Assembly: GCF_030269665.1 (NCBI RefSeq)
Contig: NZ_BSTS01000002.1
Coordinates: 248,001-312,000 of the forward strand
Length of the DNA stretch: 64,000 nt
Direction of reading: 5' to 3'
From: Actinomycetospora sp. NBRC 106375
GTDB lineage: Bacteria > Actinomycetota > Actinomycetes > Mycobacteriales > Pseudonocardiaceae
The notes beneath the pieces were generated by a model, which was not told where the DNA came from, made no database searches, and saw nothing but the letters and a program-made list of their open reading frames with translations. The number at the start of each line of letters is the position of its first letter. The first letter of the stretch is position 1. A program made the position numbers and the translations under genes. This document shows, one piece after another, positions 1 through 64,000 of this stretch.

Positions 1-228
1 CGCGTCGGTGACGACCTCGCCCTGCAGCTCCAGCACCAGCCGCAGCACGCCGTGCGTCGACGGGTGCTGCGGACCCATGTTGATGACGATGCGCTCGTCG
101 CCCGCGGTCTGGTCGACCATCTCGTCCCAGTCGCCACCGGTGACCGTGTAGACGGTGCCCTCGGTGGTCTCGCGGCTGGAGGCGCCATAGGGATCGGGAC
201 GAGCCGGGTCGTCGTGTGTGGTGCTCAC
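1..228 (-). CDS. nuoD: NADH-quinone oxidoreductase subunit D (partial, 3' end outside window)
   Basis: Subunit of the cytoplasmic arm of respiratory complex I that helps form the quinone-reduction site. Only the first 76 codons are present; the gene runs off the left edge. A short acidic N-terminal stretch leads into GPQHPSTHG at residues 52-60, the hallmark of NuoD. The GTG start overlaps the nuoC stop (GTGA), so it is read as the next gene of the nuoA-B-C-D operon and is probably translationally coupled. Identification is firm despite truncation because of the motif and the gene order. Confidence 0.93.
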
Positions 229-1046
229 GTGTAGGCCCTCCGCTGGTCGGGCGGCGGGATCTCCGCGTCGTGGTACTCCACGGGGATGCCGCCGAGCGGG
301 TAGCTCTTGAGCTGCGGGTGGCCGTTCCAGTCGTCCGGCATGAGGATCCGGGTCAGGCTCGGGTGGCCGTCGAAGACGATGCCGAACATGTCCCAGGTCT
401 CGCGCTCGTGCCAGTCGGCGGTCGGGTAGACGTCGACCAGCGACGGGCAGTGCGCGTCGTCGAGCTCGAGGGCGACCTCGAGGCGCAGTCGGCGCCGGTA
501 GGTCATCGACAGCAGGTGGACCACGACGTGCAGCTGCTGCGGCACGCCCTCGCCGTAGTCGACGCCCGAGACCCCGGAGCAGAACTCGAAGCGCAGCGCG
601 GGGTCGTCGCGCAGGGTGCGGGCGAGCCGCACGAGGTGCTCGCGGTCGACGTACCAGGTCATCTCGCCGCGATCGACGGTCACCTGGTGGACGCACGTGT
701 CGAAGTCGACGCCGGGGGCGTCGGTGTCGTCGGCCAGCGCCGCGGCGGCCTCGTCGGCGACCTCGTCGAACCAGCCGCCGTAGGGGCGTTCGGCAGGCGC
801 CGGGGCGTAGCCGGGCAGGCGCAGGCCGCCGAAGCCCGTCGTGTCGCCCGAGCCCTGGATGCCGAACATCCCCTCGCGGGCGCGGCCGGCGGTGGAGCCG
901 CTGACGTCGCGGCGCGCGATCTCCTGCGGGCCAAAGGCCGTGCCGGCCGAGCCGGGGTTCGACGCGCCGGTCGGGCCGCTCGCGCCGCCGGCGCCGGTGC
1001 CGGGGGTCTCGGGCTTCTTGTCGTCCTTGCCGGGATCACCAGACAT
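225..1046 (-). CDS. nuoC: NADH-quinone oxidoreductase subunit C
   Basis: Hydrophilic 30-kDa-type subunit of complex I, 273 residues. The N-terminal ~80 residues are Gly/Pro/Ala-rich and probably disordered, which makes the protein longer than a minimal NuoC. The conserved C-terminal part carries [16 protein letters not shown], the NuoC signature, followed by a Pro/Tyr-rich tail. The ATG start lies inside the end of nuoB (11-bp overlap) and the stop overlaps the nuoD start. A later start would trim the low-complexity N-terminus and cannot be excluded. Confidence 0.95.
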
Positions 1047-1632
1047 GCTCGGCCTTCGCCTCCCCCGTCTTGCGGTCCTTCTTCGCGTACTTCTCCGACG
1101 ACGGCAGCAGCTCGAGCTTCTCGCCCTGGGCGCGGCGCTCGGCGGCGAGCTCGGCGCGCACCGGGCCGAGCGGCTCGGCCTGGATCTTCTGGTGCAGCTT
1201 GAGGATGGCGTCGATGAGCATCTCCGGGCGCGGCGGGCAGCCCGGCAGGTACATGTCGACGGGCACGACGTGGTCGACGCCCTGCACGACGGCGTAGTTG
1301 TTGAACATGCCGCCCGACGAGGCGCAGACGCCCATGGCGAGCACCCAGCGGGGCTCGGCCATCTGGTCGTAGATCTGGCGCAGGACCGGGGCCATCTTGT
1401 TGGTCACGCGGCCCGCGACGATCATCAGATCGGCCTGGCGGGGGCTCGGGCGGAAGACCTCCATGCCGAAGCGGCCGAGGTCGTAGCGCGGGGCGCCCGA
1501 GGTCATCATCTCGATCGCGCAGCACGCCAGCCCGAAGGTGGCGGGCCACAGCGACGCCTTGCGGGTCCAGTTGACCAGGCTCTCGACGCTGGCCAGCACG
1601 ATCCCGTTCGGGAGCTTCTCTTCCAGTCCCAT
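1036..1632 (-). CDS. nuoB: NADH-quinone oxidoreductase subunit B
   Basis: Complex I subunit that binds the terminal [4Fe-4S] cluster N2 and passes electrons to quinone. 198 residues. The four ligand cysteines are visible: the tandem pair in [11 protein letters not shown], one in MGVCASSGG and one in [11 protein letters not shown] chose the ATG giving [10 protein letters not shown] because it lies just after the nuoA stop and matches the usual family N-terminus; the frame stays open far upstream, but that stretch is antisense-style shadow. Operon order nuoA-B-C-D with overlaps supports co-translation. Confidence 0.97.
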
Positions 1633-1634
1633 GT

Positions 1635-2000
1635 CTAGCTCCAGTCCAGCCCGCCGCGACGCCAGACGTAGGCGTAGGCGAACGCGACGGTGGCGACGAA
1701 CAGCACGATCTCGACGAGGCCGAACAACCCGAGCGCGTCGATGTTCACCGCGAACGGGTAGAGGAAGACCATCTCGATGTCGAAGAGGATGAACAGCATC
1801 GCCGTGAGGTAGTAGGCCACCGGGATGCGACCGCCGCCGGCGACCGGCTGCGGCGAGGGCTCGATGCCGCACTCGTAGGAGTCGAGCTTCGCGCGGTTGT
1901 AGCGGTGGGGTCCGATGAACGGCGCGGCGGTCACCGAGAACAGCCCGAACGCCGCGGCGAGCGCGAACATGACGATGAGCGGGACGTAGGGGTCCAGCAT
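1635..2000 (-). CDS. nuoA: NADH-quinone oxidoreductase subunit A
   Basis: Small membrane subunit of complex I at the junction of the membrane and peripheral arms. 121 residues with three hydrophobic segments and the family motif [10 protein letters not shown] in the first loop. The ATG giving [10 protein letters not shown] has a good ribosome-binding site (AAGGAG, 6 nt upstream); an in-frame extension upstream lacks one. First gene of the nuo operon. The 165 bp between it and menJ hold the operon promoter region and a pair of GAGGRCGTCC repeats. Confidence 0.96.
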
Positions 2001-2109
2001 CGTCGCTCCTTCCCTCCTGAGGTGCTGCGCATCGGGAGTCACGTGGTGGGTGGCCCGGCCCACGCCGGGGGCCGTGCCGCGGATCACGCTCGACGGGCGA
2101 GGGCGACCC

Positions 2110-2151
2110 TAATGAGGACGTCCGCCCGGTGATCCGATGAGGGCGTCCTAA
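2110..2151. repeat. Pair of intergenic GAGG(A/G)CGTCC elements
   Basis: Two related units lie between menJ and nuoA: TAATGAGGACGTCC (2110-2123) and ATGAGGGCGTCCTAA (2137-2151). Each is centred on a near-palindromic GRCGTCC core. The same core occurs in the two hairpins after proC near 53.8 kb, so it looks like a dispersed intergenic element. Here it could act as a terminator for menJ or as part of the nuo promoter region. Confidence 0.45.
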
Positions 2152-2165
2152 CCTCGGCGGCCACG

Positions 2166-3524
2166 TCAGGCCGCCCGCGACACCTCCTTCGCGCGTCGAC
2201 CCGTGCTCTCGGGCGGGGGTGCGTCCCGCAGCGGCGGCACCATCCGCAGGGCGAGCTCGAGCACGCGGTCGCCCGCGTCCCCGTCGCGGCCGTCGGTCAG
2301 ACCGGCGAAGAGCTTGAGCGCGGCTCCCATGACCCGCCGCCGCGGCAGGCCGAGCCGCAGGGCGTGGTGCATGAACCGCGGGCGCCCCAGCGCGCCCGCC
2401 GCCCGGTTGCCGACGCGGTAGTAGCTGCCCAGCGCGTGGCGGACCGCGGCCGGGTACGCGGCCAGCGCGCGCTCGCGGCCGGGACCCTCGGGGCGGGCCA
2501 TCGCCTGCACGACGCACTCGGCGGCGAGCGCCGCGGACTGCAGCGCGTACGCGATGCCCTCGCCGCTGAAGGGGTTGACCATGCCGCCGGCGTCGCCGAC
2601 GAGCACGAGGCCGTCGCGGTAGAGCGGGGTGCGGCTCAGACCCATGGGCAGCGCGGCACCGCCGATCGGGCCGGTGGCGTTGTCCTCGGTCAGGCCCCAC
2701 GCGGCGGGCAGGCCGTCGAGCCAGGAGCGCAGCATCGCCCGGTAGTCGCGCTTGTCGCTCTGCCGGGTCGCGAGGACGCCGAGCCCGACGTTGGCGGTGC
2801 CGTCGCCCATGCCGAACACCCAGCCGTAGCCGCCGTGCAGGTCGGCGCCGACGCCCGGGCGGTCGTGGAGCCCGAGGTGGGTCTCGAGGTAGGCGTCGTC
2901 GTGGCGCGGGCTCGTGTAGTACCGGCGGACCGCGACGCCGAGCGGGCGGTCGTCGCGCTTGGCGATGCCGAGGCTCAGCGCGGTGCGCGCGCCGACGCCG
3001 TCGCAGGCGACGACGAGGGGTGCGGTGAAGGTCGCGGGCGTGCGCTCCGGGCCGCGGCGCGCCTCGACGCCGGTGACCCGCCCGGTCCGCTCGTCGACCG
3101 TCGTGCCGGCGACCGAGACGCCCTCCTCGACGCGAGCCCCGGCGGCCCGGGCGTGGTCGGCGAGCATCTGGTCGAAGTCGCGGCGCGGGCGCACGAGGCC
3201 GTAGGCGGGGTAGGTCGCGAGCTCGGGCCAGTCGAGCTCGACGCTCGCGCCCCCGCCGACGACCCGCAGCCCGCGCTGGTGGCGCCAGCCGGCCTCCTCG
3301 CGCGTGTCGACGCCGAGGTCGACGAGCTGCTTGACCCCGCGCGGGGTGACGCCGTCGCCGCAGACCTTCTCGCGCGGGAACGTGGCCTTCTCCAGCACGA
3401 GGACGTCGAGGCCGGCGCGCGCCAGGTACGTGGCCACCGTGGAGCCCGCGGGACCGGCACCCACGACCACGACGTCGGCGTCGCTGTCGTCGGGGCTGCG
3501 GCGCGCTCCGGTGGTGGCGGACAC
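2166..3524 (-). CDS. menJ: FAD-dependent geranylgeranyl/menaquinone reductase (MenJ family)
   Basis: Flavoprotein reductase of the geranylgeranyl reductase family. In mycobacteria the homologue MenJ saturates one isoprene unit of menaquinone; that assignment is by family and by the menaquinone genes nearby. 452 residues. Visible: [10 protein letters not shown] dinucleotide-binding loop near the N-terminus, [11 protein letters not shown], and [16 protein letters not shown], the second FAD motif. The GTG giving VSATTGARR is preceded by AAGGGAG 9 nt upstream; a second GTG ten codons earlier is the alternative. A GTGAA-TTCG-TTCAC palindrome sits just upstream. Hydrophilic, probably peripheral at the membrane. 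Confidence 0.85.
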
Positions 3525-3540
3525 GGCGACTGGCTCCCTT

Positions 3541-3554
3541 GTGAATTCGTTCAC
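3541..3554. promoter_or_regulatory. Short palindrome at the menJ start
   Basis: Perfect inverted repeat GTGAA-TTCG-TTCAC, 17 bp upstream of the chosen menJ start and overlapping the alternative GTG. It is AT-richer than the surroundings. It resembles a small repressor operator, but no cognate regulator is adjacent, so this is only a candidate. Confidence 0.3.
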
Positions 3555-3740
3555 TAGCTCGGCACCCGGGAGTGTAGGGATCGTGTGTCGAGATCGCCCG
3601 CCGAGGGTGGTGTGGATCCGGTGTCGGGAGGCCGACGAACGCAGGCTCGCGGGTGTCCAGCGCGTTGCTCGGCGTGTCTCGTCACCGAGCATGTGGCGAT
3701 CCTGGCGTGAGACGCCAGGAAAGCCGCATTGCTCGCACAC

Positions 3741-3790
3741 CCCGTGTGCGCTGACACCACACCGTGTGCGCTGACACCATCCCGTGCGTC
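3741..3790. repeat. 20-bp tandem repeat between menJ and menG
   Basis: Two nearly identical 20-bp units, CCCGTGTGCGCTGACACCAC (3741-3760) and ACCGTGTGCGCTGACACCAT (3761-3780), are followed by a decayed third copy starting CCCGTGCG. Each unit contains GTGTGCGCTGACAC. The array lies about 10 bp beyond the menG stop, so it could be a terminator relic, an operator for the upstream side of menJ, or a dispersed repeat. The rest of 3555-3740 shows no convincing gene. Confidence 0.6.
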
Positions 3791-3793
3791 GGG

Positions 3794-4504
3794 TCAGGGG
3801 CGGGTGGCGGTGTGGAGGGCGACGATGCCGCCGGTGAGGTCGCGCCAGGCCACCGAGCGCCAGCCGGCGGCGGCGATCCGCTCGGCGAGGGCGGCCTGGT
3901 CAGGCCAGGCGCGGATCGACTCGGCGAGGTAGACGTACGCGTCGGGGTTGGAGCTCACCGCGCGGGCCACGCGGGGCAGCGCGCGCATGAGGTAGTCGGT
4001 GTAGACGCGGCGGAACGGCGCCCAGACCGGGCGGGAGAACTCGCAGACCGCGAGGGTGCCGCCGGGCTTCGTGACCCGGGCGAACTCCGCGAGCGCGGCA
4101 TCCGGGTCGACGGTGTTGCGCAGCCCGAAGGAGATGACGACCGCGTCGACCGAGGCGTCGGGCAGCGGCAGGTCCAGGGCGTCGGCGGCGACCAACGGCA
4201 GCCCGGCCGTCGCGGCCCGCGAGCGCCCGGAGCGCAGCATCCCCAGCGAGAAGTCGGTGGCGAGGCAGCGGGCGCCGGTGCGCGCCAGCTCCACGGTGGA
4301 GACGCCGGTGCCGGCGGCGACGTCGAGGACGGTGTCGCCGGGCCCGACGGCGAGCGCCTCGCGCGTGGCACGGCGCCAGCGAACGTCCTGGGCGAACGAC
4401 AGCACGGTGTTCGTGAGGTCGTAGCGCGCGGCGACGCCGTCGAACATCCGGGCGACGGCGCTCGGGTCGCGGTCGAGCTGCGCGCGGGAGCCCCCCGCGC
4501 TCAC
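3794..4504 (-). CDS. menG: Demethylmenaquinone methyltransferase
   Basis: SAM-dependent C-methyltransferase of the UbiE/MenG family that converts demethylmenaquinone to menaquinone, the last ring modification of the pathway. 236 residues. Near the N-terminus is [13 protein letters not shown], a UbiE signature; motif I is [12 protein letters not shown]; later [10 protein letters not shown] matches the second UbiE signature. The GTG start overlaps the stop of the DUF3592 gene (GTGA), which favours it over the much longer in-frame extension. It is the last gene of the leftward mrp chain, an unusual partnership linking quinone synthesis and ion antiport. Confidence 0.93.
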
Positions 4505-5130
4505 CGCGAGCCCGCCCCGGCCATCTCCGGCTCGCCGTCCTCGCGCTCGTCGGAGGACCCGGCGCCCGGCGGCACCGGGGACCCCTGCCAGCGTGCGCGG
4601 GCCTCGGCGTCGCGGCGGCGCCGGCGGGCGCGGGCAAGCAGCCAGGCAGACGGCGCGAGCACGGCCCACAGGACGACCAGCCCGAGCGCGACGGGCACGA
4701 GACCCTCGGACCAGGTGCGGCCGGCGACGCGGACGAGCTCGGGGTCGGTGCGGTCGTACTCGACGCGGACGAGCTGGCCCGGCTGGAGCCCGCGCGGGTA
4801 GAACACGCCCTTCTCCGGGGTGAGCACGGCGCCGTCGTCGGCGGTGAACCGGACGAAGGTGTGCGGGCGCGACCCGCCCTCGAGCACCTCGGCCACCGCC
4901 CGCCCCTCGTTCGCGTCGATGTGCGCGTCGTTGCGAGCGGCGGCGACGAGCACGAGCCCCAGCAGGACGGTGACCACCAGGCCCGCGACGACCACGATCT
5001 CGGGCGCGCGGCGCCCCGCCGGGCGGACGATCTCGCGGGCGGCGACGAGCACCGGCACGACCCGCTCCCGGGCCTGCCGCACCAGCTCGCGCAGCCACCT
5101 CATCGTCCCGAGTCTAGGGAGGCGGCTCAT
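4501..5130 (-). CDS. DUF3592-type membrane protein
   Basis: Protein of unknown function, 209 residues. One hydrophobic segment (about residues 47-68) and a second near residues 150-175 bracket an extracytoplasmic region with [15 protein letters not shown], typical of DUF3592 proteins. The C-terminus is Arg-rich then acidic. The ATG start shares ATGA with the mrpG stop, and the stop shares GTGA with menG, so it is embedded in the operon. A second start at MRWLREL nine codons later is possible. Function cannot be assigned; its position suggests a role tied to the antiporter or the membrane quinone pool. Confidence 0.7.
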
Positions 5131-5540
5131 CCCGGCTCGCCGTCGGGCCCGGTCCGTGCGGTGTCCGGTCCGGGGTCGGCGACGTCCGGGCTGTCGTCGA
5201 GCTCGTCGACGTAGAGCAGGTCCCGCCGCACCCCGTCGCCGCGGTGGGCGAGCCGCCCGACGACGTGGGCGGTGACCGGCGCGGTCACGAGCTGGAACGC
5301 CCCGACCAGCACGAGCATCCACACGTCGACGCTCGTGCGCAGGTGCAGCGCGCCCCCGACGACGACGAGCAGCAGCCCGACGACCTGGGGCTTCGTGGCC
5401 GCGTGCATCCGGCTCAGCACGTCGGGCAACGAGAGCAGACCCACCGACGCGACGAGGGTCAGCAGCACCCCGAGCACGATCAGGACGGTGCCGACGGTGT
5501 CGAGCGCGATCTCGAGGCCGGTCTCGGCGGGCCCGGTCAC
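5127..5540 (-). CDS. mrpG: Na+/H+ antiporter subunit G (Mrp/Mnh)
   Basis: Small membrane subunit of the multisubunit Mrp cation/proton antiporter. 137 residues with three hydrophobic helices and LLSLPDVLSRMHAATKPQ, the MnhG signature. The hydrophilic tail of about 40 acidic residues is longer than usual. Start overlaps the mrpF stop; stop overlaps the next gene. Last of the canonical A-to-G series. Confidence 0.93.
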   Translation of the reverse strand: MTGPAETGLEIALDTVGTVLIVLGVLLTLVASVGLLSLPDVLSRMHAATKPQVVGLLLVVVGGALHLRTSVDVWMLVLVGAFQLVTAPVTAHVVGRLAHRGDGVRRDLLYVDELDDSPDVADPGPDTARTGPDGEPG

Positions 5541-5821
5541 CGGCCGGTCCCCCGCCGCACGAAGCGGGCCACGGTGGTGGAGCCCAGGAACCCGACCAGG
5601 CTGATCGCCACGACCACCGGCACGAGAGCGGAGTCGCCGGTGAGGGCCGCGTAGGCCACGAGCCCGCAGAGGAACTCGGCGACGAGCACGTCGAGGGCCA
5701 CCAGGCGGTCGAGACCCGTCGGGCCCCGCAGCAGCCGGACCACGACGAGGACCGCCGACAGCCCGAGCAGCACGAGCGACACGACCAGCACCGCGTCGAG
5801 CAGGGAGAGCAGGGTGCTCAC
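5537..5821 (-). CDS. mrpF: Na+/H+ antiporter subunit F (Mrp/Mnh)
   Basis: Membrane subunit of the Mrp antiporter, 94 residues, three transmembrane helices. VVRLLRGPTGLDRLVALDV matches MrpF/MnhF. The GTG start overlaps the mrpE stop (GTGA). The frame is open upstream but that part is an out-of-frame reading of mrpE, so the overlap start is preferred; it has GGAGGTGAC just before it. Confidence 0.93.
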   Translation of the reverse strand: MSTLLSLLDAVLVVSLVLLGLSAVLVVVRLLRGPTGLDRLVALDVLVAEFLCGLVAYAALTGDSALVPVVVAISLVGFLGSTTVARFVRRGTGR

Positions 5822-6390
5822 GTCACCTCCTCCTCGGCCACGGCACCGGCGGCCGGCGCCGCCGGCCTCCCGAGCGCCGCGACGATGTCGGCCTCGAGCC
5901 GGCGCACCTGCGCGCGGAACGCCGCGACGGCCTCCGCGTCGCCGGCGCCGAGCACGTGGGCGTAGACCGTGCGCTCCTCGGGCCGTGCCTCGATCACGAC
6001 GCTGCCCGGCACGAGCGAGAGCGTCTCGACCACCATCGCCATGACGAACTCCGAGGACGACGCGAGACGGACCGCGACGACCGAGCTGCGGATCGGCGGC
6101 CCCGGCAGCACCGCCTGCAGCGCCTGCCACGCCACCTGCAGGCTCGACACCACGAGGTCGGCGGAGAAGCGCCCGACCGCACGGAGCGCGGCGAGCGGGT
6201 GCAGCCAGCCCCGGCCCGGCGCGGGCGGCAGCGGGAACGCGGCGAGGACGAGGAGCGCGACGGCGAGCCCGCCGAGCACGTTCGCCCACGAGAACGTGCC
6301 CCACAGCAGCACCCACACCAGCACGAGCCACACCACGGGGACCGCGCGGCGGAGCAGCCCCGCGGTGTCGGGCGGGGTCGGGCGGCTCAC
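5818..6390 (-). CDS. mrpE: Na+/H+ antiporter subunit E (Mrp/Mnh)
   Basis: Membrane subunit of the Mrp antiporter, 190 residues. Two or three N-terminal transmembrane helices are followed by a soluble domain with SLVPGSVVIEARPEER and YAHVL, as in MnhE. GTG start overlaps the mrpD stop (GTGA); stop overlaps mrpF. The C-terminal 30 residues are Ala/Glu-rich. Confidence 0.93.
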   Translation of the reverse strand: MSRPTPPDTAGLLRRAVPVVWLVLVWVLLWGTFSWANVLGGLAVALLVLAAFPLPPAPGRGWLHPLAALRAVGRFSADLVVSSLQVAWQALQAVLPGPPIRSSVVAVRLASSSEFVMAMVVETLSLVPGSVVIEARPEERTVYAHVLGAGDAEAVAAFRAQVRRLEADIVAALGRPAAPAAGAVAEEEVT

Positions 6391-8201
6391 CGGGCGACCC
6401 GGTCGTCGACGGTCTGCGCGAAGACCGCCGAGATGTAGGGCGTGCGGCTGACGAGGTCGTCGGCGGCCTGGTCGGCGACCGCGTACAGCGGGCCCGCGAC
6501 GACCGTGAGCGCCAGCCCGAGAGCCACCAGCGCGCCGGTGGCCCCGGCCATCACCACGGGCAGCCGCGACGACACCCGGTCGTTCGGGGTGCCGAGGAAC
6601 CGGCCGGTGAGCACGGGCGCGCCGTCCGCCGGGGCCATCCGTGCCACCGGCCAGTCGACCTCGGCGCCGCTGTTGGCCCCTGCGTTCGCGATCGTGCGGG
6701 CGGTGCCCGGCGCGACACCGGTGAGGACCCCGCTGCGCGGCGCCGGGGCACCGGGCAGGCGTCCGGTGTCCTCGGCGGCGTCCTCCTCGTCCGCGTCCGC
6801 CGGCGACTCGTCGGCGTCGGGGTCGGCGTCGGGGTCCGCCGGCTCCGGCACCGGGATCTGGTCGGCCGGGCGCCAGAACGCCAGCACCCAGACCTTGGTG
6901 ACCGCGTAGAGCGTCAGCAGGCTCGTGAGCACCGAGACCACCACGAGCACCCAGGCCAGCGCCGAGCCGTCGGCGACACCGGCCTGCACCAGGCCGAGCT
7001 TGCCGACGAAGCCCGACAAGGGCGGGATGCCGCCGAGGTTCATCGCGGGCACGAACCACAGGATCGCGAGCAGCGGTGACGCGCGGGCGAGACCGCCCAG
7101 CCTGCTGACCGACGTCGAGCCCCCGACGCCCTCGATCAGCCCGACGACGCAGAAGAGCGTGGCCTGCACGGTGATGTGGTGGACGACGTAGAAGACGGCG
7201 CCGGCCACGCCCATCGGTGTCGCGAGCGCGATCCCGAAGATCATGTAGCCGATGTGGCTGACGAGCGTGAACGACAGGACGCGCTTGATGTCGTACTGGG
7301 CGATGGCCCCGAGCGCACCGACGACCATCGTCAGCGCGGCCGCCACCAGCAGGATCGTGTGCGTGACCTCGGAGCCGGGGAACAGCAGCGTCTCGGTGCG
7401 GATGATCGAGTAGACGCCGACCTTGGTGAGCAGGCCGGCGAACACCGCGGTCACCGGCGCGGCGGCGGTCGGGTAGCTGTCGGGCAGCCATGCCGACAGC
7501 GGGAACACCGCGGCCTTGATGCCGAACGCCGTGAGCAGCACGAGGTGGATCGCGAGCGCGGTGCCCGGCGGCACCGCGGCCATGCGCACCGAGATCTGGG
7601 CCAGGTTCAGCGTGCCGACCGCGGCGTAGACGAGGGCGATGCCCACGAGGAAGACCAGCGAGGACACCACGTTGACGACGACGTAGGTGACGCCCGCGCG
7701 GACCCGCGAGCGGCTCCCGCCGAGGGTCAGCAGCACGTAGCTGGCCATCAGCAGGACCTCGAACCCGACGTAGAGGTTGAACAGGTCCCCGGACAGGAAC
7801 GCGTTCGCGACGCCCGCGGCCAGGATCAGGTAGGTCGGGTGGAAGATCGTGATCGGGGTGGCCTCGTCGCGGTCGTAGACGCCCTGCCCGATCGCGTAGA
7901 CCAGCACGGCGAGCGTCACCGTCATCGAGGTCAGCAGCATCAGCGCCGACAGCGGGTCGACCACGAGCGTGATGCCCAGCGGCACCGGCCACGACCCGAC
8001 CGTCACCACGATCGGCCCCGACAGGGCGGCCGCCACGAGCAGCAGCGCCGCGATGACGACCACGATCGACAGCACGGCGACGCTCACCGCGCGCTGCAGC
8101 GTGGGGCGCCGCGAGAGCACGAGCGTCAGGCCCGCCCCCAGCAGCGGGAGGAGCGTCGGGAGCGGGATGAGGGTCGCGAGCAGGCTGGAGCCGGGGTTCA
8201 C
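6387..8201 (-). CDS. mrpD: Na+/H+ antiporter subunit D (Mrp/Mnh)
   Basis: Large polytopic subunit homologous to the proton-pumping NuoM/NuoN subunits of complex I. 604 residues, about 100 more than a typical MrpD because of a hydrophilic insertion very rich in Asp, Glu, Ala and Pro (roughly residues 450-540) before the last membrane helix. Core shows ~12-14 hydrophobic segments, FGIKAAVFPLSAWLPDSYPTA containing the conserved lysine, and GGIPPLSGFVGK. The GTG start overlaps the mrpC stop (GTGA). Confidence 0.93.
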   Translation of the reverse strand: MNPGSSLLATLIPLPTLLPLLGAGLTLVLSRRPTLQRAVSVAVLSIVVVIAALLLVAAALSGPIVVTVGSWPVPLGITLVVDPLSALMLLTSMTVTLAVLVYAIGQGVYDRDEATPITIFHPTYLILAAGVANAFLSGDLFNLYVGFEVLLMASYVLLTLGGSRSRVRAGVTYVVVNVVSSLVFLVGIALVYAAVGTLNLAQISVRMAAVPPGTALAIHLVLLTAFGIKAAVFPLSAWLPDSYPTAAAPVTAVFAGLLTKVGVYSIIRTETLLFPGSEVTHTILLVAAALTMVVGALGAIAQYDIKRVLSFTLVSHIGYMIFGIALATPMGVAGAVFYVVHHITVQATLFCVVGLIEGVGGSTSVSRLGGLARASPLLAILWFVPAMNLGGIPPLSGFVGKLGLVQAGVADGSALAWVLVVVSVLTSLLTLYAVTKVWVLAFWRPADQIPVPEPADPDADPDADESPADADEEDAAEDTGRLPGAPAPRSGVLTGVAPGTARTIANAGANSGAEVDWPVARMAPADGAPVLTGRFLGTPNDRVSSRLPVVMAGATGALVALGLALTVVAGPLYAVADQAADDLVSRTPYISAVFAQTVDDRVAR

Positions 8202-8689
8202 CGCGGACCCTCCCCGCGTCCGGCGGCCGCGTGCGCCGGGTCGGGCAGCGACTCGGTGTCGTCCGGGTCGGTGTCGGAGGTGCTCTCGCACCCGGCGGTG
8301 TCGAGCTCCTCCTCGTCCTCCTGCTCGCCGCGGGCCAGGCGGCGCCGCACCGAGCGGTCCTCGACGTCCTCGGTGAGGTCGTCCTCGCGCTCGAGGGTCC
8401 ACGCGCGGTGGATCAGCGCGAGCAGGAACGCGGTCACCCCGAGCGTGATGACGATGGCGGTGAGCACCAGTGCCTGGACCAGGGCGTCGCTCATCGCGGC
8501 GTCGGGGGCGCGGCCGACCAGCGGCGCCTCGCCCGCGCGGCCGCCCGCGACGACGACGAGCACGTTCGTGGCGTTGCCGAGCACCAGGATGCCGAGCAGC
8601 ACGCGCGTGAGGCTGCGCTCGAGGATGAGGTAGACGCCGGCGGTGTAGAGCACGCCGACCAGGGCCAGCAGGACGATCGGCGAGGTCAC
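8198..8689 (-). CDS. mrpC: Na+/H+ antiporter subunit C (Mrp/Mnh)
   Basis: NuoK-like membrane subunit of the Mrp antiporter. 163 residues: three transmembrane helices with LLGILVLGNATNVLVV and ALVQALVLTAIVI, then a ~55-residue hydrophilic, acidic tail not usual for MrpC. The GTG start overlaps the mrpA stop (GTGA), which distinguishes it from the very long open frame that continues upstream antiparallel to nothing recognisable. Confidence 0.92.
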   Translation of the reverse strand: MTSPIVLLALVGVLYTAGVYLILERSLTRVLLGILVLGNATNVLVVVAGGRAGEAPLVGRAPDAAMSDALVQALVLTAIVITLGVTAFLLALIHRAWTLEREDDLTEDVEDRSVRRRLARGEQEDEEELDTAGCESTSDTDPDDTESLPDPAHAAAGRGEGPR

Positions 8690-11538
8690 GAGGGCGCCTC
8701 CTCGCGTCGGAGGGTGGCCGTGCGGCGCCGGTCGAGCTCGGCGCCGAGGCTGCGCAGGATGTCGAGCACGAGCCCGATGACGATGAGGTAGACGCCCACG
8801 TCGAAGATCAGCGACGTCACGAACTTGACGTGGCCCAGCACGGGGATGTCGGCCTCCAGGACGGCGGTCTGCAGGACCTCGCCCCCGAGCAGCAGCGCCC
8901 CGAGGCCCGTGCCGCCCGCGCAGAGCAGCCCGATCCCGAGCAGCACGCCGGCGTCGACGGGGACGGCCTCGCCGAGCTCGTAGCGCCCGCCCGCGACGTA
9001 GCGCACGACGAGCGCGAGGCCCGCGACGAGACCGCCGGCGAACCCGCCGCCCGGCGCGTTGTGGCCGGCGAACAGGAAGTACAGCGAGACCACCATCATC
9101 GTCGGGAAGACCAATCGGGTGATCACCTCGAGGAGCAGCACGCGGTCGCCGTCGCCGCGGCGGGCCGAGCGCAGCCATCCGCCCGCCCGCGTCGACGGGG
9201 TGACCGCGGGCTGCCCCTCCGCCCGGGGCGGGGCGCCCGAGCGGCGGTGCAGGAACACCAGGCTCGCGACGCCGGTCGCGGCGGCGACGATCACCGAGAG
9301 CTCGCCCATGGTGTCCCAGGCGCGGATGTCGACCAGGGTCACGTTGACGACGTTCGCCCCGGCGCCGAAGTCGTAGGCCTGCGTCGGGTAGGCCGCCGAC
9401 ACCGGCGGGACGCGGCGCGCGGCGAGCGCGACCGCGCCGAGGCCGGTCATGAGCAGCCCGACGGGCACGGCGACCAGCAGGCGCCGCACCCGCTGGCGCG
9501 GGGTGTTCCGGTCGGCGATGTCGCGCGGCAGCGTGCGCAGCACGAGCACGACGACCACCAGCGTGGCCGTCTCGACCAGGGCCTGGGTCAGCGCGACGTC
9601 GGGCGCCCCGGCGAGCGCGAAGAACAGCGCCGTCGCGTAGCCGAGCCCGCCGACGACGAGCACGGCGCCGAGACGGCGGCGCACGCGCGTGGCCGTGATC
9701 GCGCACGCGGCGCCGATCACGGCCGCGAGGAGCTGGAACGGGGAGTCGACGAGGCGGTCGACGCGGACCTCGCCGAGGTCCGCGGACAGCAGCAGCGCGA
9801 GCCCGGGACCGAGCACGAGCACCGCGAAGACCGTCGTGAGGATCCCGGGCAGCGACCCGCGCTGGGTGACCGCCGTGACCCGCAGCGACGTGTTCTCCAG
9901 GGCGTGCACCACCCCGCGCCAGGTGATCTCCGCGCGGACGCCGGCCAGCGGGTGGCGGGCGGTGAGGCGCGCGCTGACCGCGGGCAGGCCGGCGACGAAC
10001 CCGAGCACCAGCGCGACCACCGAGAGCCCGAGCGCGACGCCGACCGACGGCACCACGGCCAGCTCCAGCAGCGCCGGGTAGCTGACGGGCAACGTGTCGG
10101 CGTAGGCGGTGAGCAGCGGCGCCAGCCCGGCGACGCCCACGCCGGCGACGAGGCCCGCGACCCCGAGCACCACCGGCGCCGCCGGGAACAGGGGGCCGGG
10201 CTCGGACCACGTCACCGCGTCCACCCCGGGCTTGCGCCAGAACGCCCCCCACACGAACCGCGTGCTGTAGGCGACGGTGAGCACCGAGCCCAGGACGACC
10301 AGGACCAGCAGCGGGACGGCCCAGTCGCCGTAGGCGTCGTGCAGGAACGCCTCGAAGGCGCCCTCCTTGGTGACGAAGCCGAGCAGCGGCGGTGCGCCGG
10401 CCATCGAGGCGGCGCCGAGGATCCCCGCCGTCGCGAGCACGGGCGCGCGCCGCCCGAGACCCGACAGCTCGCGCAGGTCGCGGGTGCCCGCGCGACGGTC
10501 GATCACCCCGACGACGAGGAACAGGCACGCCTTGAACATCGCGTGGGCGACCACGAGCCCGATCGCGGCGAGCGCCGCGTCGCGGGTGCCCGCCCCCGCC
10601 AGCAGCACCATGAAGCCGAGCTGGGAGACCGTGCCGTACGCGAGCACCAGCTTGAGGTCGTGCTGGCGCAGCGCCTGGAGGCCGCCGAGCAGCAGGGTCG
10701 CGATCGCGAGGACGGCGATCAGCGGGCGCCAGGGCGGGACGTCGGCGAGCCCGGGCGCGAGGCGCAGCACGAGGTAGACGCCGGCCTTCACCATCGCCGC
10801 GGCGTGCAGGTAGGCGCTGACGGGGGTCGGCGCGGCCATGGCCGAGGGCAGCCAGAAGTGGAACGGGACCAGGGCCGACTTGGTGATCGCGCCGACCAGC
10901 ACGCACACGACACCCGCGGTCAGCGCGGCCGGGGTGGCCGCGGGGCCGGCGTAGTACGCGACGAGCTCCGAGAGGCGCGTGGTGCCCGCGCCCCCGGCGA
11001 GGACCACGAGCCCGACCAGCATCGTCAGCCCGCCGGCCGCGGTGACGACGAGGGCCTGCACCGCGGCCGCCCGGCCGGCCCGCTTGTGGGCGTCGTGGCC
11101 CACGAGCAGGAACGAGAAGACGGTCGTCAGCTCCCAACAGACGTAGAGCACGAAGACGTCGTCGGACCAGACCAGCGCGAGCATCGCCCCGGCGAAGCCG
11201 GTGAGGACGCCCGCGAACCGCCCGAGACCGCGGGCGCCGGGCGAGAAGTAGCGCGCGCAGTAGACGAGCACCAGCGCCCCGACGCCGGTGACCAGCAGCG
11301 ACACGGTCGCGGCGAGCGCGTCGAGACGGAACGCGATGGCGATGTCGAGCGCCGGGATCCAGGGGACGCTCTGCTCGGGGACGTCGCCGGCGAGGACCCC
11401 GGGGAGCTCGGCGAGGATCCACGCGAACGCCGCGGCGGGCACGAGCGCCAGCACGAGGAAGGCGCGGCGGTCGAGCGCCCGGACGAGTGCGGGGGCGAGC
11501 AGCGCGGCCACCGCGTGCGCCACCACCAGCACCAGCAC
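8686..11538 (-). CDS. mrpA: Na+/H+ antiporter subunit A, fused A-B type
   Basis: Largest Mrp subunit, NuoL-like, 950 residues with about 20 hydrophobic segments. The N-terminal two thirds carry the antiporter core (VPFHFWLPSAMAAPTPVSAYLHAA is split by the membrane helix pattern of NuoL). The C-terminal ~150 residues (FLFAGHNAPGGGFAGGL region) are a MnhB domain, so subunits A and B are one polypeptide. Start is GTG with AGGAG 11 nt upstream. Two hairpins separate it from menD 115 bp upstream, so it probably has its own transcript. Confidence 0.94.
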   Translation of the reverse strand: MLVLVVAHAVAALLAPALVRALDRRAFLVLALVPAAAFAWILAELPGVLAGDVPEQSVPWIPALDIAIAFRLDALAATVSLLVTGVGALVLVYCARYFSPGARGLGRFAGVLTGFAGAMLALVWSDDVFVLYVCWELTTVFSFLLVGHDAHKRAGRAAAVQALVVTAAGGLTMLVGLVVLAGGAGTTRLSELVAYYAGPAATPAALTAGVVCVLVGAITKSALVPFHFWLPSAMAAPTPVSAYLHAAAMVKAGVYLVLRLAPGLADVPPWRPLIAVLAIATLLLGGLQALRQHDLKLVLAYGTVSQLGFMVLLAGAGTRDAALAAIGLVVAHAMFKACLFLVVGVIDRRAGTRDLRELSGLGRRAPVLATAGILGAASMAGAPPLLGFVTKEGAFEAFLHDAYGDWAVPLLVLVVLGSVLTVAYSTRFVWGAFWRKPGVDAVTWSEPGPLFPAAPVVLGVAGLVAGVGVAGLAPLLTAYADTLPVSYPALLELAVVPSVGVALGLSVVALVLGFVAGLPAVSARLTARHPLAGVRAEITWRGVVHALENTSLRVTAVTQRGSLPGILTTVFAVLVLGPGLALLLSADLGEVRVDRLVDSPFQLLAAVIGAACAITATRVRRRLGAVLVVGGLGYATALFFALAGAPDVALTQALVETATLVVVVLVLRTLPRDIADRNTPRQRVRRLLVAVPVGLLMTGLGAVALAARRVPPVSAAYPTQAYDFGAGANVVNVTLVDIRAWDTMGELSVIVAAATGVASLVFLHRRSGAPPRAEGQPAVTPSTRAGGWLRSARRGDGDRVLLLEVITRLVFPTMMVVSLYFLFAGHNAPGGGFAGGLVAGLALVVRYVAGGRYELGEAVPVDAGVLLGIGLLCAGGTGLGALLLGGEVLQTAVLEADIPVLGHVKFVTSLIFDVGVYLIVIGLVLDILRSLGAELDRRRTATLRREEAPS

Positions 11539-11584
11539 GCCCGCCTGCGCTCCTGTCGTCGTCCCGCTGTCGTTCGGGGGTTCG

Positions 11585-11650
11585 TGGGGGCGGAGCCCCC
11601 GCGGGTCATCATCCCGGATCCCCCGTGGTGGTCGCGTGCGGTGACCGCAC
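11585..11650 (-). terminator. Two hairpins between menD and mrpA
   Basis: Directly after the menD stop lies GTGCGGT-G-ACCGCAC (11636-11650), and 35 bp further GGGGGC-GGA-GCCCCC (11586-11600). Neither is followed by a T-run, as is normal for high-GC actinobacterial terminators. They could end menD transcription and reduce read-through into mrpA. Confidence 0.45.
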
Positions 11651-11653
11651 AGG

Positions 11654-13429
11654 TCACTCGCCGGGGCCGTCGGCGGCCACCGCGGCCCGCACCGCGGCGG
11701 CGGTGTCCTCCCCCGCGGTCCGCCGCCGGGCGCGGTCGACCGCGACCTCGACCACTCGCGTTCCCGGCCGCCCCGTCGGCGCGAGCGCCGCGGGCAGGTC
11801 GGCGGGCTCCGCGCGCCGGTGCGGGACGTGGTGGGCCGCGCACAGGGCGGCCAGGTCCGTGCCGTGGGGCGTGCCGAACACGCGCTCGAAGGCGGCGCTG
11901 TAGCGGGGCGCGCCCTGCTCGAGGGTGGTGAAGATGCCGCCGCCGTCGTCGTTCGCGACCACGACGGTCAGCTCGCCGCGGGGCTCGTCCGGCCCGACGA
12001 GCAGCCCGTTGGTGTCGTGCAGGAACGTCAGGTCCCCGAGCAGCGCGTACGTCGGCCCCCGATGGGCGAGCGCCACCCCGACCGCCAGCGACACGGCGCC
12101 GTCGATGCCCGAGACGCCGCGGGCCGAGTGCACGGTGAGGTCCGCGCGCGGGGTCGCCGCGAGCGCGACGTCGCGGATCGGGGCGGACGCGCCGACCACG
12201 AGGTGCGCCCCGGGCGGCAGCGCGGCCACGGTCGCGGCCGCCAGCGCGGGTCCGTCGACGGCGCCGTCCGCGCTCCCCGCCGTCCGCCGCCCCGCGTCGC
12301 CGACGAGCGCCGCGGCGGCCCGGTCGTCGGCGTCGGCCCACGCCCGGGCGAACGCGGCGTCGGGCTTCCAGTCGTCCGGGTCCGGCAGCGCGCCGACCGC
12401 GGAGACCGCACCGGCCACGTCGGTCCACCCGGGGCGCGGGCGCCCGCCCGTGGGCGCGACCGCGGGTACCGCGTGGACCTCGACGCCCGGATCGGCGAGC
12501 AGGCGGGAGACCGCGCGGTGCAGCGTCGGGCGGCCGAGCACGACGACCTGCTCGGGCCGCAGGTCGTCGCGGACCCCGTCGAGCGCGGCGGGCAGCACCC
12601 AGGTCCCGGCGTGCAGCGCCCGGCCGCCGCACGGGTCCGACCACAGCGGCGACGTGGGCTCGGCGAGCACCGGCACGCCGTCGGGCAACCGGGTCCCCGC
12701 GGGCACCGCGGCGCCGCCGTAGCCGGCGACGACGAGCGTGCGCACCCCCGCCCGCAGCGCCAGCGGCGCGAGTGCCGAGGACGGCGGGGCCGCGACCGTC
12801 CGGGTCCACGCCGCGCCGTCGGGACGCCCGGCGAGCGTGGGGTCGGGCTCGCCGGGGGCCTGGTCCACGGAGTCGGCCGGGTCGAGCAGCGGCTCGCGCA
12901 GCGGCACGTTCAGCTGCACCGGACCCGGGTCGCCGCCGCTGACGCCGCCGGCACGGTCGAGGGCGCGGGTCACCACGGCCCGCCAGGTGCGTGCCGCCCC
13001 GGGCCGGTCCTCGGCCAGCGGCATCACCATCGACGCGCGCGCCGCCTCGCCGTAGAGGCCGACCTGGTCGACGGTCTGGTTGGCGCCGCTGCCCACGAGG
13101 TCGACGGGCCGGTCGGCGCTCACCACGAGCAGCCCCACCCCGGCGCGGGAGGCCTCGAGCACCGCGGGGTGCAGGTTCGCCACGGCCGTCCCGGAGGTGA
13201 CCACGACGGGCACCACCCGCCCGGACACCGTGCCGAGGCCCAGCGCGAGGAAGCCCGCGCCGCGCTCGTCGATGCGCACGTGCAGGCGCAGGCGGCCGTC
13301 ACGGTCGGCGGCGTCGAGGGCGACGAGCAGGGGCGCGTTGCGCGACCCGGGGCACGCGACGGCGTCGGTCACCCCGGCCCGCACCCACTCGTCGACGACG
13401 ACGTGGGCCTGCGCCGTCGAGGGAATCAC
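11654..13429 (-). CDS. menD: SEPHCHC synthase MenD
   Basis: 2-succinyl-5-enolpyruvyl-6-hydroxy-3-cyclohexene-1-carboxylate synthase, the thiamine-diphosphate enzyme that commits isochorismate to menaquinone. 591 residues. Seen: CPGSRNAPL and RIDERGAGFLALG with the catalytic glutamate near the N-terminus, and LLGDLTFLHDTNG, the Mg/ThDP motif, near residue 465. Leaderless start likely: TACCCT lies 8 nt upstream of the GTG. An out-of-frame ATG overlaps this region. Cytoplasmic. Confidence 0.94.
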   Translation of the reverse strand: MIPSTAQAHVVVDEWVRAGVTDAVACPGSRNAPLLVALDAADRDGRLRLHVRIDERGAGFLALGLGTVSGRVVPVVVTSGTAVANLHPAVLEASRAGVGLLVVSADRPVDLVGSGANQTVDQVGLYGEAARASMVMPLAEDRPGAARTWRAVVTRALDRAGGVSGGDPGPVQLNVPLREPLLDPADSVDQAPGEPDPTLAGRPDGAAWTRTVAAPPSSALAPLALRAGVRTLVVAGYGGAAVPAGTRLPDGVPVLAEPTSPLWSDPCGGRALHAGTWVLPAALDGVRDDLRPEQVVVLGRPTLHRAVSRLLADPGVEVHAVPAVAPTGGRPRPGWTDVAGAVSAVGALPDPDDWKPDAAFARAWADADDRAAAALVGDAGRRTAGSADGAVDGPALAAATVAALPPGAHLVVGASAPIRDVALAATPRADLTVHSARGVSGIDGAVSLAVGVALAHRGPTYALLGDLTFLHDTNGLLVGPDEPRGELTVVVANDDGGGIFTTLEQGAPRYSAAFERVFGTPHGTDLAALCAAHHVPHRRAEPADLPAALAPTGRPGTRVVEVAVDRARRRTAGEDTAAAVRAAVAADGPGE

Positions 13430-13437
13430 GCATCCCG

Positions 13438-13443
13438 AGGGTA
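13438..13443 (-). promoter_or_regulatory. Leaderless -10 element of menD
   Basis: TACCCT, 8 nt before the menD GTG. The same TACCCT-short gap-start arrangement precedes the DUF4229 gene (25123-25128) and ccdA (31140-31145), which strengthens the reading as a -10 element for leaderless transcripts. Confidence 0.5.
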
Positions 13444-13536
13444 GAGACGCGACGGCCCGCGCACCCGCCGGCCGACGCCGGACGGGCGATCCGGGCCCCC
13501 ATCGCGACGCATCTCACGCACCGGAGAACCCGCCGC

Positions 13537-14730
13537 TCACGTGCCGGGCAGCGCGTCGGTCGTGGTGGTCGTCGTGGTCGGGGTCGTCGTGGTGGTCGTG
13601 GTGGTCGTCGTCGTGGTGGTCGTACTGCTGGTGGTGGAGGACGTCGGTCCCGCGCTCGGCTCGCAGGTCGGGGGCTCGGTGGCGGCCCCGCCCTGCGTGT
13701 CCGCCGGGGCCGTACGCGCCCCGCCCGCGTCGGCCCCGCCGCCGGGGACGAGCCCGCCGCTGACCGGACCGCCCCCGGTGACCAGGCACTCCCGGGTGCC
13801 CGGACCGGAGTCTCCCGGGGCGCCGTTGCCCGGCAGGTCCGCCGGCCCGGGCTCCCGGTAGCCCGGCGGGACACTCGTGGTCGTCGTCGTGGTCGAGGTC
13901 GTCGTGCCGCTCGACGGGTCCCCCGCGGGGTCGCTCGAGCTCCCCTCGTCGTCCGGCGGACCGGAGACCTGGCCGTACCACCAGGGCGGCGGGGTGACGA
14001 CGTAGGTGTTGTTCGTGACCACGTTGACGATCGTGAAGTTGTTGATGATCACCGGCGCCGGTTGGACGACCACGACGTCGACGTGCACGAAGGTCGGCCA
14101 CGGCGTGCCCTCGTAGTGCCACGAGAGGCGGTGCGGGGCCGCGGCGAGCGGGTTGCCGCAGTAGCACTTGACCCGCGGGGAGCCGTAGCCGTCGACCAGC
14201 ACGGCGGTGCCGCTCTGGAGGATCGCGGTGCGGCTGGTGAGCTCTCCGTCCGCGTAGCCGTAGTTCGTCACCGCCGTGTCGGCCCGCAGGACCACGGGGC
14301 TGAGGTGCCGCAGGAAGTCGACGGTCTCCTCCGCGGCGATCCCCTGGGCCTCGGCCCACGCCGCGTTGAGGTCGGGGTGCCCCTCGAGGAAGCCCGCCAT
14401 CGCGTCGCGGTCGCACGTGTTGCTGCCGGTGCCGCCGAACAGGCCCGGGGTGGCCCCTGAGTGCGACCCGGCCGCTCCGGAGGGCGGCGTGACGCCGGAG
14501 GCGTCGGTCCCGCCGGGCTCCGGGAGGAACGGGTTCTCCTGCGGGGTGTTGACCGGCTCGAGCGACGTCTCGTCCGCGGCGGCGGTCCCCGAGGTCAGCA
14601 TGACGACGGCCGACCCCGTGACCACGAGGGCGATGGCCGCGACGATCGCCCCGGTGGTGATCAGCCATCGCCGCGACACCGTGACGGTCGCCGGAGTAGG
14701 GGGCCGCGGCGGCGGCGCAGGCTCCATCAT
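13537..14730 (-). CDS. Secreted/anchored DUF6777-like protein with Thr-rich tail
   Basis: Unknown function, 397 residues. A Pro-rich cytoplasmic start is followed by a membrane anchor (about residues 22-46, WLITTGAIVAAIALVVTGS). The middle has ILQSGTAVLVDGYGSPRVKC and CYCGNPL, which I recognise as the DUF6777 pattern, and a run of Val/Asn strands. The C-terminal half is disordered with two polythreonine tracts ending in PTTTTTTTDALPGT. I chose the first of two adjacent ATGs (MMEPAPP) because AGGGGGG lies 11 nt upstream; an upstream in-frame start lacks one. Likely cell-surface exposed. Faces away from the exporter operon. Confidence 0.65.
   Translation of the reverse strand: MMEPAPPPRPPTPATVTVSRRWLITTGAIVAAIALVVTGSAVVMLTSGTAAADETSLEPVNTPQENPFLPEPGGTDASGVTPPSGAAGSHSGATPGLFGGTGSNTCDRDAMAGFLEGHPDLNAAWAEAQGIAAEETVDFLRHLSPVVLRADTAVTNYGYADGELTSRTAILQSGTAVLVDGYGSPRVKCYCGNPLAAAPHRLSWHYEGTPWPTFVHVDVVVVQPAPVIINNFTIVNVVTNNTYVVTPPPWWYGQVSGPPDDEGSSSDPAGDPSSGTTTSTTTTTTSVPPGYREPGPADLPGNGAPGDSGPGTRECLVTGGGPVSGGLVPGGGADAGGARTAPADTQGGAATEPPTCEPSAGPTSSTTSSTTTTTTTTTTTTTTPTTTTTTTDALPGT
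13541..13640. repeat. Trinucleotide-type repeat encoding a polythreonine tract
   Basis: Repeated GTC/GTG triplets on the plus strand (ACC/ACG codons on the coding strand) encode about 20 consecutive threonines interrupted once by proline. Such tracts are prone to length change by slippage and usually form O-mannosylated extended stalks in actinobacteria (known for the class, not shown here). Confidence 0.6.
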
Positions 14731-14823
14731 CGGTCGTCGAACCCCCCTGGTCGGGAGTCGGAGCGGCCGCACCGCACCGCGGTGTCGCCCGCCTCCGACG
14801 TCATCCCCGACCTCGACACCGAC

Positions 14824-14839
14824 TGTGACACAGGTCGCA
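14824..14839. promoter_or_regulatory. CRP/GlxR-like site
   Basis: TGTGA-CACAGG-TCGCA matches the CRP-family consensus TGTGA-N6-TCACA with one mismatch. It lies ~95 bp upstream of the DUF6777-like gene. Statistical support from one site is weak. Confidence 0.3.
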
Positions 14840-15085
14840 CGTTCGCCCGAAGCTTGTTCAGCCGTTCAGCGCAACACACAGCGACGAAGAGTGGCCGAAA
14901 GCCCGACAGAGGCGTGGCCCGGCATTCACGCGCGGCGGGGCGGAGGACAGGGAGCTTCGTCCGGAATCGCCCCGATCGTCACGCTTCGCAGCAACCCGCG
15001 CTGCGCCGCGCGCCGACCCCCCGCTGACCGATCACCCGTCCGTGTCATGCTCCCCGCGTCGCACGCTCCACCGCGACGGTGTGTC

Positions 15086-15108
15086 ACCAAATACTTGTAT
15101 GTACCAAC
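15086..15108. promoter_or_regulatory. AT-rich candidate operator/promoter of the exporter operon
   Basis: An AT island containing ATACTTGTATGTACC, with TAC-N2-GTA and GTAC half-sites, ends 4 bp before the GGGGAGG ribosome-binding site of the first exporter gene. It resembles PadR/TetR-type operators but is not a perfect palindrome, and no regulator gene is adjacent. Confidence 0.35.
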
Positions 15109-15123
15109 CAGCGGGGAGGCCTG

Positions 15124-16536
15124 GTGACGGTCAGCACCACCCGACTCGGCCTGTGGGCGGCCACGGCCGTCTCGGCGGTCGCCGCGAGCGCCGTGCTCGC
15201 CGGCTGCGGCTCGTCGACGACGTCGGCCCCGCGCACGGTGCCGGTCGAGCGCGCCTCGGTGAGCACGTCGGTCTCGGCCGTCGGTTCCGTGTCGTCGGGG
15301 CAGCGGGGCGTCGGCTTCGCCCAGGGCGGGGAGCTGACCTCCGTGCGGGTGGCCGTCGGCGACCGCGTCACCCGCGGCCAGGTCCTGGCCACCGTGGACG
15401 ACTACGCCGCCCGGCAGGCGCTGCGGCAGGCGCAGGCGCAGCTCGACGGGCAGGAGGCGAGCCTCGAGCAGGCCGAGGACTCGACGTCCGTCGAGGGCGC
15501 GCGGGCCGCGCTGGACCAGGCGAACCGCATCCTCGACGCGACCGAGCGCGCGGCGTCCTCCGGGGGCGGGGCGGCGGCGGGTGGCGCGGGTGCGTCCGGC
15601 GCCTCGGGTGCGTCCGGCGCCTCGGGTGGCTCGGGTGCCTCCGCCGCTTCGGGTGCCTCCGGCGCCTCGGGCTCCTCCGGCGGCGGGAGCTCCGCCGCCG
15701 GCGACCTCCAGGTCGAGCAGGCCCGCCAGGGCGTCGTCAGCGCGCAGAACAATCTCAACGCCGCCGAGGCGCAGCGCCCGCACGCTCTCGACGGCGCGGA
15801 GGCCGCGGTCGACGGCGCCCGGGCAGCGGTGAACACGGCTCGCCGGAACGTCGAGAACACCACGCTCGAGGCGCCCGCCGACGGCGTCGTCACCGCCCTC
15901 AACGGGGCGGTCGGCGAGTACGTCGGCCCGAGCTCCGGGACCACGGCCCAGGCCCCGGGCAGCGACGCCGCCATCCCGGGAGCGCCCGCCGCGAGCAGCG
16001 CCGGGAGCGCCGCGGGGGGCGCGGGGGCCGCGGGCGCCGCGGCCGGGGCGAGCCCGACCCGCCCCGGCGGCGCCCAGTTCATCGTGCTCGACGACCCGGC
16101 CACCCTCCAGGTGGTCGTGCCCTTCCAGGAGGAGGACGCCGCCGCCATCACCCCGGGGCAGCACGTCGACGTCAGCGTCGACGCGATCCCGGACGTCCCG
16201 CTCACGGGCACGGTCCAGGCGGTCGCGCCGTCGGGGGCGGCGATCTCCAACGTCGTCAACTACTACGTCACGGTCGCCCTGACCACGCCCGATCCCCGCC
16301 TGCGGGAGGGCCAGACCGCGCGGGCCTCGGTCGTCACCGGTCGGGTCGACGGCTCGCTCACGGTCCCGAACAGCGCGGTGCGCCGCCAGGGCAGCGCGAC
16401 CTCGGTGACCGTCGTGGCCCCGGACGGCCACCAGCAGCCGACCCGCTTCCAGGCCGGTCTCGTCGGCGCCGACCGGACCCAGGTCCTCGGCGGGCTGTCA
16501 CCGAACCAGCAGGTCCTCGTCACCGGAGGCAGGTGA
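15124..16536 (+). CDS. Periplasmic-adaptor-type lipoprotein (MacA/HlyD family)
   Basis: Membrane-fusion protein of an export system, 470 residues. Signal peptide ends in lipobox LAGC (Cys ~26), so it is a lipoprotein. A biotinyl-lipoyl-like half (ASVSTSVSAVGSV, GGELTSVRVAVGDRVTRGQVLA) is followed by an alpha-helical hairpin and a barrel domain with VVVPFQEEDAAAITPGQ and INYYV-like strands. A Gly/Ser/Ala repeat interrupts the hairpin. The GTG start has GGGGAGG 6 nt upstream. First of three co-directional exporter genes; gap of 7 bp to the next. Confidence 0.82.
   Translation: MTVSTTRLGLWAATAVSAVAASAVLAGCGSSTTSAPRTVPVERASVSTSVSAVGSVSSGQRGVGFAQGGELTSVRVAVGDRVTRGQVLATVDDYAARQALRQAQAQLDGQEASLEQAEDSTSVEGARAALDQANRILDATERAASSGGGAAAGGAGASGASGASGASGGSGASAASGASGASGSSGGGSSAAGDLQVEQARQGVVSAQNNLNAAEAQRPHALDGAEAAVDGARAAVNTARRNVENTTLEAPADGVVTALNGAVGEYVGPSSGTTAQAPGSDAAIPGAPAASSAGSAAGGAGAAGAAAGASPTRPGGAQFIVLDDPATLQVVVPFQEEDAAAITPGQHVDVSVDAIPDVPLTGTVQAVAPSGAAISNVVNYYVTVALTTPDPRLREGQTARASVVTGRVDGSLTVPNSAVRRQGSATSVTVVAPDGHQQPTRFQAGLVGADRTQVLGGLSPNQQVLVTGGR
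15572..15700. repeat. Gly-Ala-Ser codon repeat in the adaptor gene
   Basis: Tandem repeats of GGTGCCTCCGGCGCCTC-like units encode (GAS)n within the helical hairpin of the adaptor lipoprotein. The stretch expands a loop and is likely variable in length between strains. Confidence 0.6.
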
Positions 16537-16543
16537 GCACCCC

Positions 16544-17323
16544 ATGACCGAGCAGCCCGGGCAGACCGAGCACGACGACCCCACCACCGGACCGGTCGCG
16601 ACGGCCCAGGCCCCGACCACCGACGGCGACGGCGAGGCCGCTCCGCCGAGCGGGCGCCGGCCGTTGAAGCGCTCCACCCGCATCGCGCTGATCGTCATCG
16701 CGGCCGTCGCGGTGCTCGCCGCGATCGCGTTCCTGGTGAACTACCTCGTGGTCTCGAGCCGCATCGTGTCCACCGACAACGCCCAGATCGACGGCACCCA
16801 GATCCCGATCGTCGCGCCGGCCAGCGGGACGCTGGTGGACTGGTCGGCGACGCAGGGGACCGTGCTGCGCCGCGACGAGGCCGTGGGACGGGTCCAGCTG
16901 CAGGGCGCCTTCGTGCAGCCCCAGCTGACGATCCGCGCCCCCGCCGCCGGCACGGTCGCCACCGACGACACGACCGAGGGCGCCTTCGTCACGGCGGGCA
17001 CGCAGCTCGCGGTCGCCTACGACCTGTCCGACCTCACCGTCACCGCGCGCGTCGACGAGACCGACATCGACGCCGTGCGCGTGGGCGCACCCGTCGACAT
17101 CACCGTGGACGCCTACCCGGGCGTCGACCTGACGGGGTCGGTCCGCGAGATCCAGGGCGGCGCCGCCGGGGTCTTCTCCCCGCTCCCGCAGTCCAACAGC
17201 TCCGGGAACTTCCAGAAGGTCACCCAGGTGATCCCCGTGAAGATCACGATCGATGATCCCCGCGGTCTCGACCTCATCCCCGGCATGAATGTCACGGCCG
17301 ACATCCACAAGGACGACCGGTGA
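16544..17323 (+). CDS. EmrA/HlyD-like membrane fusion protein
   Basis: Second adaptor protein, 259 residues. About 45 disordered N-terminal residues, one transmembrane helix (IALIVIAAVAVLAAIAFLV), then VSTDNAQIDGTQIPIVAP, the classical EmrA/HlyD DNAQ motif, and a short barrel domain with LTVTARVDETDIDAVRVG. It lacks the long coiled-coil hairpin of Gram-negative EmrA, which fits a bacterium with no outer-membrane TolC. AGGTGAG precedes the ATG. Probably works with the MFS pump downstream. Confidence 0.82.
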   Translation: MTEQPGQTEHDDPTTGPVATAQAPTTDGDGEAAPPSGRRPLKRSTRIALIVIAAVAVLAAIAFLVNYLVVSSRIVSTDNAQIDGTQIPIVAPASGTLVDWSATQGTVLRRDEAVGRVQLQGAFVQPQLTIRAPAAGTVATDDTTEGAFVTAGTQLAVAYDLSDLTVTARVDETDIDAVRVGAPVDITVDAYPGVDLTGSVREIQGGAAGVFSPLPQSNSSGNFQKVTQVIPVKITIDDPRGLDLIPGMNVTADIHKDDR

Positions 17324-17357
17324 CCGGAATGCGAGAGAAGGGACCGTTCGTGACTCT

Positions 17358-17375
17358 TTCTCCGGAAATGGAGAA
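17358..17375. promoter_or_regulatory. Palindrome between adaptor and MFS genes
   Basis: TTCTCC-GGAAAT-GGAGAA, 6-bp perfect arms, in the 88-bp gap before the MFS start. Could be a repressor site or a small transcript hairpin; the MFS gene has no good ribosome-binding site, which hints at a separate promoter here. Confidence 0.35.
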
Positions 17376-17411
17376 CGAGCCCCGACGGCCCTCCACTGCG
17401 ACACTCTAGAA

Positions 17412-19145
<1,734 letters not shown>

Positions 19146-19148
19146 CGG

Positions 19149-21122
19149 TCAGGCGCGGGCCCGCAGCCGGCGCAGCGTCGCCTCCCGGCCGGTGGCGCGG
19201 GTGAACAGGTACTCGGCGCGCTCGTAGGACAGCCGCGTGCGGCCGGTGTCGGGGCAGCGGTCGGCGGACGCCGGGGTGCGCGCGGGACCGGGCCGCCGGT
19301 CGGTGAGGAAGACCGGGCCGCGCGTCCGACCGTCCAGCAGCTCGTCGAGCAGGCGGGCGGTGCGCGACCGCCAGGTCACCGCGCCGTCGTGGGTGCGGCG
19401 GTCGTCGCGGTCGAGGTCGGTGACGTCGAGGGCGAGCACGGCGCGGACCGGCGCCCGGGACTCGTGCAGCAGCGACCACAGGGCCCGCTCGCGCACCGGC
19501 ACGGCGGGGTCCGCGCACAGGGCGGCGACGCGGTCGGGGGCGACGGGGGCCGCGGGCGGCGCGTCGGCCGCGCGGCGGGCCAGGCCGTCGGCGAGCTCGG
19601 GCCGCCCGGACCACGCGGCGAACGAGCGGACCGCGGCGCGGTGCCGGTTCCACGTCGTCGCGGCGGCCCCGTCCCACGAGGTGTGGACCACGCGGGCGAC
19701 GTCGTCGGCGTCCACCGCCGCCGGCGGCGTCGTCGCGCCGAGGTCGCGCACCAGCCGGCCCAGCGTCTGCGCGTAGGCGCGCCGGGCCGGCGCGGCGAGC
19801 CCGGCGAGGAAGCCGTCGACGAGGTCCCCGAGCGTCGGTCCCGTCGTCGGGGCCGCGGGCGCGGCGACGTCGGCCGCCCGCGCGTCGAGGAACGCGCGCT
19901 CGGCGTCGTTGTGCGTCAGGGCCGCCGCGCGGGCGTACTCCCGGCGCGCCTCCTCGCCCCGGCCGAGCCGGCGCAGGAGATCGGCGCGGACCCCGGGCAG
20001 CAGGTGGTAGTCGCGCAGGCGGGGGTCGTCGCGCAGGGCGTCGACGAGGGCGAGCCCGTCGGCGGGTCCACGGGCGCGGGCGACGGCGACGGCGCGGTTC
20101 AGCGCGACGACCGGGGTGGGCAGGACGGACGCGAGCCGGTCGTACAGCGCGGCGATCGCCGCCCAGTCGGTGTCCTCGGGGCGGCGGGCCTGGGCGTGGC
20201 AGACGGCGATGGCGGCCTGCAGGACGTACGGGCCGGGCGCGCCCCCGAGGTCGCGGGCCCGCAGCATCGCCGTGAACCCCCGGCGCACGTGGACCGGGTC
20301 CCACCGGCCGCGGTCCTGCTCGTGCAGCGGGATCGGCGAGCCGTCCGGGGCGGTGCGCGCCGCCGTGCGCGAGGCCTGCAGCTCCATGAGCGCGACCAGG
20401 CCGTGCACCTCGGGCTCCGACGGCGCGAGGGCCGCGAGCCGGTGCCCGAGGCGCAGGGCCTGCCCGCAGAGGTCCGCGCGCACCAGCTCCCGGCCCCAGG
20501 TGGCCGCGTAGCCCTCGTTGAACACGAGGTACACGACCTCGAGCACCGACCGCAGGCGCGCGGCCAGCTCCTCGCGGCCGGGCATCGCGAGCTCGGCGCC
20601 CGCCGCGGCGAGGGCCCGCTTCGCGTCGGCGATGCGGCGGCTGACCGTCGTCTCGTCGACGAGGAAGGCGCGCGCGATCTCGGCGGCGGACAGACCGCCG
20701 AGCAGGCGCAGGGTCAGGGCCAGCCGTCCCTCGGTGGGCAGCACCGGGTGGCACGACAGGAACATGAGCCGCAGGACGTCGGCGTCCTCGTCCGGAGCGT
20801 CGGCGTCGTCCGGCACCTCGGCCGTCCCGGGTGCCTCGGACGCGGCCCGCTCGTGCGCCCGCTCCGCGCGCTGCGCGCGCCGCAGGTGGTCGACCGCGCG
20901 GCGCTTGGCGACGGCGGTGAGCCACGCGCCGGGGTTGTCCGGCACGCCCTCGGCGGGCCACTGCTCGAGCGCCGCGACGAGGGCGTCCTGGGCGAGCTCC
21001 TCGGCCAGCCCGACGTCGTGGACCATGCGCGTGAGGGCGGCGACGACGCGGGCGGCCTCGAGCTTCCAGACCGCGTCGACGCGGGCGCGCGGCTCCTCGC
21101 CGCCCCCACGCGCGGACGTCAC
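19149..21122 (-). CDS. ECF42-type sigma factor fused to a degenerate tyrosine-recombinase-like domain
   Basis: 657 residues; ECF42 sigma factors are normally about 410. Residues ~1-190 hold sigma regions 2 and 4 (AEELAQDALVAALEQWP; GLSAAEIARAFLVDETTVSRR). Residues ~200-410 are the ECF42 C-terminal helical extension with VVYLVFNEGYAATWG. Residues ~425-657 read as a tyrosine recombinase: a SAM-like N-terminal part (RRAYAQTLGRLVRDLG, TWNRHRAAVRSFAAW) and a catalytic-type part (LWSLLHESRAPVRAVLALDV, GPVFLTDRRPGPAR, RLSYERAEYLFTRATG). The first catalytic Arg is replaced by Pro, the beta-hairpin Lys is missing, and the protein ends before the HxxR and Tyr motifs. GTG start overlaps the DGPF gene stop, typical ECF42 context. 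Confidence 0.85.
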   Translation of the reverse strand: MTSARGGGEEPRARVDAVWKLEAARVVAALTRMVHDVGLAEELAQDALVAALEQWPAEGVPDNPGAWLTAVAKRRAVDHLRRAQRAERAHERAASEAPGTAEVPDDADAPDEDADVLRLMFLSCHPVLPTEGRLALTLRLLGGLSAAEIARAFLVDETTVSRRIADAKRALAAAGAELAMPGREELAARLRSVLEVVYLVFNEGYAATWGRELVRADLCGQALRLGHRLAALAPSEPEVHGLVALMELQASRTAARTAPDGSPIPLHEQDRGRWDPVHVRRGFTAMLRARDLGGAPGPYVLQAAIAVCHAQARRPEDTDWAAIAALYDRLASVLPTPVVALNRAVAVARARGPADGLALVDALRDDPRLRDYHLLPGVRADLLRRLGRGEEARREYARAAALTHNDAERAFLDARAADVAAPAAPTTGPTLGDLVDGFLAGLAAPARRAYAQTLGRLVRDLGATTPPAAVDADDVARVVHTSWDGAAATTWNRHRAAVRSFAAWSGRPELADGLARRAADAPPAAPVAPDRVAALCADPAVPVRERALWSLLHESRAPVRAVLALDVTDLDRDDRRTHDGAVTWRSRTARLLDELLDGRTRGPVFLTDRRPGPARTPASADRCPDTGRTRLSYERAEYLFTRATGREATLRRLRARA

Positions 21123-21442
21123 GGGCCCATCACCCGCCGCAGCACGCTGTCGCCGTCACCGACGATGCGGCGGAACCGGCGGGAGACCTCGAGCGCCTCC
21201 TCGTGCGAGGACACCTCGACCAGCGCGAAGCCGAGGATCGCCTCCTTGGCCTCCACGAACGGCCCGTCGGTCACGGTGATCTCGTCGCCGTGCGAGGTCA
21301 CGGTCGTGCCGCCGGGCTCCAGGCCCCCGGTGGCGATGAGGATGCCGGCGGCGGTCATCTCCTCGATGAACGCGCCCATCTCGGCGAAGAGGGCCTCGTC
21401 GGGCCGGCGGCTGTTCTCCCCGGTGGTCATCAGGTAGCGCAT
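21119..21442 (-). CDS. YCII/DGPF-domain protein
   Basis: Small ferredoxin-fold protein of the YCII family, 107 residues, containing TVTDGPFVEAKE, the DGPF motif. These proteins accompany ECF42 sigma factors and are their usual targets (known for Streptomyces); the biochemical role is unknown. ATG chosen because AGAGGAG lies 7 nt upstream; the longer in-frame reading begins inside the palindrome and lacks a site. Overlaps the sigma gene by GTGA, forming a two-gene operon. Confidence 0.9.
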   Translation of the reverse strand: MRYLMTTGENSRRPDEALFAEMGAFIEEMTAAGILIATGGLEPGGTTVTSHGDEITVTDGPFVEAKEAILGFALVEVSSHEEALEVSRRFRRIVGDGDSVLRRVMGP

Positions 21443-21497
21443 CTCGAACTCCTCTGTCTCGGGTGACGACGGCTTCCGGCTCCCCGTCGACCGGGGC

Positions 21498-21534
21498 GAT
21501 GCGACAGGGAACGCCATGCGTTCCCTGTCGTATC
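21498..21534. promoter_or_regulatory. 37-bp palindrome between divergent DGPF-sigma and DUF998 genes
   Basis: Arms CGACAGGGAACGC (21502-21514) and GCGTTCCCTGTCG (21518-21530) are exact inverse repeats around CAT; beyond them three more bases pair after one mismatch, giving 17-bp arms. It lies 56 bp from the DGPF start and 59 bp from the DUF998 start. Each arm ends in CCTGTCG reading outward, similar to the TGTCGA -35 element reported for ECF42 promoters, so it may be two back-to-back ECF42 promoters or an operator. Confidence 0.7.
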
Positions 21535-21592
21535 AGCCCGGGCGACGTCCTGGCGAGCGTCCGACCGGAGGACCCGACGAGAGGAACCCGAG

Positions 21593-22267
21593 ATGAGCAC
21601 CCCGACCCGCACCCAGACCCGCACCCAGGTCCCCGCCGCCGTGTCCGACCCCGGCACCCGCATCCGGCTGGGCGCCCTCGCCGCCGGTCTCGTCGGGTGG
21701 GCGGCGGTCTCCACCGCGCAGGCGGCCACCCGTGCGGGGTTCGACATCCTCGTCCACCCGCTGAGCCTGCTCTCCACCGGCGACCTCGGGTGGCTGCAGA
21801 TCACGAACTTCGTCGTCGCCGGCGTGCTGACGGTCGTCGGCGCCGGCGGGCTCCGGCAGGCCCTGCGCGGCACGCACGGTGGTGTGTGGGCGCCCCGCCT
21901 CGTCGCGGCCTCAGGGGTCGGCCTCGTCCTCGCCGGTGCCATGGTCATGGACCCGGGCGCGAACTTCCCCGTCGGCGCACCGGCGGACCTCCCGCTCGTG
22001 ACCTGGCACGCCTACGGCCACATGGTCGCCGGCACGATCACGTTCACGACGCTGATCGCCGCCTGTTGCGTCCTGGGCCGCCACTTCTCCCGCGGCGGGC
22101 GCCGCGACCTCGCCGTGGTCTCCCGCGCCGCGGGGCTCGCCCTGGTCGCCGGCTGGGGCTGGGCGATGGCCGGCGGAGCCGGCGGCACCCTGACCCTCGC
22201 GATCGGGGCGATCGCCGCCATGGTGTGGGTCGCCGCCGTGGCGCTGCGGCTGCGACGGACCGTCTGA
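21593..22267 (+). CDS. DUF998 family membrane protein
   Basis: Unknown function, 224 residues with six transmembrane helices after a ~20-residue Thr/Arg N-terminus. FDILVHPLSLLSTGDLGWLQ and MDPGANFPVGAP fit DUF998 (pfam06197). GAGAGGAACCCGAG precedes the ATG. Divergent from the DGPF-ECF42 operon across a large palindrome, so probably in the same regulon. A strong terminator follows. Confidence 0.85.
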   Translation: MSTPTRTQTRTQVPAAVSDPGTRIRLGALAAGLVGWAAVSTAQAATRAGFDILVHPLSLLSTGDLGWLQITNFVVAGVLTVVGAGGLRQALRGTHGGVWAPRLVAASGVGLVLAGAMVMDPGANFPVGAPADLPLVTWHAYGHMVAGTITFTTLIAACCVLGRHFSRGGRRDLAVVSRAAGLALVAGWGWAMAGGAGGTLTLAIGAIAAMVWVAAVALRLRRTV

Positions 22268-22281
22268 CGACGTGCGACACC

Positions 22282-22312
22282 AGCCCCTCGGGTGCCCGGC
22301 ACCCGAGGGGCT
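22282..22312 (+). terminator. Intrinsic-type terminator after the DUF998 gene
   Basis: AGCCCCTCGGGTG-CCCGG-CACCCGAGGGGCT: a perfect 13-bp stem with 5-nt loop starting 14 bp after the stop. No T-run, usual for high-GC actinobacteria. Confidence 0.75.
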
Positions 22313-22488
22313 CGCGCCGTGCTCACCCACAAGAGCCCCGCGGGCCCCGGGCGTCAGCACGACGTACGCGGCGCCGTCGAGACGACGCGCCGGACGGGTG
22401 GCGAAACACTCGACGGGATGACAACCCATCGAGCGGATCTCCGTCGCGACCGGTACCCCGGGCCCGCGGTCCCACCGTTGACTGCGGC

Positions 22489-23832
22489 GTGCGCTCCGAC
22501 ACGACTGGCCCCGCGTCCCCGACACGGGCCGTCCGGGAGCGACGGACGCGACGGGCGGGACTCGTCGTGGCCGCCGCCCTGACGACGGCCCTGGCCCTGT
22601 CCGCCCCGCTGGGCGCCCCGGCGGCGCTCGCCGACCCGGGCCCGCCGTCGACGGACCCCTCCGGGCCGCTGCCGCGCGACACCCCGTCCGCGGCGGCCGA
22701 CGAGGGACCGCAGCGCTGGGCCCCGCCGCTCGCCGGCACGTCGACCGGCGTCGAGGTCACCGAGGGCACCGCCCGGCTCTCCACCACCCGCGACGGCACC
22801 GAGACCGGCCCCGCCTCGCTGCGGGGCGCGCAGCGCCAGGGCCTGCTCGACCTCGGCGCGCACCAGTTCGCCGAGCCCGTCAACCGCATCGACGCTCCGG
22901 TCGTCGGCGACGTCCCGCCCGGCGGGCAGGTGGCCGTCGACGTCCGCGGCCAGGGTGACGACGGGCAGTGGACCGAGTGGATCCCCGCGGAGCCGGGGGC
23001 CCCGGCGATGCTGCCGGAGCCCACGAGGACCGTCGCCGTGCGCCTCGCGCTGCTCGCGCCCACCGGCTCGGCCGGGCCGACGGTCCGCAGCCTCGAGGTG
23101 CTCGCCGACGAGGTGCCGGCCGGGCCGCGCGCCATCACCCCGCGCGCCAGCTACCGCGTGTTCGCCACGCGCGAGGGCCTCGTCGGCGGGACCACCGCCA
23201 ACGGGCACCGGATCGCCCCCGAGGACCAGTTCGTCGCGCTGCCCTCGCGCCGCGCGCTCTCGCCCGACGGCAAGGGCGAGTACAGCGTGCGGGTCTGCAC
23301 CGACGCCGGGCGCTGCGCGACCGTGCCGGTGTGGGACGTCGGACCCTGGAACACCAAGGACGACTACTGGAACCCCGCCGACCAGCGCGAGCAGTGGAAG
23401 GACCTGCCCCAGGGCCGGCCGATGGCCCAGGCCGCCTACGAGGACCGGTACAACGGCGGCAACGACGGCTTCGGGCGCCCGATCAAGAACCCGGCGGGCA
23501 TCGACCTCGCCGACGGGACCTTCCACGGTCTGGGCCTGACGAACAACAGCTTCGTCACGGTCGACTACCTGTGGACCGCGCGCTCCGCGGCCCTCGGTCG
23601 CGCCGTGACCGTCGGCGCCGGGCCGGTCCAGGAGCGCGCCACCCCGGACGCCGCGGCGCCCGAGGCCGGCGTCGTCGGCGACGGCGCCCAGGTCGAGGTC
23701 CGGTGCCAGCGCGCGGGCACGCCGGTCACGGGCAGCCAGGGCACGAGCAACCTCTGGCTGCAGACCCGCCCGGAGCGCTACGTCCCGGCGGCCTGGATCC
23801 AGGGCGCCCCGCCGCTGCCGCCGTGCCAGTGA
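22489..23832 (+). CDS. Secreted protein with barrel-like and SH3-like domains
   Basis: Unknown exported protein, 447 residues. The GTG start gives a classical signal peptide: Arg-rich n-region (RERRTRRAG), hydrophobic core and cleavage near ALADP. The middle (YSVRVCTDAGRCATVPVWDV then GPWNTKDDYW) contains a Cys pair and resembles double-psi barrel/RlpA-like wall proteins; the last ~80 residues look like a bacterial SH3 domain ending in QGAPPLPPCQ. No other in-frame start preserves the signal peptide. Likely binds or acts on the cell wall; family not certain. Confidence 0.65.
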   Translation: MRSDTTGPASPTRAVRERRTRRAGLVVAAALTTALALSAPLGAPAALADPGPPSTDPSGPLPRDTPSAAADEGPQRWAPPLAGTSTGVEVTEGTARLSTTRDGTETGPASLRGAQRQGLLDLGAHQFAEPVNRIDAPVVGDVPPGGQVAVDVRGQGDDGQWTEWIPAEPGAPAMLPEPTRTVAVRLALLAPTGSAGPTVRSLEVLADEVPAGPRAITPRASYRVFATREGLVGGTTANGHRIAPEDQFVALPSRRALSPDGKGEYSVRVCTDAGRCATVPVWDVGPWNTKDDYWNPADQREQWKDLPQGRPMAQAAYEDRYNGGNDGFGRPIKNPAGIDLADGTFHGLGLTNNSFVTVDYLWTARSAALGRAVTVGAGPVQERATPDAAAPEAGVVGDGAQVEVRCQRAGTPVTGSQGTSNLWLQTRPERYVPAAWIQGAPPLPPCQ

Positions 23833-23866
23833 CACAGCGCTCTGACGGGTGACACGGCCGGGCCAC

Positions 23867-23872
23867 TAGGCT
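23867..23872 (+). promoter_or_regulatory. Leaderless -10 element of menA
   Basis: TAGGCT lies 8 nt before the menA GTG and no ribosome-binding site is present, so menA is probably a leaderless transcript. A loose -35 (CTGACG) is ~19 bp further upstream. Confidence 0.45.
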
Positions 23873-23880
23873 CGCCGGGC

Positions 23881-24753
23881 GTGGCGACCGTGGCGGAGTG
23901 GGTGGAAGGAGCGCGGCCGCGCACGCTGCCCACGGCGGTCGCGCCGGTGCTGGCGGGGTGTGGGGCCGCGGCCGGGGTGGCCGGGTTCGATCTGGTCGCC
24001 GCGATCCTCGCGATGATCGTCTCCGTCGGCCTGGTCATCGGCGTGAACTACGCCAACGACTACTCCGACGGCATCCGCGGCACCGACGACGACCGGGTCG
24101 GTCCGCTGCGCCTCGTCGGCTCGGGCGTCGCCCAGCCGTACAAGGTCCGCCGCGCCGCCGTCGCCTGTCTCGGCACCGCCGCCGTCGCCGGCGTCGCCCT
24201 CTCGCTCTACAGCGGGCACTGGTGGCTGATCCTCGTCGGCGCCGCGTGCCTGCTGGGGGCGTGGTTCTACACCGGCGGCTCGCGGCCCTACGGCTACCGC
24301 GGGTTCGGCGAGGTCGCGGTGTTCGTGTTCTTCGGCCCCGTCGCCGTGCTCGGCACCGAGTTCGTGCAGACGGGCCGCGCGAGCGGGCTGGGCATCGGCG
24401 CGTCGGTGGGTGTCGGGCTGCTCGCGTGCGCCGTGCTCGTGGCCAACAATCTGCGCGACATCTCCTCCGACGTCGAGACCGGCAAGCGCACGCTCGCGGT
24501 GGTGCTCGGCGACCGCGACACCCGCGTGCTCTACGCCGCGCTGGTGGTCGTGCCGCTCGGGATGACGCTCGTGCTGAGCCTGCGCGCGTGGGGCGCGCTG
24601 GCGGGCCTGCTCGCCCTGGTCCTGCTGGTCCCCAGCCTGCGCCGCGTGCTGGCGGGCTCCACCGGCCCGCAGCTCATCCCCGTGCTGCGCGACACCGCGC
24701 TCGGGCTGCTGGTGTGGTCCGCGGCGACGGCCCTGGGGCTGGCGCTGACCTGA
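23881..24753 (+). CDS. menA: DHNA octaprenyltransferase MenA
   Basis: 1,4-dihydroxy-2-naphthoate polyprenyltransferase, an integral membrane prenyltransferase that attaches the isoprenoid tail in menaquinone synthesis. 290 residues, about nine transmembrane helices. First Asp-rich motif: NYANDYSDGIRGTDDDR; second: NNLRDISSDVETGKRTLAV, both binding Mg-diphosphate. GTG start without ribosome-binding site, see the -10 element. Convergent with the DUF4229 gene, as in other actinobacteria. Confidence 0.95.
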   Translation: MATVAEWVEGARPRTLPTAVAPVLAGCGAAAGVAGFDLVAAILAMIVSVGLVIGVNYANDYSDGIRGTDDDRVGPLRLVGSGVAQPYKVRRAAVACLGTAAVAGVALSLYSGHWWLILVGAACLLGAWFYTGGSRPYGYRGFGEVAVFVFFGPVAVLGTEFVQTGRASGLGIGASVGVGLLACAVLVANNLRDISSDVETGKRTLAVVLGDRDTRVLYAALVVVPLGMTLVLSLRAWGALAGLLALVLLVPSLRRVLAGSTGPQLIPVLRDTALGLLVWSAATALGLALT

Positions 24754-24756
24754 CCC

Positions 24757-25116
24757 TCACTCCGGGCTGTCGACGTCGCCCCGCAGCTCCGCCCGCAGCT
24801 GTTCCCGGCGGGCGCGGCGGGACGCGGTCGCCGCGTCGATCTCGCCGGTGAGCCCGGCCCGCAGCCCGCGGAACAGGTACAGCGAGAGCGGCAGCGCGAC
24901 GACGATGGCCACCAGCAGCCCCAGGAGCAGCGGCAGGCCGACCGCGACGAGCACGCCGGCGATCACCGCGACGACGAGCAGGCGCGCGCCGACGTAGAGC
25001 AGGACGGCCAGGGCGACGGCGCCCGGCGTCCCGGTCGGGGCCGCTGCGGTCGGGCTCGCGGGGTGCGCGGCGTCGGTCCGGACGCCCTCGCCGGACCCGG
25101 GATCCTCGGTGCTCAC
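24757..25116 (-). CDS. DUF4229 family membrane protein
   Basis: Small membrane protein, 119 residues. A ~30-residue hydrophilic start, then two transmembrane helices and a charged Arg/Glu tail (SRRARREQLRAELRG). Its position next to menA and size fit DUF4229. TACCCT lies 6 nt before the GTG, so it is probably leaderless. Function unknown; conserved linkage suggests a role with menaquinone synthesis. Confidence 0.75.
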   Translation of the reverse strand: MSTEDPGSGEGVRTDAAHPASPTAAAPTGTPGAVALAVLLYVGARLLVVAVIAGVLVAVGLPLLLGLLVAIVVALPLSLYLFRGLRAGLTGEIDAATASRRARREQLRAELRGDVDSPE

Positions 25117-25261
25117 GCATCCAGGGTAGGCCCGCGGCGACCCGTCCGTGCGGCCCGGCGGCGGGCGCCGGACACGTCCCTTTTCGCCCTTTATGAACCC
25201 TTTACCTGGATACAAGCGTTCGAGTACGTACGGGGTCCGGTGTCACGATTCGCCGTGTTGT

Positions 25262-25288
25262 GTCCGCTCCGCCGTCCGCGGGGCGGAC
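25262..25288 (+). promoter_or_regulatory. Hairpin in the bldC leader
   Basis: GTCCGCTCCGC-CGTCC-GCGGGGCGGAC, 11-bp stem with one G-U pair, 34 bp before the bldC start. The AT-rich stretch 25180-25240 upstream (CTTTATGAACCCTTTACC) is the likely promoter. The hairpin could influence translation. Confidence 0.4.
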
Positions 25289-25322
25289 CGGTTGTGTGTG
25301 GCGATAGGGAAGGTGGAGTGAC

Positions 25323-25526
25323 ATGACCATCGCTCACGAGGCCAGCGAGCGGCTCATGACCCCGGGCGAGGTCGCCGCGATGTTCCGCGTCGACCCCAAG
25401 ACCGTGACCCGCTGGGCCTCCGCGGGCCGCATCGGCTCCATCCGCACCCCGGGCGGCCACCGCCGCTTCCGTGAGTCCGAGGTGCGCACGCTGCTCGACG
25501 GCCTCACCAGCGAGGCGCACCACTAG
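25323..25526 (+). CDS. bldC: BldC developmental regulator
   Basis: MerR-type winged-helix DNA-binding protein without effector domain, 67 residues. LMTPGEVAAMFRVDPKTVTRW and IRTPGGHRRFRESEV are near-identical to Streptomyces BldC, which delays differentiation by binding DNA as head-to-tail oligomers. Ribosome-binding site GGTGGAG is 6 nt from the ATG. Monocistronic. In non-sporulating relatives the regulon is unknown. Confidence 0.95.
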   Translation: MTIAHEASERLMTPGEVAAMFRVDPKTVTRWASAGRIGSIRTPGGHRRFRESEVRTLLDGLTSEAHH

Positions 25527-25774
25527 CGATCCCCGCACGACCGGCGGCCCCGCGCCGCCGGTCGGCGGCGCTCGGGCCGCGGCACGGGGGTGCGGCGGCG
25601 GCCGGCGGAGACTCGGTCGCGACCGGTGACCCCGCTCGTCCCGGGCACCCGACCGTCACCCGACGGCAACCTCTCGCACGTCACGCGGACTCCGCGCGCG
25701 ACCGGTAGCGTGGGCGCTGCCCCGTCCGCGGACCCGCCCGCGGCCGGAGACGTCGAGATGCTGGAGGCGTCCGA

Positions 25775-26041
25775 GTGATCGCGTTCCTCGTGGCCGTGCT
25801 GGTCCTGGTCGTCGTGGGGACGTTGCTGTGGAAGGTGATGGCCGCCCAGGCGGCGCAGGCCGGACACGACGGCGCCCCCGGCGGCATGGTCGAGGACGCC
25901 CCCACCGGGCCCACCCGGCAGGCGACCCCGCGGCGTCCCCAGCGCCCGCGCCGGCCCGTCGCCCCGGACGACGACCCCGAGTTCCTGCGCTCCCTCGACG
26001 AGAAGATCCAGCGCGAGGACCCGCCGTCCTCCTCGCCCTGA
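25775..26041 (+). CDS. Small single-pass membrane protein
   Basis: Unrecognised, 88 residues. One N-terminal transmembrane helix (FLVAVLVLVVVGTLLWKV) followed by a hydrophilic Pro/Arg-rich region and DDPEFLRSLDEKIQRED. GGAGG 8 nt before the GTG supports the start; TAGCGT at 25707-25712 may be its -10. Coding-like third-position GC. Convergent with the MinD-like gene, 15 bp apart. Confidence 0.65.
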   Translation: MIAFLVAVLVLVVVGTLLWKVMAAQAAQAGHDGAPGGMVEDAPTGPTRQATPRRPQRPRRPVAPDDDPEFLRSLDEKIQREDPPSSSP

Positions 26042-26056
26042 GCTCCTGACCGCCCC

Positions 26057-27403
26057 TCAGCGGGGGATCATCGGCAGGCGGACGCGCGATCCGGCGCGGC
26101 CGAAGTCGTCGGCCACCGTGGCCGCCAGCTCCAGCAGCGCCGCGCGTGTGGCCGAGCTGAGCTTCTCCAGCTCGATCTCCGCGCCCTCCTCGAGGTGCGG
26201 GTCGAACGGCAGGCGGACGACCGCCCGGCAGCGCGCGGCGAAGTGGTCCGAGACCCGGTCGAGGTCGACGTTGCCCGACGAGCGGCGCACGTAGTTGATG
26301 ACCGCCACCGAGCGCGACACGAGGTCGCGGTACCCGTGCGCGTCCAGCCAGTCCAGGGTCGCCGACGCGCTGCGCGCTCCGTCGATCGACGCCGACGACA
26401 CGATGAGCAGGGAGTCGGCGACGTCGAGCACGCCCTTCATCGCCGAGTGCATCAGGCCGGTGCCGCAGTCGGTGAGCACGACGTTGTAGAAGTGCTCGAG
26501 CAGCGTCACCGTGCGCCGGTAGTCGACCTCGCTGAACGCCTCGGACACGGCCGGGTCCTGCTCGCTGGCGAGGATCTCCAGGCGTGACGGGCCCTGGGAC
26601 GTGTACGCGCGGACGTCGGAGTAGCGGCGCACGCGGTTGGCGTCGCGCAGCAGGTGCCGCACCGTCGCCGTCGTCTCGAGCGGGATCTTCTGGCTCAGCG
26701 TCCCGCGGTCCGGGTTGGCGTCCACGGCGATCACCCGGTCGCCGCGCAGGGACGCGAACGTCGACCCGAGCGTCGTGGTCATCGTCGTCTTGCCGACGCC
26801 GCCCTTGAGGCTCAGCATCGCGATCTTGTAGCAGCCGTGCAGCGGCTGGTTGACACGGGCGATGAGCTCGCGGCGGGCGGCGTCGCCGGGGCTCTCCCCC
26901 GGGTTGACCAGGCCGCCGGTGCCGACGAACAGCGCGCGCCGCCAGCCCGTCTGCGGCGGCCGCTTGCTGGGCCGCAGCAGCTGGGCGGAGGACAGGTCGT
27001 AGGACGCGGGCCCGGCGGCCTGCGGGGCGCCGGCGCCGCGGCCCGGCGTGGTGAACCGACCCGAGACCGGGGCGCGGTCACCCGACGGCGGCGCGGGGGG
27101 TGCCCCCGCGGCGCGTCCCGTGGGCGGGGCACCGGCGCGCGGGTCGAAGCCCGCGGCGTGCCGGGGCTGCGCGGCGTCGCCGCGGGCGGCCTCGGCGGTG
27201 TCGACGCGCCGGGTGGTCTCCGGGGAGTCCGGGGGTGCCGCGACGCCGGAGGGGTCGGCCGCTCCGTTGGTCGCCGGCGCGCCGGTGGCGGGCCCCGACG
27301 AGGCACCCGTCGCGGCCTCGTCGGCCGGGGCGTGGTCCGTCTCCGGCGGGACGGCACCGGCCGCGCCGTCGCGCTCGGCGCCGGTGTCGTCCCTGGATTC
27401 CAT
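26057..27403 (-). CDS. MinD/ParA-like ATPase (Rv0530/EspI-like)
   Basis: P-loop ATPase of the deviant Walker A class, 448 residues. The first ~120 residues are disordered Pro/Ala/Asp-rich; SAQLLRPSKRPPQTGWRR begins the conserved part, SLKGGVGKTTMT is the Walker A, and VIAVDANPDRG follows. Similar proteins are the mycobacterial Rv0530 in the same place after ccsA, and ESX-associated EspI. The ATG is preferred over a GTG two codons upstream because GGGAGG is then 9 nt away. Role in cytochrome maturation or localisation is inferred from conserved linkage only. Confidence 0.8.
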   Translation of the reverse strand: MESRDDTGAERDGAAGAVPPETDHAPADEAATGASSGPATGAPATNGAADPSGVAAPPDSPETTRRVDTAEAARGDAAQPRHAAGFDPRAGAPPTGRAAGAPPAPPSGDRAPVSGRFTTPGRGAGAPQAAGPASYDLSSAQLLRPSKRPPQTGWRRALFVGTGGLVNPGESPGDAARRELIARVNQPLHGCYKIAMLSLKGGVGKTTMTTTLGSTFASLRGDRVIAVDANPDRGTLSQKIPLETTATVRHLLRDANRVRRYSDVRAYTSQGPSRLEILASEQDPAVSEAFSEVDYRRTVTLLEHFYNVVLTDCGTGLMHSAMKGVLDVADSLLIVSSASIDGARSASATLDWLDAHGYRDLVSRSVAVINYVRRSSGNVDLDRVSDHFAARCRAVVRLPFDPHLEEGAEIELEKLSSATRAALLELAATVADDFGRAGSRVRLPMIPR

Positions 27404-27491
27404 CGCCACGGTCCTCCCTCGTCGCGGTGCGCGCGCCGCACCGTATCGGAGTCGGGAGATCCGAACGACCCGAACTGATCAGCCCGGTCGA

Positions 27492-28487
27492 TCAGCCCGG
27501 CAGCCCCGCGTACGAGTGCAGGCCCGTGACCACGATGTTGACGAAGAAGAGGTTGAACACCATCACCGCGAACCCGATCACGTTGATCGTCGCGGCGGGC
27601 CTGCCGCGCCACCCGGCGGTCGACCGCGCGTGCAGGTAGCAGGCGTAGACGATCCAGGCGATGAACGCCGTGGTCTCCTTCGGGTCCCAGCCCCAGTAGC
27701 GGCCCCAGGCCGCCTCGGCCCAGATCGCCCCGGTGATCACCGCGAACGTCCAGATCGGGAACGCGATGGCCGTGGCGCGGTACGCCGTGCGGTCGAGGGC
27801 GTCGGCGCCGGGCAGGCGTGCGGTCCACGCGAACCGGGCCGGGTTGCCGTCGTGCACCCGGCGCAGCAGGTACAGGACGCTGGCGACGCCCGCGAGCAGC
27901 AGGATGCCCGACGCGATCACCGCGGCCGTGACGTGGATCGCGAGCCAGTAGGAGCGCAGCGCGGGCACCACCGGCGCGGTCTGCGTGTAGAGCACCGTGC
28001 CGGCCAGGAACATCAGGACGATCACGGGAAGGAGCACGAACGCGCCCAGGCGGCGCAGCTCCGGGCGGCGGTACAGCACGACCAGCCAGGCCCCGACCGC
28101 GACGAGGCAGACCGCCGCGGAGAACTCGTACATGTTGCCCCACGGCACGCGCTCGGCCGCGAGACCGCGCACGACGAGCATCGCGAGGTGCAGCCCGAAG
28201 CCCAGCACGGTCAGCGACACCCCGGTGCGCCCGTAGCGCTCGGCGCGGCTGCGGGGCGGTCGCGGTGCGTCCGTGTCGGTCGTGGCGGTGGTGCCGGTCG
28301 TGCCGGCCGGATCCGACGACGATCCGGCGCCGGCGGCGACGGGCACGCGGGCGTCCTCCTCGACCGGGGCGAGGTTCCGCGAGAGCGCGTACTCGACGGC
28401 GTGCAGGATCATCGCCAGCACGTAGACCGCCAGCGCGGACCCGAACAGCAGGTCGCCGTAGGAGCCCAACTGCGCGTCAACGACCAT
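27492..28487 (-). CDS. ccsA: Cytochrome c biogenesis protein CcsA (CcsB type)
   Basis: Membrane haem-handling subunit of the system II cytochrome c synthase. 331 residues, eight transmembrane helices, with an acidic loop between helices 1 and 2. WGRYWGWDPKET is the tryptophan-rich haem motif; conserved His flank it. ATG has GGGAAGG 7 nt upstream and overlaps the resB stop by 11 bp. A 13-bp direct repeat, GATCAGCCCGG(T/C)(C/A), covers its stop codon. Confidence 0.94.
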   Translation of the reverse strand: MVVDAQLGSYGDLLFGSALAVYVLAMILHAVEYALSRNLAPVEEDARVPVAAGAGSSSDPAGTTGTTATTDTDAPRPPRSRAERYGRTGVSLTVLGFGLHLAMLVVRGLAAERVPWGNMYEFSAAVCLVAVGAWLVVLYRRPELRRLGAFVLLPVIVLMFLAGTVLYTQTAPVVPALRSYWLAIHVTAAVIASGILLLAGVASVLYLLRRVHDGNPARFAWTARLPGADALDRTAYRATAIAFPIWTFAVITGAIWAEAAWGRYWGWDPKETTAFIAWIVYACYLHARSTAGWRGRPAATINVIGFAVMVFNLFFVNIVVTGLHSYAGLPG

Positions 28488-30261
28488 CGTCGTCCTTCCC
28501 GTCGTCGTCCGGCCCGGGCTCCGCGTCGACGTCCCGGTCGACGTCCTGGTCGGCGTCGGTGACCTCGGCGGCGTCGGGCGGCACCTCCGGGTCGGGTCGT
28601 GCCCGTCCCGCGGCGCCGTCGGCACCGTCGGCACCGACCTCGTCCGCACGCGGCGGGGCCAGCTCCGCGGCGAGCCGTCCGAACTCCTCGCCGTAGCCGG
28701 CGCGGTCGGTGCGGGCGAGCCCTCCGAGCACGACCACCGTACGACCACCTGTCGTAGACGGCAGGGCGGGGGTCGCGCGGACCCAGAACCGGCGCCGGCG
28801 CACCGTCAGCGACAGGGTCAGCCCGCCGAGCAGAGCGATCGCGGCGATCAGGACGGCGGTCTGGGCCGGGTCGTGGGACACCTGCAGCGACACCCAGTTC
28901 TCGACGCCGTCGAAGTGGACCCGGGTGCCGTCGTCGAGCGTGATCTCGCCGCCGGGCTTGATGTTCTCGCGGGCCACGCGCACCAGGCGGCCCTGGTCGA
29001 TCATCCCCTGGTCCACCGTGAAGATCGACTGGGCGCGGCCGGAGTCGAGGCCGAGATCGCCGCGCAGGACGTCGACCGCGACCTCGGGGTTGTCCAGCGC
29101 CGGGAACACCGAGGTGACCAGCCCGCCGCCCGACGACGTCGGCGCGAACAGGCCGGTGATCGCGAGCTGCGAGCGTCGGCGCTGCGCCTCGTCGGTGACA
29201 CCCGGCGGGTCGATCTTCGTGGCGCCCTCGGAGAGCAGCGTCGCCTGGTCGACCGGGCGCCACTGCACGAGCCCGGTGCGCTGCTGCCCGTTCGGGAACG
29301 TCACGGTGAACCGCGGCGCGTAGCCGTGCCCGAGCAGGTAGACCCGCTCGCCGTCGACGCGCAGCGGGTCGTTGACCGCGAGGGCGTGCGGCTGCCAGGT
29401 CGGGTCGCCGTCCTGCACGGCGTCGGCGTCCTGGTAGCGGACGTTCGCGCCGAACGAGTCCGGCTGGCCGTCGGGGCGGAACGTGGCCCTGAAGTCGTCG
29501 ACGGTGAAGCAGAACGGGTCCAGCCCGGTGCCGTCGACGTCGAGACCGGGACGGAACGAGTCGTAGGCGTAGATCCCGGAGTTGCAGAACTCGCTGCCGT
29601 CGGCCATGACGATGACCTGACCCTCGTAGCCGAAGATCTTGCCGATGGCGACGCCGAGCAGCAGGGCGACGAGGCTGAGGTGGAACACGAGGTTGCCCAC
29701 CTCGCGCAGGGCGCCCTTCTCCGCCGAGAGCGTCCGGACGCCATCCGGCTCCTCGCGCACCGCGACCCGCCAGCCCCGCAGGCGCCGGCGGGCGGCGTCG
29801 ACGACGGCGTCGGGGTCGTCGTCGGCCGTGCTCTGCGCGTGGTGGGGCAGCCGCGCCAGGTTGCGCGGCACCGACACCGGCTCCGTGCGCAGGCCCCGCA
29901 CGTGCTCGAACGAGCGCGGCACGAGGCAGCCGATGAGCGAGATGAACAGCAGCAGGTAGATCGCCGCGAACCACGGCGTGGCGAAGACGTCGAAGAACCC
30001 GAGCTCGTCGAGGAACGGGCCGAGGGTCGGGTGCTGCGTGAGGTAGTCGTCGACGGCGTTGGGGCTCGGCGTGCGCTGGGGCAGCAGCGCGCCGGGCAGC
30101 GCGGCGACGGCGAGCAGGAACAGCAGGATCAGCGCCGTGCGCATGCTGGTCAGCGCGCGCCAGGTGTTGCGGGCCAGGGCCAGGGCGCGGCGCACCCCGG
30201 ACGGGCCCGCCGGCGGCGGACCGGCGTCCCCGGCGGGGGCCTGCGGCAGCGTGGTGGTCAT
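28477..30261 (-). CDS. resB: Cytochrome c biogenesis protein ResB
   Basis: Partner of CcsA in system II cytochrome c synthesis, a membrane protein with a large extracytoplasmic domain. 594 residues: transmembrane helices near residues 40, 92 and 185 and one near 480, the long outside domain between, and a ~70-residue acidic cytoplasmic tail. LPGALLPQRTPSPNAVDDYL and VGNLVFHLSLVALLLGVAIG are ResB-like. ATG giving MTTTLPQ lies 20 bp after the ccdA stop; a much longer open frame upstream reads ccdA out of frame. Confidence 0.92.
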   Translation of the reverse strand: MTTTLPQAPAGDAGPPPAGPSGVRRALALARNTWRALTSMRTALILLFLLAVAALPGALLPQRTPSPNAVDDYLTQHPTLGPFLDELGFFDVFATPWFAAIYLLLFISLIGCLVPRSFEHVRGLRTEPVSVPRNLARLPHHAQSTADDDPDAVVDAARRRLRGWRVAVREEPDGVRTLSAEKGALREVGNLVFHLSLVALLLGVAIGKIFGYEGQVIVMADGSEFCNSGIYAYDSFRPGLDVDGTGLDPFCFTVDDFRATFRPDGQPDSFGANVRYQDADAVQDGDPTWQPHALAVNDPLRVDGERVYLLGHGYAPRFTVTFPNGQQRTGLVQWRPVDQATLLSEGATKIDPPGVTDEAQRRRSQLAITGLFAPTSSGGGLVTSVFPALDNPEVAVDVLRGDLGLDSGRAQSIFTVDQGMIDQGRLVRVARENIKPGGEITLDDGTRVHFDGVENWVSLQVSHDPAQTAVLIAAIALLGGLTLSLTVRRRRFWVRATPALPSTTGGRTVVVLGGLARTDRAGYGEEFGRLAAELAPPRADEVGADGADGAAGRARPDPEVPPDAAEVTDADQDVDRDVDAEPGPDDDGKDDDGR

Positions 30262-30281
30262 CGATGAGGGCCTAGAGGGGG

Positions 30282-31130
30282 CTAGAGAAGAGTGGTGAAG
30301 CCGGCGACGGGGCCGCGGACCAGGGCGACGATCTCGGCCCACAGGCCGGTGGCGAGCAGGAGGCCGACGATCACCAGGGCGACCCCGCCGACCACCTGGA
30401 TGCGGCGGCTGTGGGTGCGCAGCCACGCCTGGGCGCGCACGGCGCGCCCGGCGCCGAGGGCGATGAGCACGAACGGCACGCCCAGCCCGAGGCAGTAGGC
30501 GAGCAGCAGCACGACGCCCCGGACCCCGGCGGCGCCCGCGTCGGTGCCGCTGGCCAGGGCGACTACGCCGGCGAGGGTCGGCCCGAGGCAGGGCGTCCAG
30601 CCCAGGCCGAAGGTCGCCCCCAGCAGCGGCGCCCCGACGAGCCCGGCGCGCGGGACCCGGTGCGGCCGGGTGTCGCGCTGCAGCGCGGGCACGAGGCCGA
30701 GGAAGACCAGGCCCATCGCCACGGTGACGACGCCGCCGATCCGCTGCAGCAGCGCCTCGTTGACCAGCAGGGCGTCGGCCAGCCACACGATCGACCCGAG
30801 CCCCACGACGAACACGACCGTGAACCCGAGGACGAACAGGCCCGCGGCGCCGGCCAGGCGCCAGCGCCGCAGCCGCCGCGGGGTCGCCGTGGCAGCACCG
30901 GCGGCGGGCAGCTCGCCGGTCACCGCGGCGCGCCGCTCGGCGGACTGGGCGCGGACCTCGTCCTCCGTGACCGCCGGCGCGTCGGCGCCGACCAGCCCGG
31001 CGAGGTAGGCGAGATAGCCCGGCACCAGCGGCACGACGCACGGGGACGCGAAGCTGACCGCTCCCGCCGCCACCGACAGCAGCACGGCGAGCAGGACGGG
31101 GCCGGACGTGGCCACCTCGGTCAGGTTCAT
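30282..31130 (-). CDS. ccdA: Thiol-disulfide interchange protein CcdA
   Basis: Membrane electron carrier that moves reducing power from cytoplasmic thioredoxin to extracytoplasmic thioredoxin-like proteins for haem attachment. 282 residues, six or more transmembrane helices; the redox cysteines are in FASPCVVPLVPGYL and GWTPCLGPTLAG. A charged loop of ~45 residues sits between helices 1 and 2. TACCCT lies 9 nt before the ATG, so leaderless or nearly so; first gene of the ccdA-resB-ccsA-MinD unit. Confidence 0.94.
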   Translation of the reverse strand: MNLTEVATSGPVLLAVLLSVAAGAVSFASPCVVPLVPGYLAYLAGLVGADAPAVTEDEVRAQSAERRAAVTGELPAAGAATATPRRLRRWRLAGAAGLFVLGFTVVFVVGLGSIVWLADALLVNEALLQRIGGVVTVAMGLVFLGLVPALQRDTRPHRVPRAGLVGAPLLGATFGLGWTPCLGPTLAGVVALASGTDAGAAGVRGVVLLLAYCLGLGVPFVLIALGAGRAVRAQAWLRTHSRRIQVVGGVALVIVGLLLATGLWAEIVALVRGPVAGFTTLL

Positions 31131-31635
31131 GGCGCGTCCAGGGTAGGACGCGCCGGTCGGACGCGCGTGAGCGCGGGCCCCGATCTCCGACGATGTGTCG
31201 TAGGAAACCGGTGGCACGGCTCGTCCGGGACGCGACACCGCCGGCCTCGCGAGGAGATCAGGAGCACCTCATCGACCCGCGGCCGCGTCGCCGGGGGCAT
31301 GACGCGCTCGTGATCTCCCGACGGTGCCTGCTGATCACCGGATCGCGCGGGAAATGCGGTGGCGCCCCGCGCGGGCCGGCTCGTACCGTGCCCGCTCGTG
31401 GACATCGACTCCTGACGGCGCCGGGACCCGACGGTCCCGCGTCCCCCGCTGACCCTCCCGCCGCCCGGTGCGGTGCCTCGCACCCCGGGCGTGATCAGGG
31501 GGCCGCGCGCGGTCGATGCCGCTCGGCGAACCCCGCGGCGGCTCCGCCGCGGCGCGTGCCGCAGCCCGGCCGCGCGCGCCCCCTGGTCTGCCGGCGCCGG
31601 CGGCGTCCGCCCTTCCCCCCACCAGGAGGTCCCGC
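31131..31635. other. 505-bp region without a confident gene
   Basis: Between ccdA and the small basic protein gene. Frames are open on both strands but lack family resemblance and start signals. It holds the ccdA promoter (TACCCT at 31140-31145), a hairpin CCGCGGCGG-CT-CCGCCGCGG at 31533-31552, and a long GC-rich leader for the small gene downstream. A structured RNA leader cannot be excluded. Confidence 0.5.
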
Positions 31636-31812
31636 ATGCGCACCACCGATCCCGCACCCCGCCCGGCCAACCGCGCCGAGCGCCGGGCCGCCGCGCGAGG
31701 CCGCACGACCGGCGGGAGCCCGCAGCCCGCCGCGCCGCGGCACACCGGTCCGCGCGAGCACACGAAGGCCGTGCACGGCCGCACGGACTTCGCCGCCCGT
31801 CGCAGCGGCTGA
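31636..31812 (+). CDS. Small basic protein ending HGRTDFAARRSG
   Basis: 58-residue hydrophilic, Arg/Ala-rich protein. RAERRAAARGRT and KAVHGRTDFAARRSG look like a conserved actinobacterial pattern that I recall without a function. AGGAGGTCCCGC directly before the ATG is among the best ribosome-binding sites in the window, which is the main reason for calling it real. Could bind nucleic acid. Confidence 0.6.
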   Translation: MRTTDPAPRPANRAERRAAARGRTTGGSPQPAAPRHTGPREHTKAVHGRTDFAARRSG

Positions 31813-31854
31813 GCGCGCAGCGCCCGCCCGGGGCCGGCGACGGTCCCGGGCGGG

Positions 31855-32169
31855 TCAGTTCCAGGCGTTCGGGTGCTGGCCCGGCGCCGGCTGCCAGGGC
31901 TGCTGGGGGAACGGCGGCGGCGGCGGCGCTCCCGCCGGCGGCGCCGTCGCCAGCTGCTCGGCCTGCGCCTTCTCGATCCACATCAGGAAGCCGCAGGCGG
32001 TGCACTGGTGGGCGTACCGCGTGCGCACCGGGAAGAGCGGGATGAAGAAGAGCGTGAACTTCGTGACCGCCTTGAGCACCGCGTGCGCGGCCGAGCGGTG
32101 GCAGTTCCCGCAGGTCAGCACGACCATCGCGAGCTGCGCGACGGTGCGGCGGGTACCGAAAATGATCAC
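31855..32169 (-). CDS. Zinc-ribbon protein with hydrophobic segment
   Basis: Unknown function, 104 residues. Two CxxC pairs (CGNC and CTAC) form a zinc ribbon around a hydrophobic, basic stretch (KFTLFFIPLFPVRTRY); the tail is Pro/Ala-rich. The GTG giving VIIFGTRR is 7 nt after GGGGG; an in-frame TTG is two codons earlier. The longer upstream frame reads antiparallel to nothing known. Possibly membrane-associated; no clear partner. Confidence 0.65.
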   Translation of the reverse strand: MIIFGTRRTVAQLAMVVLTCGNCHRSAAHAVLKAVTKFTLFFIPLFPVRTRYAHQCTACGFLMWIEKAQAEQLATAPPAGAPPPPPFPQQPWQPAPGQHPNAWN

Positions 32170-32234
32170 GTGCAAACCCCCGGGGAGCGATCCTGGATCG
32201 AGCTTCGCAGATCGGGCGCCCGCGCGGGAGGTGA

Positions 32235-32816
32235 TCAGCTCGCCGGCGCCGGCTCCGCGGCGAGCCGGTCGACCACGGGCTGCAGGTCCGAGGCCAGCAC
32301 GGCGGTGAGGAAGACCGCCGCGACGCGGTGGGACCGGTCGAGCACGATCGTCGAGGGCACCGCGTTGCGCGGGTAGCCGCGCAGCACGAGCAGCGAGCGG
32401 CCCGGCGGGTCGAAGACCGACGGGTAGACGACGCCCCGGTCGCGGACGAAGTCGGCGGCGGCGTCGCGCTGGTCGCGCACGTCGATCCCGAGGAACTGCA
32501 CACCGCGCGGCGCGGACGCCGACGCCACCTGGTCCAGCGCGTCGGCCTCGGCGCGGCACGGCCCGCACCACGAGCCCCAGACGTTGAGCACGACGACCTG
32601 CCCGCGGTAGGCGTCGGTGGAGAGCACCCGGCCCGGCTCGAGCAGGCTGTCGCCGCTCACGGCGGGCAGCACGCCCCGGCTCTCCGGCGGGTCGTAGGTC
32701 ACCGTCGTGCCCCCGCCGGTGCCCCCGAACGTGAAGTTCCCGTCCGGCGAGCCCGACGAGCACCCGGCGACGAGCAGCAGCGCGGCCAGCGCCAGGAGGG
32801 CGGCGCGCACCCTCAC
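32235..32816 (-). CDS. TlpA/ResA-type thioredoxin lipoprotein
   Basis: Extracytoplasmic thiol-disulfide oxidoreductase, probably keeping apocytochrome c cysteines reduced with electrons from CcdA. 193 residues; lipoprotein signal with VAGC, then a thioredoxin fold with WGSWCGPCRAE active site and cis-Pro region NAVPSTIVL. The GTG overlaps the stop of the phosphatase gene (GTGA); a second GTG two codons later is possible. Order hemL-phosphatase-TlpA-CcdA-ResB-CcsA matches mycobacteria. Confidence 0.9.
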   Translation of the reverse strand: MRVRAALLALAALLLVAGCSSGSPDGNFTFGGTGGGTTVTYDPPESRGVLPAVSGDSLLEPGRVLSTDAYRGQVVVLNVWGSWCGPCRAEADALDQVASASAPRGVQFLGIDVRDQRDAAADFVRDRGVVYPSVFDPPGRSLLVLRGYPRNAVPSTIVLDRSHRVAAVFLTAVLASDLQPVVDRLAAEPAPAS

Positions 32817-33457
32817 GCCCCGGTCACCGTCGGGTCGGAGGCGCCGCCGGGCTCGGCGTAGGCGATGTCGACGAGGCTCTCGTCGTCGAACACGAAGCTC
32901 GTCACCGAGCCCAGCGCGCACTGACGGTGCCGCGGGTCGTGCCAGAGGCGCTGCCCGGCCAGGAAGCGGCGCAGCGTCCAGATCGGCAGCTGGTGGGAGA
33001 CGCACACCGCCTCGTGGCCCGCCGCGAGCGCGCGCGCCCGGTGCGCGGCGCCGAGCATCCGGTGCGCGATCCCGAGGTAGGGCTCGCCCCACGACGGGCG
33101 GAACGGGTTGCGCAGCAGCGGCCAGTACTCCGGCTTGCGCAGCGCCCCGTCGCCGACCCCGACGGTCAGACCCTCGAACTCGTTCGCCGCCTCGATGAGC
33201 CGGTCGTCGGTGACGGGGTCGAGACCGAGCGCCGCGGCCACGGGCTCGGCGGTCTCCTGCGCGCGCTGCATCGGCGACACGAGCAGCGCCGTCGCGTCCG
33301 CTCCGGCGAGGTGCTCGGCGACCCGCTTGGCCTGGACCCGCCCGGTCTCGGACAGCCCGTAGCCGGGCAGCCGGCCGTAGAGGACCTTCTCCGGGTTGTG
33401 GACCTCGCCGTGACGGACGAGGTGCACGGTGGTGCGGACCGGACGGGTCGGGGTCAC
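32813..33457 (-). CDS. Histidine phosphatase family protein
   Basis: Member of the phosphoglycerate mutase/acid phosphatase superfamily, 214 residues. The phosphohistidine motif is VHLVRHGEV near the N-terminus, and VCVSHQLPI carries the second His. Substrate unknown. The GTG start overlaps the hemL stop (GTGA). Corresponds by position to mycobacterial Rv0525 between hemL and the TlpA-like gene. Confidence 0.9.
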
Positions 33458-34785
33458 GGGGCCTCCGCCGCGGCCGCCGCCCGCGCGGCGTGCGGCAGCG
33501 CGTCGGCGATCACGGAGAACGCCTCGTCGTCGAGGGCCGCGGAGATGAAGCACGCCTCGAACACGCTCGGTGGGGCGTACACGCCGCGGTCGAGCAGCGC
33601 GTGGAACCACGGCGGGAACCGCCACGTCTCCGCGGCACGCATGTCGTCGTAGTTCCGCCCGGCCTCGTCGGCGAAGCGGATCGAGATCAGCGAGCCCGCC
33701 CGCTGGATCGTGTGCACGACGCCGGCCTCGCCCAGGGCGTCCGTGAACATCCCGTGCAGCCGGTCGGCGTTCGCGTCGAGGGCCCGGTAGACGTCGTCGG
33801 TCGCGTGCCGCAGCGTCGTGAGCCCGGCCGCCGTGGCGACGGGGTTCCCGGCCAGCGTCCCCGCCTGGTAGACGGGCCCGGCCGGGGCGAGCTGGGCCAT
33901 GACGTCGGCGCGCCCGCCGAACGCGGCCGCGGGCAGCCCGCCGGACATGACCTTGCCGAAGCAGTAGAGGTCGCCGGGGACGCCCTCGAGCCCGTACCAG
34001 CCCGCGGACGAGACCCGGAACCCGGTCATCACCTCGTCGATCACGAGCAGCGCGCCGTGGGCCTGGCAGAGGCGCTTGAGCCCGGCGTTGAAGCCGTCGT
34101 CGGGGGCGACGGCGCCCATGTTGCCCGCGGCCGCCTCGGTGATCACGCAGGCGATCTCCTGGCCGCGCTCGGCGAAGACCTGGGCCACGGCGTCGAGGTC
34201 GTTGTAGGGCAGCACGACGGTGTCGTTCGCCTGCGCGCCGGTGACGCCGGGGGTGGACGGCAGCCCGAACGTCGCGACGCCCGAGCCGGCCTCGGCGAGC
34301 AGCGCGTCGACGTGGCCGTGGTAGCAGCCCGCGAACTTGACCACGACGCTGCGTCCCGTGAACCCGCGGGCCAGCCGGACCGCGCTCATCGTCGCCTCGG
34401 TGCCGGAGTTGACCAGCCGCACCTGCTCGACCGGCTCGACGCGGCGCACGATCTCCTCGGCGAGCTCGACCTCGCCGGCGGTCGGTGTGCCGAACGACAG
34501 CCCGGCCGACGCCGCCTCCCGCACGGCCTCGACGACCGCGGGATGCGCGTGCCCGAGGATCATCGGGCCCCAGGAGCTGACGAGGTCGACGTACCGGTTG
34601 CCGTCGGCGTCGGTCAGCCAGGGCCCGGAGCCGGAGACCATGAACCGGGGGGTGCCGCCGACCGACCGGAACGCGCGCACCGGGGAGTTGACCCCGCCCG
34701 GGACGACCTCCTCGGCGCGGGCGAAGAGCTCGGCGCTGCGCCCGGCGCCGGCCGTCGCGGCACCCGTCATCGCTGTGCTGGTCAC
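33454..34785 (-). CDS. hemL: Glutamate-1-semialdehyde 2,1-aminomutase
   Basis: PLP enzyme making 5-aminolevulinate from glutamate-1-semialdehyde, step two of the C5 haem route begun by HemA. 443 residues. [11 protein letters not shown] at the N-terminus, [11 protein letters not shown] for phosphate binding, and [12 protein letters not shown] with the Schiff-base lysine. GTG start; GACACT lies 7 nt upstream, suggesting a leaderless transcript. An ATG five codons later is the alternative. First gene of the hemL-phosphatase-TlpA operon. Confidence 0.95.
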
Positions 34786-34837
34786 GCCGGCCAGTGTCCC
34801 AGCCGGGCTGTCGGGGCGCCGTGGGCGGGACGGCGCG

Positions 34838-36982
34838 TCAGCCCGGCAGCGACTCCACCGGGGGCGGCGCGAGGGCGGCCACGGCCCGGTCGACGACGTC
34901 GCAGTCGGTGCCGACGACCTCGATGCCGTAGCCCGCGCGGTCCCACCCGAGCAGGGCTCGGCAGGTGCTGCCGTCCTCGCCGCGCAGGTAGGGGCCCAGC
35001 CGCGGCCCGCCCGGCGCGCTCCACGACGTCACCTCGCCGCCCGCGCGCGAGGCCCGCGCGTTCGCCTCGGTGGCGACCTCGCCGGGGCCGTTCCAGCGCG
35101 TGAAGCTCACGGTCGTGCCCTCGGGGCCGCCGCAGATGCGCACCTGGCGCGGCGTGATCCCGGAGGTGCCCGCGGCGGCCGTCGCCTGGTTGCACCCGGG
35201 ACGCGTCGCCGCCGGGAACACCCGGTCCACCGCGCGCAGGTCCTCGCCGCCGGGCAGGCCGATGGCGTTGAGCGAGGCGGTGACGTCGGCGCAGTTCGTG
35301 GTCGTCGTGTAGCCCTGGACCATCTGCCGGATGCCCGTGTACGCGGCGACGGTCGTGCACTGCCCGGCGACGTTGGTCTGGTAGTACGGGCCCTGCGGGA
35401 CGCCGTCGAGGTTCCAGGTGCTGTTGCCGTCGACCGACGGCGACGACTGGTACGACTGCACGCGCGCCACGGCGTCCTGCGGGGTCTCCCAGTCGATGTA
35501 GGCGATCGACGACGCCCCGCGCGCGCACTGGGTCACCGCCAGGGGTCGCACGTTGGTGGTCGACACGATGTACGCCGTCACGTCGCCGGCCAGGCAGTTC
35601 GCCCCGGCGCTGTCCGGAAAGGTCTGGGCCAGCGACGCGGCCGGACCGATCGCGACGACGGCCGGGGAGCTGTCCGTGCGCCCGACGACGAGCAGGACGG
35701 CGACGACCGCGACCACCAGCAGCACGGCGACCGCGACGAGCCCGATCACGAGGCCGCGCCGCCGGCGCTTCGGCGGCTCGGGGGTCCCGTACCCGGGGTG
35801 GCCGCCGGGGGGTCCCCAGGACCCGGGCGGGCCGGGGGCGCCGGGGGCGCCCGGACCGGGAGCCATCGGCGAGGTCGGCGACCAGGTCCCGCCCGTGCCC
35901 GAGCCGGCGTCCCAGCGGATGTGGCCACCGGACGGGGCCGGGCCGGCCGGGTTCTGGTACCCGGGTCCGGCGTACTGCGGGGGCGGCGTCCGCTGTCCCG
36001 GCGGCGGCGACGGGGGACCGCTCGGCCCGACCCACGTCTCGCGGTGGTGCTCGGGACCCGGGTGGGGGCCCGCCGGCGGGTCCGGGACGGGGCCACCCGA
36101 CCGCCCGCCGAGCGCCGCCCGCGCTGCCTCGGCCAGCTCGCCGGCCTCGCCGTAGCGCTCGGAGGGGTTCTTGGCCAGACCCCGCGCGACGACGGCGTCG
36201 AGGACCGTGCCCAGGCCCGGGCGCCGGCTCGACGGCGGCGCGGGGGCGACGTTGAGGTGCTGGTGGAGCATCGCGGGCATGTCGCCCTCGAAGGGCGGGC
36301 GCCCGACGAGGACCTCGTGCAGGACGACGGCCAGGGCGTAGACGTCGGCGCGGCGGTCGACCGCGGCGCCCTCGAACTGCTCGGGGGCCATGTAGGCGAG
36401 CGTCCCGAGGGTGGTGCCCGTGCCGGTGAGCGCGCGCCCGTGGGTCGTGGACTCGCCGAGCCGGACGATGCCGAAGTCGACGAGGTGCACGAAGTCCTGG
36501 CCGCGCCCCGTGGTGACGAGGACGTTGCCGGGCTTGACGTCGCGGTGGACGAGGTCGTGGGCGTGGGCGTCGTCGAGCGCGTCGGCGACCTGCTCGACGA
36601 TGCCCACCGCGCGCACCGGGTCGAGCGGGCCGTCGTCGTGCAGGAGCCGCGCGAGGTCGCGGCCCTCGATGAGCCGCATGTCGAGGTAGAGGCGGCCGTC
36701 GATCACCCCGAAGTCGTGGATCGGGACGACGTGCGGCGAGGACAGGCGCGCCGCGGTGCGGCACTCGCGCTCGAACCGCTCCCGGATCTCGGTGTCGTCG
36801 GCGAGCTCGGGCGCCAGGCGCTTGAGCGCGACCTCCCGGTCGCGGCGCGTGTCGTACGCCCGGTGCACCTCGCCCATGCCGCCGCGGCCGAGGCGGCGGT
36901 CCAGGCGGTACGGGCCGAACATCTCGGCCGAGGGCCCGGGCGGCCCCGCGCCCGCACCGGACGACTCCGACGTGCCCGTCAT
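34838..36982 (-). CDS. Membrane Ser/Thr protein kinase (PknH-like)
   Basis: Receptor-type kinase, 714 residues. Kinase domain ~22-285: GRGGMGEV (32-39), Lys54, HRDVKPGN with Asp148, and VDFGIV. A Pro/Gly-rich juxtamembrane linker follows, then one transmembrane helix near residue 430 ([19 protein letters not shown]) and a ~250-residue outside sensor with six or more cysteines, two repeated lobes and no recognised ligand. Single gene between hemL and the hemB-linked membrane genes. The extracellular part is reminiscent of PknH sensor domains but not clearly the same. Confidence 0.88.
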
Positions 36983-37063
36983 ACCGACCTCCCCCCGGGG
37001 GCCGCGGTCCGTCGCAGCGCCGGAGCCCGGACGGAGGATACGGCGGACACGCCCGTGGGGCGA

Positions 37064-37423
37064 TCACGAACGTTGATCGGATCCCGGCGAGATGGTGGCG
37101 GTCTCCGGGTCCCCGTCCGGGGCGGCGACGGGGGCGTCCGGCGCGTCCGGCCCGGAGGCCGGGACGTCCTCCACCGGCGCGGCCCGGGGGCGGCGGGCAC
37201 GCCGCACGGCGGGCCCGGCCGCGAGCGCCACGATCACCGCGGCGACACCCGCGGCCGTGCCGCCGAGCAGGAAGCCGCCGACGAGGTGCAGCTGGCGGAT
37301 CGGCTCGACGAGCAGGCCACCGGTCGTCTCGCGGACCTGCACGCCGGCGACGAGCAGCGCGACCGCGGCGATCGCGAGCACCACGGCCGCGGCGGCGAGC
37401 ACGACCGCCCGACGGCGCGTCAC
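37064..37423 (-). CDS. Small two-helix membrane protein
   Basis: Unrecognised, 119 residues: two transmembrane helices with LLVEPIRQLHLVGGFLLGG between/into the second, and an acidic Pro/Ala tail of ~40 residues. The GTG start overlaps the stop of the upstream gene (GTGA). Last of three membrane genes that follow hemB, comparable in position to mycobacterial Rv0513/Rv0514. Confidence 0.65.
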   Translation of the reverse strand: MTRRRAVVLAAAAVVLAIAAVALLVAGVQVRETTGGLLVEPIRQLHLVGGFLLGGTAAGVAAVIVALAAGPAVRRARRPRAAPVEDVPASGPDAPDAPVAAPDGDPETATISPGSDQRS

Positions 37424-37908
37424 GACGACCGCGCCGTCAACAGGTCCGTGAGCGCGCGGCGCAGCGCGGGACCGTCGTTCGCCCAGGCGACGGCGCGGGT
37501 GCCGTCGCTCAGCCGCAGCACCACGGGCCGGCACCGCCGCGGCACGACCGGCCCGTCGCCGAGCACGCGCAGGCCGTGGTGCTCCTCCTCGGCCGGGCGC
37601 AGGGAGGTCACCTGCGACATCGGCAGGCTGCTGGTGCCCTGCACGAGCACCGACGGGGTGAGCTCCACCCGGCGGAACCGCCGCCGGCTGCGCACGAGCA
37701 CCAGCGTGTAGAGGAACACCAGCAGACCGACCCCGAGCCACAGCCCGACCGCCGCGCCCCCCGGGGCGAGGCTGTCGAGGCCGATGCCGACGGCGGCCAG
37801 CGCCGGGCCGAAGACCAGGATCCAGGGCCGGGTGCCCGACTCCGCGAAGAGCACCGGCTCGTCGGTGCGGTCCGGGGTCCCCGGGGTCCCGGGGGTCACC
37901 GATGTCAC
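37420..37908 (-). CDS. Membrane protein with PH-like cytoplasmic part
   Basis: 162 residues. Two transmembrane helices (about 30-50 and 53-70) are followed by a soluble region RRVELTPSVLVQGTSSLPMS and VVLRLSDGTRAVAWANDG that looks like a small beta-rich (PH-like) domain. GTG start overlaps the upstream stop, and stop overlaps the next gene. Function unknown. Confidence 0.65.
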   Translation of the reverse strand: MTSVTPGTPGTPDRTDEPVLFAESGTRPWILVFGPALAAVGIGLDSLAPGGAAVGLWLGVGLLVFLYTLVLVRSRRRFRRVELTPSVLVQGTSSLPMSQVTSLRPAEEEHHGLRVLGDGPVVPRRCRPVVLRLSDGTRAVAWANDGPALRRALTDLLTARSS

Positions 37909-38378
37909 GCGAACCGACCGAACCAGGCGCGGGCGGCCGGCAGGTGGAGCAGCACCGCCCCCGCGACGAAGGCGACGAACCAGACGCCGCCGACCCCCAG
38001 GAACGTCACCTGCACCAGGCCGGTCACGGCGAGCACCGCACCGAGGATCGTCAGGCCCCGCCGCGCCGACCGCGACCCGCGCCCGAGGCGGCGCGCCGCC
38101 ACGATGGTGCCGACCCCGGCGGCCGCGAGCACGATCATCGCGGCGACCACGGCGACCGGGCCGGTGCCCGGGTCGGCGCTGCCGAACACGAGACCGACCG
38201 CGAACAGCAGCGCCGTGCCGATCATGAGCACGCCGAGGACGGTCCAGACCACGACCGCGGCCGTGACGATCCCGGGCCGGCCGGGCTCCTCGTCGGGCGG
38301 GGTGACCGCCCGGTGCTCGGCGGGCCCACCCGCCGGGGTCCGGCTCCGCTCCGCTGCGCGTCCGGCGTGGTCGGTCAC
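37905..38378 (-). CDS. Four-helix membrane protein downstream of hemB
   Basis: 157 residues, ~30 hydrophilic N-terminal residues then four transmembrane helices. GTG start 1 bp after the hemB stop, so in the same operon. Not recognised; the position equals the transmembrane genes that follow hemB in mycobacteria. Overlaps the next gene by GTGA. Confidence 0.65.
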   Translation of the reverse strand: MTDHAGRAAERSRTPAGGPAEHRAVTPPDEEPGRPGIVTAAVVVWTVLGVLMIGTALLFAVGLVFGSADPGTGPVAVVAAMIVLAAAGVGTIVAARRLGRGSRSARRGLTILGAVLAVTGLVQVTFLGVGGVWFVAFVAGAVLLHLPAARAWFGRFA

Positions 38379-38379
38379 C

Positions 38380-39354
38380 TCAGCGGTCCAGCCAGGCGGC
38401 GGCCGCGGTGGCCCAGTAGGTGAGGACGACGTCGGCGCCGGCGCGCCGGATGCCGGTGAGCGACTCGAGGATCGTGCGCTCGCGGTCGAGCCAGCCGCGC
38501 TCCACGGCGGCCGAGATCATCGCGTACTCCCCGGACACCTGGTACGCGGCGACCGGGACGTCGGACGAGTCGGCGACCCGCCGCAGGACGTCGAGGTAGC
38601 CCATCGCCGGCTTGACCATGACCATGTCGGCGCCCTCGTCGAGGTCGAGCGCCGCCTCGCGGGCCGCCTCCCGGGCGTTCGCCGGGTCCTGCTGGTAGGT
38701 GCGCCGGTCGCCCTGGAGCTGGGAGTCGACGGCCTCGCGGAACGGTCCGTAGAACGCCGACGCGTACTTCGCGGAGTAGGCGAGGATCGCGGTGTCGCGG
38801 AACCCCGCGTCGTCCAGCGCGGCCCGGATGACGCCGACCTGGCCGTCCATCATCCCGCTGGGCGCCACGACGTGGGCGCCGGCGCGGGCCTGGGCCACCG
38901 CAATCTCGCCGTAGACGAGCAGCGTCGCGTCGTTGTCGACGGCGCCGGACGCGTCCAGCACGCCGCAGTGCCCGTGGTCGGTGAACTCGTCGAGGCACGT
39001 GTCGGCCATGACCGGCAGCGCGTCGCCGACCTCGGCCCGCACGTCGCCGAGCGCCACGTTGAGGATGCCCTCGGGGTCGGTCGCCCCGGAGCCCACGGCG
39101 TCGTGCCGGGCGGGGACACCGAACAGCATGATCCCGCCGACCCCGGCCGCCGCCGCCTCCGCGGCCGCCTTGCGCACGGACTCGCGGGTGTGCTGCACGA
39201 CGCCGGGCATCGACGAGATCGGGCGCGGCGCGTCCAGTCCCTCGGCCACGAAGACGGGCAGGACCAGGTGTCGCGGGCGCACGTCGGTCTCGGCGACCAG
39301 GCGCCGCATCCCGGCGTTCGCCCGCAGCCGGCGGGGACGGTCAGTAGGGAACAT
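38380..39354 (-). CDS. hemB: Porphobilinogen synthase
   Basis: Condenses two 5-aminolevulinate molecules to porphobilinogen. 324 residues. Schiff-base lysines in AYSAKYAS and MVKPAMGY. The metal loop reads [14 protein letters not shown], where the second of three zinc cysteines is Asp, so it belongs to the group that is not a full three-Cys zinc enzyme. ATG with GAAGGACGAAGG upstream. Follows hemD at 35 bp. Confidence 0.95.
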
Positions 39355-39389
39355 CGACCTTCGTCCTTCGAGCGCGCTGAGCCCCCAAG

Positions 39390-41030
39390 TTAGCGCTTGC
39401 GGGCCTTCGTCTTGCGCGGCGGGGGCAGCGCGCCCTCGGCGCGCAGCTTCGCCGCGTGCGCGGCCAGGGCCTCGACGAGCGCGGGCACGTCGGCGGTGTC
39501 GGGCTTCACGTCGACGCGCAGCCCGAACTCGACGGCGGTCTCGGCCGTCTTCGGGCCGATGCAGGCGACGATCGTGCGGGCGTGCGGCTTCCCGGCGATC
39601 CCGACGAGGTTGCGCACCGTCGAGGACGACGTGAAGCAGACCGCGTCGAACCCGCCGGTCTTGATCGCCTCACGCACCGGGGCGGGCGGCGGCGCCGCGC
39701 GCACCGTGCGGTACGCCGTGATGTCGTCGATCTCCCAGCCGCGCTGCTGGAGGCCCTCGGCGAGGGTCTCGGTCGCGATGTCGGCGCGCGGCAGGAGCAC
39801 CCGGTCGACCGGGTCGAGCACGTCGTCGTGCGGCGGGAACACGTCGAGCAGGCCCTCGGAGGACTGCTCGGTCTCCTCGGACGGCACGAGCTCGGGGTGG
39901 ATGCCGAAGGCGCGGACCACGTCGGCCGTCGCCTCGCCGACGCAGGCGATCTTGACGCCCGAGAAGGCGCGGGCGTCGAGCCCGAACTCGCCGAACTTCT
40001 CCCACACGGCGCGCACCGCGTTGGCCGACGTGAACACCACCCACTGGTAGCGCCCGTCGACCAGGCCCTTCACCGCGCGCTCCATCTGGGCGGGGCTGCG
40101 CGGCGGCTCCACCGCGATGGTCGGGACCTCCTCGGGCACCGCGCCGTGGACGCGCAGGCGGTCGCTCATCGCACCCGCCTGGTCCTTGGTGCGCGGCACG
40201 AGCACGCGCCAGCCGTAGAGGGCGCGCGACTCCCACCACGAGAGGGTGGGGCGGTCGGTCACGGCGTCGCCGAGGGTCACGACGAGCGGGCCGTCGAGCT
40301 CGGCGCCCTCGGCCGCGAGCTTGTCGAGGCTCGCCTCGACGGTGCGCTGCCGCGACCCCGTGCCGGCGGCGGTGATCAGCGCCGGGGTGCCGGGCTTCCA
40401 GCCGTTCTCGATGAGCGACGCCGACGCGCCGGCCAGCTCGGCGGCGGTGGCCTGCAGCACCAGCGGGCCGGGCGCGACGGCCAGCGCCGCGTAGTCGACG
40501 GCCTCGCCGGCGGTGAGGTCGACCGCGGTGTGGGCCGGGCCGAGCGCGACGCCGGCGTAGGTCGGCACCGCGGTGTCGGCGGGCATGCCCGGGACGACGT
40601 CGAAGGGGACGCCGGCCGCGGCGACGGCGCGGACCTCGGTGACCACGTCGGGACGGACCAGCGGGTCACCGAGGCACAGGCGGACCACCGACGCGCCGCC
40701 GCGGGCCTCGCCCACCACGGTCTCCGCCAGCGCGCCCGGGTCGGCCGGCGCCGGGCCCGCGCTCGCGGACGGCTCGTCGGCGGCGAACCCGGGGGCGACG
40801 ACCGCGTCGGTGACGGGTCCGCCGGCGGCCGGGTCGTCGGCGAGCCCGACCGGGCGCACGACCGTGGACTCCGGCAGCAGGGCGAGGACCTCCGCGGGCA
40901 CCCCGCGGTCGGCCACCACGAGGGTGGCCGCGGCGAGGGCGTCGCGGGCCCGGACGGTCAGCAGGCCCGGGTCACCGGGCCCGCTGCCGACGAAGGCGAC
41001 GCGACCGGCGGTCGTCGAGGGTGCTGTCAT
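39390..41030 (-). CDS. hemD: Uroporphyrinogen-III methyltransferase/synthase fusion
   Basis: Two-domain protein, 546 residues. Residues ~1-250 are a SUMT/CobA-like SAM methyltransferase ([28 protein letters not shown]); residues ~270-525 are HemD, uroporphyrinogen-III synthase ([40 protein letters not shown]). Fusion is common in actinobacteria. In the SUMT part [14 protein letters not shown] replaces the more usual GD-P-FxFGRG region, so methylase activity may be reduced. ATG start. Feeds both haem and sirohaem/B12. Confidence 0.93.
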
Positions 41031-41074
41031 GTCTTTCCGTTCCCATCAGTGGTGTCCAGGGGGCGTGCCGGGCG

Positions 41075-42097
41075 TCAAGCGCCGGGATCGCTCGCGCGGC
41101 TCCCGGCGGGCCCGGTCGGGACCGCCCCGTCGGCGAGCATCTCGGCGGCGAGTTCCCGCCCGAGCCGCTCGGCGTCCTCGGTCTCTCCGGCGGCGGACGC
41201 GCGCACCAGTGCGCCGTCCTCCGTGGTGGCCACCGCACGCAGCGACAGCCGTTCGACGACGTGGCCGTCGTCGTCGAGGTCCTCCACGACCTCGGCGAGC
41301 GCCCCGATCGGGGCGCTGCAGGGTGAACCCAGGGCGGTGAGCACGGCGCGCTCGGCGGTCACGGCCGCCGCGACACCCTCGTCGTGCAGGGTGCTGCGCA
41401 GCAGCTCCGTCAGCGGAGCGTCGTCGGTGCGGCACTCGCAGGCCAGCGCCCCCTGGCCGGGGGCCGGCAGCACCTGCACCGGGTCGAGCACCTCGGTGGC
41501 CTCGCCGACGCGCCCGAGGCGGGCGAGCCCGGCCCGGGCCAGCACCACGGCGTCGAGCTCTCCGCGGGTGACCTTGCCGATGCGGGTGTCGACGTTGCCG
41601 CGGATCGGCACGAGCCGCAGACCGAGCCCGAGCGCGTCGATCTGGGCGACCCGCCGCGGCGAGCCGGTGCCGACCACCGCGCCCGGCGGGAGCTCGCCGA
41701 GCACCATGGCGTCGCGGGCGACGAGCGCGTCGCGCGGGTCCTCGCGGGCCGGCACGGCCGCCAGGGTCAGACCCGGCACCGCGGCCGTCGGGAGATCCTT
41801 GTACGAGTGCACCGCGACGTCGATCTCGTCCGCGAGCAGCGCCTCGCGCAGCGCGGTGACGAACACCCCGACGCCGCTGCCGGCGATCGGCGTGCCGGCC
41901 GCCTGGCTGCGGTCGCCCTCGGTGGACACGGTGACGATCTCGACCGTCGCGCCGGCGGCGGTCAGGGCGGACGCGATGATGTCGGTCTGCGTGCGGGCCA
42001 GCAGGCTCGCGCGGGTGCCGAGGCGGATCGTGCGGGCGCCCGCGCCGCTGAAGGACGCGTCGAGGGTGCCCGTCGTGCCGGTGTCGGTGGCGGTCAT
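41075..42097 (-). CDS. hemC: Porphobilinogen deaminase
   Basis: Hydroxymethylbilane synthase, 340 residues. [12 protein letters not shown] at the N-terminus, HSYKDLPT with the catalytic region, and [10 protein letters not shown] whose Cys carries the dipyrromethane cofactor. The GTG/ATG start overlaps the hemA stop by 4 bp. N-terminal ~20 residues are Thr/Gly-rich and vary in length between relatives. Confidence 0.95.
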
Positions 42098-43500
42098 CGT
42101 CGCCCCCCGCCGCGGTGGTCGGCCTCGTGCGGGTCCACGGCCAGCGCCTGGTCGACGCGCTCGCCCGGCTCGACCCGCGTGGTCTCGGTGGCGGCGAGCA
42201 CGGCGGGCGTCTGCGGGTCGAGCTCGAACAGCTCGCGCAGCGCCTCGGCGTAGGTGTCGCCGCCGGGGGCCTGGGCCAGGCGCTTGACCTGCACGGTCGG
42301 GGTGTGCAGCAGCTTGTCGACCACGCGCCGCACGGTCTGGGCGACCTCGTCGCGCGAGCGGTCGTCGAGGTCGGGCAGGCGCCCGGCGAGGCGGAGCAGC
42401 TCGGCGTCGACGACCTCGGCGGCCCGCCGGCGCAGCGCCGTCACGGTGGGGGTGACCTCAGCCGTGCGCTGCGCGGCGAAGTACGCGCGCACCTCCTCGG
42501 CGACGACCGTGCGCGCCTGCTCCACCGCGATCCCCGCCGAGGCGGAGCGCAGGCGTTCGCCGAGGGCGGCGAGGTCGACGACGGTCACGCCCGGGAGGGC
42601 GGCGACCCGGGGGTCGACGTCGCGGGGCAGGCCGAGGTCGCAGACGACCAGCGGCGCCGCGGTGGGCGCCCGGCCCGCGAGCGCCCGGCGCACCGCGTCC
42701 TCGCCGATCACCGTGCCGATCGCGCCGGTACAGGCGACGACGACGTCGGCCGCCGCGATCTCGGCCGGCAGCGCGTCGAGGCCGGCGGCGCGGGCGGTGG
42801 CGCCCTCGCCCCGCAGCGCCACCGCGAGGCGCTCGGCGTTCTCCTCCGAGCGGTTGGCCAGCACCAGGTCGTCGACACCGCCGCGGCGCAGGTGGGCCGC
42901 GGACAGCGCGCCCATGGAGCCCGCGCCGACCACGAGCGCGCGGCGGCCGGCGAGCGATCCCGGGCCGCCGAGCGCGTCCTCGGCGTCGGCGAGCACCTCG
43001 GAGACCACCGAGGCGCCGGCCGCGTCGATGCCGGTCTCGGTGTGGGCGCGCTTGCCCACCCGCAGCGCCTGCTGCGCGAGCTCGTGGAGCACCTTGCCGG
43101 CAGACCCGAGCTCGCGGGCCTCGTTGTAGGACGCGCGGAGCTGGCCGAGGATCTGGGCCTCGCCCACGACCATCGAGTCGAGCCCCGCGGCCACGGAGAA
43201 GAGGTGCTCCACCGCGGAGCCCGCGTAGTGGACGTAGAGGTGGTCGGTGAGGTCCGAGACCTCGGCGTGGGCGTGGCGGGCGAGCACGGAGGAGACCTCG
43301 GTGAGCCCGCCGTGGAAGGTCTCGACGACCGCGTAGATCTCCACCCGGTTGCAGGTGGACACGAGCATCGCCTCGGTGACGTGCTCGCCGGTGAGCAGGT
43401 CGTCGAGGACCTTGCGGGTGTCCTCGGCGGAGACGGCGACGCGCTCGAGCACCGGGACCTCGGCGGTCCGGTGCGAGACGCCGACCAGGAGCACGCTCAT
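42094..43500 (-). CDS. hemA: Glutamyl-tRNA reductase
   Basis: First enzyme of the C5 tetrapyrrole pathway, NADPH-dependent. 468 residues. Catalytic Cys in [12 protein letters not shown] near residue 49; [17 protein letters not shown] Rossmann motif [15 protein letters not shown] overlaps the rex stop (ATGA), matching the rex-hemACD order of Streptomyces, so expression is expected to follow Rex and the NADH/NAD balance. Confidence 0.95.
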
Positions 43501-44336
43501 CGGGTGACCGCCTCTCGCGGGGTCCGGCCCGCCGCGGGGGCGGCGAGCCCGGCGGCCGGCACCGTGCCGTGCCGCTGCGCGACGTGGAACGAGAGCACCT
43601 GCATCTCCACCGCGAGGTCGACCTTGCGCACCTCGACCCCGGCCGGGACGGCCAGCACGGTCGGCGCGAAGTTGAGGATGCTGCGCACGCCCGCCGCGAC
43701 GAGCTGGTCGCAGACCGGCTGCGCGGCGGCGGCGGGGGTGGCGACGACGCCGATGGTGACGCCCCGCTCGGCGCACACCCGCCCGATCGCGTCCACGGGC
43801 TCGACCTCGACGCCCGCGATCGTGGTGCCGACCAGCGCCGGGTCGACGTCGAACAGCGCGGCGACGGGGAAGCCTCGCTGGGCGAACCCGCCGTACCCGG
43901 CGAGCGCGTGCCCGAGGTTGCCGACACCGACGAGCGCGACGGCGTGCGGACGGGTCAGCCCGAGGGTGGCCTCGACCTCGGCGGTGAGCCGGGACACGTC
44001 GTAGCCGACGCCCCGCACCCCGGAGGACCCGATGAGGGAGAGGTCCTTGCGCAGCTTCGCGGAGTTGACCCCCGCCGCGGCGGCCAGCTCCTCGCTCGAG
44101 ACCGTGCCGCGACCGTCGGCGAGCAGCGAGGTCAGCACGCGGAGGTACACCGCCAGCCGGGCCACCGTCGCGCCCGGCACGGGTCGCGCGCCGGCGTCGG
44201 CGGTGTCGCCGGTCGTGTCGACGGCGTCGGCGGTGTCGTCGTCGGGCACGGCCACGTCGGGTTCCACGTCCTCCCCGGGCGGTCGGCTCGAGGGCACCGC
44301 ACGGCGGGTGGGCCGGGTGCCGCGGTCGACCGTCAC
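43497..44336 (-). CDS. rex: Redox-sensing repressor Rex
   Basis: Winged-helix repressor that senses NADH/NAD+. 279 residues, with a ~60-residue acidic N-terminal extension before [41 protein letters not shown]-binding [21 protein letters not shown] 9 nt before GTG. First gene of rex-hemA-hemC-hemD-hemB. A Rex operator overlaps its promoter 153-170 bp upstream of the start, so autoregulation is predicted. Confidence 0.93.
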
Positions 44337-44755
44337 TTCCGGGCGCCTCCTGTCATGCCTCGCTCGTTGCCCGCGCTCCGCGGTCGCCGACGTCGTGCAC
44401 GTCCCGCGGACGCCACGGGGGGTGTCCGCACCCGCGGCCGTCCTCACGCGGACGTCGTCCTGACTGGCTCGCCTGACAACGCTAGCGCTCGTGAACGCAC
44501 GCACAAAATCGCCGCGGACCGTGCGGGCGTGGGCTCGACCACCCGCCGCTCCGCCGCGGACCGCGCCGGGTCGATGCGGGCGTCGTGCCGACCGGCGGTG
44601 GGTCTCCAGTCTGCCAGTCGGCGCGCCGTCGCGCCGTCGTCGCACCGGTGCGGAGCAGGACGAGGCGGTGCGAGGGCGTCCTCGTGCGCCGTCCGGCGAC
44701 ACGCGGGGACGCGCCGTCGCCACGCCGGTGGCGCGTCCCCGGCGGCCGGGCGGCC
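44337..44755. other. Intergenic region upstream of rex
   Basis: Contains the rex promoter and operator (44479-44506) and a ~140-nt leader on the rex side. From 44510 to 44755 I see only GC-rich sequence with no supported gene; it also contains the downstream end of the ferritin-like operon. Confidence 0.6.
44479..44506 (-). promoter_or_regulatory. Rex operator overlapping the rex-hem promoter
   Basis: On the minus strand TTGTG-CGTGCG-TTCACGA (44489-44506) agrees with the Streptomyces Rex operator TTGTGAA-N4-TTCACAA at both outer half-sites. TTGTGC (44501-44506) also serves as -35 and TAGCGT (44479-44484) as -10 with a 16-bp spacer, so bound Rex would block RNA polymerase. Supports control of haem synthesis by NADH. 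Confidence 0.75.
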
Positions 44756-45427
44756 TCAGACGGTGAGCGCGTCGGGCCCCAGGGCGCCGGCGGTGGGATC
44801 GGCCGGTGCGGTGGGCGGACGTCCGAGCAGGAACCCGGCCGTCGCGCCGTGCATCGCGGCGACCGGCCCGATCCCGGCCGCGAGGCTCACGGCCGACGCC
44901 CCGGTCAGCTGGTCCGTCATCGCGGTCACGGTCGCGGCGACCGTGCTCGTCACGTCCGCGGCGAGCCCGAGCAGGTCGACGGGGGCCAGCGCCGCGCCGA
45001 GGCGGGCGCGCAGCGCGGGCTCGACGGTCAGCGGCGTGCCGTCGACGGCCGGGCGGCCGGCGGCGACGAGCACCCGGTTCCACGCCTCGGCGTGCGCGAC
45101 GTGCTGGGCCGCGGCGCCGGAGAGGAAGGCCGAGACCGCTCCCGGCACCACGCCGTAGCGCCCCTGGCCCGCGCCGCCGGCCGCCTGCCCGAGAAGGTCG
45201 CCCGCGAGCCCGGAGACCGCGGCCCCGAGCGCGACCAGGGCCGCCTCGCCGGAGTACGTGGGCGCCGTCGTCGTGGTGGTGCTCGGCGTGGGGCCCGGTG
45301 TCGCGCCCGGCGCGGGCGGGCCCGCCGGGGCGGCGTCCGAGCAGGCGGCGAGCGCTGTGAGCCCAGCGGCCCCGGCGACCCCGCCGAGCCCGCGCAGGAA
45401 GGCCCGCCGCGGCAGCCCGGGGCTCAC
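44756..45427 (-). CDS. Twin-arginine lipoprotein with ferritin-like domain
   Basis: 223 residues. RRAFLRGLGG is a Tat signal and LAAC a lipobox; a Pro/Thr linker is followed by a helical domain with AQHVAHAEAWNRVL, whose His/Glu spacing fits the ferritin-like (DUF4439) group. Extracytoplasmic, metal binding possible. GTG overlaps the stop of the second ferritin-like gene. Function unknown. Confidence 0.72.
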   Translation of the reverse strand: MSPGLPRRAFLRGLGGVAGAAGLTALAACSDAAPAGPPAPGATPGPTPSTTTTTAPTYSGEAALVALGAAVSGLAGDLLGQAAGGAGQGRYGVVPGAVSAFLSGAAAQHVAHAEAWNRVLVAAGRPAVDGTPLTVEPALRARLGAALAPVDLLGLAADVTSTVAATVTAMTDQLTGASAVSLAAGIGPVAAMHGATAGFLLGRPPTAPADPTAGALGPDALTV

Positions 45428-46008
45428 AGCGCCCCCTCCGCCGACGGCGACGCCTTCTCGGTCGGGAACAGGACGTCGGGGAACCCGACCGTGCCGGCGC
45501 TCGGGGGCAGCGCCCCGAGGTCCGGCGGCGCGGCGACCAGGTCGGACCGCCCCGTCGACAGGAGGGCCCCGAGGGTCAGCAGCAGCGCCTTGCGCCGGGC
45601 CGCCGCCGCCGCGTGGCCCGCCACCGTGCGCCGCACGTCGGGCGAGGTGAGGTCGACGACGTCGCGGACCAGCGTCTGGGCCAGGACGTCCTCGAGGGTC
45701 AGCGCGAGACCGACGACGTCACCCGGCCCCCGTACGGTGGGCAGCGCCTGCGCGACGACCGGCGCGTACCGGGGGTTCGAGCCGTTCTGCACCCGCCCGC
45801 CGGCGGCCCGGGTCGCGTCCGCGAGATCGGTCCGCGCCCGCCCCAGCTCCTCCAGCGCGGCGGCGATCAGGTCGCGCACCGGACCGGGCGCGTTGGCGCC
45901 GCCCCCGAAGGGCAGCGCCTGCAGCGAGCGGTAGGTGGTCGTGGTGAGGACGACCAGCGACGAGGCGGTCTGGAGGATCGGCACGTCGGCCGGCGCGGGG
46001 GCGGTCAC
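45424..46008 (-). CDS. Ferritin-like domain protein
   Basis: 194 residues. PILQTASSLVVLTTTTYRSL is close to the start of ferritin-like proteins recalled as ILQTASSLE-LAVATY, but the acidic metal residues are largely replaced (Val/Thr), so it may have lost its metal centre. Contains HAAAAARRKALLLTLGALL near the C-terminus. No signal peptide. GTG overlaps the glutaredoxin stop (GTGA); operon with the lipoprotein. Confidence 0.65.
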   Translation of the reverse strand: MTAPAPADVPILQTASSLVVLTTTTYRSLQALPFGGGANAPGPVRDLIAAALEELGRARTDLADATRAAGGRVQNGSNPRYAPVVAQALPTVRGPGDVVGLALTLEDVLAQTLVRDVVDLTSPDVRRTVAGHAAAAARRKALLLTLGALLSTGRSDLVAAPPDLGALPPSAGTVGFPDVLFPTEKASPSAEGAL

Positions 46009-46502
46009 CGGCCGGCCCCTCCGTCGACGGTCCGGCTCCCCGTCGCTCCGTGTCCGCCGGTCGTGAGCGCGCGCACGAGGTCGTCGGGCTCGAGGCGCCA
46101 CGAGCCGATCTCGACGCCGTCGACGAGGGTGACAGGGATGCGGTCGCCGTACTCGGCGCGCCACTCCGGGTCGGCGCCCGCGCCGTCGACGTCCACCACG
46201 GCGTGCTCCTCGCCGACGCGGCCGCAGATCTCGCGCACGACGCCCTCCATGCGGTCACAGGTCCGGCAGTCGGCACGCACCAGCACGACGACGCGGAGCG
46301 GTGCGTCCTCCCCGGAGTCCCCGAAGTCCCCGCCGTTCCCGGCGTTCCCGGCGCTCCCGGTCGCGGAGCCCGGCGACGTCTCGATCGGGTCGCCCCGGTC
46401 GCCCGGGCCGTCTCCCCGACCGCCCGTCGCACCGCCCACCGACGTCGTCGCCCGCTCGTCGGACCGTTCGCCCGCCACCGGCTCGTCGCCTCCCTCCGGC
46501 AC
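46005..46502 (-). CDS. Glutaredoxin-family protein with disordered N-terminus
   Basis: 165 residues; the last ~90 are a thioredoxin fold with LVRADCRTCDRMEG (CxxC) and GDRIPVTLVDGVEI. The first ~65 residues are Gly/Asp-rich and may be non-coding: a later GTG (near 46436) is possible. By position it matches mycobacterial Rv0508 next to hemA. Likely reduces disulfides or glutathione/mycothiol mixed disulfides; first gene of the ferritin-like operon. Confidence 0.7.
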   Translation of the reverse strand: MPEGGDEPVAGERSDERATTSVGGATGGRGDGPGDRGDPIETSPGSATGSAGNAGNGGDFGDSGEDAPLRVVVLVRADCRTCDRMEGVVREICGRVGEEHAVVDVDGAGADPEWRAEYGDRIPVTLVDGVEIGSWRLEPDDLVRALTTGGHGATGSRTVDGGAGR

Positions 46503-46728
46503 GGCGCACCTGCGCCGCCCGGCGGCAGTCTCCCACGGTCCGCGGGGCCCCCTGCGGAGCCCCGAGATACCGCCGAACGGCCGCTCGCCGCACCGTCGGC
46601 GCAGGTCGGAGAGGGTCAGGCCCGTGTGAGGCGCGCCGGTGCGAGGGGGGATCTCGCCGCACGTATGCTCCGTCGGCGACGCCCCCTCGTGGGGGATCCG
46701 GTCGGGAACGTCGATCGAGGGAGAGGGC

Positions 46729-46911
46729 ATGTCCGACGCAGCCGGTCGCCTCGACCCGACGTGTGCGCGGTCCGTGGTCCGCACCCCCGACGCGCCCCTC
46801 TCCGGCACCCGCGCCCTGCCCAACGAGCGCGAGCCGCTCGGGCTTCGCCTCTCCGTCGACGGATCGAGCGGCGCCGCGCTCGGCCGCCCGTCACCCCCCG
46901 GAGCGCCGTGA
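46729..46911 (+). CDS. Possible 60-residue leader protein before the BldN-like sigma
   Basis: Starts at an ATG with GGGAGAGGGC directly upstream and ends in TGA overlapping the GTG of the sigma gene (GTGA), a coupling arrangement. Third-position GC ~88%. No family recognised; the protein is Arg/Pro/Ser-rich. It might be a coupling leader or, if a frameshift is present, the true N-terminus of the sigma factor. Confidence 0.4.
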   Translation: MSDAAGRLDPTCARSVVRTPDAPLSGTRALPNEREPLGLRLSVDGSSGAALGRPSPPGAP

Positions 46912-48113
46912 GGCGCGCGGCACCCGACCCCGCCGACGAGCCCGGACGCGGTCCGGCCCGGGGTGACGTCCGGCGGGGCCCCGGCGTGACCGGCGGGCGG
47001 TCGCGGGGCGCCACGGGGACGGACACGCCCCCGGAGCCCGTCCTGGACGCCCGCGACGGACGCGGGCGCGGCACGCCGACGGCCGCGCCGCCCACGGCAC
47101 CGATCGCGTACCCGGCGCAGCGGCGCCGCGAGGACACGTGGCCGCCGCCCTCGTCGGAGCCCGCCCCGGAGACCCGGCGCCCCCGCCGTCCGACGGGCAG
47201 CCGCCCGACGCCGCCGATGGGGACCCCGGTCCCGGACGCACCCGCGCCCCGGCACGGCACCGGCCCGCTGCCGCCCGTCCCGCCGGACCCGCCCGCGGAG
47301 GCCATGCCGGCCGAGGCGCCGCCGCTGGACGCCCCGCCGACGGCGGTCGAGAGCGGGAGCGCACCGACCACGGCGGTCCCGCTGCAGCCCCCCGGTGACC
47401 CGACGGCCTCGCACCCCGGCGGCGCGCTGGGTTCGGCGGGCCCGGCCACCGACGGCGCGCTCGTCACCGACGACCCCGGCGCCCCCGAGCCCGAGGACGC
47501 CGACGACGAGCTGGCCGACGACCTCGCCGAGGACCTGCCGGAGGACCCCCAGGACGCGGCGACGGCCGAGGGCTGGGCGCTCGTCCGCGCCGCCCAGGCC
47601 GGCGACACCGAGGCCTTCGGCCGGCTCTTCGACCGCTACCACGAGACCGTCTTCCGGTTCGTGCTCTTCCGTCTCGGCGACCGGCCCGCGGCCGAGGACC
47701 TCACGCAGGAGACGTTCGTCCGCGCCTTCCGCCGCATCACGTCGGTGAGCTACCAGGGCCGCGACATCGGTGCGTGGTTCGTCACCATCGCCCGCAACCT
47801 CGTGCTGGACCACGTCAAGTCCAGCCGCTACCGCCTCGAGAGCTCCACCGCCGAGGTCGCCGACGTCGCCCCGTCGAGCTTCCGGCCCGGGCCCGAGTCC
47901 GAGGTCATCGCGGGCGCCACCCACGCCGAGCTGCTGCGATGCGTCGCGAAGCTGGGCGACGACCAGCAGGAATGCATCGCGCTGCGCTTCCTGCAGGGCC
48001 TCTCGGTCGCCGAGACCGCGGAGATCATGGGGCGCAACGAGGGCGCCGTGAAGGCCCTGCAGCACCGTGCGGTCCGCCGTCTCGCTCAACTGTTGCCCGA
48101 GGGCCTGCGGTGA
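46908..48113 (+). CDS. BldN-like ECF sigma factor with long N-terminal extension
   Basis: 401 residues. The first ~220 residues are disordered, Pro-rich then acidic (DDELADDLAEDLPEDPQD). Region 2: AGDTEAFGRLFDRYHETVF, DLTQETFVRAFRRI, YQGRDIGAWFVTIARNL, closely like Streptomyces BldN; region 4: LRFLQGLSVAETAEIMGRNE. BldN is made as an inactive precursor with an N-terminal extension removed by proteolysis; that is a family fact, and the extension here is longer. Start uncertain: in-frame ATGs also occur at 47218 and near 47305. Followed by its DUF5667 partner. Confidence 0.85.
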   Translation: MRRAAPDPADEPGRGPARGDVRRGPGVTGGRSRGATGTDTPPEPVLDARDGRGRGTPTAAPPTAPIAYPAQRRREDTWPPPSSEPAPETRRPRRPTGSRPTPPMGTPVPDAPAPRHGTGPLPPVPPDPPAEAMPAEAPPLDAPPTAVESGSAPTTAVPLQPPGDPTASHPGGALGSAGPATDGALVTDDPGAPEPEDADDELADDLAEDLPEDPQDAATAEGWALVRAAQAGDTEAFGRLFDRYHETVFRFVLFRLGDRPAAEDLTQETFVRAFRRITSVSYQGRDIGAWFVTIARNLVLDHVKSSRYRLESSTAEVADVAPSSFRPGPESEVIAGATHAELLRCVAKLGDDQQECIALRFLQGLSVAETAEIMGRNEGAVKALQHRAVRRLAQLLPEGLR

Positions 48114-48237
48114 GTGACATCTCTGTAGTTCGAACCGCACACCGCATCGACGTAACCGGTCGCCCGTCCGGTCGTTTTGCCCAGCGACGAGCACGGCGCG
48201 CACGGACCGTGACGCGCGGACGATGAGGACGGACGGC

Positions 48238-49521
48238 ATGTCGAGCGGGCACGACGCAGGCGACGAGCGGGACCCCACGGGGCGTCTTCCTCGGGCCGAC
48301 CGTGCTCGTCGGGACCGCGGTGGCGACGGGGAGGCCGCGCGCCACCTCGACATCGCGTCGGCGCTCCGCGCGGCGGGCCGGGACACCCCGGGACCCGACC
48401 CCGAGGCCAGTGCCCGGATGCGCGCCGCCCTCATGGCCGAGATCGGCGGCGACCCGTCGAGCAGGCCCGCGGCCCACGAGGGCACGCGGGTGCTCACCCC
48501 GGACTCCGGTCCGGCCGGCGGTCGGGGGGCCGGCCGGGCCGGCGCGGGCACGCGCGGCGGCGCCCGGCGGGCGGGCACGCGCCCGGCCGACGGACGTCCC
48601 GCGGCGGACGCCCGCCCGGGCCGCGGCGGACGGCGCTCGACGCGACTGATGTCCTCGCTGGTGACCGGTGCCTGCGCCGTGCTGCTGCTCGGCGCGCTGA
48701 CCGTCCTGCTCAGCCGCGGCGCCCTGCCCGGCGAGATGCTCTACGGCATCAAGCGGGCGTCCGAGGGCGCCGAGATCGGCCTGACCAGCGGGCAGGAGGC
48801 GAAGGGGCTCAAGCACCTCGAGTTCGCCTCCAGCCGGCTCGAGGAGGTCTCCGACCTCATCAGCCGCCAGAGCACCACGGCCGCGGGGCCGGGCCCGGTG
48901 GCCGCCGGTCTCGACGCCGACCAGACCGCGCTCGTGCTGGACAACCTGCGCGCCTTCGACGACCAGGCCCGCACGGGCTCCCGGCTGATCCTGCCGCTGG
49001 CCGGTCAGCCGACCGGGCCCCCGCCCGGCGAGCTCCAGGAGTGGGCGCGTTCGCAGTCGTCCCGCCTGGACACGCTGAGCCCGTCGCTGGACACCGACGG
49101 CCGCGCCGCCGCCGCCAACTCCCAGCAGATGCTGCAGCGCCTGGGTGACCGGGCGGCCGCCTTCTCCGGCTCCGGGAACTGCGCGACCGCCGCGGCCGAC
49201 ACCGACGACCTCGGTCCGGTGCCCGGCGCGGACTGCGGGTCCACCTCGTCGTCGGAGTCCTCGGGCTCGGAGGGTGCCGGGACGTCCAGCACGGCCCCGA
49301 CGAGCACCACGACGACCACGACCACCACGACGACGACCACCCGGTCCTCGGAGACGTCGTCGGACAGCAGCCGCGACTCGGACTCCTCGGGGTCGTCGTC
49401 CTCGCGGTCGGAGCGGACGTCCACGCCGGCGCCGGTCCAGGTGCCGCTGCCGGTGCCGCTGCTCCCCCAGGTCGACGTGCCGCCGCTGCTGCCCGGGCTG
49501 CCCGGCCTCAGCCTCGGCTGA
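48238..49521 (+). CDS. DUF5667 transmembrane protein, probable anti-sigma factor
   Basis: 427 residues. Cytoplasmic N-terminus with LDIASALRAAG, one transmembrane helix (LMSSLVTGACAVLLLGALTVL), then DUF5667 with LPGEMLYGIKRASEGAEIGLT and a Thr/Ser/Pro-rich stalk (a T12 tract) ending in a Leu/Pro tail. In Streptomyces RsbN, in the same place, holds BldN inactive at the membrane. ATG has GAGGACGG upstream; a start five codons earlier is the alternative. 124 bp after the sigma gene. Confidence 0.8.
   Translation: MSSGHDAGDERDPTGRLPRADRARRDRGGDGEAARHLDIASALRAAGRDTPGPDPEASARMRAALMAEIGGDPSSRPAAHEGTRVLTPDSGPAGGRGAGRAGAGTRGGARRAGTRPADGRPAADARPGRGGRRSTRLMSSLVTGACAVLLLGALTVLLSRGALPGEMLYGIKRASEGAEIGLTSGQEAKGLKHLEFASSRLEEVSDLISRQSTTAAGPGPVAAGLDADQTALVLDNLRAFDDQARTGSRLILPLAGQPTGPPPGELQEWARSQSSRLDTLSPSLDTDGRAAAANSQQMLQRLGDRAAAFSGSGNCATAAADTDDLGPVPGADCGSTSSSESSGSEGAGTSSTAPTSTTTTTTTTTTTTRSSETSSDSSRDSDSSGSSSSRSERTSTPAPVQVPLPVPLLPQVDVPPLLPGLPGLSLG
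49300..49345. repeat. ACG/ACC triplet repeat (polythreonine)
   Basis: Consecutive ACN codons encode about twelve threonines in the outside stalk of the DUF5667 protein, similar to the tract in the DUF6777-like gene. Length may vary by slippage. Confidence 0.55.
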
Positions 49522-49696
49522 CGGGACCCCGGTCCGTCGGCCACCCCGGGATCGTGACGCCCGCCCCGCCGCCGTCGTGGCGGCGATGACGGTCGGGGCC
49601 GACGTCTAGGGTGAACGAGCACCACCGGAGGGGTCGTTCGTTCCGTCCCGCCCCGACGGCGTGGTCGGTGGGACGGACGCGACGGGAGGCCCGGCG

Positions 49697-50797
49697 GTGG
49701 GACGACGGCGCGAGCGCCGGATTCAGGCGGAGCGCGACGCGGCGCGCCGCGCGGGTGAGGCGGCCGCGGAGGCGGCGCTGGAGGATCCCGGGGTCGGGGC
49801 GCCCACCGCGTCCGAGCTGCTGGAGACCGTGCCGGAGGGCTCCGGGGCCGCGGGCGGGTCCGGCGCGGGCCGCCCGGACGTCGGCGAGACCCACCCCGCC
49901 TCGGAGCTCGTCCCGGACGCCGAGTACGACGGCGAGTTCGCCGGCGGCGCGCCCGCGGCGGCCGCCGCCGCGGCCGAGGCGCCCGACATCCACCGGGTCC
50001 CGCCGTCGTCGCGGGTGCCGCCGGACCTCACCGCGGCCGCGTTCTTCGACGTCGACAACACCATGATGATGGGCGCGTCGATCTTCCACTTCGCGCGCGG
50101 GCTGGCGGCGCGGAACTTCTTCTCGGGTTCGGACCTGCGCGGCTTCGTCTGGCAGCAGCTGAAGTTCCGCGTCGGGGGCGAGGGCACCCCGGACGACGTC
50201 CGGGCGCACCGCGAGCAGGCGCTGTCGTTCGTCGCCGGCCGGTCGGTCACGGAGCTGGTCGCGCTCGGCGAGGAGATCTACGACGAGCTGATGGCCGACC
50301 GCATCTGGGAGGGCACGCGCGCGCTCGCCCAGATGCATCTGGACGCGGGCCAGCGGGTCTGGCTGGTCACCGCCACGCCGCTGGAGCTGGCCCGCATCAT
50401 CGCGCGGCGCCTGGGCCTCACGGGCGCGCTGGGCACGGTGGCCGAGAGCGAGGACGGCGTGTTCACCGGCCGGCTCGTCGGCGAGCTGCTGCACGGCCCG
50501 GCCAAGGCGCACGCCGTGCGGGCGCTCGCCGCCCGCGAGGGCCTCGACCTGCGGCGCTGCGCGGCGTACTCCGACTCCGTCAACGACGCCCCGATGCTGT
50601 CGGTGGTGGGCACCGCGGTGGCCGTGAACCCCGACTCCGACCTGCGCCAGATGGCCCGGGAGCGGGGCTGGGAGATCCGCGACTTCCGGTCGGGCCGCAA
50701 GGCCGCGCGCATCGGCGTGCCCTCGGTGCTCGGCGCCGGCGCGGTGGCCGGCGCCGTGGTCGCCGGCGCGGCCTACCGCCGCCGCCTGGCCGGCTGA
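49697..50797 (+). CDS. HAD-IB family phosphatase (SerB1-like)
   Basis: 366 residues. After ~115 disordered residues comes [13 protein letters not shown] with the DxDxT nucleophile loop, VTATP (motif II) and [12 protein letters not shown] (motif IV), as in phosphoserine-phosphatase-like HAD-IB proteins; mycobacterial Rv0505c is the positional match. Substrate not predictable. GTG start has GGGAGG 7 nt upstream; TAGGGT at 49606-49611 is a likely -10. C-terminus has a weakly hydrophobic Ala/Gly helix. Confidence 0.85.
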
Positions 50798-50798
50798 T

Positions 50799-51878
50799 CT
50801 ATCCCAGGAACGCGTTCCGCCGGCCCGCGAGGAGCCGGTAGAGCGTCTGCTGGATGTTCTCCCGCACCTGGTCGGTCAGGTTGAACACCAGCATCGGGTC
50901 GTCCGCCGCGCCCGGGTCGTAGACGTCGGTCGGGATCGGCTCGCCGAACTCGATGTACCACTTCGACGGCAGCGGCACGAGGCCCAGCGGGCCGAGCAGC
51001 GGCCAGGTCGGGGTGATCGGGAAGTACGGGAAGCCGAGCAGGCGCGCGAGCGGCCCGAGGTCGGCGATCTTCGGGTAGATCTCCTCGGCGCCGACGATCG
51101 AGCACGGCACGATCGGCACGCCCGTGCGCAGCGCGGCCGACACGAAACCGCCGCGCCCGAAGCGCTGCAGCTTGTAGCGGTCGGCGAAGTCCTTGCCGAT
51201 GCCCTTGAACCCCTCGGGCCACACACCGACGAGCTCGCCGGCCGACAGCAGGGCCTCGGCGTCGGCGTTGCACGCGAGCGTGTGCCCGGCCTTGCGGGCC
51301 ACGGCGCCGACGCCCGGCAGCCCGAACACGAGGTCGGCCGCGAGCATCCGCAGGTAGCGGGGCACCGGCAGGTCGTCGTGCGCCGCCACCGTGGTCATGA
51401 GGGCGTCGAGCGGCAGGGTGCCGGAGTGGTTCGCGACGAGCAGCGCCCCGCCGGAGAGCGGCACGTTCTCGGTGCCGATGGTCTCGACGCGGAACCAGTG
51501 CTCGTAGAGCGGGCGCAGCACGGGCATGACCACGTTCTCGGTGAGGTCGCGGTCGAAGCCGAAGTCGTCGACGGCGTAGCGCCCGGTGAGCCGGCGCTGC
51601 AGGAACTCGCCGACCTCCGCGACCCGCGCCTCGAGCTCGGTCGGGCCCTGCGGGGTCGGGAGCGCGGCCACCTCGCCACCGGTCGGTGCCACGCCCGTCT
51701 CCCCCGCCTCCCCGGTGTCCTGGTCGCGGCCGACCGTGGTCCCGCGCGCCGCCGCCGTGCGCTCCGCGAGCGAGCCCACGCCGGGCCGGCTCGCCCGCCG
51801 CGGCGCCGGCCGCGGCCGGGGCCGGCGTCCGCCCTCGGTGCCCTCCGCGTGCAGCGGGATGACACGGGCCTCGGGCAT
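50799..51878 (-). CDS. Lysophospholipid acyltransferase family protein
   Basis: 359 residues. ~80 disordered N-terminal residues, then an acyltransferase domain with LLVANHSGTLPLDAL (HX6D instead of the common HX4D), GVWPEGFKGIGK and PIVPCSIVGAEE. Matches the mycobacterial Rv0502 type. Likely transfers acyl groups in membrane or storage lipid synthesis. ATG with AGGAGACGTC upstream. 79 bp downstream of the SDR gene, same operon; nearly touches the convergent HAD gene. Confidence 0.85.
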   Translation of the reverse strand: MPEARVIPLHAEGTEGGRRPRPRPAPRRASRPGVGSLAERTAAARGTTVGRDQDTGEAGETGVAPTGGEVAALPTPQGPTELEARVAEVGEFLQRRLTGRYAVDDFGFDRDLTENVVMPVLRPLYEHWFRVETIGTENVPLSGGALLVANHSGTLPLDALMTTVAAHDDLPVPRYLRMLAADLVFGLPGVGAVARKAGHTLACNADAEALLSAGELVGVWPEGFKGIGKDFADRYKLQRFGRGGFVSAALRTGVPIVPCSIVGAEEIYPKIADLGPLARLLGFPYFPITPTWPLLGPLGLVPLPSKWYIEFGEPIPTDVYDPGAADDPMLVFNLTDQVRENIQQTLYRLLAGRRNAFLG

Positions 51879-51957
51879 GACGTCTCCTCTCGAGGACGCT
51901 GGGGCGGGACGGCGGCGGTGCCGGGGTGGTGCGCGGGTCCTGCGGTGCGTACTGCCG

Positions 51958-53010
51958 TCAGGCGCCGGAGGGCAGGGCGCGGGCGACGGCCGTGGCCGCG
52001 CCCTGCACCCGGCCGAGCGTCGCCGGGTCGATGATCGGACGCAGGCTGCGTCCGGCCACGAAGTCGTCGAAGGCCTGGACCGTGGTCCAGCGTGGCGTGA
52101 AGCCGAACTCGGTGCGCAGCTTCGTGGTGTCCACCACCCGCCCGAAGTTCAGGAGCCGCAGCTGCTCCGGGGAGAAGTCCACGAGGCGCGCGCGGCGGGT
52201 GAAGCGGCCGACCAGGGGCACGGCGGGCTGCGGGACCGGCAGCGAGATGCGCCCGGCCCGCCGGATCGCCTGGGAGAGCATGAGGACGCCGTCGGCGCCG
52301 ACGTTGAACACGCCCGGCAGGTCCTCCGCCGCCGCGCGCTCGAGCACCGCGACGGCGTCCTCCTCGTGCAGCAGCTGCACCCGCGCGTCGTACCCCATCA
52401 CCACGGGCACCAGCGGCAGAGAGAAGTAGCGCACGAACGACGTGTCGATCCGCGGGCCGATGAGGTTGACGAACCGCAGCGTCGTCACCGGGATGTCCGG
52501 GCGACGTCGCGAGAAGCTGCGGACGTAGCCCTCGATCTCGACCGCGTCCTTCGCGTAGCCGCCCGGCGGGATGGCCTTCGGCTCGGTGGTCTCGGTGAAC
52601 GTCGCGGGGTCCCGTGGGCTCGCGCCGTAGACGGCCGAGGTCGACTTGACCACCAGGCGGCGCACCGTGTCGGAACGCTGGCAGGCCGCGAGCAGCTGCA
52701 TCGTCCCGATGACGTTCATCTCCATCATCATCGAGCGGCCGCCGGACGCGCCGGGGTTGCCCGAGAGCGAGGCGTGGACGACGGTGTCGACCTTCGCCGT
52801 GGAGATGACCTTGCCGATGAGCGGGTTGCGGATGTCCACGCGCACGAACTCGGCGCGGCCCATGCGCCGCCGCATCTCCCGCGACGGCGGCGTGGTGTCG
52901 ACGCCGAGGACCCGCTCGATCGACGGGTCGGAGGCGAGGCGCGCCGCCAGGTGGCCGCCGAGGAAGCGGCTCACCCCGGTGACGAGGACGACGGACGGCG
53001 CCTCGGACAT
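51958..53010 (-). CDS. NAD-dependent epimerase/SDR family protein (Rv0501-like)
   Basis: Extended short-chain dehydrogenase/epimerase, 350 residues. Cofactor loop VTGVSRFLGGHLA; NVIGTMQLLAAC; STSAVYG. The active-site region reads GGYAKDAVEIEGYVR, so Tyr is present but the lysine is at +2 rather than the +4 of YxxxK, an atypical active site. Mycobacterial homologues in the same place are called GalE2 without proven activity. Gap of ~60 bp after bS22. Confidence 0.83.
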   Translation of the reverse strand: MSEAPSVVLVTGVSRFLGGHLAARLASDPSIERVLGVDTTPPSREMRRRMGRAEFVRVDIRNPLIGKVISTAKVDTVVHASLSGNPGASGGRSMMMEMNVIGTMQLLAACQRSDTVRRLVVKSTSAVYGASPRDPATFTETTEPKAIPPGGYAKDAVEIEGYVRSFSRRRPDIPVTTLRFVNLIGPRIDTSFVRYFSLPLVPVVMGYDARVQLLHEEDAVAVLERAAAEDLPGVFNVGADGVLMLSQAIRRAGRISLPVPQPAVPLVGRFTRRARLVDFSPEQLRLLNFGRVVDTTKLRTEFGFTPRWTTVQAFDDFVAGRSLRPIIDPATLGRVQGAATAVARALPSGA

Positions 53011-53048
53011 CCCCTGCCTTCTCCTGCGGTCGGTCTGCGCGGGCCTGT

Positions 53049-53071
53049 AGGCCTTCGGCTCCCGAAGGCCT
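53049..53071 (-). terminator. Hairpin overlapping the bS22 stop
   Basis: AGGCCTTCGG-CTC-CCGAAGGCCT, perfect 10-bp stem, beginning within the TAA of bS22 on the minus strand. Likely terminator or attenuator before the SDR gene. Confidence 0.65.
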
Positions 53072-53172
53072 TACTTGCCCAGTTTGCGACGCTGCACGCG
53101 GGTCTTGCGAAGCAGCTTACGGTGCTTCTTCTTCGACATCCGCTTGCGACGCTTCTTGATGACCGAACCCAT
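53071..53172 (-). CDS. Ribosomal protein bS22 (AURKAIP1/COX24 type)
   Basis: 33-residue, very basic protein starting [19 protein letters not shown] and ending RVQRRKLGK. It is nearly identical to the mycobacterial small-subunit protein bS22 that binds near the decoding region of the 30S subunit (known structure). ATG start; TAA stop inside a hairpin. The only AT-richer gene in the window, as expected for Lys codons. Confidence 0.95.
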
Positions 53173-53230
53173 AGGGAACCTTTCGTTGAGCAGGGGATGG
53201 CGGCCTCCCGGCCGCAGACACACCACCGTA

Positions 53231-53305
53231 CCGGTCGCCCCGTGGGCGACCGGTGACGGAGGGGCCGATCTCCACGCGCCCCCTCGGAGGGCGCGCGCGG
53301 AGATC
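53231..53305 (-). terminator. Two hairpins after the excisionase-like gene
   Basis: GATCTCC...GGAGATC with inner GCGCCC...GGGCGC (53267-53305) overlaps the stop codon, and CCGGTCGCCC-CGT-GGGCGACCGG (53231-53253) follows. TACGGT just downstream may be the -10 of bS22. Confidence 0.6.
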
Positions 53306-53534
53306 AGCCGGCGTCGAAGTAGGAGCCGCGCAGGTACTCGTGCACCGCGTCCTCGGGGACACGGAAGCTGCGGCCCACCCGGACCGCGGGCAGTTCTCCG
53401 TTGTGGACGAGTCGGTAGACGGTCATCTTCGACACGCGCATCGCGGCGGCCACCTCGGCGACCGTCAGGAACTGCACGCGAGCGAGGTTGTCCCCGTCCT
53501 TCCGCGTCCCGGAGCCCGTCGTGTTGTTGGGCAT
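53304..53534 (-). CDS. Excisionase/BldC-like small DNA-binding protein
   Basis: 76 residues; [21 protein letters not shown] is a MerR/excisionase-type HTH and [18 protein letters not shown] its wing. Same place as mycobacterial Rv0500A. Target unknown. ATG preferred, with GGAAGG 10 nt upstream; a GTG three codons earlier is too close to that site. Confidence 0.88.
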
Positions 53535-53836
53535 GGGTCTCACGCCTTCCGAGCACAGGCCGTGCCGCCGGGCTTCCCCTCCCGGCGGGCCGACACGCCG
53601 TGCTGTGCGGATGAGGGTAGCGGGACGCGTGTGACGTCTGGTTCGACTCCACCCGCTCGTGCGGCAGCCGCGCGGGCCCGCGCGTCAAGCGTCCACGCCG
53701 AGACGCCCGAACACGGTCCTGTCACGACGAGCGGACGCCCAGGTCCGACCGGCGCGCGCGTGGTCCGGGGACGGAGCGAGGGCGTCCTTCGCTGCGCGGG
53801 AGGCAGCGAGGGCGTCCCTCGCTCCGCCCGGCGGGG
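53535..53836. other. Intergenic region between proC and the excisionase-like gene
   Basis: 302 bp. It holds the two GAGGGCGTCC hairpins beside proC and an AT-neutral stretch upstream of the excisionase-like gene with TACCCT reading left at 53611-53616 (AGGGTA on the plus strand), a possible -10. No gene seen. Confidence 0.5.
53775..53823 (-). terminator. Tandem hairpins after proC
   Basis: AGCGAGGG-CGT-CCTTCGCT (53775-53793) and AGCGAGGG-CGT-CCCTCGCT (53805-53823), 30 bp apart, the second perfect. They begin 14 bp after the proC stop and share the GGGCGTCC core with the repeats near 2.1 kb. Confidence 0.6.
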
Positions 53837-54679
53837 TCAGGCGTCGCCGCGGCCCAGGGCGACCGAGCGGTCGCGGGCCGCGGTGACGGCGCGCGCGAGC
53901 GCGGCGCGCAGCCCGTCGGCCTCGAGCACGCCGAGGGCGGCCGCGGTGGTGCCGCCGGGTGAGGTGACGGCCTCGCGCAGCAGGCCCGCGTGCGGCGGCT
54001 CGTCCTCGCGCCCGTCGCTGCCCGGCGTCGTGAGCAGCCCGCCCGCGCCGTCGACGGTGGTGGTGACGAGCTCGGTCGCCACCGGCCGCGGCAGCCCGAG
54101 GGCCACGCCGGCGTCGATCATGGCCTCGGCGAGCAGGAACACGTAGGCCGGTCCGGAGCCCGACAGCGCGGTCGCGACGTCCTGCTGCGCCTCGGGCACG
54201 CGCACGGTGCGGCCGACGGCGGCGAGCAGCGTCTCGGTGGTGGCCAGCTCGGCCTCGCCGGCCGCGGAGCCGGCGGAGAGCACGCACATCGCGCGGCCCA
54301 CGAGCATCGGGGTGTTGGGCATGACGCGCACGACCGCGGTGCCGGCGGGCAGGTGCGCCTCGAGCGTGGCGGTCGGGATGCCCGCGGCGAGGGAGACCAC
54401 GATCGGCCGGTCCTCGCGGCCCGCCACGGCCTCGTGCACCTGGTCCAGCGCGGTCGGCACCTGGGCGGGCTTCACCGCGACCACGAGGACGTCGGCGCGC
54501 CGGGCCGCCTCGGGCGCGTCGACCACGCCGACGCCGTGGCGGTCGCCGACCTCGACCGCCCGGGCCGCGGCGGGCTCGACCACCAGCAGGCTCCCCGGCG
54601 CGTGCCCGGCGGCCACCAGACCGCCCAGGAGCGCCTCGCCGATCTTCCCGCCGCCCAGGACCGCCACCGTCTGACCCAT
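53837..54679 (-). CDS. proC: Pyrroline-5-carboxylate reductase
   Basis: Last enzyme of proline synthesis, NAD(P)H-dependent. 280 residues. VAVLGGGKIGEALLGG cofactor loop, VVAVKPAQV, VVRVMPNTPMLVG, and the C-terminal ALSGSGPAYVFLLAEAM signature. ATG with AGGA upstream; the frame stays open into the neighbouring TIM-barrel gene but out of register. Follows that gene at 22 bp in the same operon. Confidence 0.95.
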   Translation of the reverse strand: MGQTVAVLGGGKIGEALLGGLVAAGHAPGSLLVVEPAAARAVEVGDRHGVGVVDAPEAARRADVLVVAVKPAQVPTALDQVHEAVAGREDRPIVVSLAAGIPTATLEAHLPAGTAVVRVMPNTPMLVGRAMCVLSAGSAAGEAELATTETLLAAVGRTVRVPEAQQDVATALSGSGPAYVFLLAEAMIDAGVALGLPRPVATELVTTTVDGAGGLLTTPGSDGREDEPPHAGLLREAVTSPGGTTAAALGVLEADGLRAALARAVTAARDRSVALGRGDA

Positions 54680-54701
54680 GGCGCCGATCCTGCCGCAGCT
54701 C

Positions 54702-55526
54702 TCAGACGGGCGAGCGCGGCAGGTCCGTGCCGAGGTGCAGCCGCGCGAACAGCAGCGCCTCGGCGAGCATGTCGAGGCGCTCGTTTCGCGACCGCGCACG
54801 CCGGGTGCTGATCTCCACGACGACCGTGCCGTCGAACCCGGACGCGCCGAGGCGCCGGCACACCTCCGCCGTGGGCTGGGTGCCGCGGCCGGGCACGAGG
54901 TGCTCGTCGCGCTCGAGGCCGGTGCCGTCGGCGAGGTGCAGGTGCACCAGCCGGTCACCCATGCGTTCGAGCAGCGCGAGGGCGTCGTCGCCGGCGGTCG
55001 CGGTGTGGGACAGGTCGAGCGTGTACCAGCGCGCGCCGGGCCGCGTGGGGTCGTGGCCCGGGGTGTAGCTCGACCACCGCAGCCGCCCGCGGCGCAGCGG
55101 GAACATGTTCTCCATCGCGATCCGCACGCCGTGCGCGCGCTCGAGCTCGTCGGCCTGGCGCGCGAGCCCCTGGGCGTAGCGGCGCTGCCAGCGGAACGGG
55201 GGGTGCAGCACGACGGTCGGCGCGCCGAGGCTCGCCGCGAGCACCGCGCTGCGGCGCAGACGCTCGCCCGGGTCGGGCGTCCAGACCCGCTGGGTGATGG
55301 CGAGGCACGGGGCGTGCACCGCCAGCACCGGCATCCCGGTGCGCTCCGAGGCGCGCGCCACGGAGGCGAGGCGCTGGCTGTCCGGGTCGGTCCAGACCAT
55401 GAGCTCGACGCCGTCGTAGCCGAGCTCCGCGGCCACCTCGAACGCGGAGTCCATCGGCTCCGGGAACACCGAGGCCGTGGACATGGCGACGGGCGGTCCC
55501 CCGCGCGGGGAGGGGTGGGACGCCAC
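54702..55526 (-). CDS. Sugar-phosphate isomerase/epimerase-like TIM-barrel protein
   Basis: 274 residues, xylose-isomerase/AP-endonuclease-2-like fold: VAMSTASVFPEP (strand 1), LGYDGVELMVWTD, VVLHPPFRW, IAMENMFP, YTLDLSHTATAGDD and GTVVVEIST with metal-binding His/Glu/Asp. Substrate unknown; corresponds to mycobacterial Rv0498. GTG start 4 bp after the upstream stop is preferred to the ATG 14 codons later because strand 1 begins just before that ATG. Confidence 0.85.
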   Translation of the reverse strand: MASHPSPRGGPPVAMSTASVFPEPMDSAFEVAAELGYDGVELMVWTDPDSQRLASVARASERTGMPVLAVHAPCLAITQRVWTPDPGERLRRSAVLAASLGAPTVVLHPPFRWQRRYAQGLARQADELERAHGVRIAMENMFPLRRGRLRWSSYTPGHDPTRPGARWYTLDLSHTATAGDDALALLERMGDRLVHLHLADGTGLERDEHLVPGRGTQPTAEVCRRLGASGFDGTVVVEISTRRARSRNERLDMLAEALLFARLHLGTDLPRSPV

Positions 55527-55529
55527 GGA

Positions 55530-56927
55530 TCAGCGGCTCAACAGCACGATCGCGGCCGGGGACACGGTGACGACCAGGCCGACGACCACCGCCAGCACCG
55601 TCGTCTGCAGGTCGTCGGAACGCCGCAGCGCCCGGACGCCGAACACCAGGCCCGTCGTCGCCACGGCGGCGAGCACGAGCGCGATGACCGGCTGCTCCTG
55701 CCACAGGTAGGAGAACACCGTCCACAGCACCGCGCCGAGCAGGGCGCCGACCACGAGCTGGCCGATCATCACCAGCCAGTCGCGCGCCGAGGAGCGGGCC
55801 TCCTCGGGCTCGTCGAGGTCGTCCTCGTCGCCGTACGGGTCCGCCTCGTCGACCCGGCGGCCCCGCGGGGCCCGGCCCAGGCCCGCGGGCGCGGAGTCCG
55901 GATCGTCGTCGAGGCGGCCGTCCTCGAGGTCGTCGTGGAAGGCCTCGATCTCGCCGGAGTCGAGGTCGTCGTCGAGATCCGGCCCGGCGAACGCCGACGC
56001 CGCCGTCGGCGGGCCCCCGTCGTCGGGCCCGGCACCGCGCGGCGCGGGTGCGCCCGGCGGGCGCGCGGCCGGCCCGGCCATGGTCGAGGGCCCGGAGTCG
56101 CCGAGGCGGGCGGCCGGGACGCCGGACGGCGCCGCGGGCCCGCCCGTCAGGGGGACGACGCGGGTCGGCTGCTGGGCGGGCCGCTCCGGTGGCGCCCCGG
56201 GCGGCGGGCCGGCGGGCCGGGCGGGCGGGCCGCCGAAGGCCTGGGTGCCGGTGGCCGGCGGGGCCGGGGGCTGGGCCGGCAGCTGCGTCGGGGGCAGCGA
56301 CGGCGGCGCGGGCGGGGGCCCGGGCGGTGCCATCGGGGGCGGACCGGGCGGGGCGGGGGGTGCGCCGGCCCACGGGTCGCGGGCGGGCGGGTAGACGTTG
56401 TCGGGGCCGGGCCCGAAGCCGTTGCGCCCGCCGCCGGGGTCGCCCCCGTAACCGGGGTCGTAGGGCCCCGGGTCGTAGGGGCCCGGGTCGTAGGCGCCCG
56501 GCGCGTACCCGCCGTCGTGGCCGGAGCCGTAGCCGCCGTCGTAGCCGTAGCCGGGGTCGTAGCCGCGGTCGTAGCCGCGGTCGTCGCCGCGCGGGTCGTA
56601 GTAGCCGGTCTCCTGGCCACCGTCCCGGCCGCGGTCGTAGCCGCCCGTGTCGTACCCGCCGGTGTAGCCACCGCCGTAGGCAGACCGGTCGTGGCCGCCG
56701 GTGTCGTAGCCGGCACCCGGGCGGTCGTAGCCGCCGGTGTCGTAGCCGCCGGGGTCGTAGCCCGCGGGGGGCGGTGCGTAGCCGCCGCCGGCGTCCTGGC
56801 CGGGCGGCGGAGCGTCGTCGGGCTCGGGGCGCCGGCGACGCGGCTGCTGGGACTCCCCGCTGTACGCGGCCAGGAGCTCGGCCACGCTGCGCTGGGTGCC
56901 CGGTCGGGGCCCGTCGTCCCTGTTCAC
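55530..56927 (-). CDS. Tyr/Gly/Pro-rich membrane protein (Rv0497-like)
   Basis: 465 residues. Conserved start RSVAELLAAYSGE, then a disordered region with about twenty GGYD/GYDP-type repeats, a Pro-rich middle and an acidic stretch (LDDDLDSGEIEAFHDDLEDG), and finally about four transmembrane helices (residues ~380-465). Unknown function; Tyr-rich disordered tails can phase-separate or be phosphorylated, which is inference. GTG with AGGTGG upstream. Between Ppx and the TIM-barrel gene as in mycobacteria. Confidence 0.75.
   Translation of the reverse strand: MNRDDGPRPGTQRSVAELLAAYSGESQQPRRRRPEPDDAPPPGQDAGGGYAPPPAGYDPGGYDTGGYDRPGAGYDTGGHDRSAYGGGYTGGYDTGGYDRGRDGGQETGYYDPRGDDRGYDRGYDPGYGYDGGYGSGHDGGYAPGAYDPGPYDPGPYDPGYGGDPGGGRNGFGPGPDNVYPPARDPWAGAPPAPPGPPPMAPPGPPPAPPSLPPTQLPAQPPAPPATGTQAFGGPPARPAGPPPGAPPERPAQQPTRVVPLTGGPAAPSGVPAARLGDSGPSTMAGPAARPPGAPAPRGAGPDDGGPPTAASAFAGPDLDDDLDSGEIEAFHDDLEDGRLDDDPDSAPAGLGRAPRGRRVDEADPYGDEDDLDEPEEARSSARDWLVMIGQLVVGALLGAVLWTVFSYLWQEQPVIALVLAAVATTGLVFGVRALRRSDDLQTTVLAVVVGLVVTVSPAAIVLLSR
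56440..56780. repeat. Degenerate tandem repeat encoding GGYD(T/P)
   Basis: Repeats of GTCGTAGCCGCCGGT-like 15-nt units on the plus strand encode Gly-Gly-Tyr-Asp-Thr/Pro in the membrane protein's disordered N-terminus. Unit length and phase suggest expansion by slippage or unequal recombination. Confidence 0.65.
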
Positions 56928-56932
56928 GCCAC

Positions 56933-57952
56933 CTACCGTGCCTGGTGCAGGGTCGGTCGTCCAGTCGCCAGGGGGCCGTCGACCGACGCCATCCCACCGC
57001 CCGGCTGCAGCTGGTCGAGACGACCCAGGATGATCCCCTCGCGCAGCGCCCAGGGGCACACCTCGACCTCCTCGAGGCCGAGCGCCGCCATCGCCTCGTG
57101 GGCCACGATCGCGCCCGCGACGAGCTGGTGGGAGCGGCTGGCGGACACGCCCTCGAGCTCGGCGAGGTCCGCGGAGCTCATCCGTGAGATGAACGCCACG
57201 ACCTGGCGCAGGCCCGCCGCCGACAGGAACCGGCGCACCCGGGGGCCGGCGCTGCGCGGCGCGGCGCCGGTGAGCCGGGCCAGCGACCGGAAGGTCTTGG
57301 ACGTGACCACCGCGCGGTCCGGCGGGCCCTCGCCGAGCAGCGTGGTCGCCGCCGGGGCCAGCACCTCGTGGGCGTACTCGGTGAGCGACTTCAGCTCGCG
57401 GCGCTGGGGCGGGTCCGTGGTGAACCAGTCCCGCGTCAGCCGCCCGGCCCCGAGCGGCACCGAGATCGCGTGGGTCGGGGCCTCGTCGCGGCCGACCGCC
57501 ATCTCGAGCGAGCCGCCGCCGATGTCGAGCACGAGCAGGTGGCCCGCGGACCAGCCCAGCCAGCGGCGCACCGCGAGGAACGTCAGCGCGGCCTCGTCCG
57601 GCCCGGAGAGCACCTGCAGGTCGACCCCGGCCTCGTCGCGCACCCGTTCCAGCACCGCCGGCGAGTTGGACGCGTCGCGCACCGCCGACGTCGCGAAGGC
57701 CAGCAGGTCCTCGCACCCCAGGTCGAGCGCCTGCTTCCGGGCGTCCAGCGTGGCCTCCACCAGCGCGTCGGCGCCCGCGGGCTCGAGCCGGCCCTCGTCC
57801 GTGAGGTGCTCGGCGAGGCGCAGCGCCGTCTTGGTGGAGTGGGTCGGCGTGGGGTGACCCCCGCGCTGGGCGTCGACCACGAGCAGGTGGACGGTGTTGG
57901 AACCGACGTCGAGGACCCCGAGTCGCACGGGCCGGACTCTACCGATCGTCAC
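56933..57952 (-). CDS. Ppx/GppA family phosphatase
   Basis: Exopolyphosphatase/guanosine pentaphosphate phosphatase family, 339 residues. LGVLDVGSNTVHLLV (phosphate 1), LLVLDIGGGSLEMAVG (phosphate 2), AFATSAVRDASN. The mycobacterial positional homologue Rv0496 (Ppx1) acts on short polyphosphate. The GTG start overlaps the regX3 stop (GTGA), linking polyphosphate metabolism to the phosphate-sensing pair. Confidence 0.9.
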   Translation of the reverse strand: MTIGRVRPVRLGVLDVGSNTVHLLVVDAQRGGHPTPTHSTKTALRLAEHLTDEGRLEPAGADALVEATLDARKQALDLGCEDLLAFATSAVRDASNSPAVLERVRDEAGVDLQVLSGPDEAALTFLAVRRWLGWSAGHLLVLDIGGGSLEMAVGRDEAPTHAISVPLGAGRLTRDWFTTDPPQRRELKSLTEYAHEVLAPAATTLLGEGPPDRAVVTSKTFRSLARLTGAAPRSAGPRVRRFLSAAGLRQVVAFISRMSSADLAELEGVSASRSHQLVAGAIVAHEAMAALGLEEVEVCPWALREGIILGRLDQLQPGGGMASVDGPLATGRPTLHQAR

Positions 57953-58662
57953 GCATCGAGCTTGTACCCCAGTCCCCGCACGGTGACCAGATGCCGGGGA
58001 GCGGAGGGGTCGGGCTCCAGCTTCGCCCGCAGTCGCTTGACGTGGACGTCGAGCGTCTTGGTGTCGCCGACGTAGTCCGCCCCCCAGACGCGGTCGATGA
58101 GCTGGGCGCGCGTGAGCACGCGTCCGACGTTCCGCATGAGGTACTCCAGGAGGTCGAACTCCTTGAGCGGGAGCGGCACCTCGGCGTGGCGACCGCCCGC
58201 GTCGACGGTGACCACGTGGCGGTCGACGTCCATCCGGATGGGGCCGGCCTCGAGCAGCTGGCGCTCGCCGGTGCTCGGGGCGGCGCCCTCGCCGTCGGCG
58301 TCCTGGCCGCGGCGCAGGACCGCCCGCACCCGCGCGATCAGCTCACGCGCGGAATAGGGCTTGGTGACGTAGTCGTCGGCGCCGAGCTCGAGCCCCACGA
58401 CCTTGTCGATCTCCGCGTCCCGGGCCGTCACCATGATCACCGGCACGGACGAGCGCTGGCGCAGCGCCTTGCAGACGTCGGTGCCGCTCATGCCGGGGAG
58501 CATGAGGTCGAGCAGGACGATGTCGGCGCCGTGGCGCTCGAAGTCGTCGAGCGCGGCCGCACCGGTGCCGGCGACGGAGGTCTCGAAGCCCTCCTTGCGC
58601 AGCAGGTAGGCCAGCGGGTCGGCGAAGGACTCCTCGTCCTCGACGATGAGCACGCGGGTCAC
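57949..58662 (-). CDS. regX3: Response regulator RegX3
   Basis: OmpR-family response regulator for phosphate starvation, 237 residues. Receiver: VLIVEDEESFADPLAYLLRK, phosphoacceptor in VLLDLMLPG, VTARD and VTKPYSAREL; winged helix with KRLRAKLEPDP and VRGLGYKL. GTG preceded by GGAGGTTCACC and overlapping the senX3 stop (GTGA). Likely activates the pst and other Pho genes; also its own operon through the PHO box upstream of senX3. Confidence 0.93.
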   Translation of the reverse strand: MTRVLIVEDEESFADPLAYLLRKEGFETSVAGTGAAALDDFERHGADIVLLDLMLPGMSGTDVCKALRQRSSVPVIMVTARDAEIDKVVGLELGADDYVTKPYSARELIARVRAVLRRGQDADGEGAAPSTGERQLLEAGPIRMDVDRHVVTVDAGGRHAEVPLPLKEFDLLEYLMRNVGRVLTRAQLIDRVWGADYVGDTKTLDVHVKRLRAKLEPDPSAPRHLVTVRGLGYKLDA

Positions 58663-59906
58663 GGTGAACCTCCGTGGGTGGACGGGTCCGGACCGGATCC
58701 CGCGGCGGTGAGGGCCAGATCGGCGTCGAGCCCGTCCAGGTCGGCGTCGGTGTCGTCGGCGGGAGCGGCCGGCACCCGCAGGGTGAACGTGGAGCCCACC
58801 CCGACCTGGCTCCACAGCCGCACCTCGCCGCCGTGGTTGGCCGCGACGTGCTTGACGATCGCGAGCCCCAGCCCGGTGCCGCCGGTGGCGCGCGAGCGGG
58901 CGGGGTCGACGCGGAAGAACCGCTCGAACACCCGCTGCTGGTGCTCGGGAGCGATGCCGATGCCGCGGTCGGTCACGGAGATCTCGATGCGGTCGCCCTG
59001 CCGGCGGCGCCGCACGGACACCGGCGCGCCCTCGGGCGAGTAGGCCAGGGCGTTCTCGAGCAGGTTGGCCAGGGCGGTGATGAGCAGGGTGCGGTCGCCC
59101 GCGACCTCGAGCCCGCTCGACGCGTCGAGCAGGAAGCGCTCGCGGGGGTCGGCGGCGTCCTCCGTGGTGCTCGCGGCGGCCTCGGCCGGCACCCGCACCC
59201 GCTGGAGGGCCTCGCCCAGCACCTCGTCGACGTCGACGCGCACCAGCTCGGGCAGTCGGTCGGCGCCCTGCAGCCGGGAGAGCGCGATGAGCTCCGTGAC
59301 CAACGCCCCGAGCCGGTGGGACTCGTTGAGGATGCGGGTGGCGAAGTGGGCGACCTCGTCGGGGTCGTCGGCGTCCAGCACCGCCTCGGCGAGCACGGCG
59401 AGCGCCCCGACCGGGGTCTTGAGCTCGTGGCCGACGTTCGCGACGAAGTCGCGGCGCACCGCCTCGAGCCGCACCGCGGCCGAGGTGTCGGTCGCCTCGA
59501 CGACGACGAAGCCGTCCCCGAGCGGGCGGACCTGCGCGACGATCGTCTGCGGCGTCGAGCCGGGCGGGTGCGACCGCGGCGACAGGTCGACCTCGGTCGC
59601 GTCGGCGCCACCGGCGACCTGCTCGGCGGCCGCGACGAGCCGCGGGTCGGGCCGGGCGTCGACGACGGCGCCGAGGGCCTCGGCGTGCTCGTTGGAGAGC
59701 ACGACGTCGCCGAAGCGGTTGACCACCGCGATGCCCGCGTGGGAGCGGCGGACGAGCCGGGCGAGGAGCTCCGCCACGGTGGGGCCGCTGGCCCGGACCC
59801 GCCGGACCTCGTCGCGCTTCCAGCGCACGCCGGCGGCCCCGGCGACGGCACCGAGCGCCGCGGCCGCGAGGGCCACGACGACGGTCACCAGCACGGGGAC
59901 GGTCAC
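58659..59906 (-). CDS. senX3: Sensor histidine kinase SenX3
   Basis: Phosphate-responsive kinase, 415 residues. One clear N-terminal transmembrane helix, a PAS-like region (~50-130), H-box NVGHELKTPVGAL, N-box NLLENALAYSPEG, G1 DRGIGI, G2 GTGLGLAIVKH. An acidic tail of ~30 residues follows. GTG start; no strong ribosome-binding site. Partner RegX3 overlaps. Senses Pi status through the Pst-PhoU system in relatives. Confidence 0.93.
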   Translation of the reverse strand: MTVPVLVTVVVALAAAALGAVAGAAGVRWKRDEVRRVRASGPTVAELLARLVRRSHAGIAVVNRFGDVVLSNEHAEALGAVVDARPDPRLVAAAEQVAGGADATEVDLSPRSHPPGSTPQTIVAQVRPLGDGFVVVEATDTSAAVRLEAVRRDFVANVGHELKTPVGALAVLAEAVLDADDPDEVAHFATRILNESHRLGALVTELIALSRLQGADRLPELVRVDVDEVLGEALQRVRVPAEAAASTTEDAADPRERFLLDASSGLEVAGDRTLLITALANLLENALAYSPEGAPVSVRRRRQGDRIEISVTDRGIGIAPEHQQRVFERFFRVDPARSRATGGTGLGLAIVKHVAANHGGEVRLWSQVGVGSTFTLRVPAAPADDTDADLDGLDADLALTAAGSGPDPSTHGGSP

Positions 59907-59992
59907 ATCTGCCGATGGTAGGGCCGCGACGACCCTTCCCGTGGTGTCCGCGTGAGCAGTCCAACGCCCTCGGGGGACAGGGTTGGCCTGCT

Positions 59993-60014
59993 GTTCTCCC
60001 GCCGTTCACCCATC
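59993..60014 (+). promoter_or_regulatory. PHO box upstream of senX3
   Basis: Two contiguous 11-nt direct repeats, GTTCTCCCGCC and GTTCACCCATC, match the PHO-box unit GTTCACC-N4 bound by PhoP/RegX3-type regulators. They lie 87-108 bp upstream of the senX3 start and 26 bp after the gpm1 stop. Predicts autoregulation of senX3-regX3 in phosphate limitation. Confidence 0.65.
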
Positions 60015-60039
60015 CTGGGTGGCTCCGCGGCGGGGCGGC

Positions 60040-60810
60040 CTACCGGCCCTGGTTCGCGACCGCGGCGATCGCGTCCTGCGCCGCGTCGGGATCGAGGTAG
60101 GTGCCGCCCGGATCGGTCGGCCGCAGATCGCCGTCGGCGGTGGTCTCGAGGTCGTAGCGCAGCGGGATCCCGGTGGGGATGTTGAGGCCCGCGATCGTCT
60201 GGTCGTCGACGCCGTCGAGGTGCTTCACGACGGCCCGCAGCGAGTTGCCGTGCGCCGCGACGAGGACGGTGTGGCCGGCGCGCAGATCCGGGACGACGGC
60301 GGCGTGCCAGTACGGGAGCAGGCGCTCGAGGACGTCCGCGAGGCACTCGGTACGCGGCAGCGCGTCGCCGAGGTCGGCGTAGCGCGGGTCGCCGGTCTGC
60401 GCGTACTCGTCGTCGGGGTCGATCGGGGGCGGCGGGGTGTCGTACGAGCGGCGCCAGATCTGGAACTGCTCCTCGCCGTACTCCTCCATCGTCTGCTTCT
60501 TGTCCTTGCCCTGGAGGGCCCCGTAGTGCCGCTCGTTCAGCCGCCAGTCGCGGCGCACCGGGATCCAGTGGCGGTCGCAGACGTCGAGGGCGAGGTTGGC
60601 GGTGTTGATCGCCCGGCGCAGCAGGGAGGTGTGCAGGACGTCGGGCAGCAGGCCCGCCTCGGCGAGCAGCTGGCCGCCGCGGTGGGCCTCCTGCTCACCC
60701 TTCGGCGACAGCGCGACGTCCACCCACCCGGTGAACAGGTTCTTCTCGTTCCAGTCGCTCTGGCCGTGGCGCAGGAGCACGAGCGTGCCGACGGTTCCCT
60801 CCGGACTCAT
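60040..60810 (-). CDS. gpm1: 2,3-bisphosphoglycerate-dependent phosphoglycerate mutase
   Basis: Glycolytic interconversion of 3- and 2-phosphoglycerate. 256 residues. [20 protein letters not shown] with the phosphohistidine, [17 protein letters not shown], and [20 protein letters not shown] chosen for the usual family N-terminus; CAGGGT 9 nt upstream may be a -10, so leaderless or short leader. Upstream neighbour of senX3, as in mycobacteria (Rv0489). Confidence 0.95.
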
Positions 60811-60989
60811 GGCCTGCAGACCCTGCCAGCGGCGGTGGTGCGGCACCACGCCACCGGGGCACCGAGCGCGTGAGATCACCCCCCGCCGGGTACGGCCTTG
60901 CGCATCGGAGCAGGCTGCTGCCGAGACCACCATCACGCCGGGCGCGGGCGCAGCCACGCGGCCCGGGTCGACGACGACGGAGGATTGCT

Positions 60990-61382
60990 GTGGACGACGA
61001 CGACATGACCACGAGCGGGCACGGCCCGGCCGACGGCGGTGCCTCCGGTGGCGGCTCCGACGGTGGTGCGGACGGTGGTGCGGACGGCGCCGCCGACGGC
61101 GGCGCCCGCGGGGGCGGCGCCGACGGTGGTGCCGACGGCGGTGCGGACGGCGGCGCCGACGGCGGCGCGAGCCACGGCCCGGCCGACGGCGGGGCCCGTG
61201 GCGGCGGCGCCGACGGCGGTGCCGACGGCGGTGCCGACGGCGGTGCCGGGGGCGACGGTGGCGCGGACGGCGGTGCCGACGGCGGCGCCGGGCACGGCCC
61301 GGCCGACGGCGGCGCGCGCGGCCGTGGTGCCGACGGCGGCGCGGACGGCGGCGCCGACGGCGGTGCCGACGGGAGCGCCTGA
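60990..61382 (+). CDS. Ala-Asp-Gly-Gly repeat protein
   Basis: 130 residues, composed almost only of Ala, Asp, Gly with few His, Arg, Ser, Pro. [19 protein letters not shown] then about 17 exact ADGG units, organised in three modules each beginning HGPADGGA (His11, His62, His102). GGAGG lies 6 nt before the GTG; an ATG five codons later is the alternative. Stop is 6 bp before the JmjC gene, so they form an operon. No family recognised. All three frames are open here because of the repeat, so protein status rests on start signal, frame-consistent modules and operon. Confidence 0.55.
61020..61380. repeat. 12-nt-based tandem repeat (GCCGACGGCGGT)
   Basis: Array of GC(C/G)GACGGCGGT units, interrupted by three CACGGCCCGGCCGACGGC blocks (near 61020, 61173 and 61290). 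Repeat of this purity suggests recent expansion and length variation between strains. Confidence 0.75.
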
Positions 61383-61388
61383 GCCCCG

Positions 61389-62771
61389 ATGACGACGGTG
61401 ACGCCCAGGACCGGGGTCGCGGGGGCCGAGGCCCTCGAGGCCGGGACCCCCGGGACTCCCGCAGCCGGGACTCCCGAGGCCGGCGGGTCACCGGAGGACG
61501 ATCACGGCCGCGGCGCCGGGCGGGCTCCCCGCCCGGCGCTGCGGCGCCTCGTCGCCGGTGATCTCGACGAGTTCGCCGCGGCCGCCTGGGGACGCGAGGC
61601 GCGCCTCTCCCGGGCCGCGGACCTGGCCGAGCACGCGGACGCCGACCACCCGCCGGCGTTCGGCGACCTCTTCGACCTGGCCGCCGTCGACGAGCTGCTG
61701 AGCCGGCGGGGGCTCCGCACCCCGTTCCTGCGGATCGCGAAGCAGGGCACGGTCGTCGACTCGCGCCACTTCACCGGCGAGGGCGGCGTCGGCGCCGAGG
61801 TCGCCGACCAGGTCCAGGACGACCGCGTCGCCGCGCTCTTCGCGGACGGCCACACGGTCGTGCTGCAGGGCGTGCACCGGACGTGGGCGCCGGTCGCGGA
61901 CCTCGTCACCGACCTCGCCGCGGAGCTCGGCCACCCGGCGCAGACCAACGCCTACGTCACCCCGGCGTCGTCCCAGGGGTTCTCCGCGCACTACGACGTG
62001 CACGACGTCTTCGTGCTGCAGGTCGCCGGCACCAAGCGCTGGCACGTGCACGCTCCCGTGCACCCCGACCCGCTGCGCTCCCAGCCCTGGAACGACCGCG
62101 CCGACGCCGTGGCCGAGCGCGCCGCCGAGGAGCCGCTGATCGACGAGGTCCTCGAGCCCGGCGACGCCCTCTACCTGCCGCGCGGCTACCTGCACTCGGC
62201 GACCGCCCAGGGCGAGGTCAGCGCGCACCTGACGATCGGCGTCCACGTGCTGACCCGCTGGGCGGTGGTGGACGCGCTCGTCAACGCCCTGACCGGCGAC
62301 CCGGAGCTGCGCGGCTCGCTGCCGCTGGGGATCGACGCCGCCGACCCGGCCGCGCTGGCCCCGCACGTCGAGGCCGTCGCGGCCCGCCTCGCCGAGACCC
62401 TCGCCGCACCCGACCCCGATCGCACGGACCGCGTCGCGCGGCGGCTGCGCCGGCGGGCGTGGACGGGCAACCGCCCCGAGGCGCTCGCCCCGCTCGCCCA
62501 GGCCGCGGCCGCCTCGTCCGCCGACGACGACACCGCCGTGCGGCGCCGCCGCGGCCTGCACCACCGCCTGCGCCCGGGCGGCGACGGCGACCCCGTCGTG
62601 CTCGAGCTGGCCGACCGCACCGTCACCCTCCCGGCCGGCACACGCGCCGCCTGCGAGCGCCTGCTCGACGGCCGGCCCGCCCGCGCGGGGGAGCTGCCCG
62701 GGCTGGACGCGGACGACGGCGCCGTCGTCGTGCGGCGCCTGCTGCGCGAGGGCGTGCTGCTGCCGGTGTGA
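61389..62771 (+). CDS. JmjC/cupin-4 domain 2-oxoglutarate oxygenase
   Basis: 460 residues. ~50 disordered residues, a helical part, then a JmjC fold: [21 protein letters not shown] gives His201 and Asp203, and [14 protein letters not shown] gives His269, the Fe(II) triad; KRW supplies the likely 2-oxoglutarate lysine. C-terminal ~180 residues form a winged-helix-like region, as in ribosomal oxygenases (YcfD/NO66/MINA53). Probably hydroxylates a protein or peptide; the neighbouring repeat protein or a ribosomal protein are candidates. ATG 6 bp after the repeat gene. Confidence 0.85.
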
Positions 62772-62817
62772 CGCCCGTCGGGTGTCCCGTCCGGCCCCGG
62801 CCGGGTATGACGGGGAG

Positions 62818-63774
62818 ATGACCTCGCCGCCGACGGACGCGGGCTTCCGGTGCTCTGACGCCGCGCGCGAGCGCGACGACCCGTTCGTCGCGACCGCTCC
62901 GCCCGCCCGGTGCTGGCTGCTCGTCGAGCACCCCGGCCCGTGGGGTCCCCAGGCGCTGGGCGACGCGGGGTTCCCGCCCGAGGTCGTCGACGCGATCGGC
63001 GCGTTCTGCCGGGCACGCGGCGGCCGGTTCCAGCTCATCCGGCGCAGCCGCTCGCGCGGCGAGCCGACCGCCGACCGCGGCCGCTTCGCCGTCGTCGACA
63101 CCACGCCGGGCGCCGAGTCCGTGCGGTGGGGCCGCGTCGAGTCCCCGGCCGCGCTCCCGGCCGCCCTGGCCGACGTCGAGGCCGTGACGACGCCGTCGTC
63201 CGAGCCGGTCTACCTCGTCTGCGCCCACGGCCGGCACGACGCCTGCTGCGCGATGCGCGGGCGCCCGGTCGCCGCGGAGCTCGCCGCCGCGTACCCCGAG
63301 CGCACCTGGGAGACGACCCACACCGGCGGCGACCGCTTCGCCGCGAACGTCGTGCTGCTGCCCCACGGCCTGGTGCTCGGCCGCGTGCCCGCCACCGAGG
63401 CCGTCGCGGTGGCCGAGCGCTACGAGGCCGGTGAGGTCGACACGGTCTGGGTGCGGGGACGCTCGTTCCTCACCCCGCCCGCCCAGGCCGCCCAGCACCA
63501 CGCCCGGCTGGCCCTCCAGGAGCCCGGCATCGACGCGCTGCGCGTGCTCGGTGTCGAGGTCCGCGAGCCGGGCCTGACCGAGGTCACCCTCGACGGCGGC
63601 GCCGCCCGCGGACCGGTCACGGTCGTCGTGCGCGAGCGCTGGGTCGCCTCGCCGACGCCGCTGACGTGCTCGGCCGGCCGCGCGGCGTCGATGCGCGTGT
63701 TCGATCTCGTCGAGCTGACGCCGGGCGCCGACGTGGCCCGCACGGGGACCCTCGGCGCCGTGGCCGGACGATGA
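62818..63774 (+). CDS. Sucrase/ferredoxin-like protein
   Basis: 318 residues, thioredoxin-like [2Fe-2S] fold (Suc_Fer-like). VCAHGRHDACCAMRGRP holds Cys135, Cys143 and Cys144; THTGGDRFAANVVLLPHG and YVW-like region follow. Function unknown; may donate electrons. TATGAC 6 nt before the ATG suggests a leaderless transcript separate from the JmjC gene, although the gap is only 46 bp. Confidence 0.83.
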   Translation: MTSPPTDAGFRCSDAARERDDPFVATAPPARCWLLVEHPGPWGPQALGDAGFPPEVVDAIGAFCRARGGRFQLIRRSRSRGEPTADRGRFAVVDTTPGAESVRWGRVESPAALPAALADVEAVTTPSSEPVYLVCAHGRHDACCAMRGRPVAAELAAAYPERTWETTHTGGDRFAANVVLLPHGLVLGRVPATEAVAVAERYEAGEVDTVWVRGRSFLTPPAQAAQHHARLALQEPGIDALRVLGVEVREPGLTEVTLDGGAARGPVTVVVRERWVASPTPLTCSAGRAASMRVFDLVELTPGADVARTGTLGAVAGR

Positions 63775-63870
63775 ACCTCGCTCGAACGCGCGTGGGGACT
63801 GGTTGAGAAGGCGAATCCGGGGGAACGTGGCGGCTGCACGGCACGAACGCCTCGAACGGAGCTCGCTTCA

Positions 63871-64000
63871 ATGATCATCTTCACCATCCTCGGGTGGATC
63901 CTGTTCGGACTGATCGTCGGCTTCATCGCCCGCGCGCTGGTCCCCGGCAAGGACAACATCGGGCTCCTCGCGACCATCGGTCTCGGCATCCTCGGCTCGG
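63871..64000 (+). CDS. GlsB/YeaQ/YmgE family membrane protein (partial)
   Basis: Only the first 43 codons are in the window. MIIFTILGWILFGLIVGFIA is a transmembrane helix with the glycine pattern of transglycosylase-associated/YeaQ proteins; PGKDNIGLLATIGLGILGS continues it. Stress-linked in relatives. GGAG lies 9 nt before the ATG. The 96 bp upstream contain GGTTGAG-N12-GGGGGA, a weak SigB-like promoter candidate. Confidence 0.8.
   Translation, partial: MIIFTILGWILFGLIVGFIARALVPGKDNIGLLATIGLGILGS

Follow-up and report, generated by a model that had tools for sequence, protein, structure and literature searches.

An ECF42 sigma factor with a catalytically dead recombinase tail that probably reads the -35 region of its promoters

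Promoters are generally understood to be read by regions 2 and 4 of the sigma factor itself. The window analysed here, a 64,000-nucleotide stretch of an Actinomycetospora genome, encodes an ECF42 sigma factor that runs on, within one open reading frame, into a tail derived from a tyrosine recombinase. Is this tail a relic, or does it take part in finding the promoter? The original prediction, made from the sequence of the window, allowed for both an inert relic and a captured DNA-binding module that tethers the sigma factor to particular DNA. The interpretation favoured here is that -35 recognition has passed from sigma region 4 (sigma4) to a domesticated, catalytically dead recombinase clamp, the protein in the window belonging to the main clade of such fusions; the sequences compared make this likely. 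It goes beyond the earlier reading, since the tail would do more than tether the protein: it seems to stand in for the usual -35 recognition.

A recurrent fusion with a disarmed recombinase

The fusion in the window is a real, in-frame protein. No stop interrupts the open frame (19149-21122, minus strand), residues 1-417 are an ECF42 sigma factor, and residues 422-657 are derived from a tyrosine recombinase (Table 1). Pfam searches find Sigma70_r2, Sigma70_r4_2, and DUF6596, which bears out the complete ECF42 sigma factor predicted for the first ~410 residues; a TPR_11 match is weak (E 0.23). The C-terminal ~230 residues had been described as recombinase-like, with a search against two families proposed as a check. 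The SAM-like family, Phage_int_SAM_1, is found at residues 443-504 (E 1.9e-5; 25.3 bits against a cut-off of 22.3), and Phage_integrase is not, the tail alone falling below detection in the Pfam search. The description is further upheld by L242, an intact standalone recombinase that is 48% identical to the tail over 232 aligned positions (E 2e-50) and itself matches Phage_integrase (E 1.1e-21). Searched against solved structures, a profile built from tails and standalone relatives hits XerD (1a0p, E 4.4e-13) as well as a XerC-like protein (4a8e, E 4e-12).

Table 1. Features of the fusion locus, in window coordinates
Feature	Position	Strand	Remark
ECF42 sigma factor with recombinase-derived tail, fusion gene	19149..21122	-	657 aa, GTG start
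Sigma region 2, residues 24-85	20868..21053	-	Pfam Sigma70_r2
Sigma region 4, residues 119-171	20610..20768	-	Pfam Sigma70_r4_2
Sigma4.2 recognition helix, residues 156-170, relaxed in fused sigma factors	20613..20657	-	Asp at residue 166
DUF6596 extension, typical of ECF42, residues 189-289	20256..20558	-	Pfam E 1.2e-34
Tyrosine-recombinase-derived tail, residues 422-657 and stop	19149..19859	-	sequence comparison
SAM-like core-binding domain, residues 443-504, with TTWNRHRAAVRSF motif	19611..19796	-	Pfam Phage_int_SAM_1
Pro558 codon, catalytic Arg I position	19449..19451	-	alignment
LSYERAEYLF motif, residues 631-640, putative DNA-reading helix	19203..19232	-	
Box II remnant TLRRLR, residues 649-654	19161..19178	-	
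YCII-sigma promoter half-site TTCCCTGTCGCAT, at the -35 position	21499..21511	-	recombinase-type, predicted
YCII-sigma promoter -10 element CGAC	21486..21489	-	
DUF998 promoter mirror half-site TTCCCTGTCGTAT	21521..21533	+	divergent, predicted
DUF998 promoter -10 element CGAC	21543..21546	+	
YCII-family gene, 4-nt overlap with fusion gene	21119..21442	-	upstream of sigma
DUF998 gene, divergent partner	21593..22267	+	

The same architecture is found well beyond the window. A scan of GTDB genomes confirmed 135 tail relatives, and the best 80 of these 135 loci were taken further. The survey of other ECF42 proteins that had been suggested as a check finds the tail in frame with the sigma factor, by a script rule, in 77 of the best 80 loci, counting the frame-shifted L054, in which only the end of the sigma factor shares the frame of the tail. 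The remaining three comprise L068, which proved to be fused on rechecking (a paralog had given a longer match, and the locus was first misread as unfused), and L036 and L038, which have a frame break between the two parts. Genera with the fusion include Streptomyces, Kitasatospora, Amycolatopsis, Saccharopolyspora, Nonomuraea, Actinoplanes, and Microtetraspora, among others. Most fusions stop within a few residues of a common point (...LSYERAEYLFKQAT...YTLRQLKPR), and some extend for 10-25 residues. Because the fusion turns up again and again among actinomycetes, ending at almost the same place, it is not a product of chance or frameshift, and the suspicion that a sequencing error had merged two separate genes can be set aside. 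In the window there is also no room downstream for a full recombinase disguised by a frameshift: a convergent MFS gene ends only 3 nt away from the stop at 19149.

The tail is present in 10 of 18 genomes of the genus Actinomycetospora. An even draw from the class gave a tail match in 31 of 296 genomes, 12 of which are fusions by open-frame length; in the 11 besides the window's own, a sigma factor was found in the locus in every case.

Sequence comparison also bears on whether the tail is maintained. Five Actinomycetospora sequences give dN/dS values of 0.29 for the tail, 0.33 for regions sigma2 and sigma4, and 0.15 for the extension. The SAM-like domain is detected in 63 of 65 tails scanned, and W491-N492-R493-H494 and the stretch from S632 to F640 are invariant across 60 aligned fusions, with E634 replaced by Pro or Thr in a few fusions outside this 60-row set. 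The two alignments (A1 and A2) hold 60 and 65 of the 77 available rows; L054 is left out of them, as are L036, L038, and L068, which are also left out of some counts.

The fused sigma factors form a single clade, with support of 98/99 in a 43-row tree in which the recognition helix was masked and of 99 in a 73-row tree. In a 164-row tree, the same holds apart from L036, L038, and the cut locus L148; the first two were relabelled as tail-bearing and L148 was dropped, and five further loci that are cut before the tail (L137, L139, L145, L152, and L158) had for that reason looked tail-less at first. The fused sigma factors group with tail-less ECF42 paralogs, in trees drawn with no outgroup from other ECF groups. 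By these comparisons, the tail was acquired once, the fusion is old and widespread, and the tail is no relic. An inert relic or an assembly error would accord with dead catalysis and a catalytic half that has been cut, and with the broken frames of L036 and L038 and the shifted frame of L054. However, this is extremely improbable: the same fusion, with nearly the same end, is carried by many species within one clade, and the neutral evolution expected of a relic is not seen in a tail whose dN/dS is so close to that of the sigma regions and whose motifs are invariant.

A phage donor of the tail was considered and rejected, as there is no tail match in 50,697 phage records. The nearest intact relatives of the tail that were found lie on actinobacterial plasmids and in actinobacterial genomes.

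The catalytic residues of the tail have largely been lost. In the window, Arg I is replaced by Pro558 and the beta-hairpin Lys is deleted, both as predicted from the sequence. The prediction that the HxxR and Tyr part is missing holds for the Tyr, the chain ending directly after box II, but not for HxxR, of which the remnant TLRRLR persists with His changed to Arg. Among the catalytic residues, only the second Arg is kept. In contrast, 21 aligned standalone relatives retain Arg I in 21, Lys in 19, His in 20, Arg in 21, the last His in 21, and Tyr in 21, whereas among 94 fusions Arg I is kept in four and Tyr in none. Five fusions from one genus (L172, L173, L174, L178, and L245) carry an almost entire recombinase, including HxxR and the last His; in all five Arg I is replaced by Pro, and Tyr by Phe in four and by Leu in one. 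Since these near full-length fusions already lack Arg I and Tyr, the sequences suggest that the recombinase module was disarmed before it was trimmed.

A YCII gene lies upstream of the fusion in 78 of 80 loci and a divergent DUF998 gene in 55 of 80. In the window, the conserved MRYLM places the YCII start at the ATG at 21440-21442 rather than at the mechanical ORF start at 21517. Many tail-less ECF42 genes of the genus have two tandem YCII matches upstream (L002, L114, L116-L118, L120, L121, and L123-L127), whereas fused ones show one. On the other side, a gene for an HlyD-type membrane fusion protein (16544-17323) and the MFS transporter gene (17289-19145), both on the plus strand, converge with the fusion gene. 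The HlyD gene is present in one of 80 relatives' loci (L021, 90%) and an MFS match in five (80% in L021, 26-31% in the other four). The window has no Rfam matches at gathering scores. The genome of the window also holds at least seven further ECF42 paralogs (L002-L008), all without the tail.

Promoters of fused and tail-less sigma factors

The promoter predicted for the YCII-sigma operon in the window has the form TTCCCTGTCGCAT-N9-CGAC, and the classic arrangement TGTCGA-N16-18-CG[AT]C is absent. Throughout the fused loci, the DNA upstream of YCII carries [AG]TTCCCTGTCACAT, then 8 or 9 nt, then CGAC. Among loci with at least 700 bp of upstream DNA, a model of this half-site finds a match in 72 of 77 fused loci but in 0 of 67 tail-less ECF42 loci, while the classic model matches 45 of 67 tail-less loci, leaving 22 unmatched, and only 2 of 77 fused ones; reversed-sequence controls for the two models gave 0, 0, 1, and 1. 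The classic spacing in tail-less ECF42 loci agrees with the promoters of the ECF42 sigma factor RpoE10 of S. meliloti given upstream of mapped starts, which by our own count fit TGTCGG-N17-CGTC (PMC6180224). The five fused loci that lack the half-site on the sigma side include four that retain the mirror arm (L034, L085, L089, and L096) and one without either arm (L033); L073, with shorter upstream DNA, is a sixth.

A gap scan of 6-10 nt among the 77 fused loci yields 67 sites, in which half-site and CGAC are separated by 8 nt in 30 and by 9 nt in 37. Where DUF998 is divergent, a mirror copy of the half-site completes a large inverted repeat, with a gap between the arms of most commonly 8 nt (44 of 67) and a range of 8 to 16 nt; 9 of 67 loci have a single arm only. 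Fused loci can be assigned to class II, with the half-site at the -35 position, or class I, in which it precedes a classic or near-classic -35; of 96 fused rows, 13 belong to neither class. A half-site with CGAC is found on the DUF998 side in 65 of 78 class II loci.

Two other identities for these elements were rejected. A strict recombination core site is at odds with the variable arm spacing and the single-armed loci. Nor is TGTCACAT an ordinary -35 element, because its TGTC stands 16-17 nt before CGAC in fused promoters and 23-24 nt before it in the tail-less promoters read.

In 12 genomes searched for further target genes, half-site plus CGAC gives 11 matches, all at the fusion locus by coordinates, the exact form being missing from three of the 12. 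The bare 13-mer TTCCCTGTCRCAT gives 17 matches in 10 whole genomes (0 in the reversed control), 15 of them at the fusion locus and two at the standalone recombinase of genome G279. Within the genus, a looser promoter pattern matches the fusion locus in 10 of 10 tail-bearing genomes, along with scattered matches that lack the CACAT part in tail-bearing and tail-less genomes alike. Inverted repeats are often the mark of a dimeric regulator, and a third protein could in principle bind this palindrome, the tail being incidental to it. That is very unlikely: the site tracks the tail (72 of 77 fused loci, none of 67 tail-less), and its sole other occurrence in the 10 genomes lies by a recombinase from the tail's own family.

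Taken as comparisons of sequence, these data establish the fusion, the loss of catalysis, the conservation and single origin of the tail, and the contrast between promoters.

Relaxed sigma4, intermediates, and the source of the half-site

Sequence variation is lower overall in the fused sigma factors than in their tail-less counterparts (mean entropy difference -0.52 across 403 columns). Even so, the columns that are most unduly variable in them, in a ranking that, like the early residue counts, includes a few mislabelled rows, are 166, 159, and 156, the top three of 403, all within the sigma4.2 recognition helix. The FastTree change counts, which include no mislabelled rows, give 33 changes at residue 166 in 78 class II sigma factors against 0 in 67 tail-less ones, and 32 against 3 at residue 159; the next-ranked columns by this count (110, 101, and 131) are in part located outside the helix. 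In sigma-H-type chains, the second Arg of SRIFRAR is what residue 166 aligns with, and this residue is presumably equivalent to Arg176 of E. coli sigmaE, a -35 contact. The window has T159, R162, and D166, where tail-less sigma factors usually have T159, Q162, and R166.

This variability also weighs against the idea that TTCCC is a new -35 element which sigma4 itself has come to read, with the tail serving another role such as a protein contact. TTCCC begins 21-22 nt before CGAC, near the 22-24 nt of TGTCGA in tail-less promoters, which favours the idea. However, the half-site is nearly invariant while the contact positions vary (V, T, R, or A at 159; A, D, G, or E at 166), and the same 13-mer stands near a recombinase with no sigma factor at all, so that this explanation is regarded as quite improbable.

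Seven fused sigma factors with intact Q162 and R166 form one clade (100/98) that is sister to the rest (100/97). In their promoters, one or two direct half-sites precede a -35 of classic or near-classic form (TGTCGA, CGTCGA, GGTCGA, or TGTCTG), which is followed by a -10 of CGAC or CGAT. In the six that were matched by pattern, the last half-site precedes the -35 by 41, 43, 52, 52, 53, and 54 bp, two groups about one helical turn apart. Q162 and R166 are both kept in 5 of 5 strict class I but 2 of 78 class II sigma factors (Fisher p 7e-7, uncorrected for descent, because the contrast between the classes is a single split in the tree). TGTCGA and R166 are also what the tail-less outgroups carry, which makes class I the apparent ancestral state and class II the derived one. 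By eye, a CC[AT]GGTCA-like element recurs between half-site and -35 in class I promoters (upstream regions of L068, L093, L098, L200, L201, L203, and L204), and it may be a degenerate half-site or the site of another factor.

The half-site has a counterpart among free-standing enzymes. L242, the complete recombinase of G279, has ATGTGACAGGGAA-N7-TTCCCTGTCACAT about 0.9 kb upstream on the same contig, with arms 13/13 identical to the half-site, and its helix YERAEYLFK is the same as in the fusions. Half-site variants such as ATTCTGTGTCACAC occur at L102, L175, L253, L254, L256, and L189, directly upstream of the recombinase gene in L102 and L175, with half-site-like matches in L253 and L254 grouped in much the same way. 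An inverted pair of half-sites lies near 7 of 10 close standalone recombinases (a count that retains L273-L275, classed as close before their helix was read) and in 1 of 680 shuffles. No such pair was found near 24 distant recombinases, many of them with only about 1.5 kb of flank. Six of the seven repeat-bearing close recombinases have the helix RLSY[EP]RAE[YH]LFK, the seventh, L256, being unmatched by this pattern, whereas the three without a repeat have a different helix, RLSYRRAEEIF. The LSYERAEYLF helix presumably lies opposite the Cre helix that bears Arg259. In Cre, this Arg contacts a half-site base (PMC6486577). The relaxation of sigma4 and the presence of the same half-site beside standalone recombinases are also established by sequence.

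A third, single half-site lies near the recombinase start in L102 (2767) and L175 (1434), and also in L253 and L254. Because it adjoins the start, these recombinases may regulate themselves, as the arrangement suggests. The fused protein might instead act as an autorepressor, its tail binding the inverted half-sites when off the polymerase and shutting both promoters while sigma4 still reads the -35. Both promoters are indeed overlapped by half-sites, and the third half-site of some standalone relatives is close to their own gene. Nevertheless, such repression would leave unexplained the disappearance of TGTCGA (retained in 2 of 77 fused loci), the degeneration at residues 166 and 159, the narrow spacing of 8-9 nt to CGAC, and the nine of 67 loci without a second arm, and it is considered unlikely.

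The earlier idea of a captured module that tethers the sigma factor thus gains support from the conservation of the tail, the half-site in the sigma factor's own promoters, and the decay of sigma4. In the mechanism proposed here, an ancestral actinobacterial ECF42 would have gained, once, a tyrosine recombinase that recognised TTCCCTGTCACAT half-sites. Catalysis would then have been lost, with Arg I replaced and Tyr either changed to Phe or Leu or cut away together with everything after box II, and the DNA-reading parts retained, namely the SAM-like domain with TWNRHR and the helix RLSYERAEYLFK. At first the half-site may have acted as a tether, located 41-54 bp ahead of an otherwise ordinary ECF42 promoter. 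In the main clade, to which the protein in the window belongs, it would later have moved to the -35 position, 8-9 nt before CGAC, with TGTCGA disappearing; sigma4, freed from reading DNA, could then have let its sigma4.2 contact residues drift. We infer that the tail binds the half-site, that this binding recruits polymerase, and that sigma4 no longer reads DNA. In the fused protein, sigma2 would read the -10 and the recombinase clamp the -35 region, and the protein would fire two back-to-back promoters, that of its own YCII-sigma operon and that of the divergent DUF998 gene. The truncated clamp would have to fit beside polymerase at -35.

The broader claim, of a sigma factor whose -35 recognition was taken over by an attached dead recombinase with each step preserved in living genomes, is held with somewhat more reserve, as rather more probable than not. 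The preserved steps would be a free recombinase with its inverted repeat, near full-length fusions that have Tyr changed to Phe and act from an upstream half-site, and truncated fusions in which the half-site is at -35 and sigma4 is blind.

Two further observations concern the standalone recombinases. In L242 (1093-1163 and 1157-2979), the perfect repeat is directly upstream of two small genes, with the recombinase after them; one of these resembles a ParA fragment by eye, and the region is possibly a plasmid partition or resolution module. In another genome, L257 is a decayed or split copy, a 123-aa frame with 89% identity to the C-terminal portion of that recombinase of L242.

Relation to known systems

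The protein in the window shares with ECF42 sigma factors its sigma2 and sigma4 regions, the DUF6596/TPR-like extension, and the upstream YCII gene, but differs in its recombinase tail of ~236 residues, in the half-site that stands for the -35, and in the loss of sigma4.2 contact residues. Its kinship on the other side is with XerC/XerD-type recombinases and actinobacterial integrases such as L242 and L102, as the profile matches and the half-site of L242 indicate. No mention of an ECF42 or other ECF sigma factor fused to an integrase or recombinase was found in the papers searched, a set apart from the main ECF42 and ECF classification papers, which could describe one; a review on such sigma factors mentions, in the part available, only the TPR-rich extension (PMC8999054).

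Partial parallels exist for each half of the proposal. In sigma appropriation by phage T4 AsiA/MotA, a protein other than sigma recognises an element, centred near -30, that takes the place of the -35 (PMC6755090), much as the tail may do here. The T4 system, however, relies on two separate phage proteins acting on sigma70, whereas the reader in the fusion would be covalent and recombinase-derived, and no homology is claimed. TnsF of Tn6022-like Tn7 transposons is an inactivated tyrosine recombinase co-opted for DNA site choice, with a known active relative (PMC10293859); it selects transposition targets, while the fusion tail would select promoters. For the ALOG regulators of plants, the DNA-binding domain of a tyrosine recombinase is proposed to have been taken over for transcription regulation (PMC3537659), but these are eukaryotic proteins with the core-binding domain only and without a sigma factor.

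A mobile-element enzyme seems, then, to have become the -35 reader of a bacterial sigma factor, with stages of the change kept in living genomes, and in many soil actinobacteria a former enzyme of mobile DNA probably helps to direct RNA polymerase to its start. If true, this would be a new class of promoter recognition and would offer a direct test of how promoter specificity is rewired through domain capture. It would also supply a sharp DNA motif and two candidate target genes for the fused sigma factor, and might yield orthogonal sigma/promoter pairs. Plasmid copies of the fusion, in the annotations seen, are named simply as sigma factors, and the class is for this reason easily overlooked.
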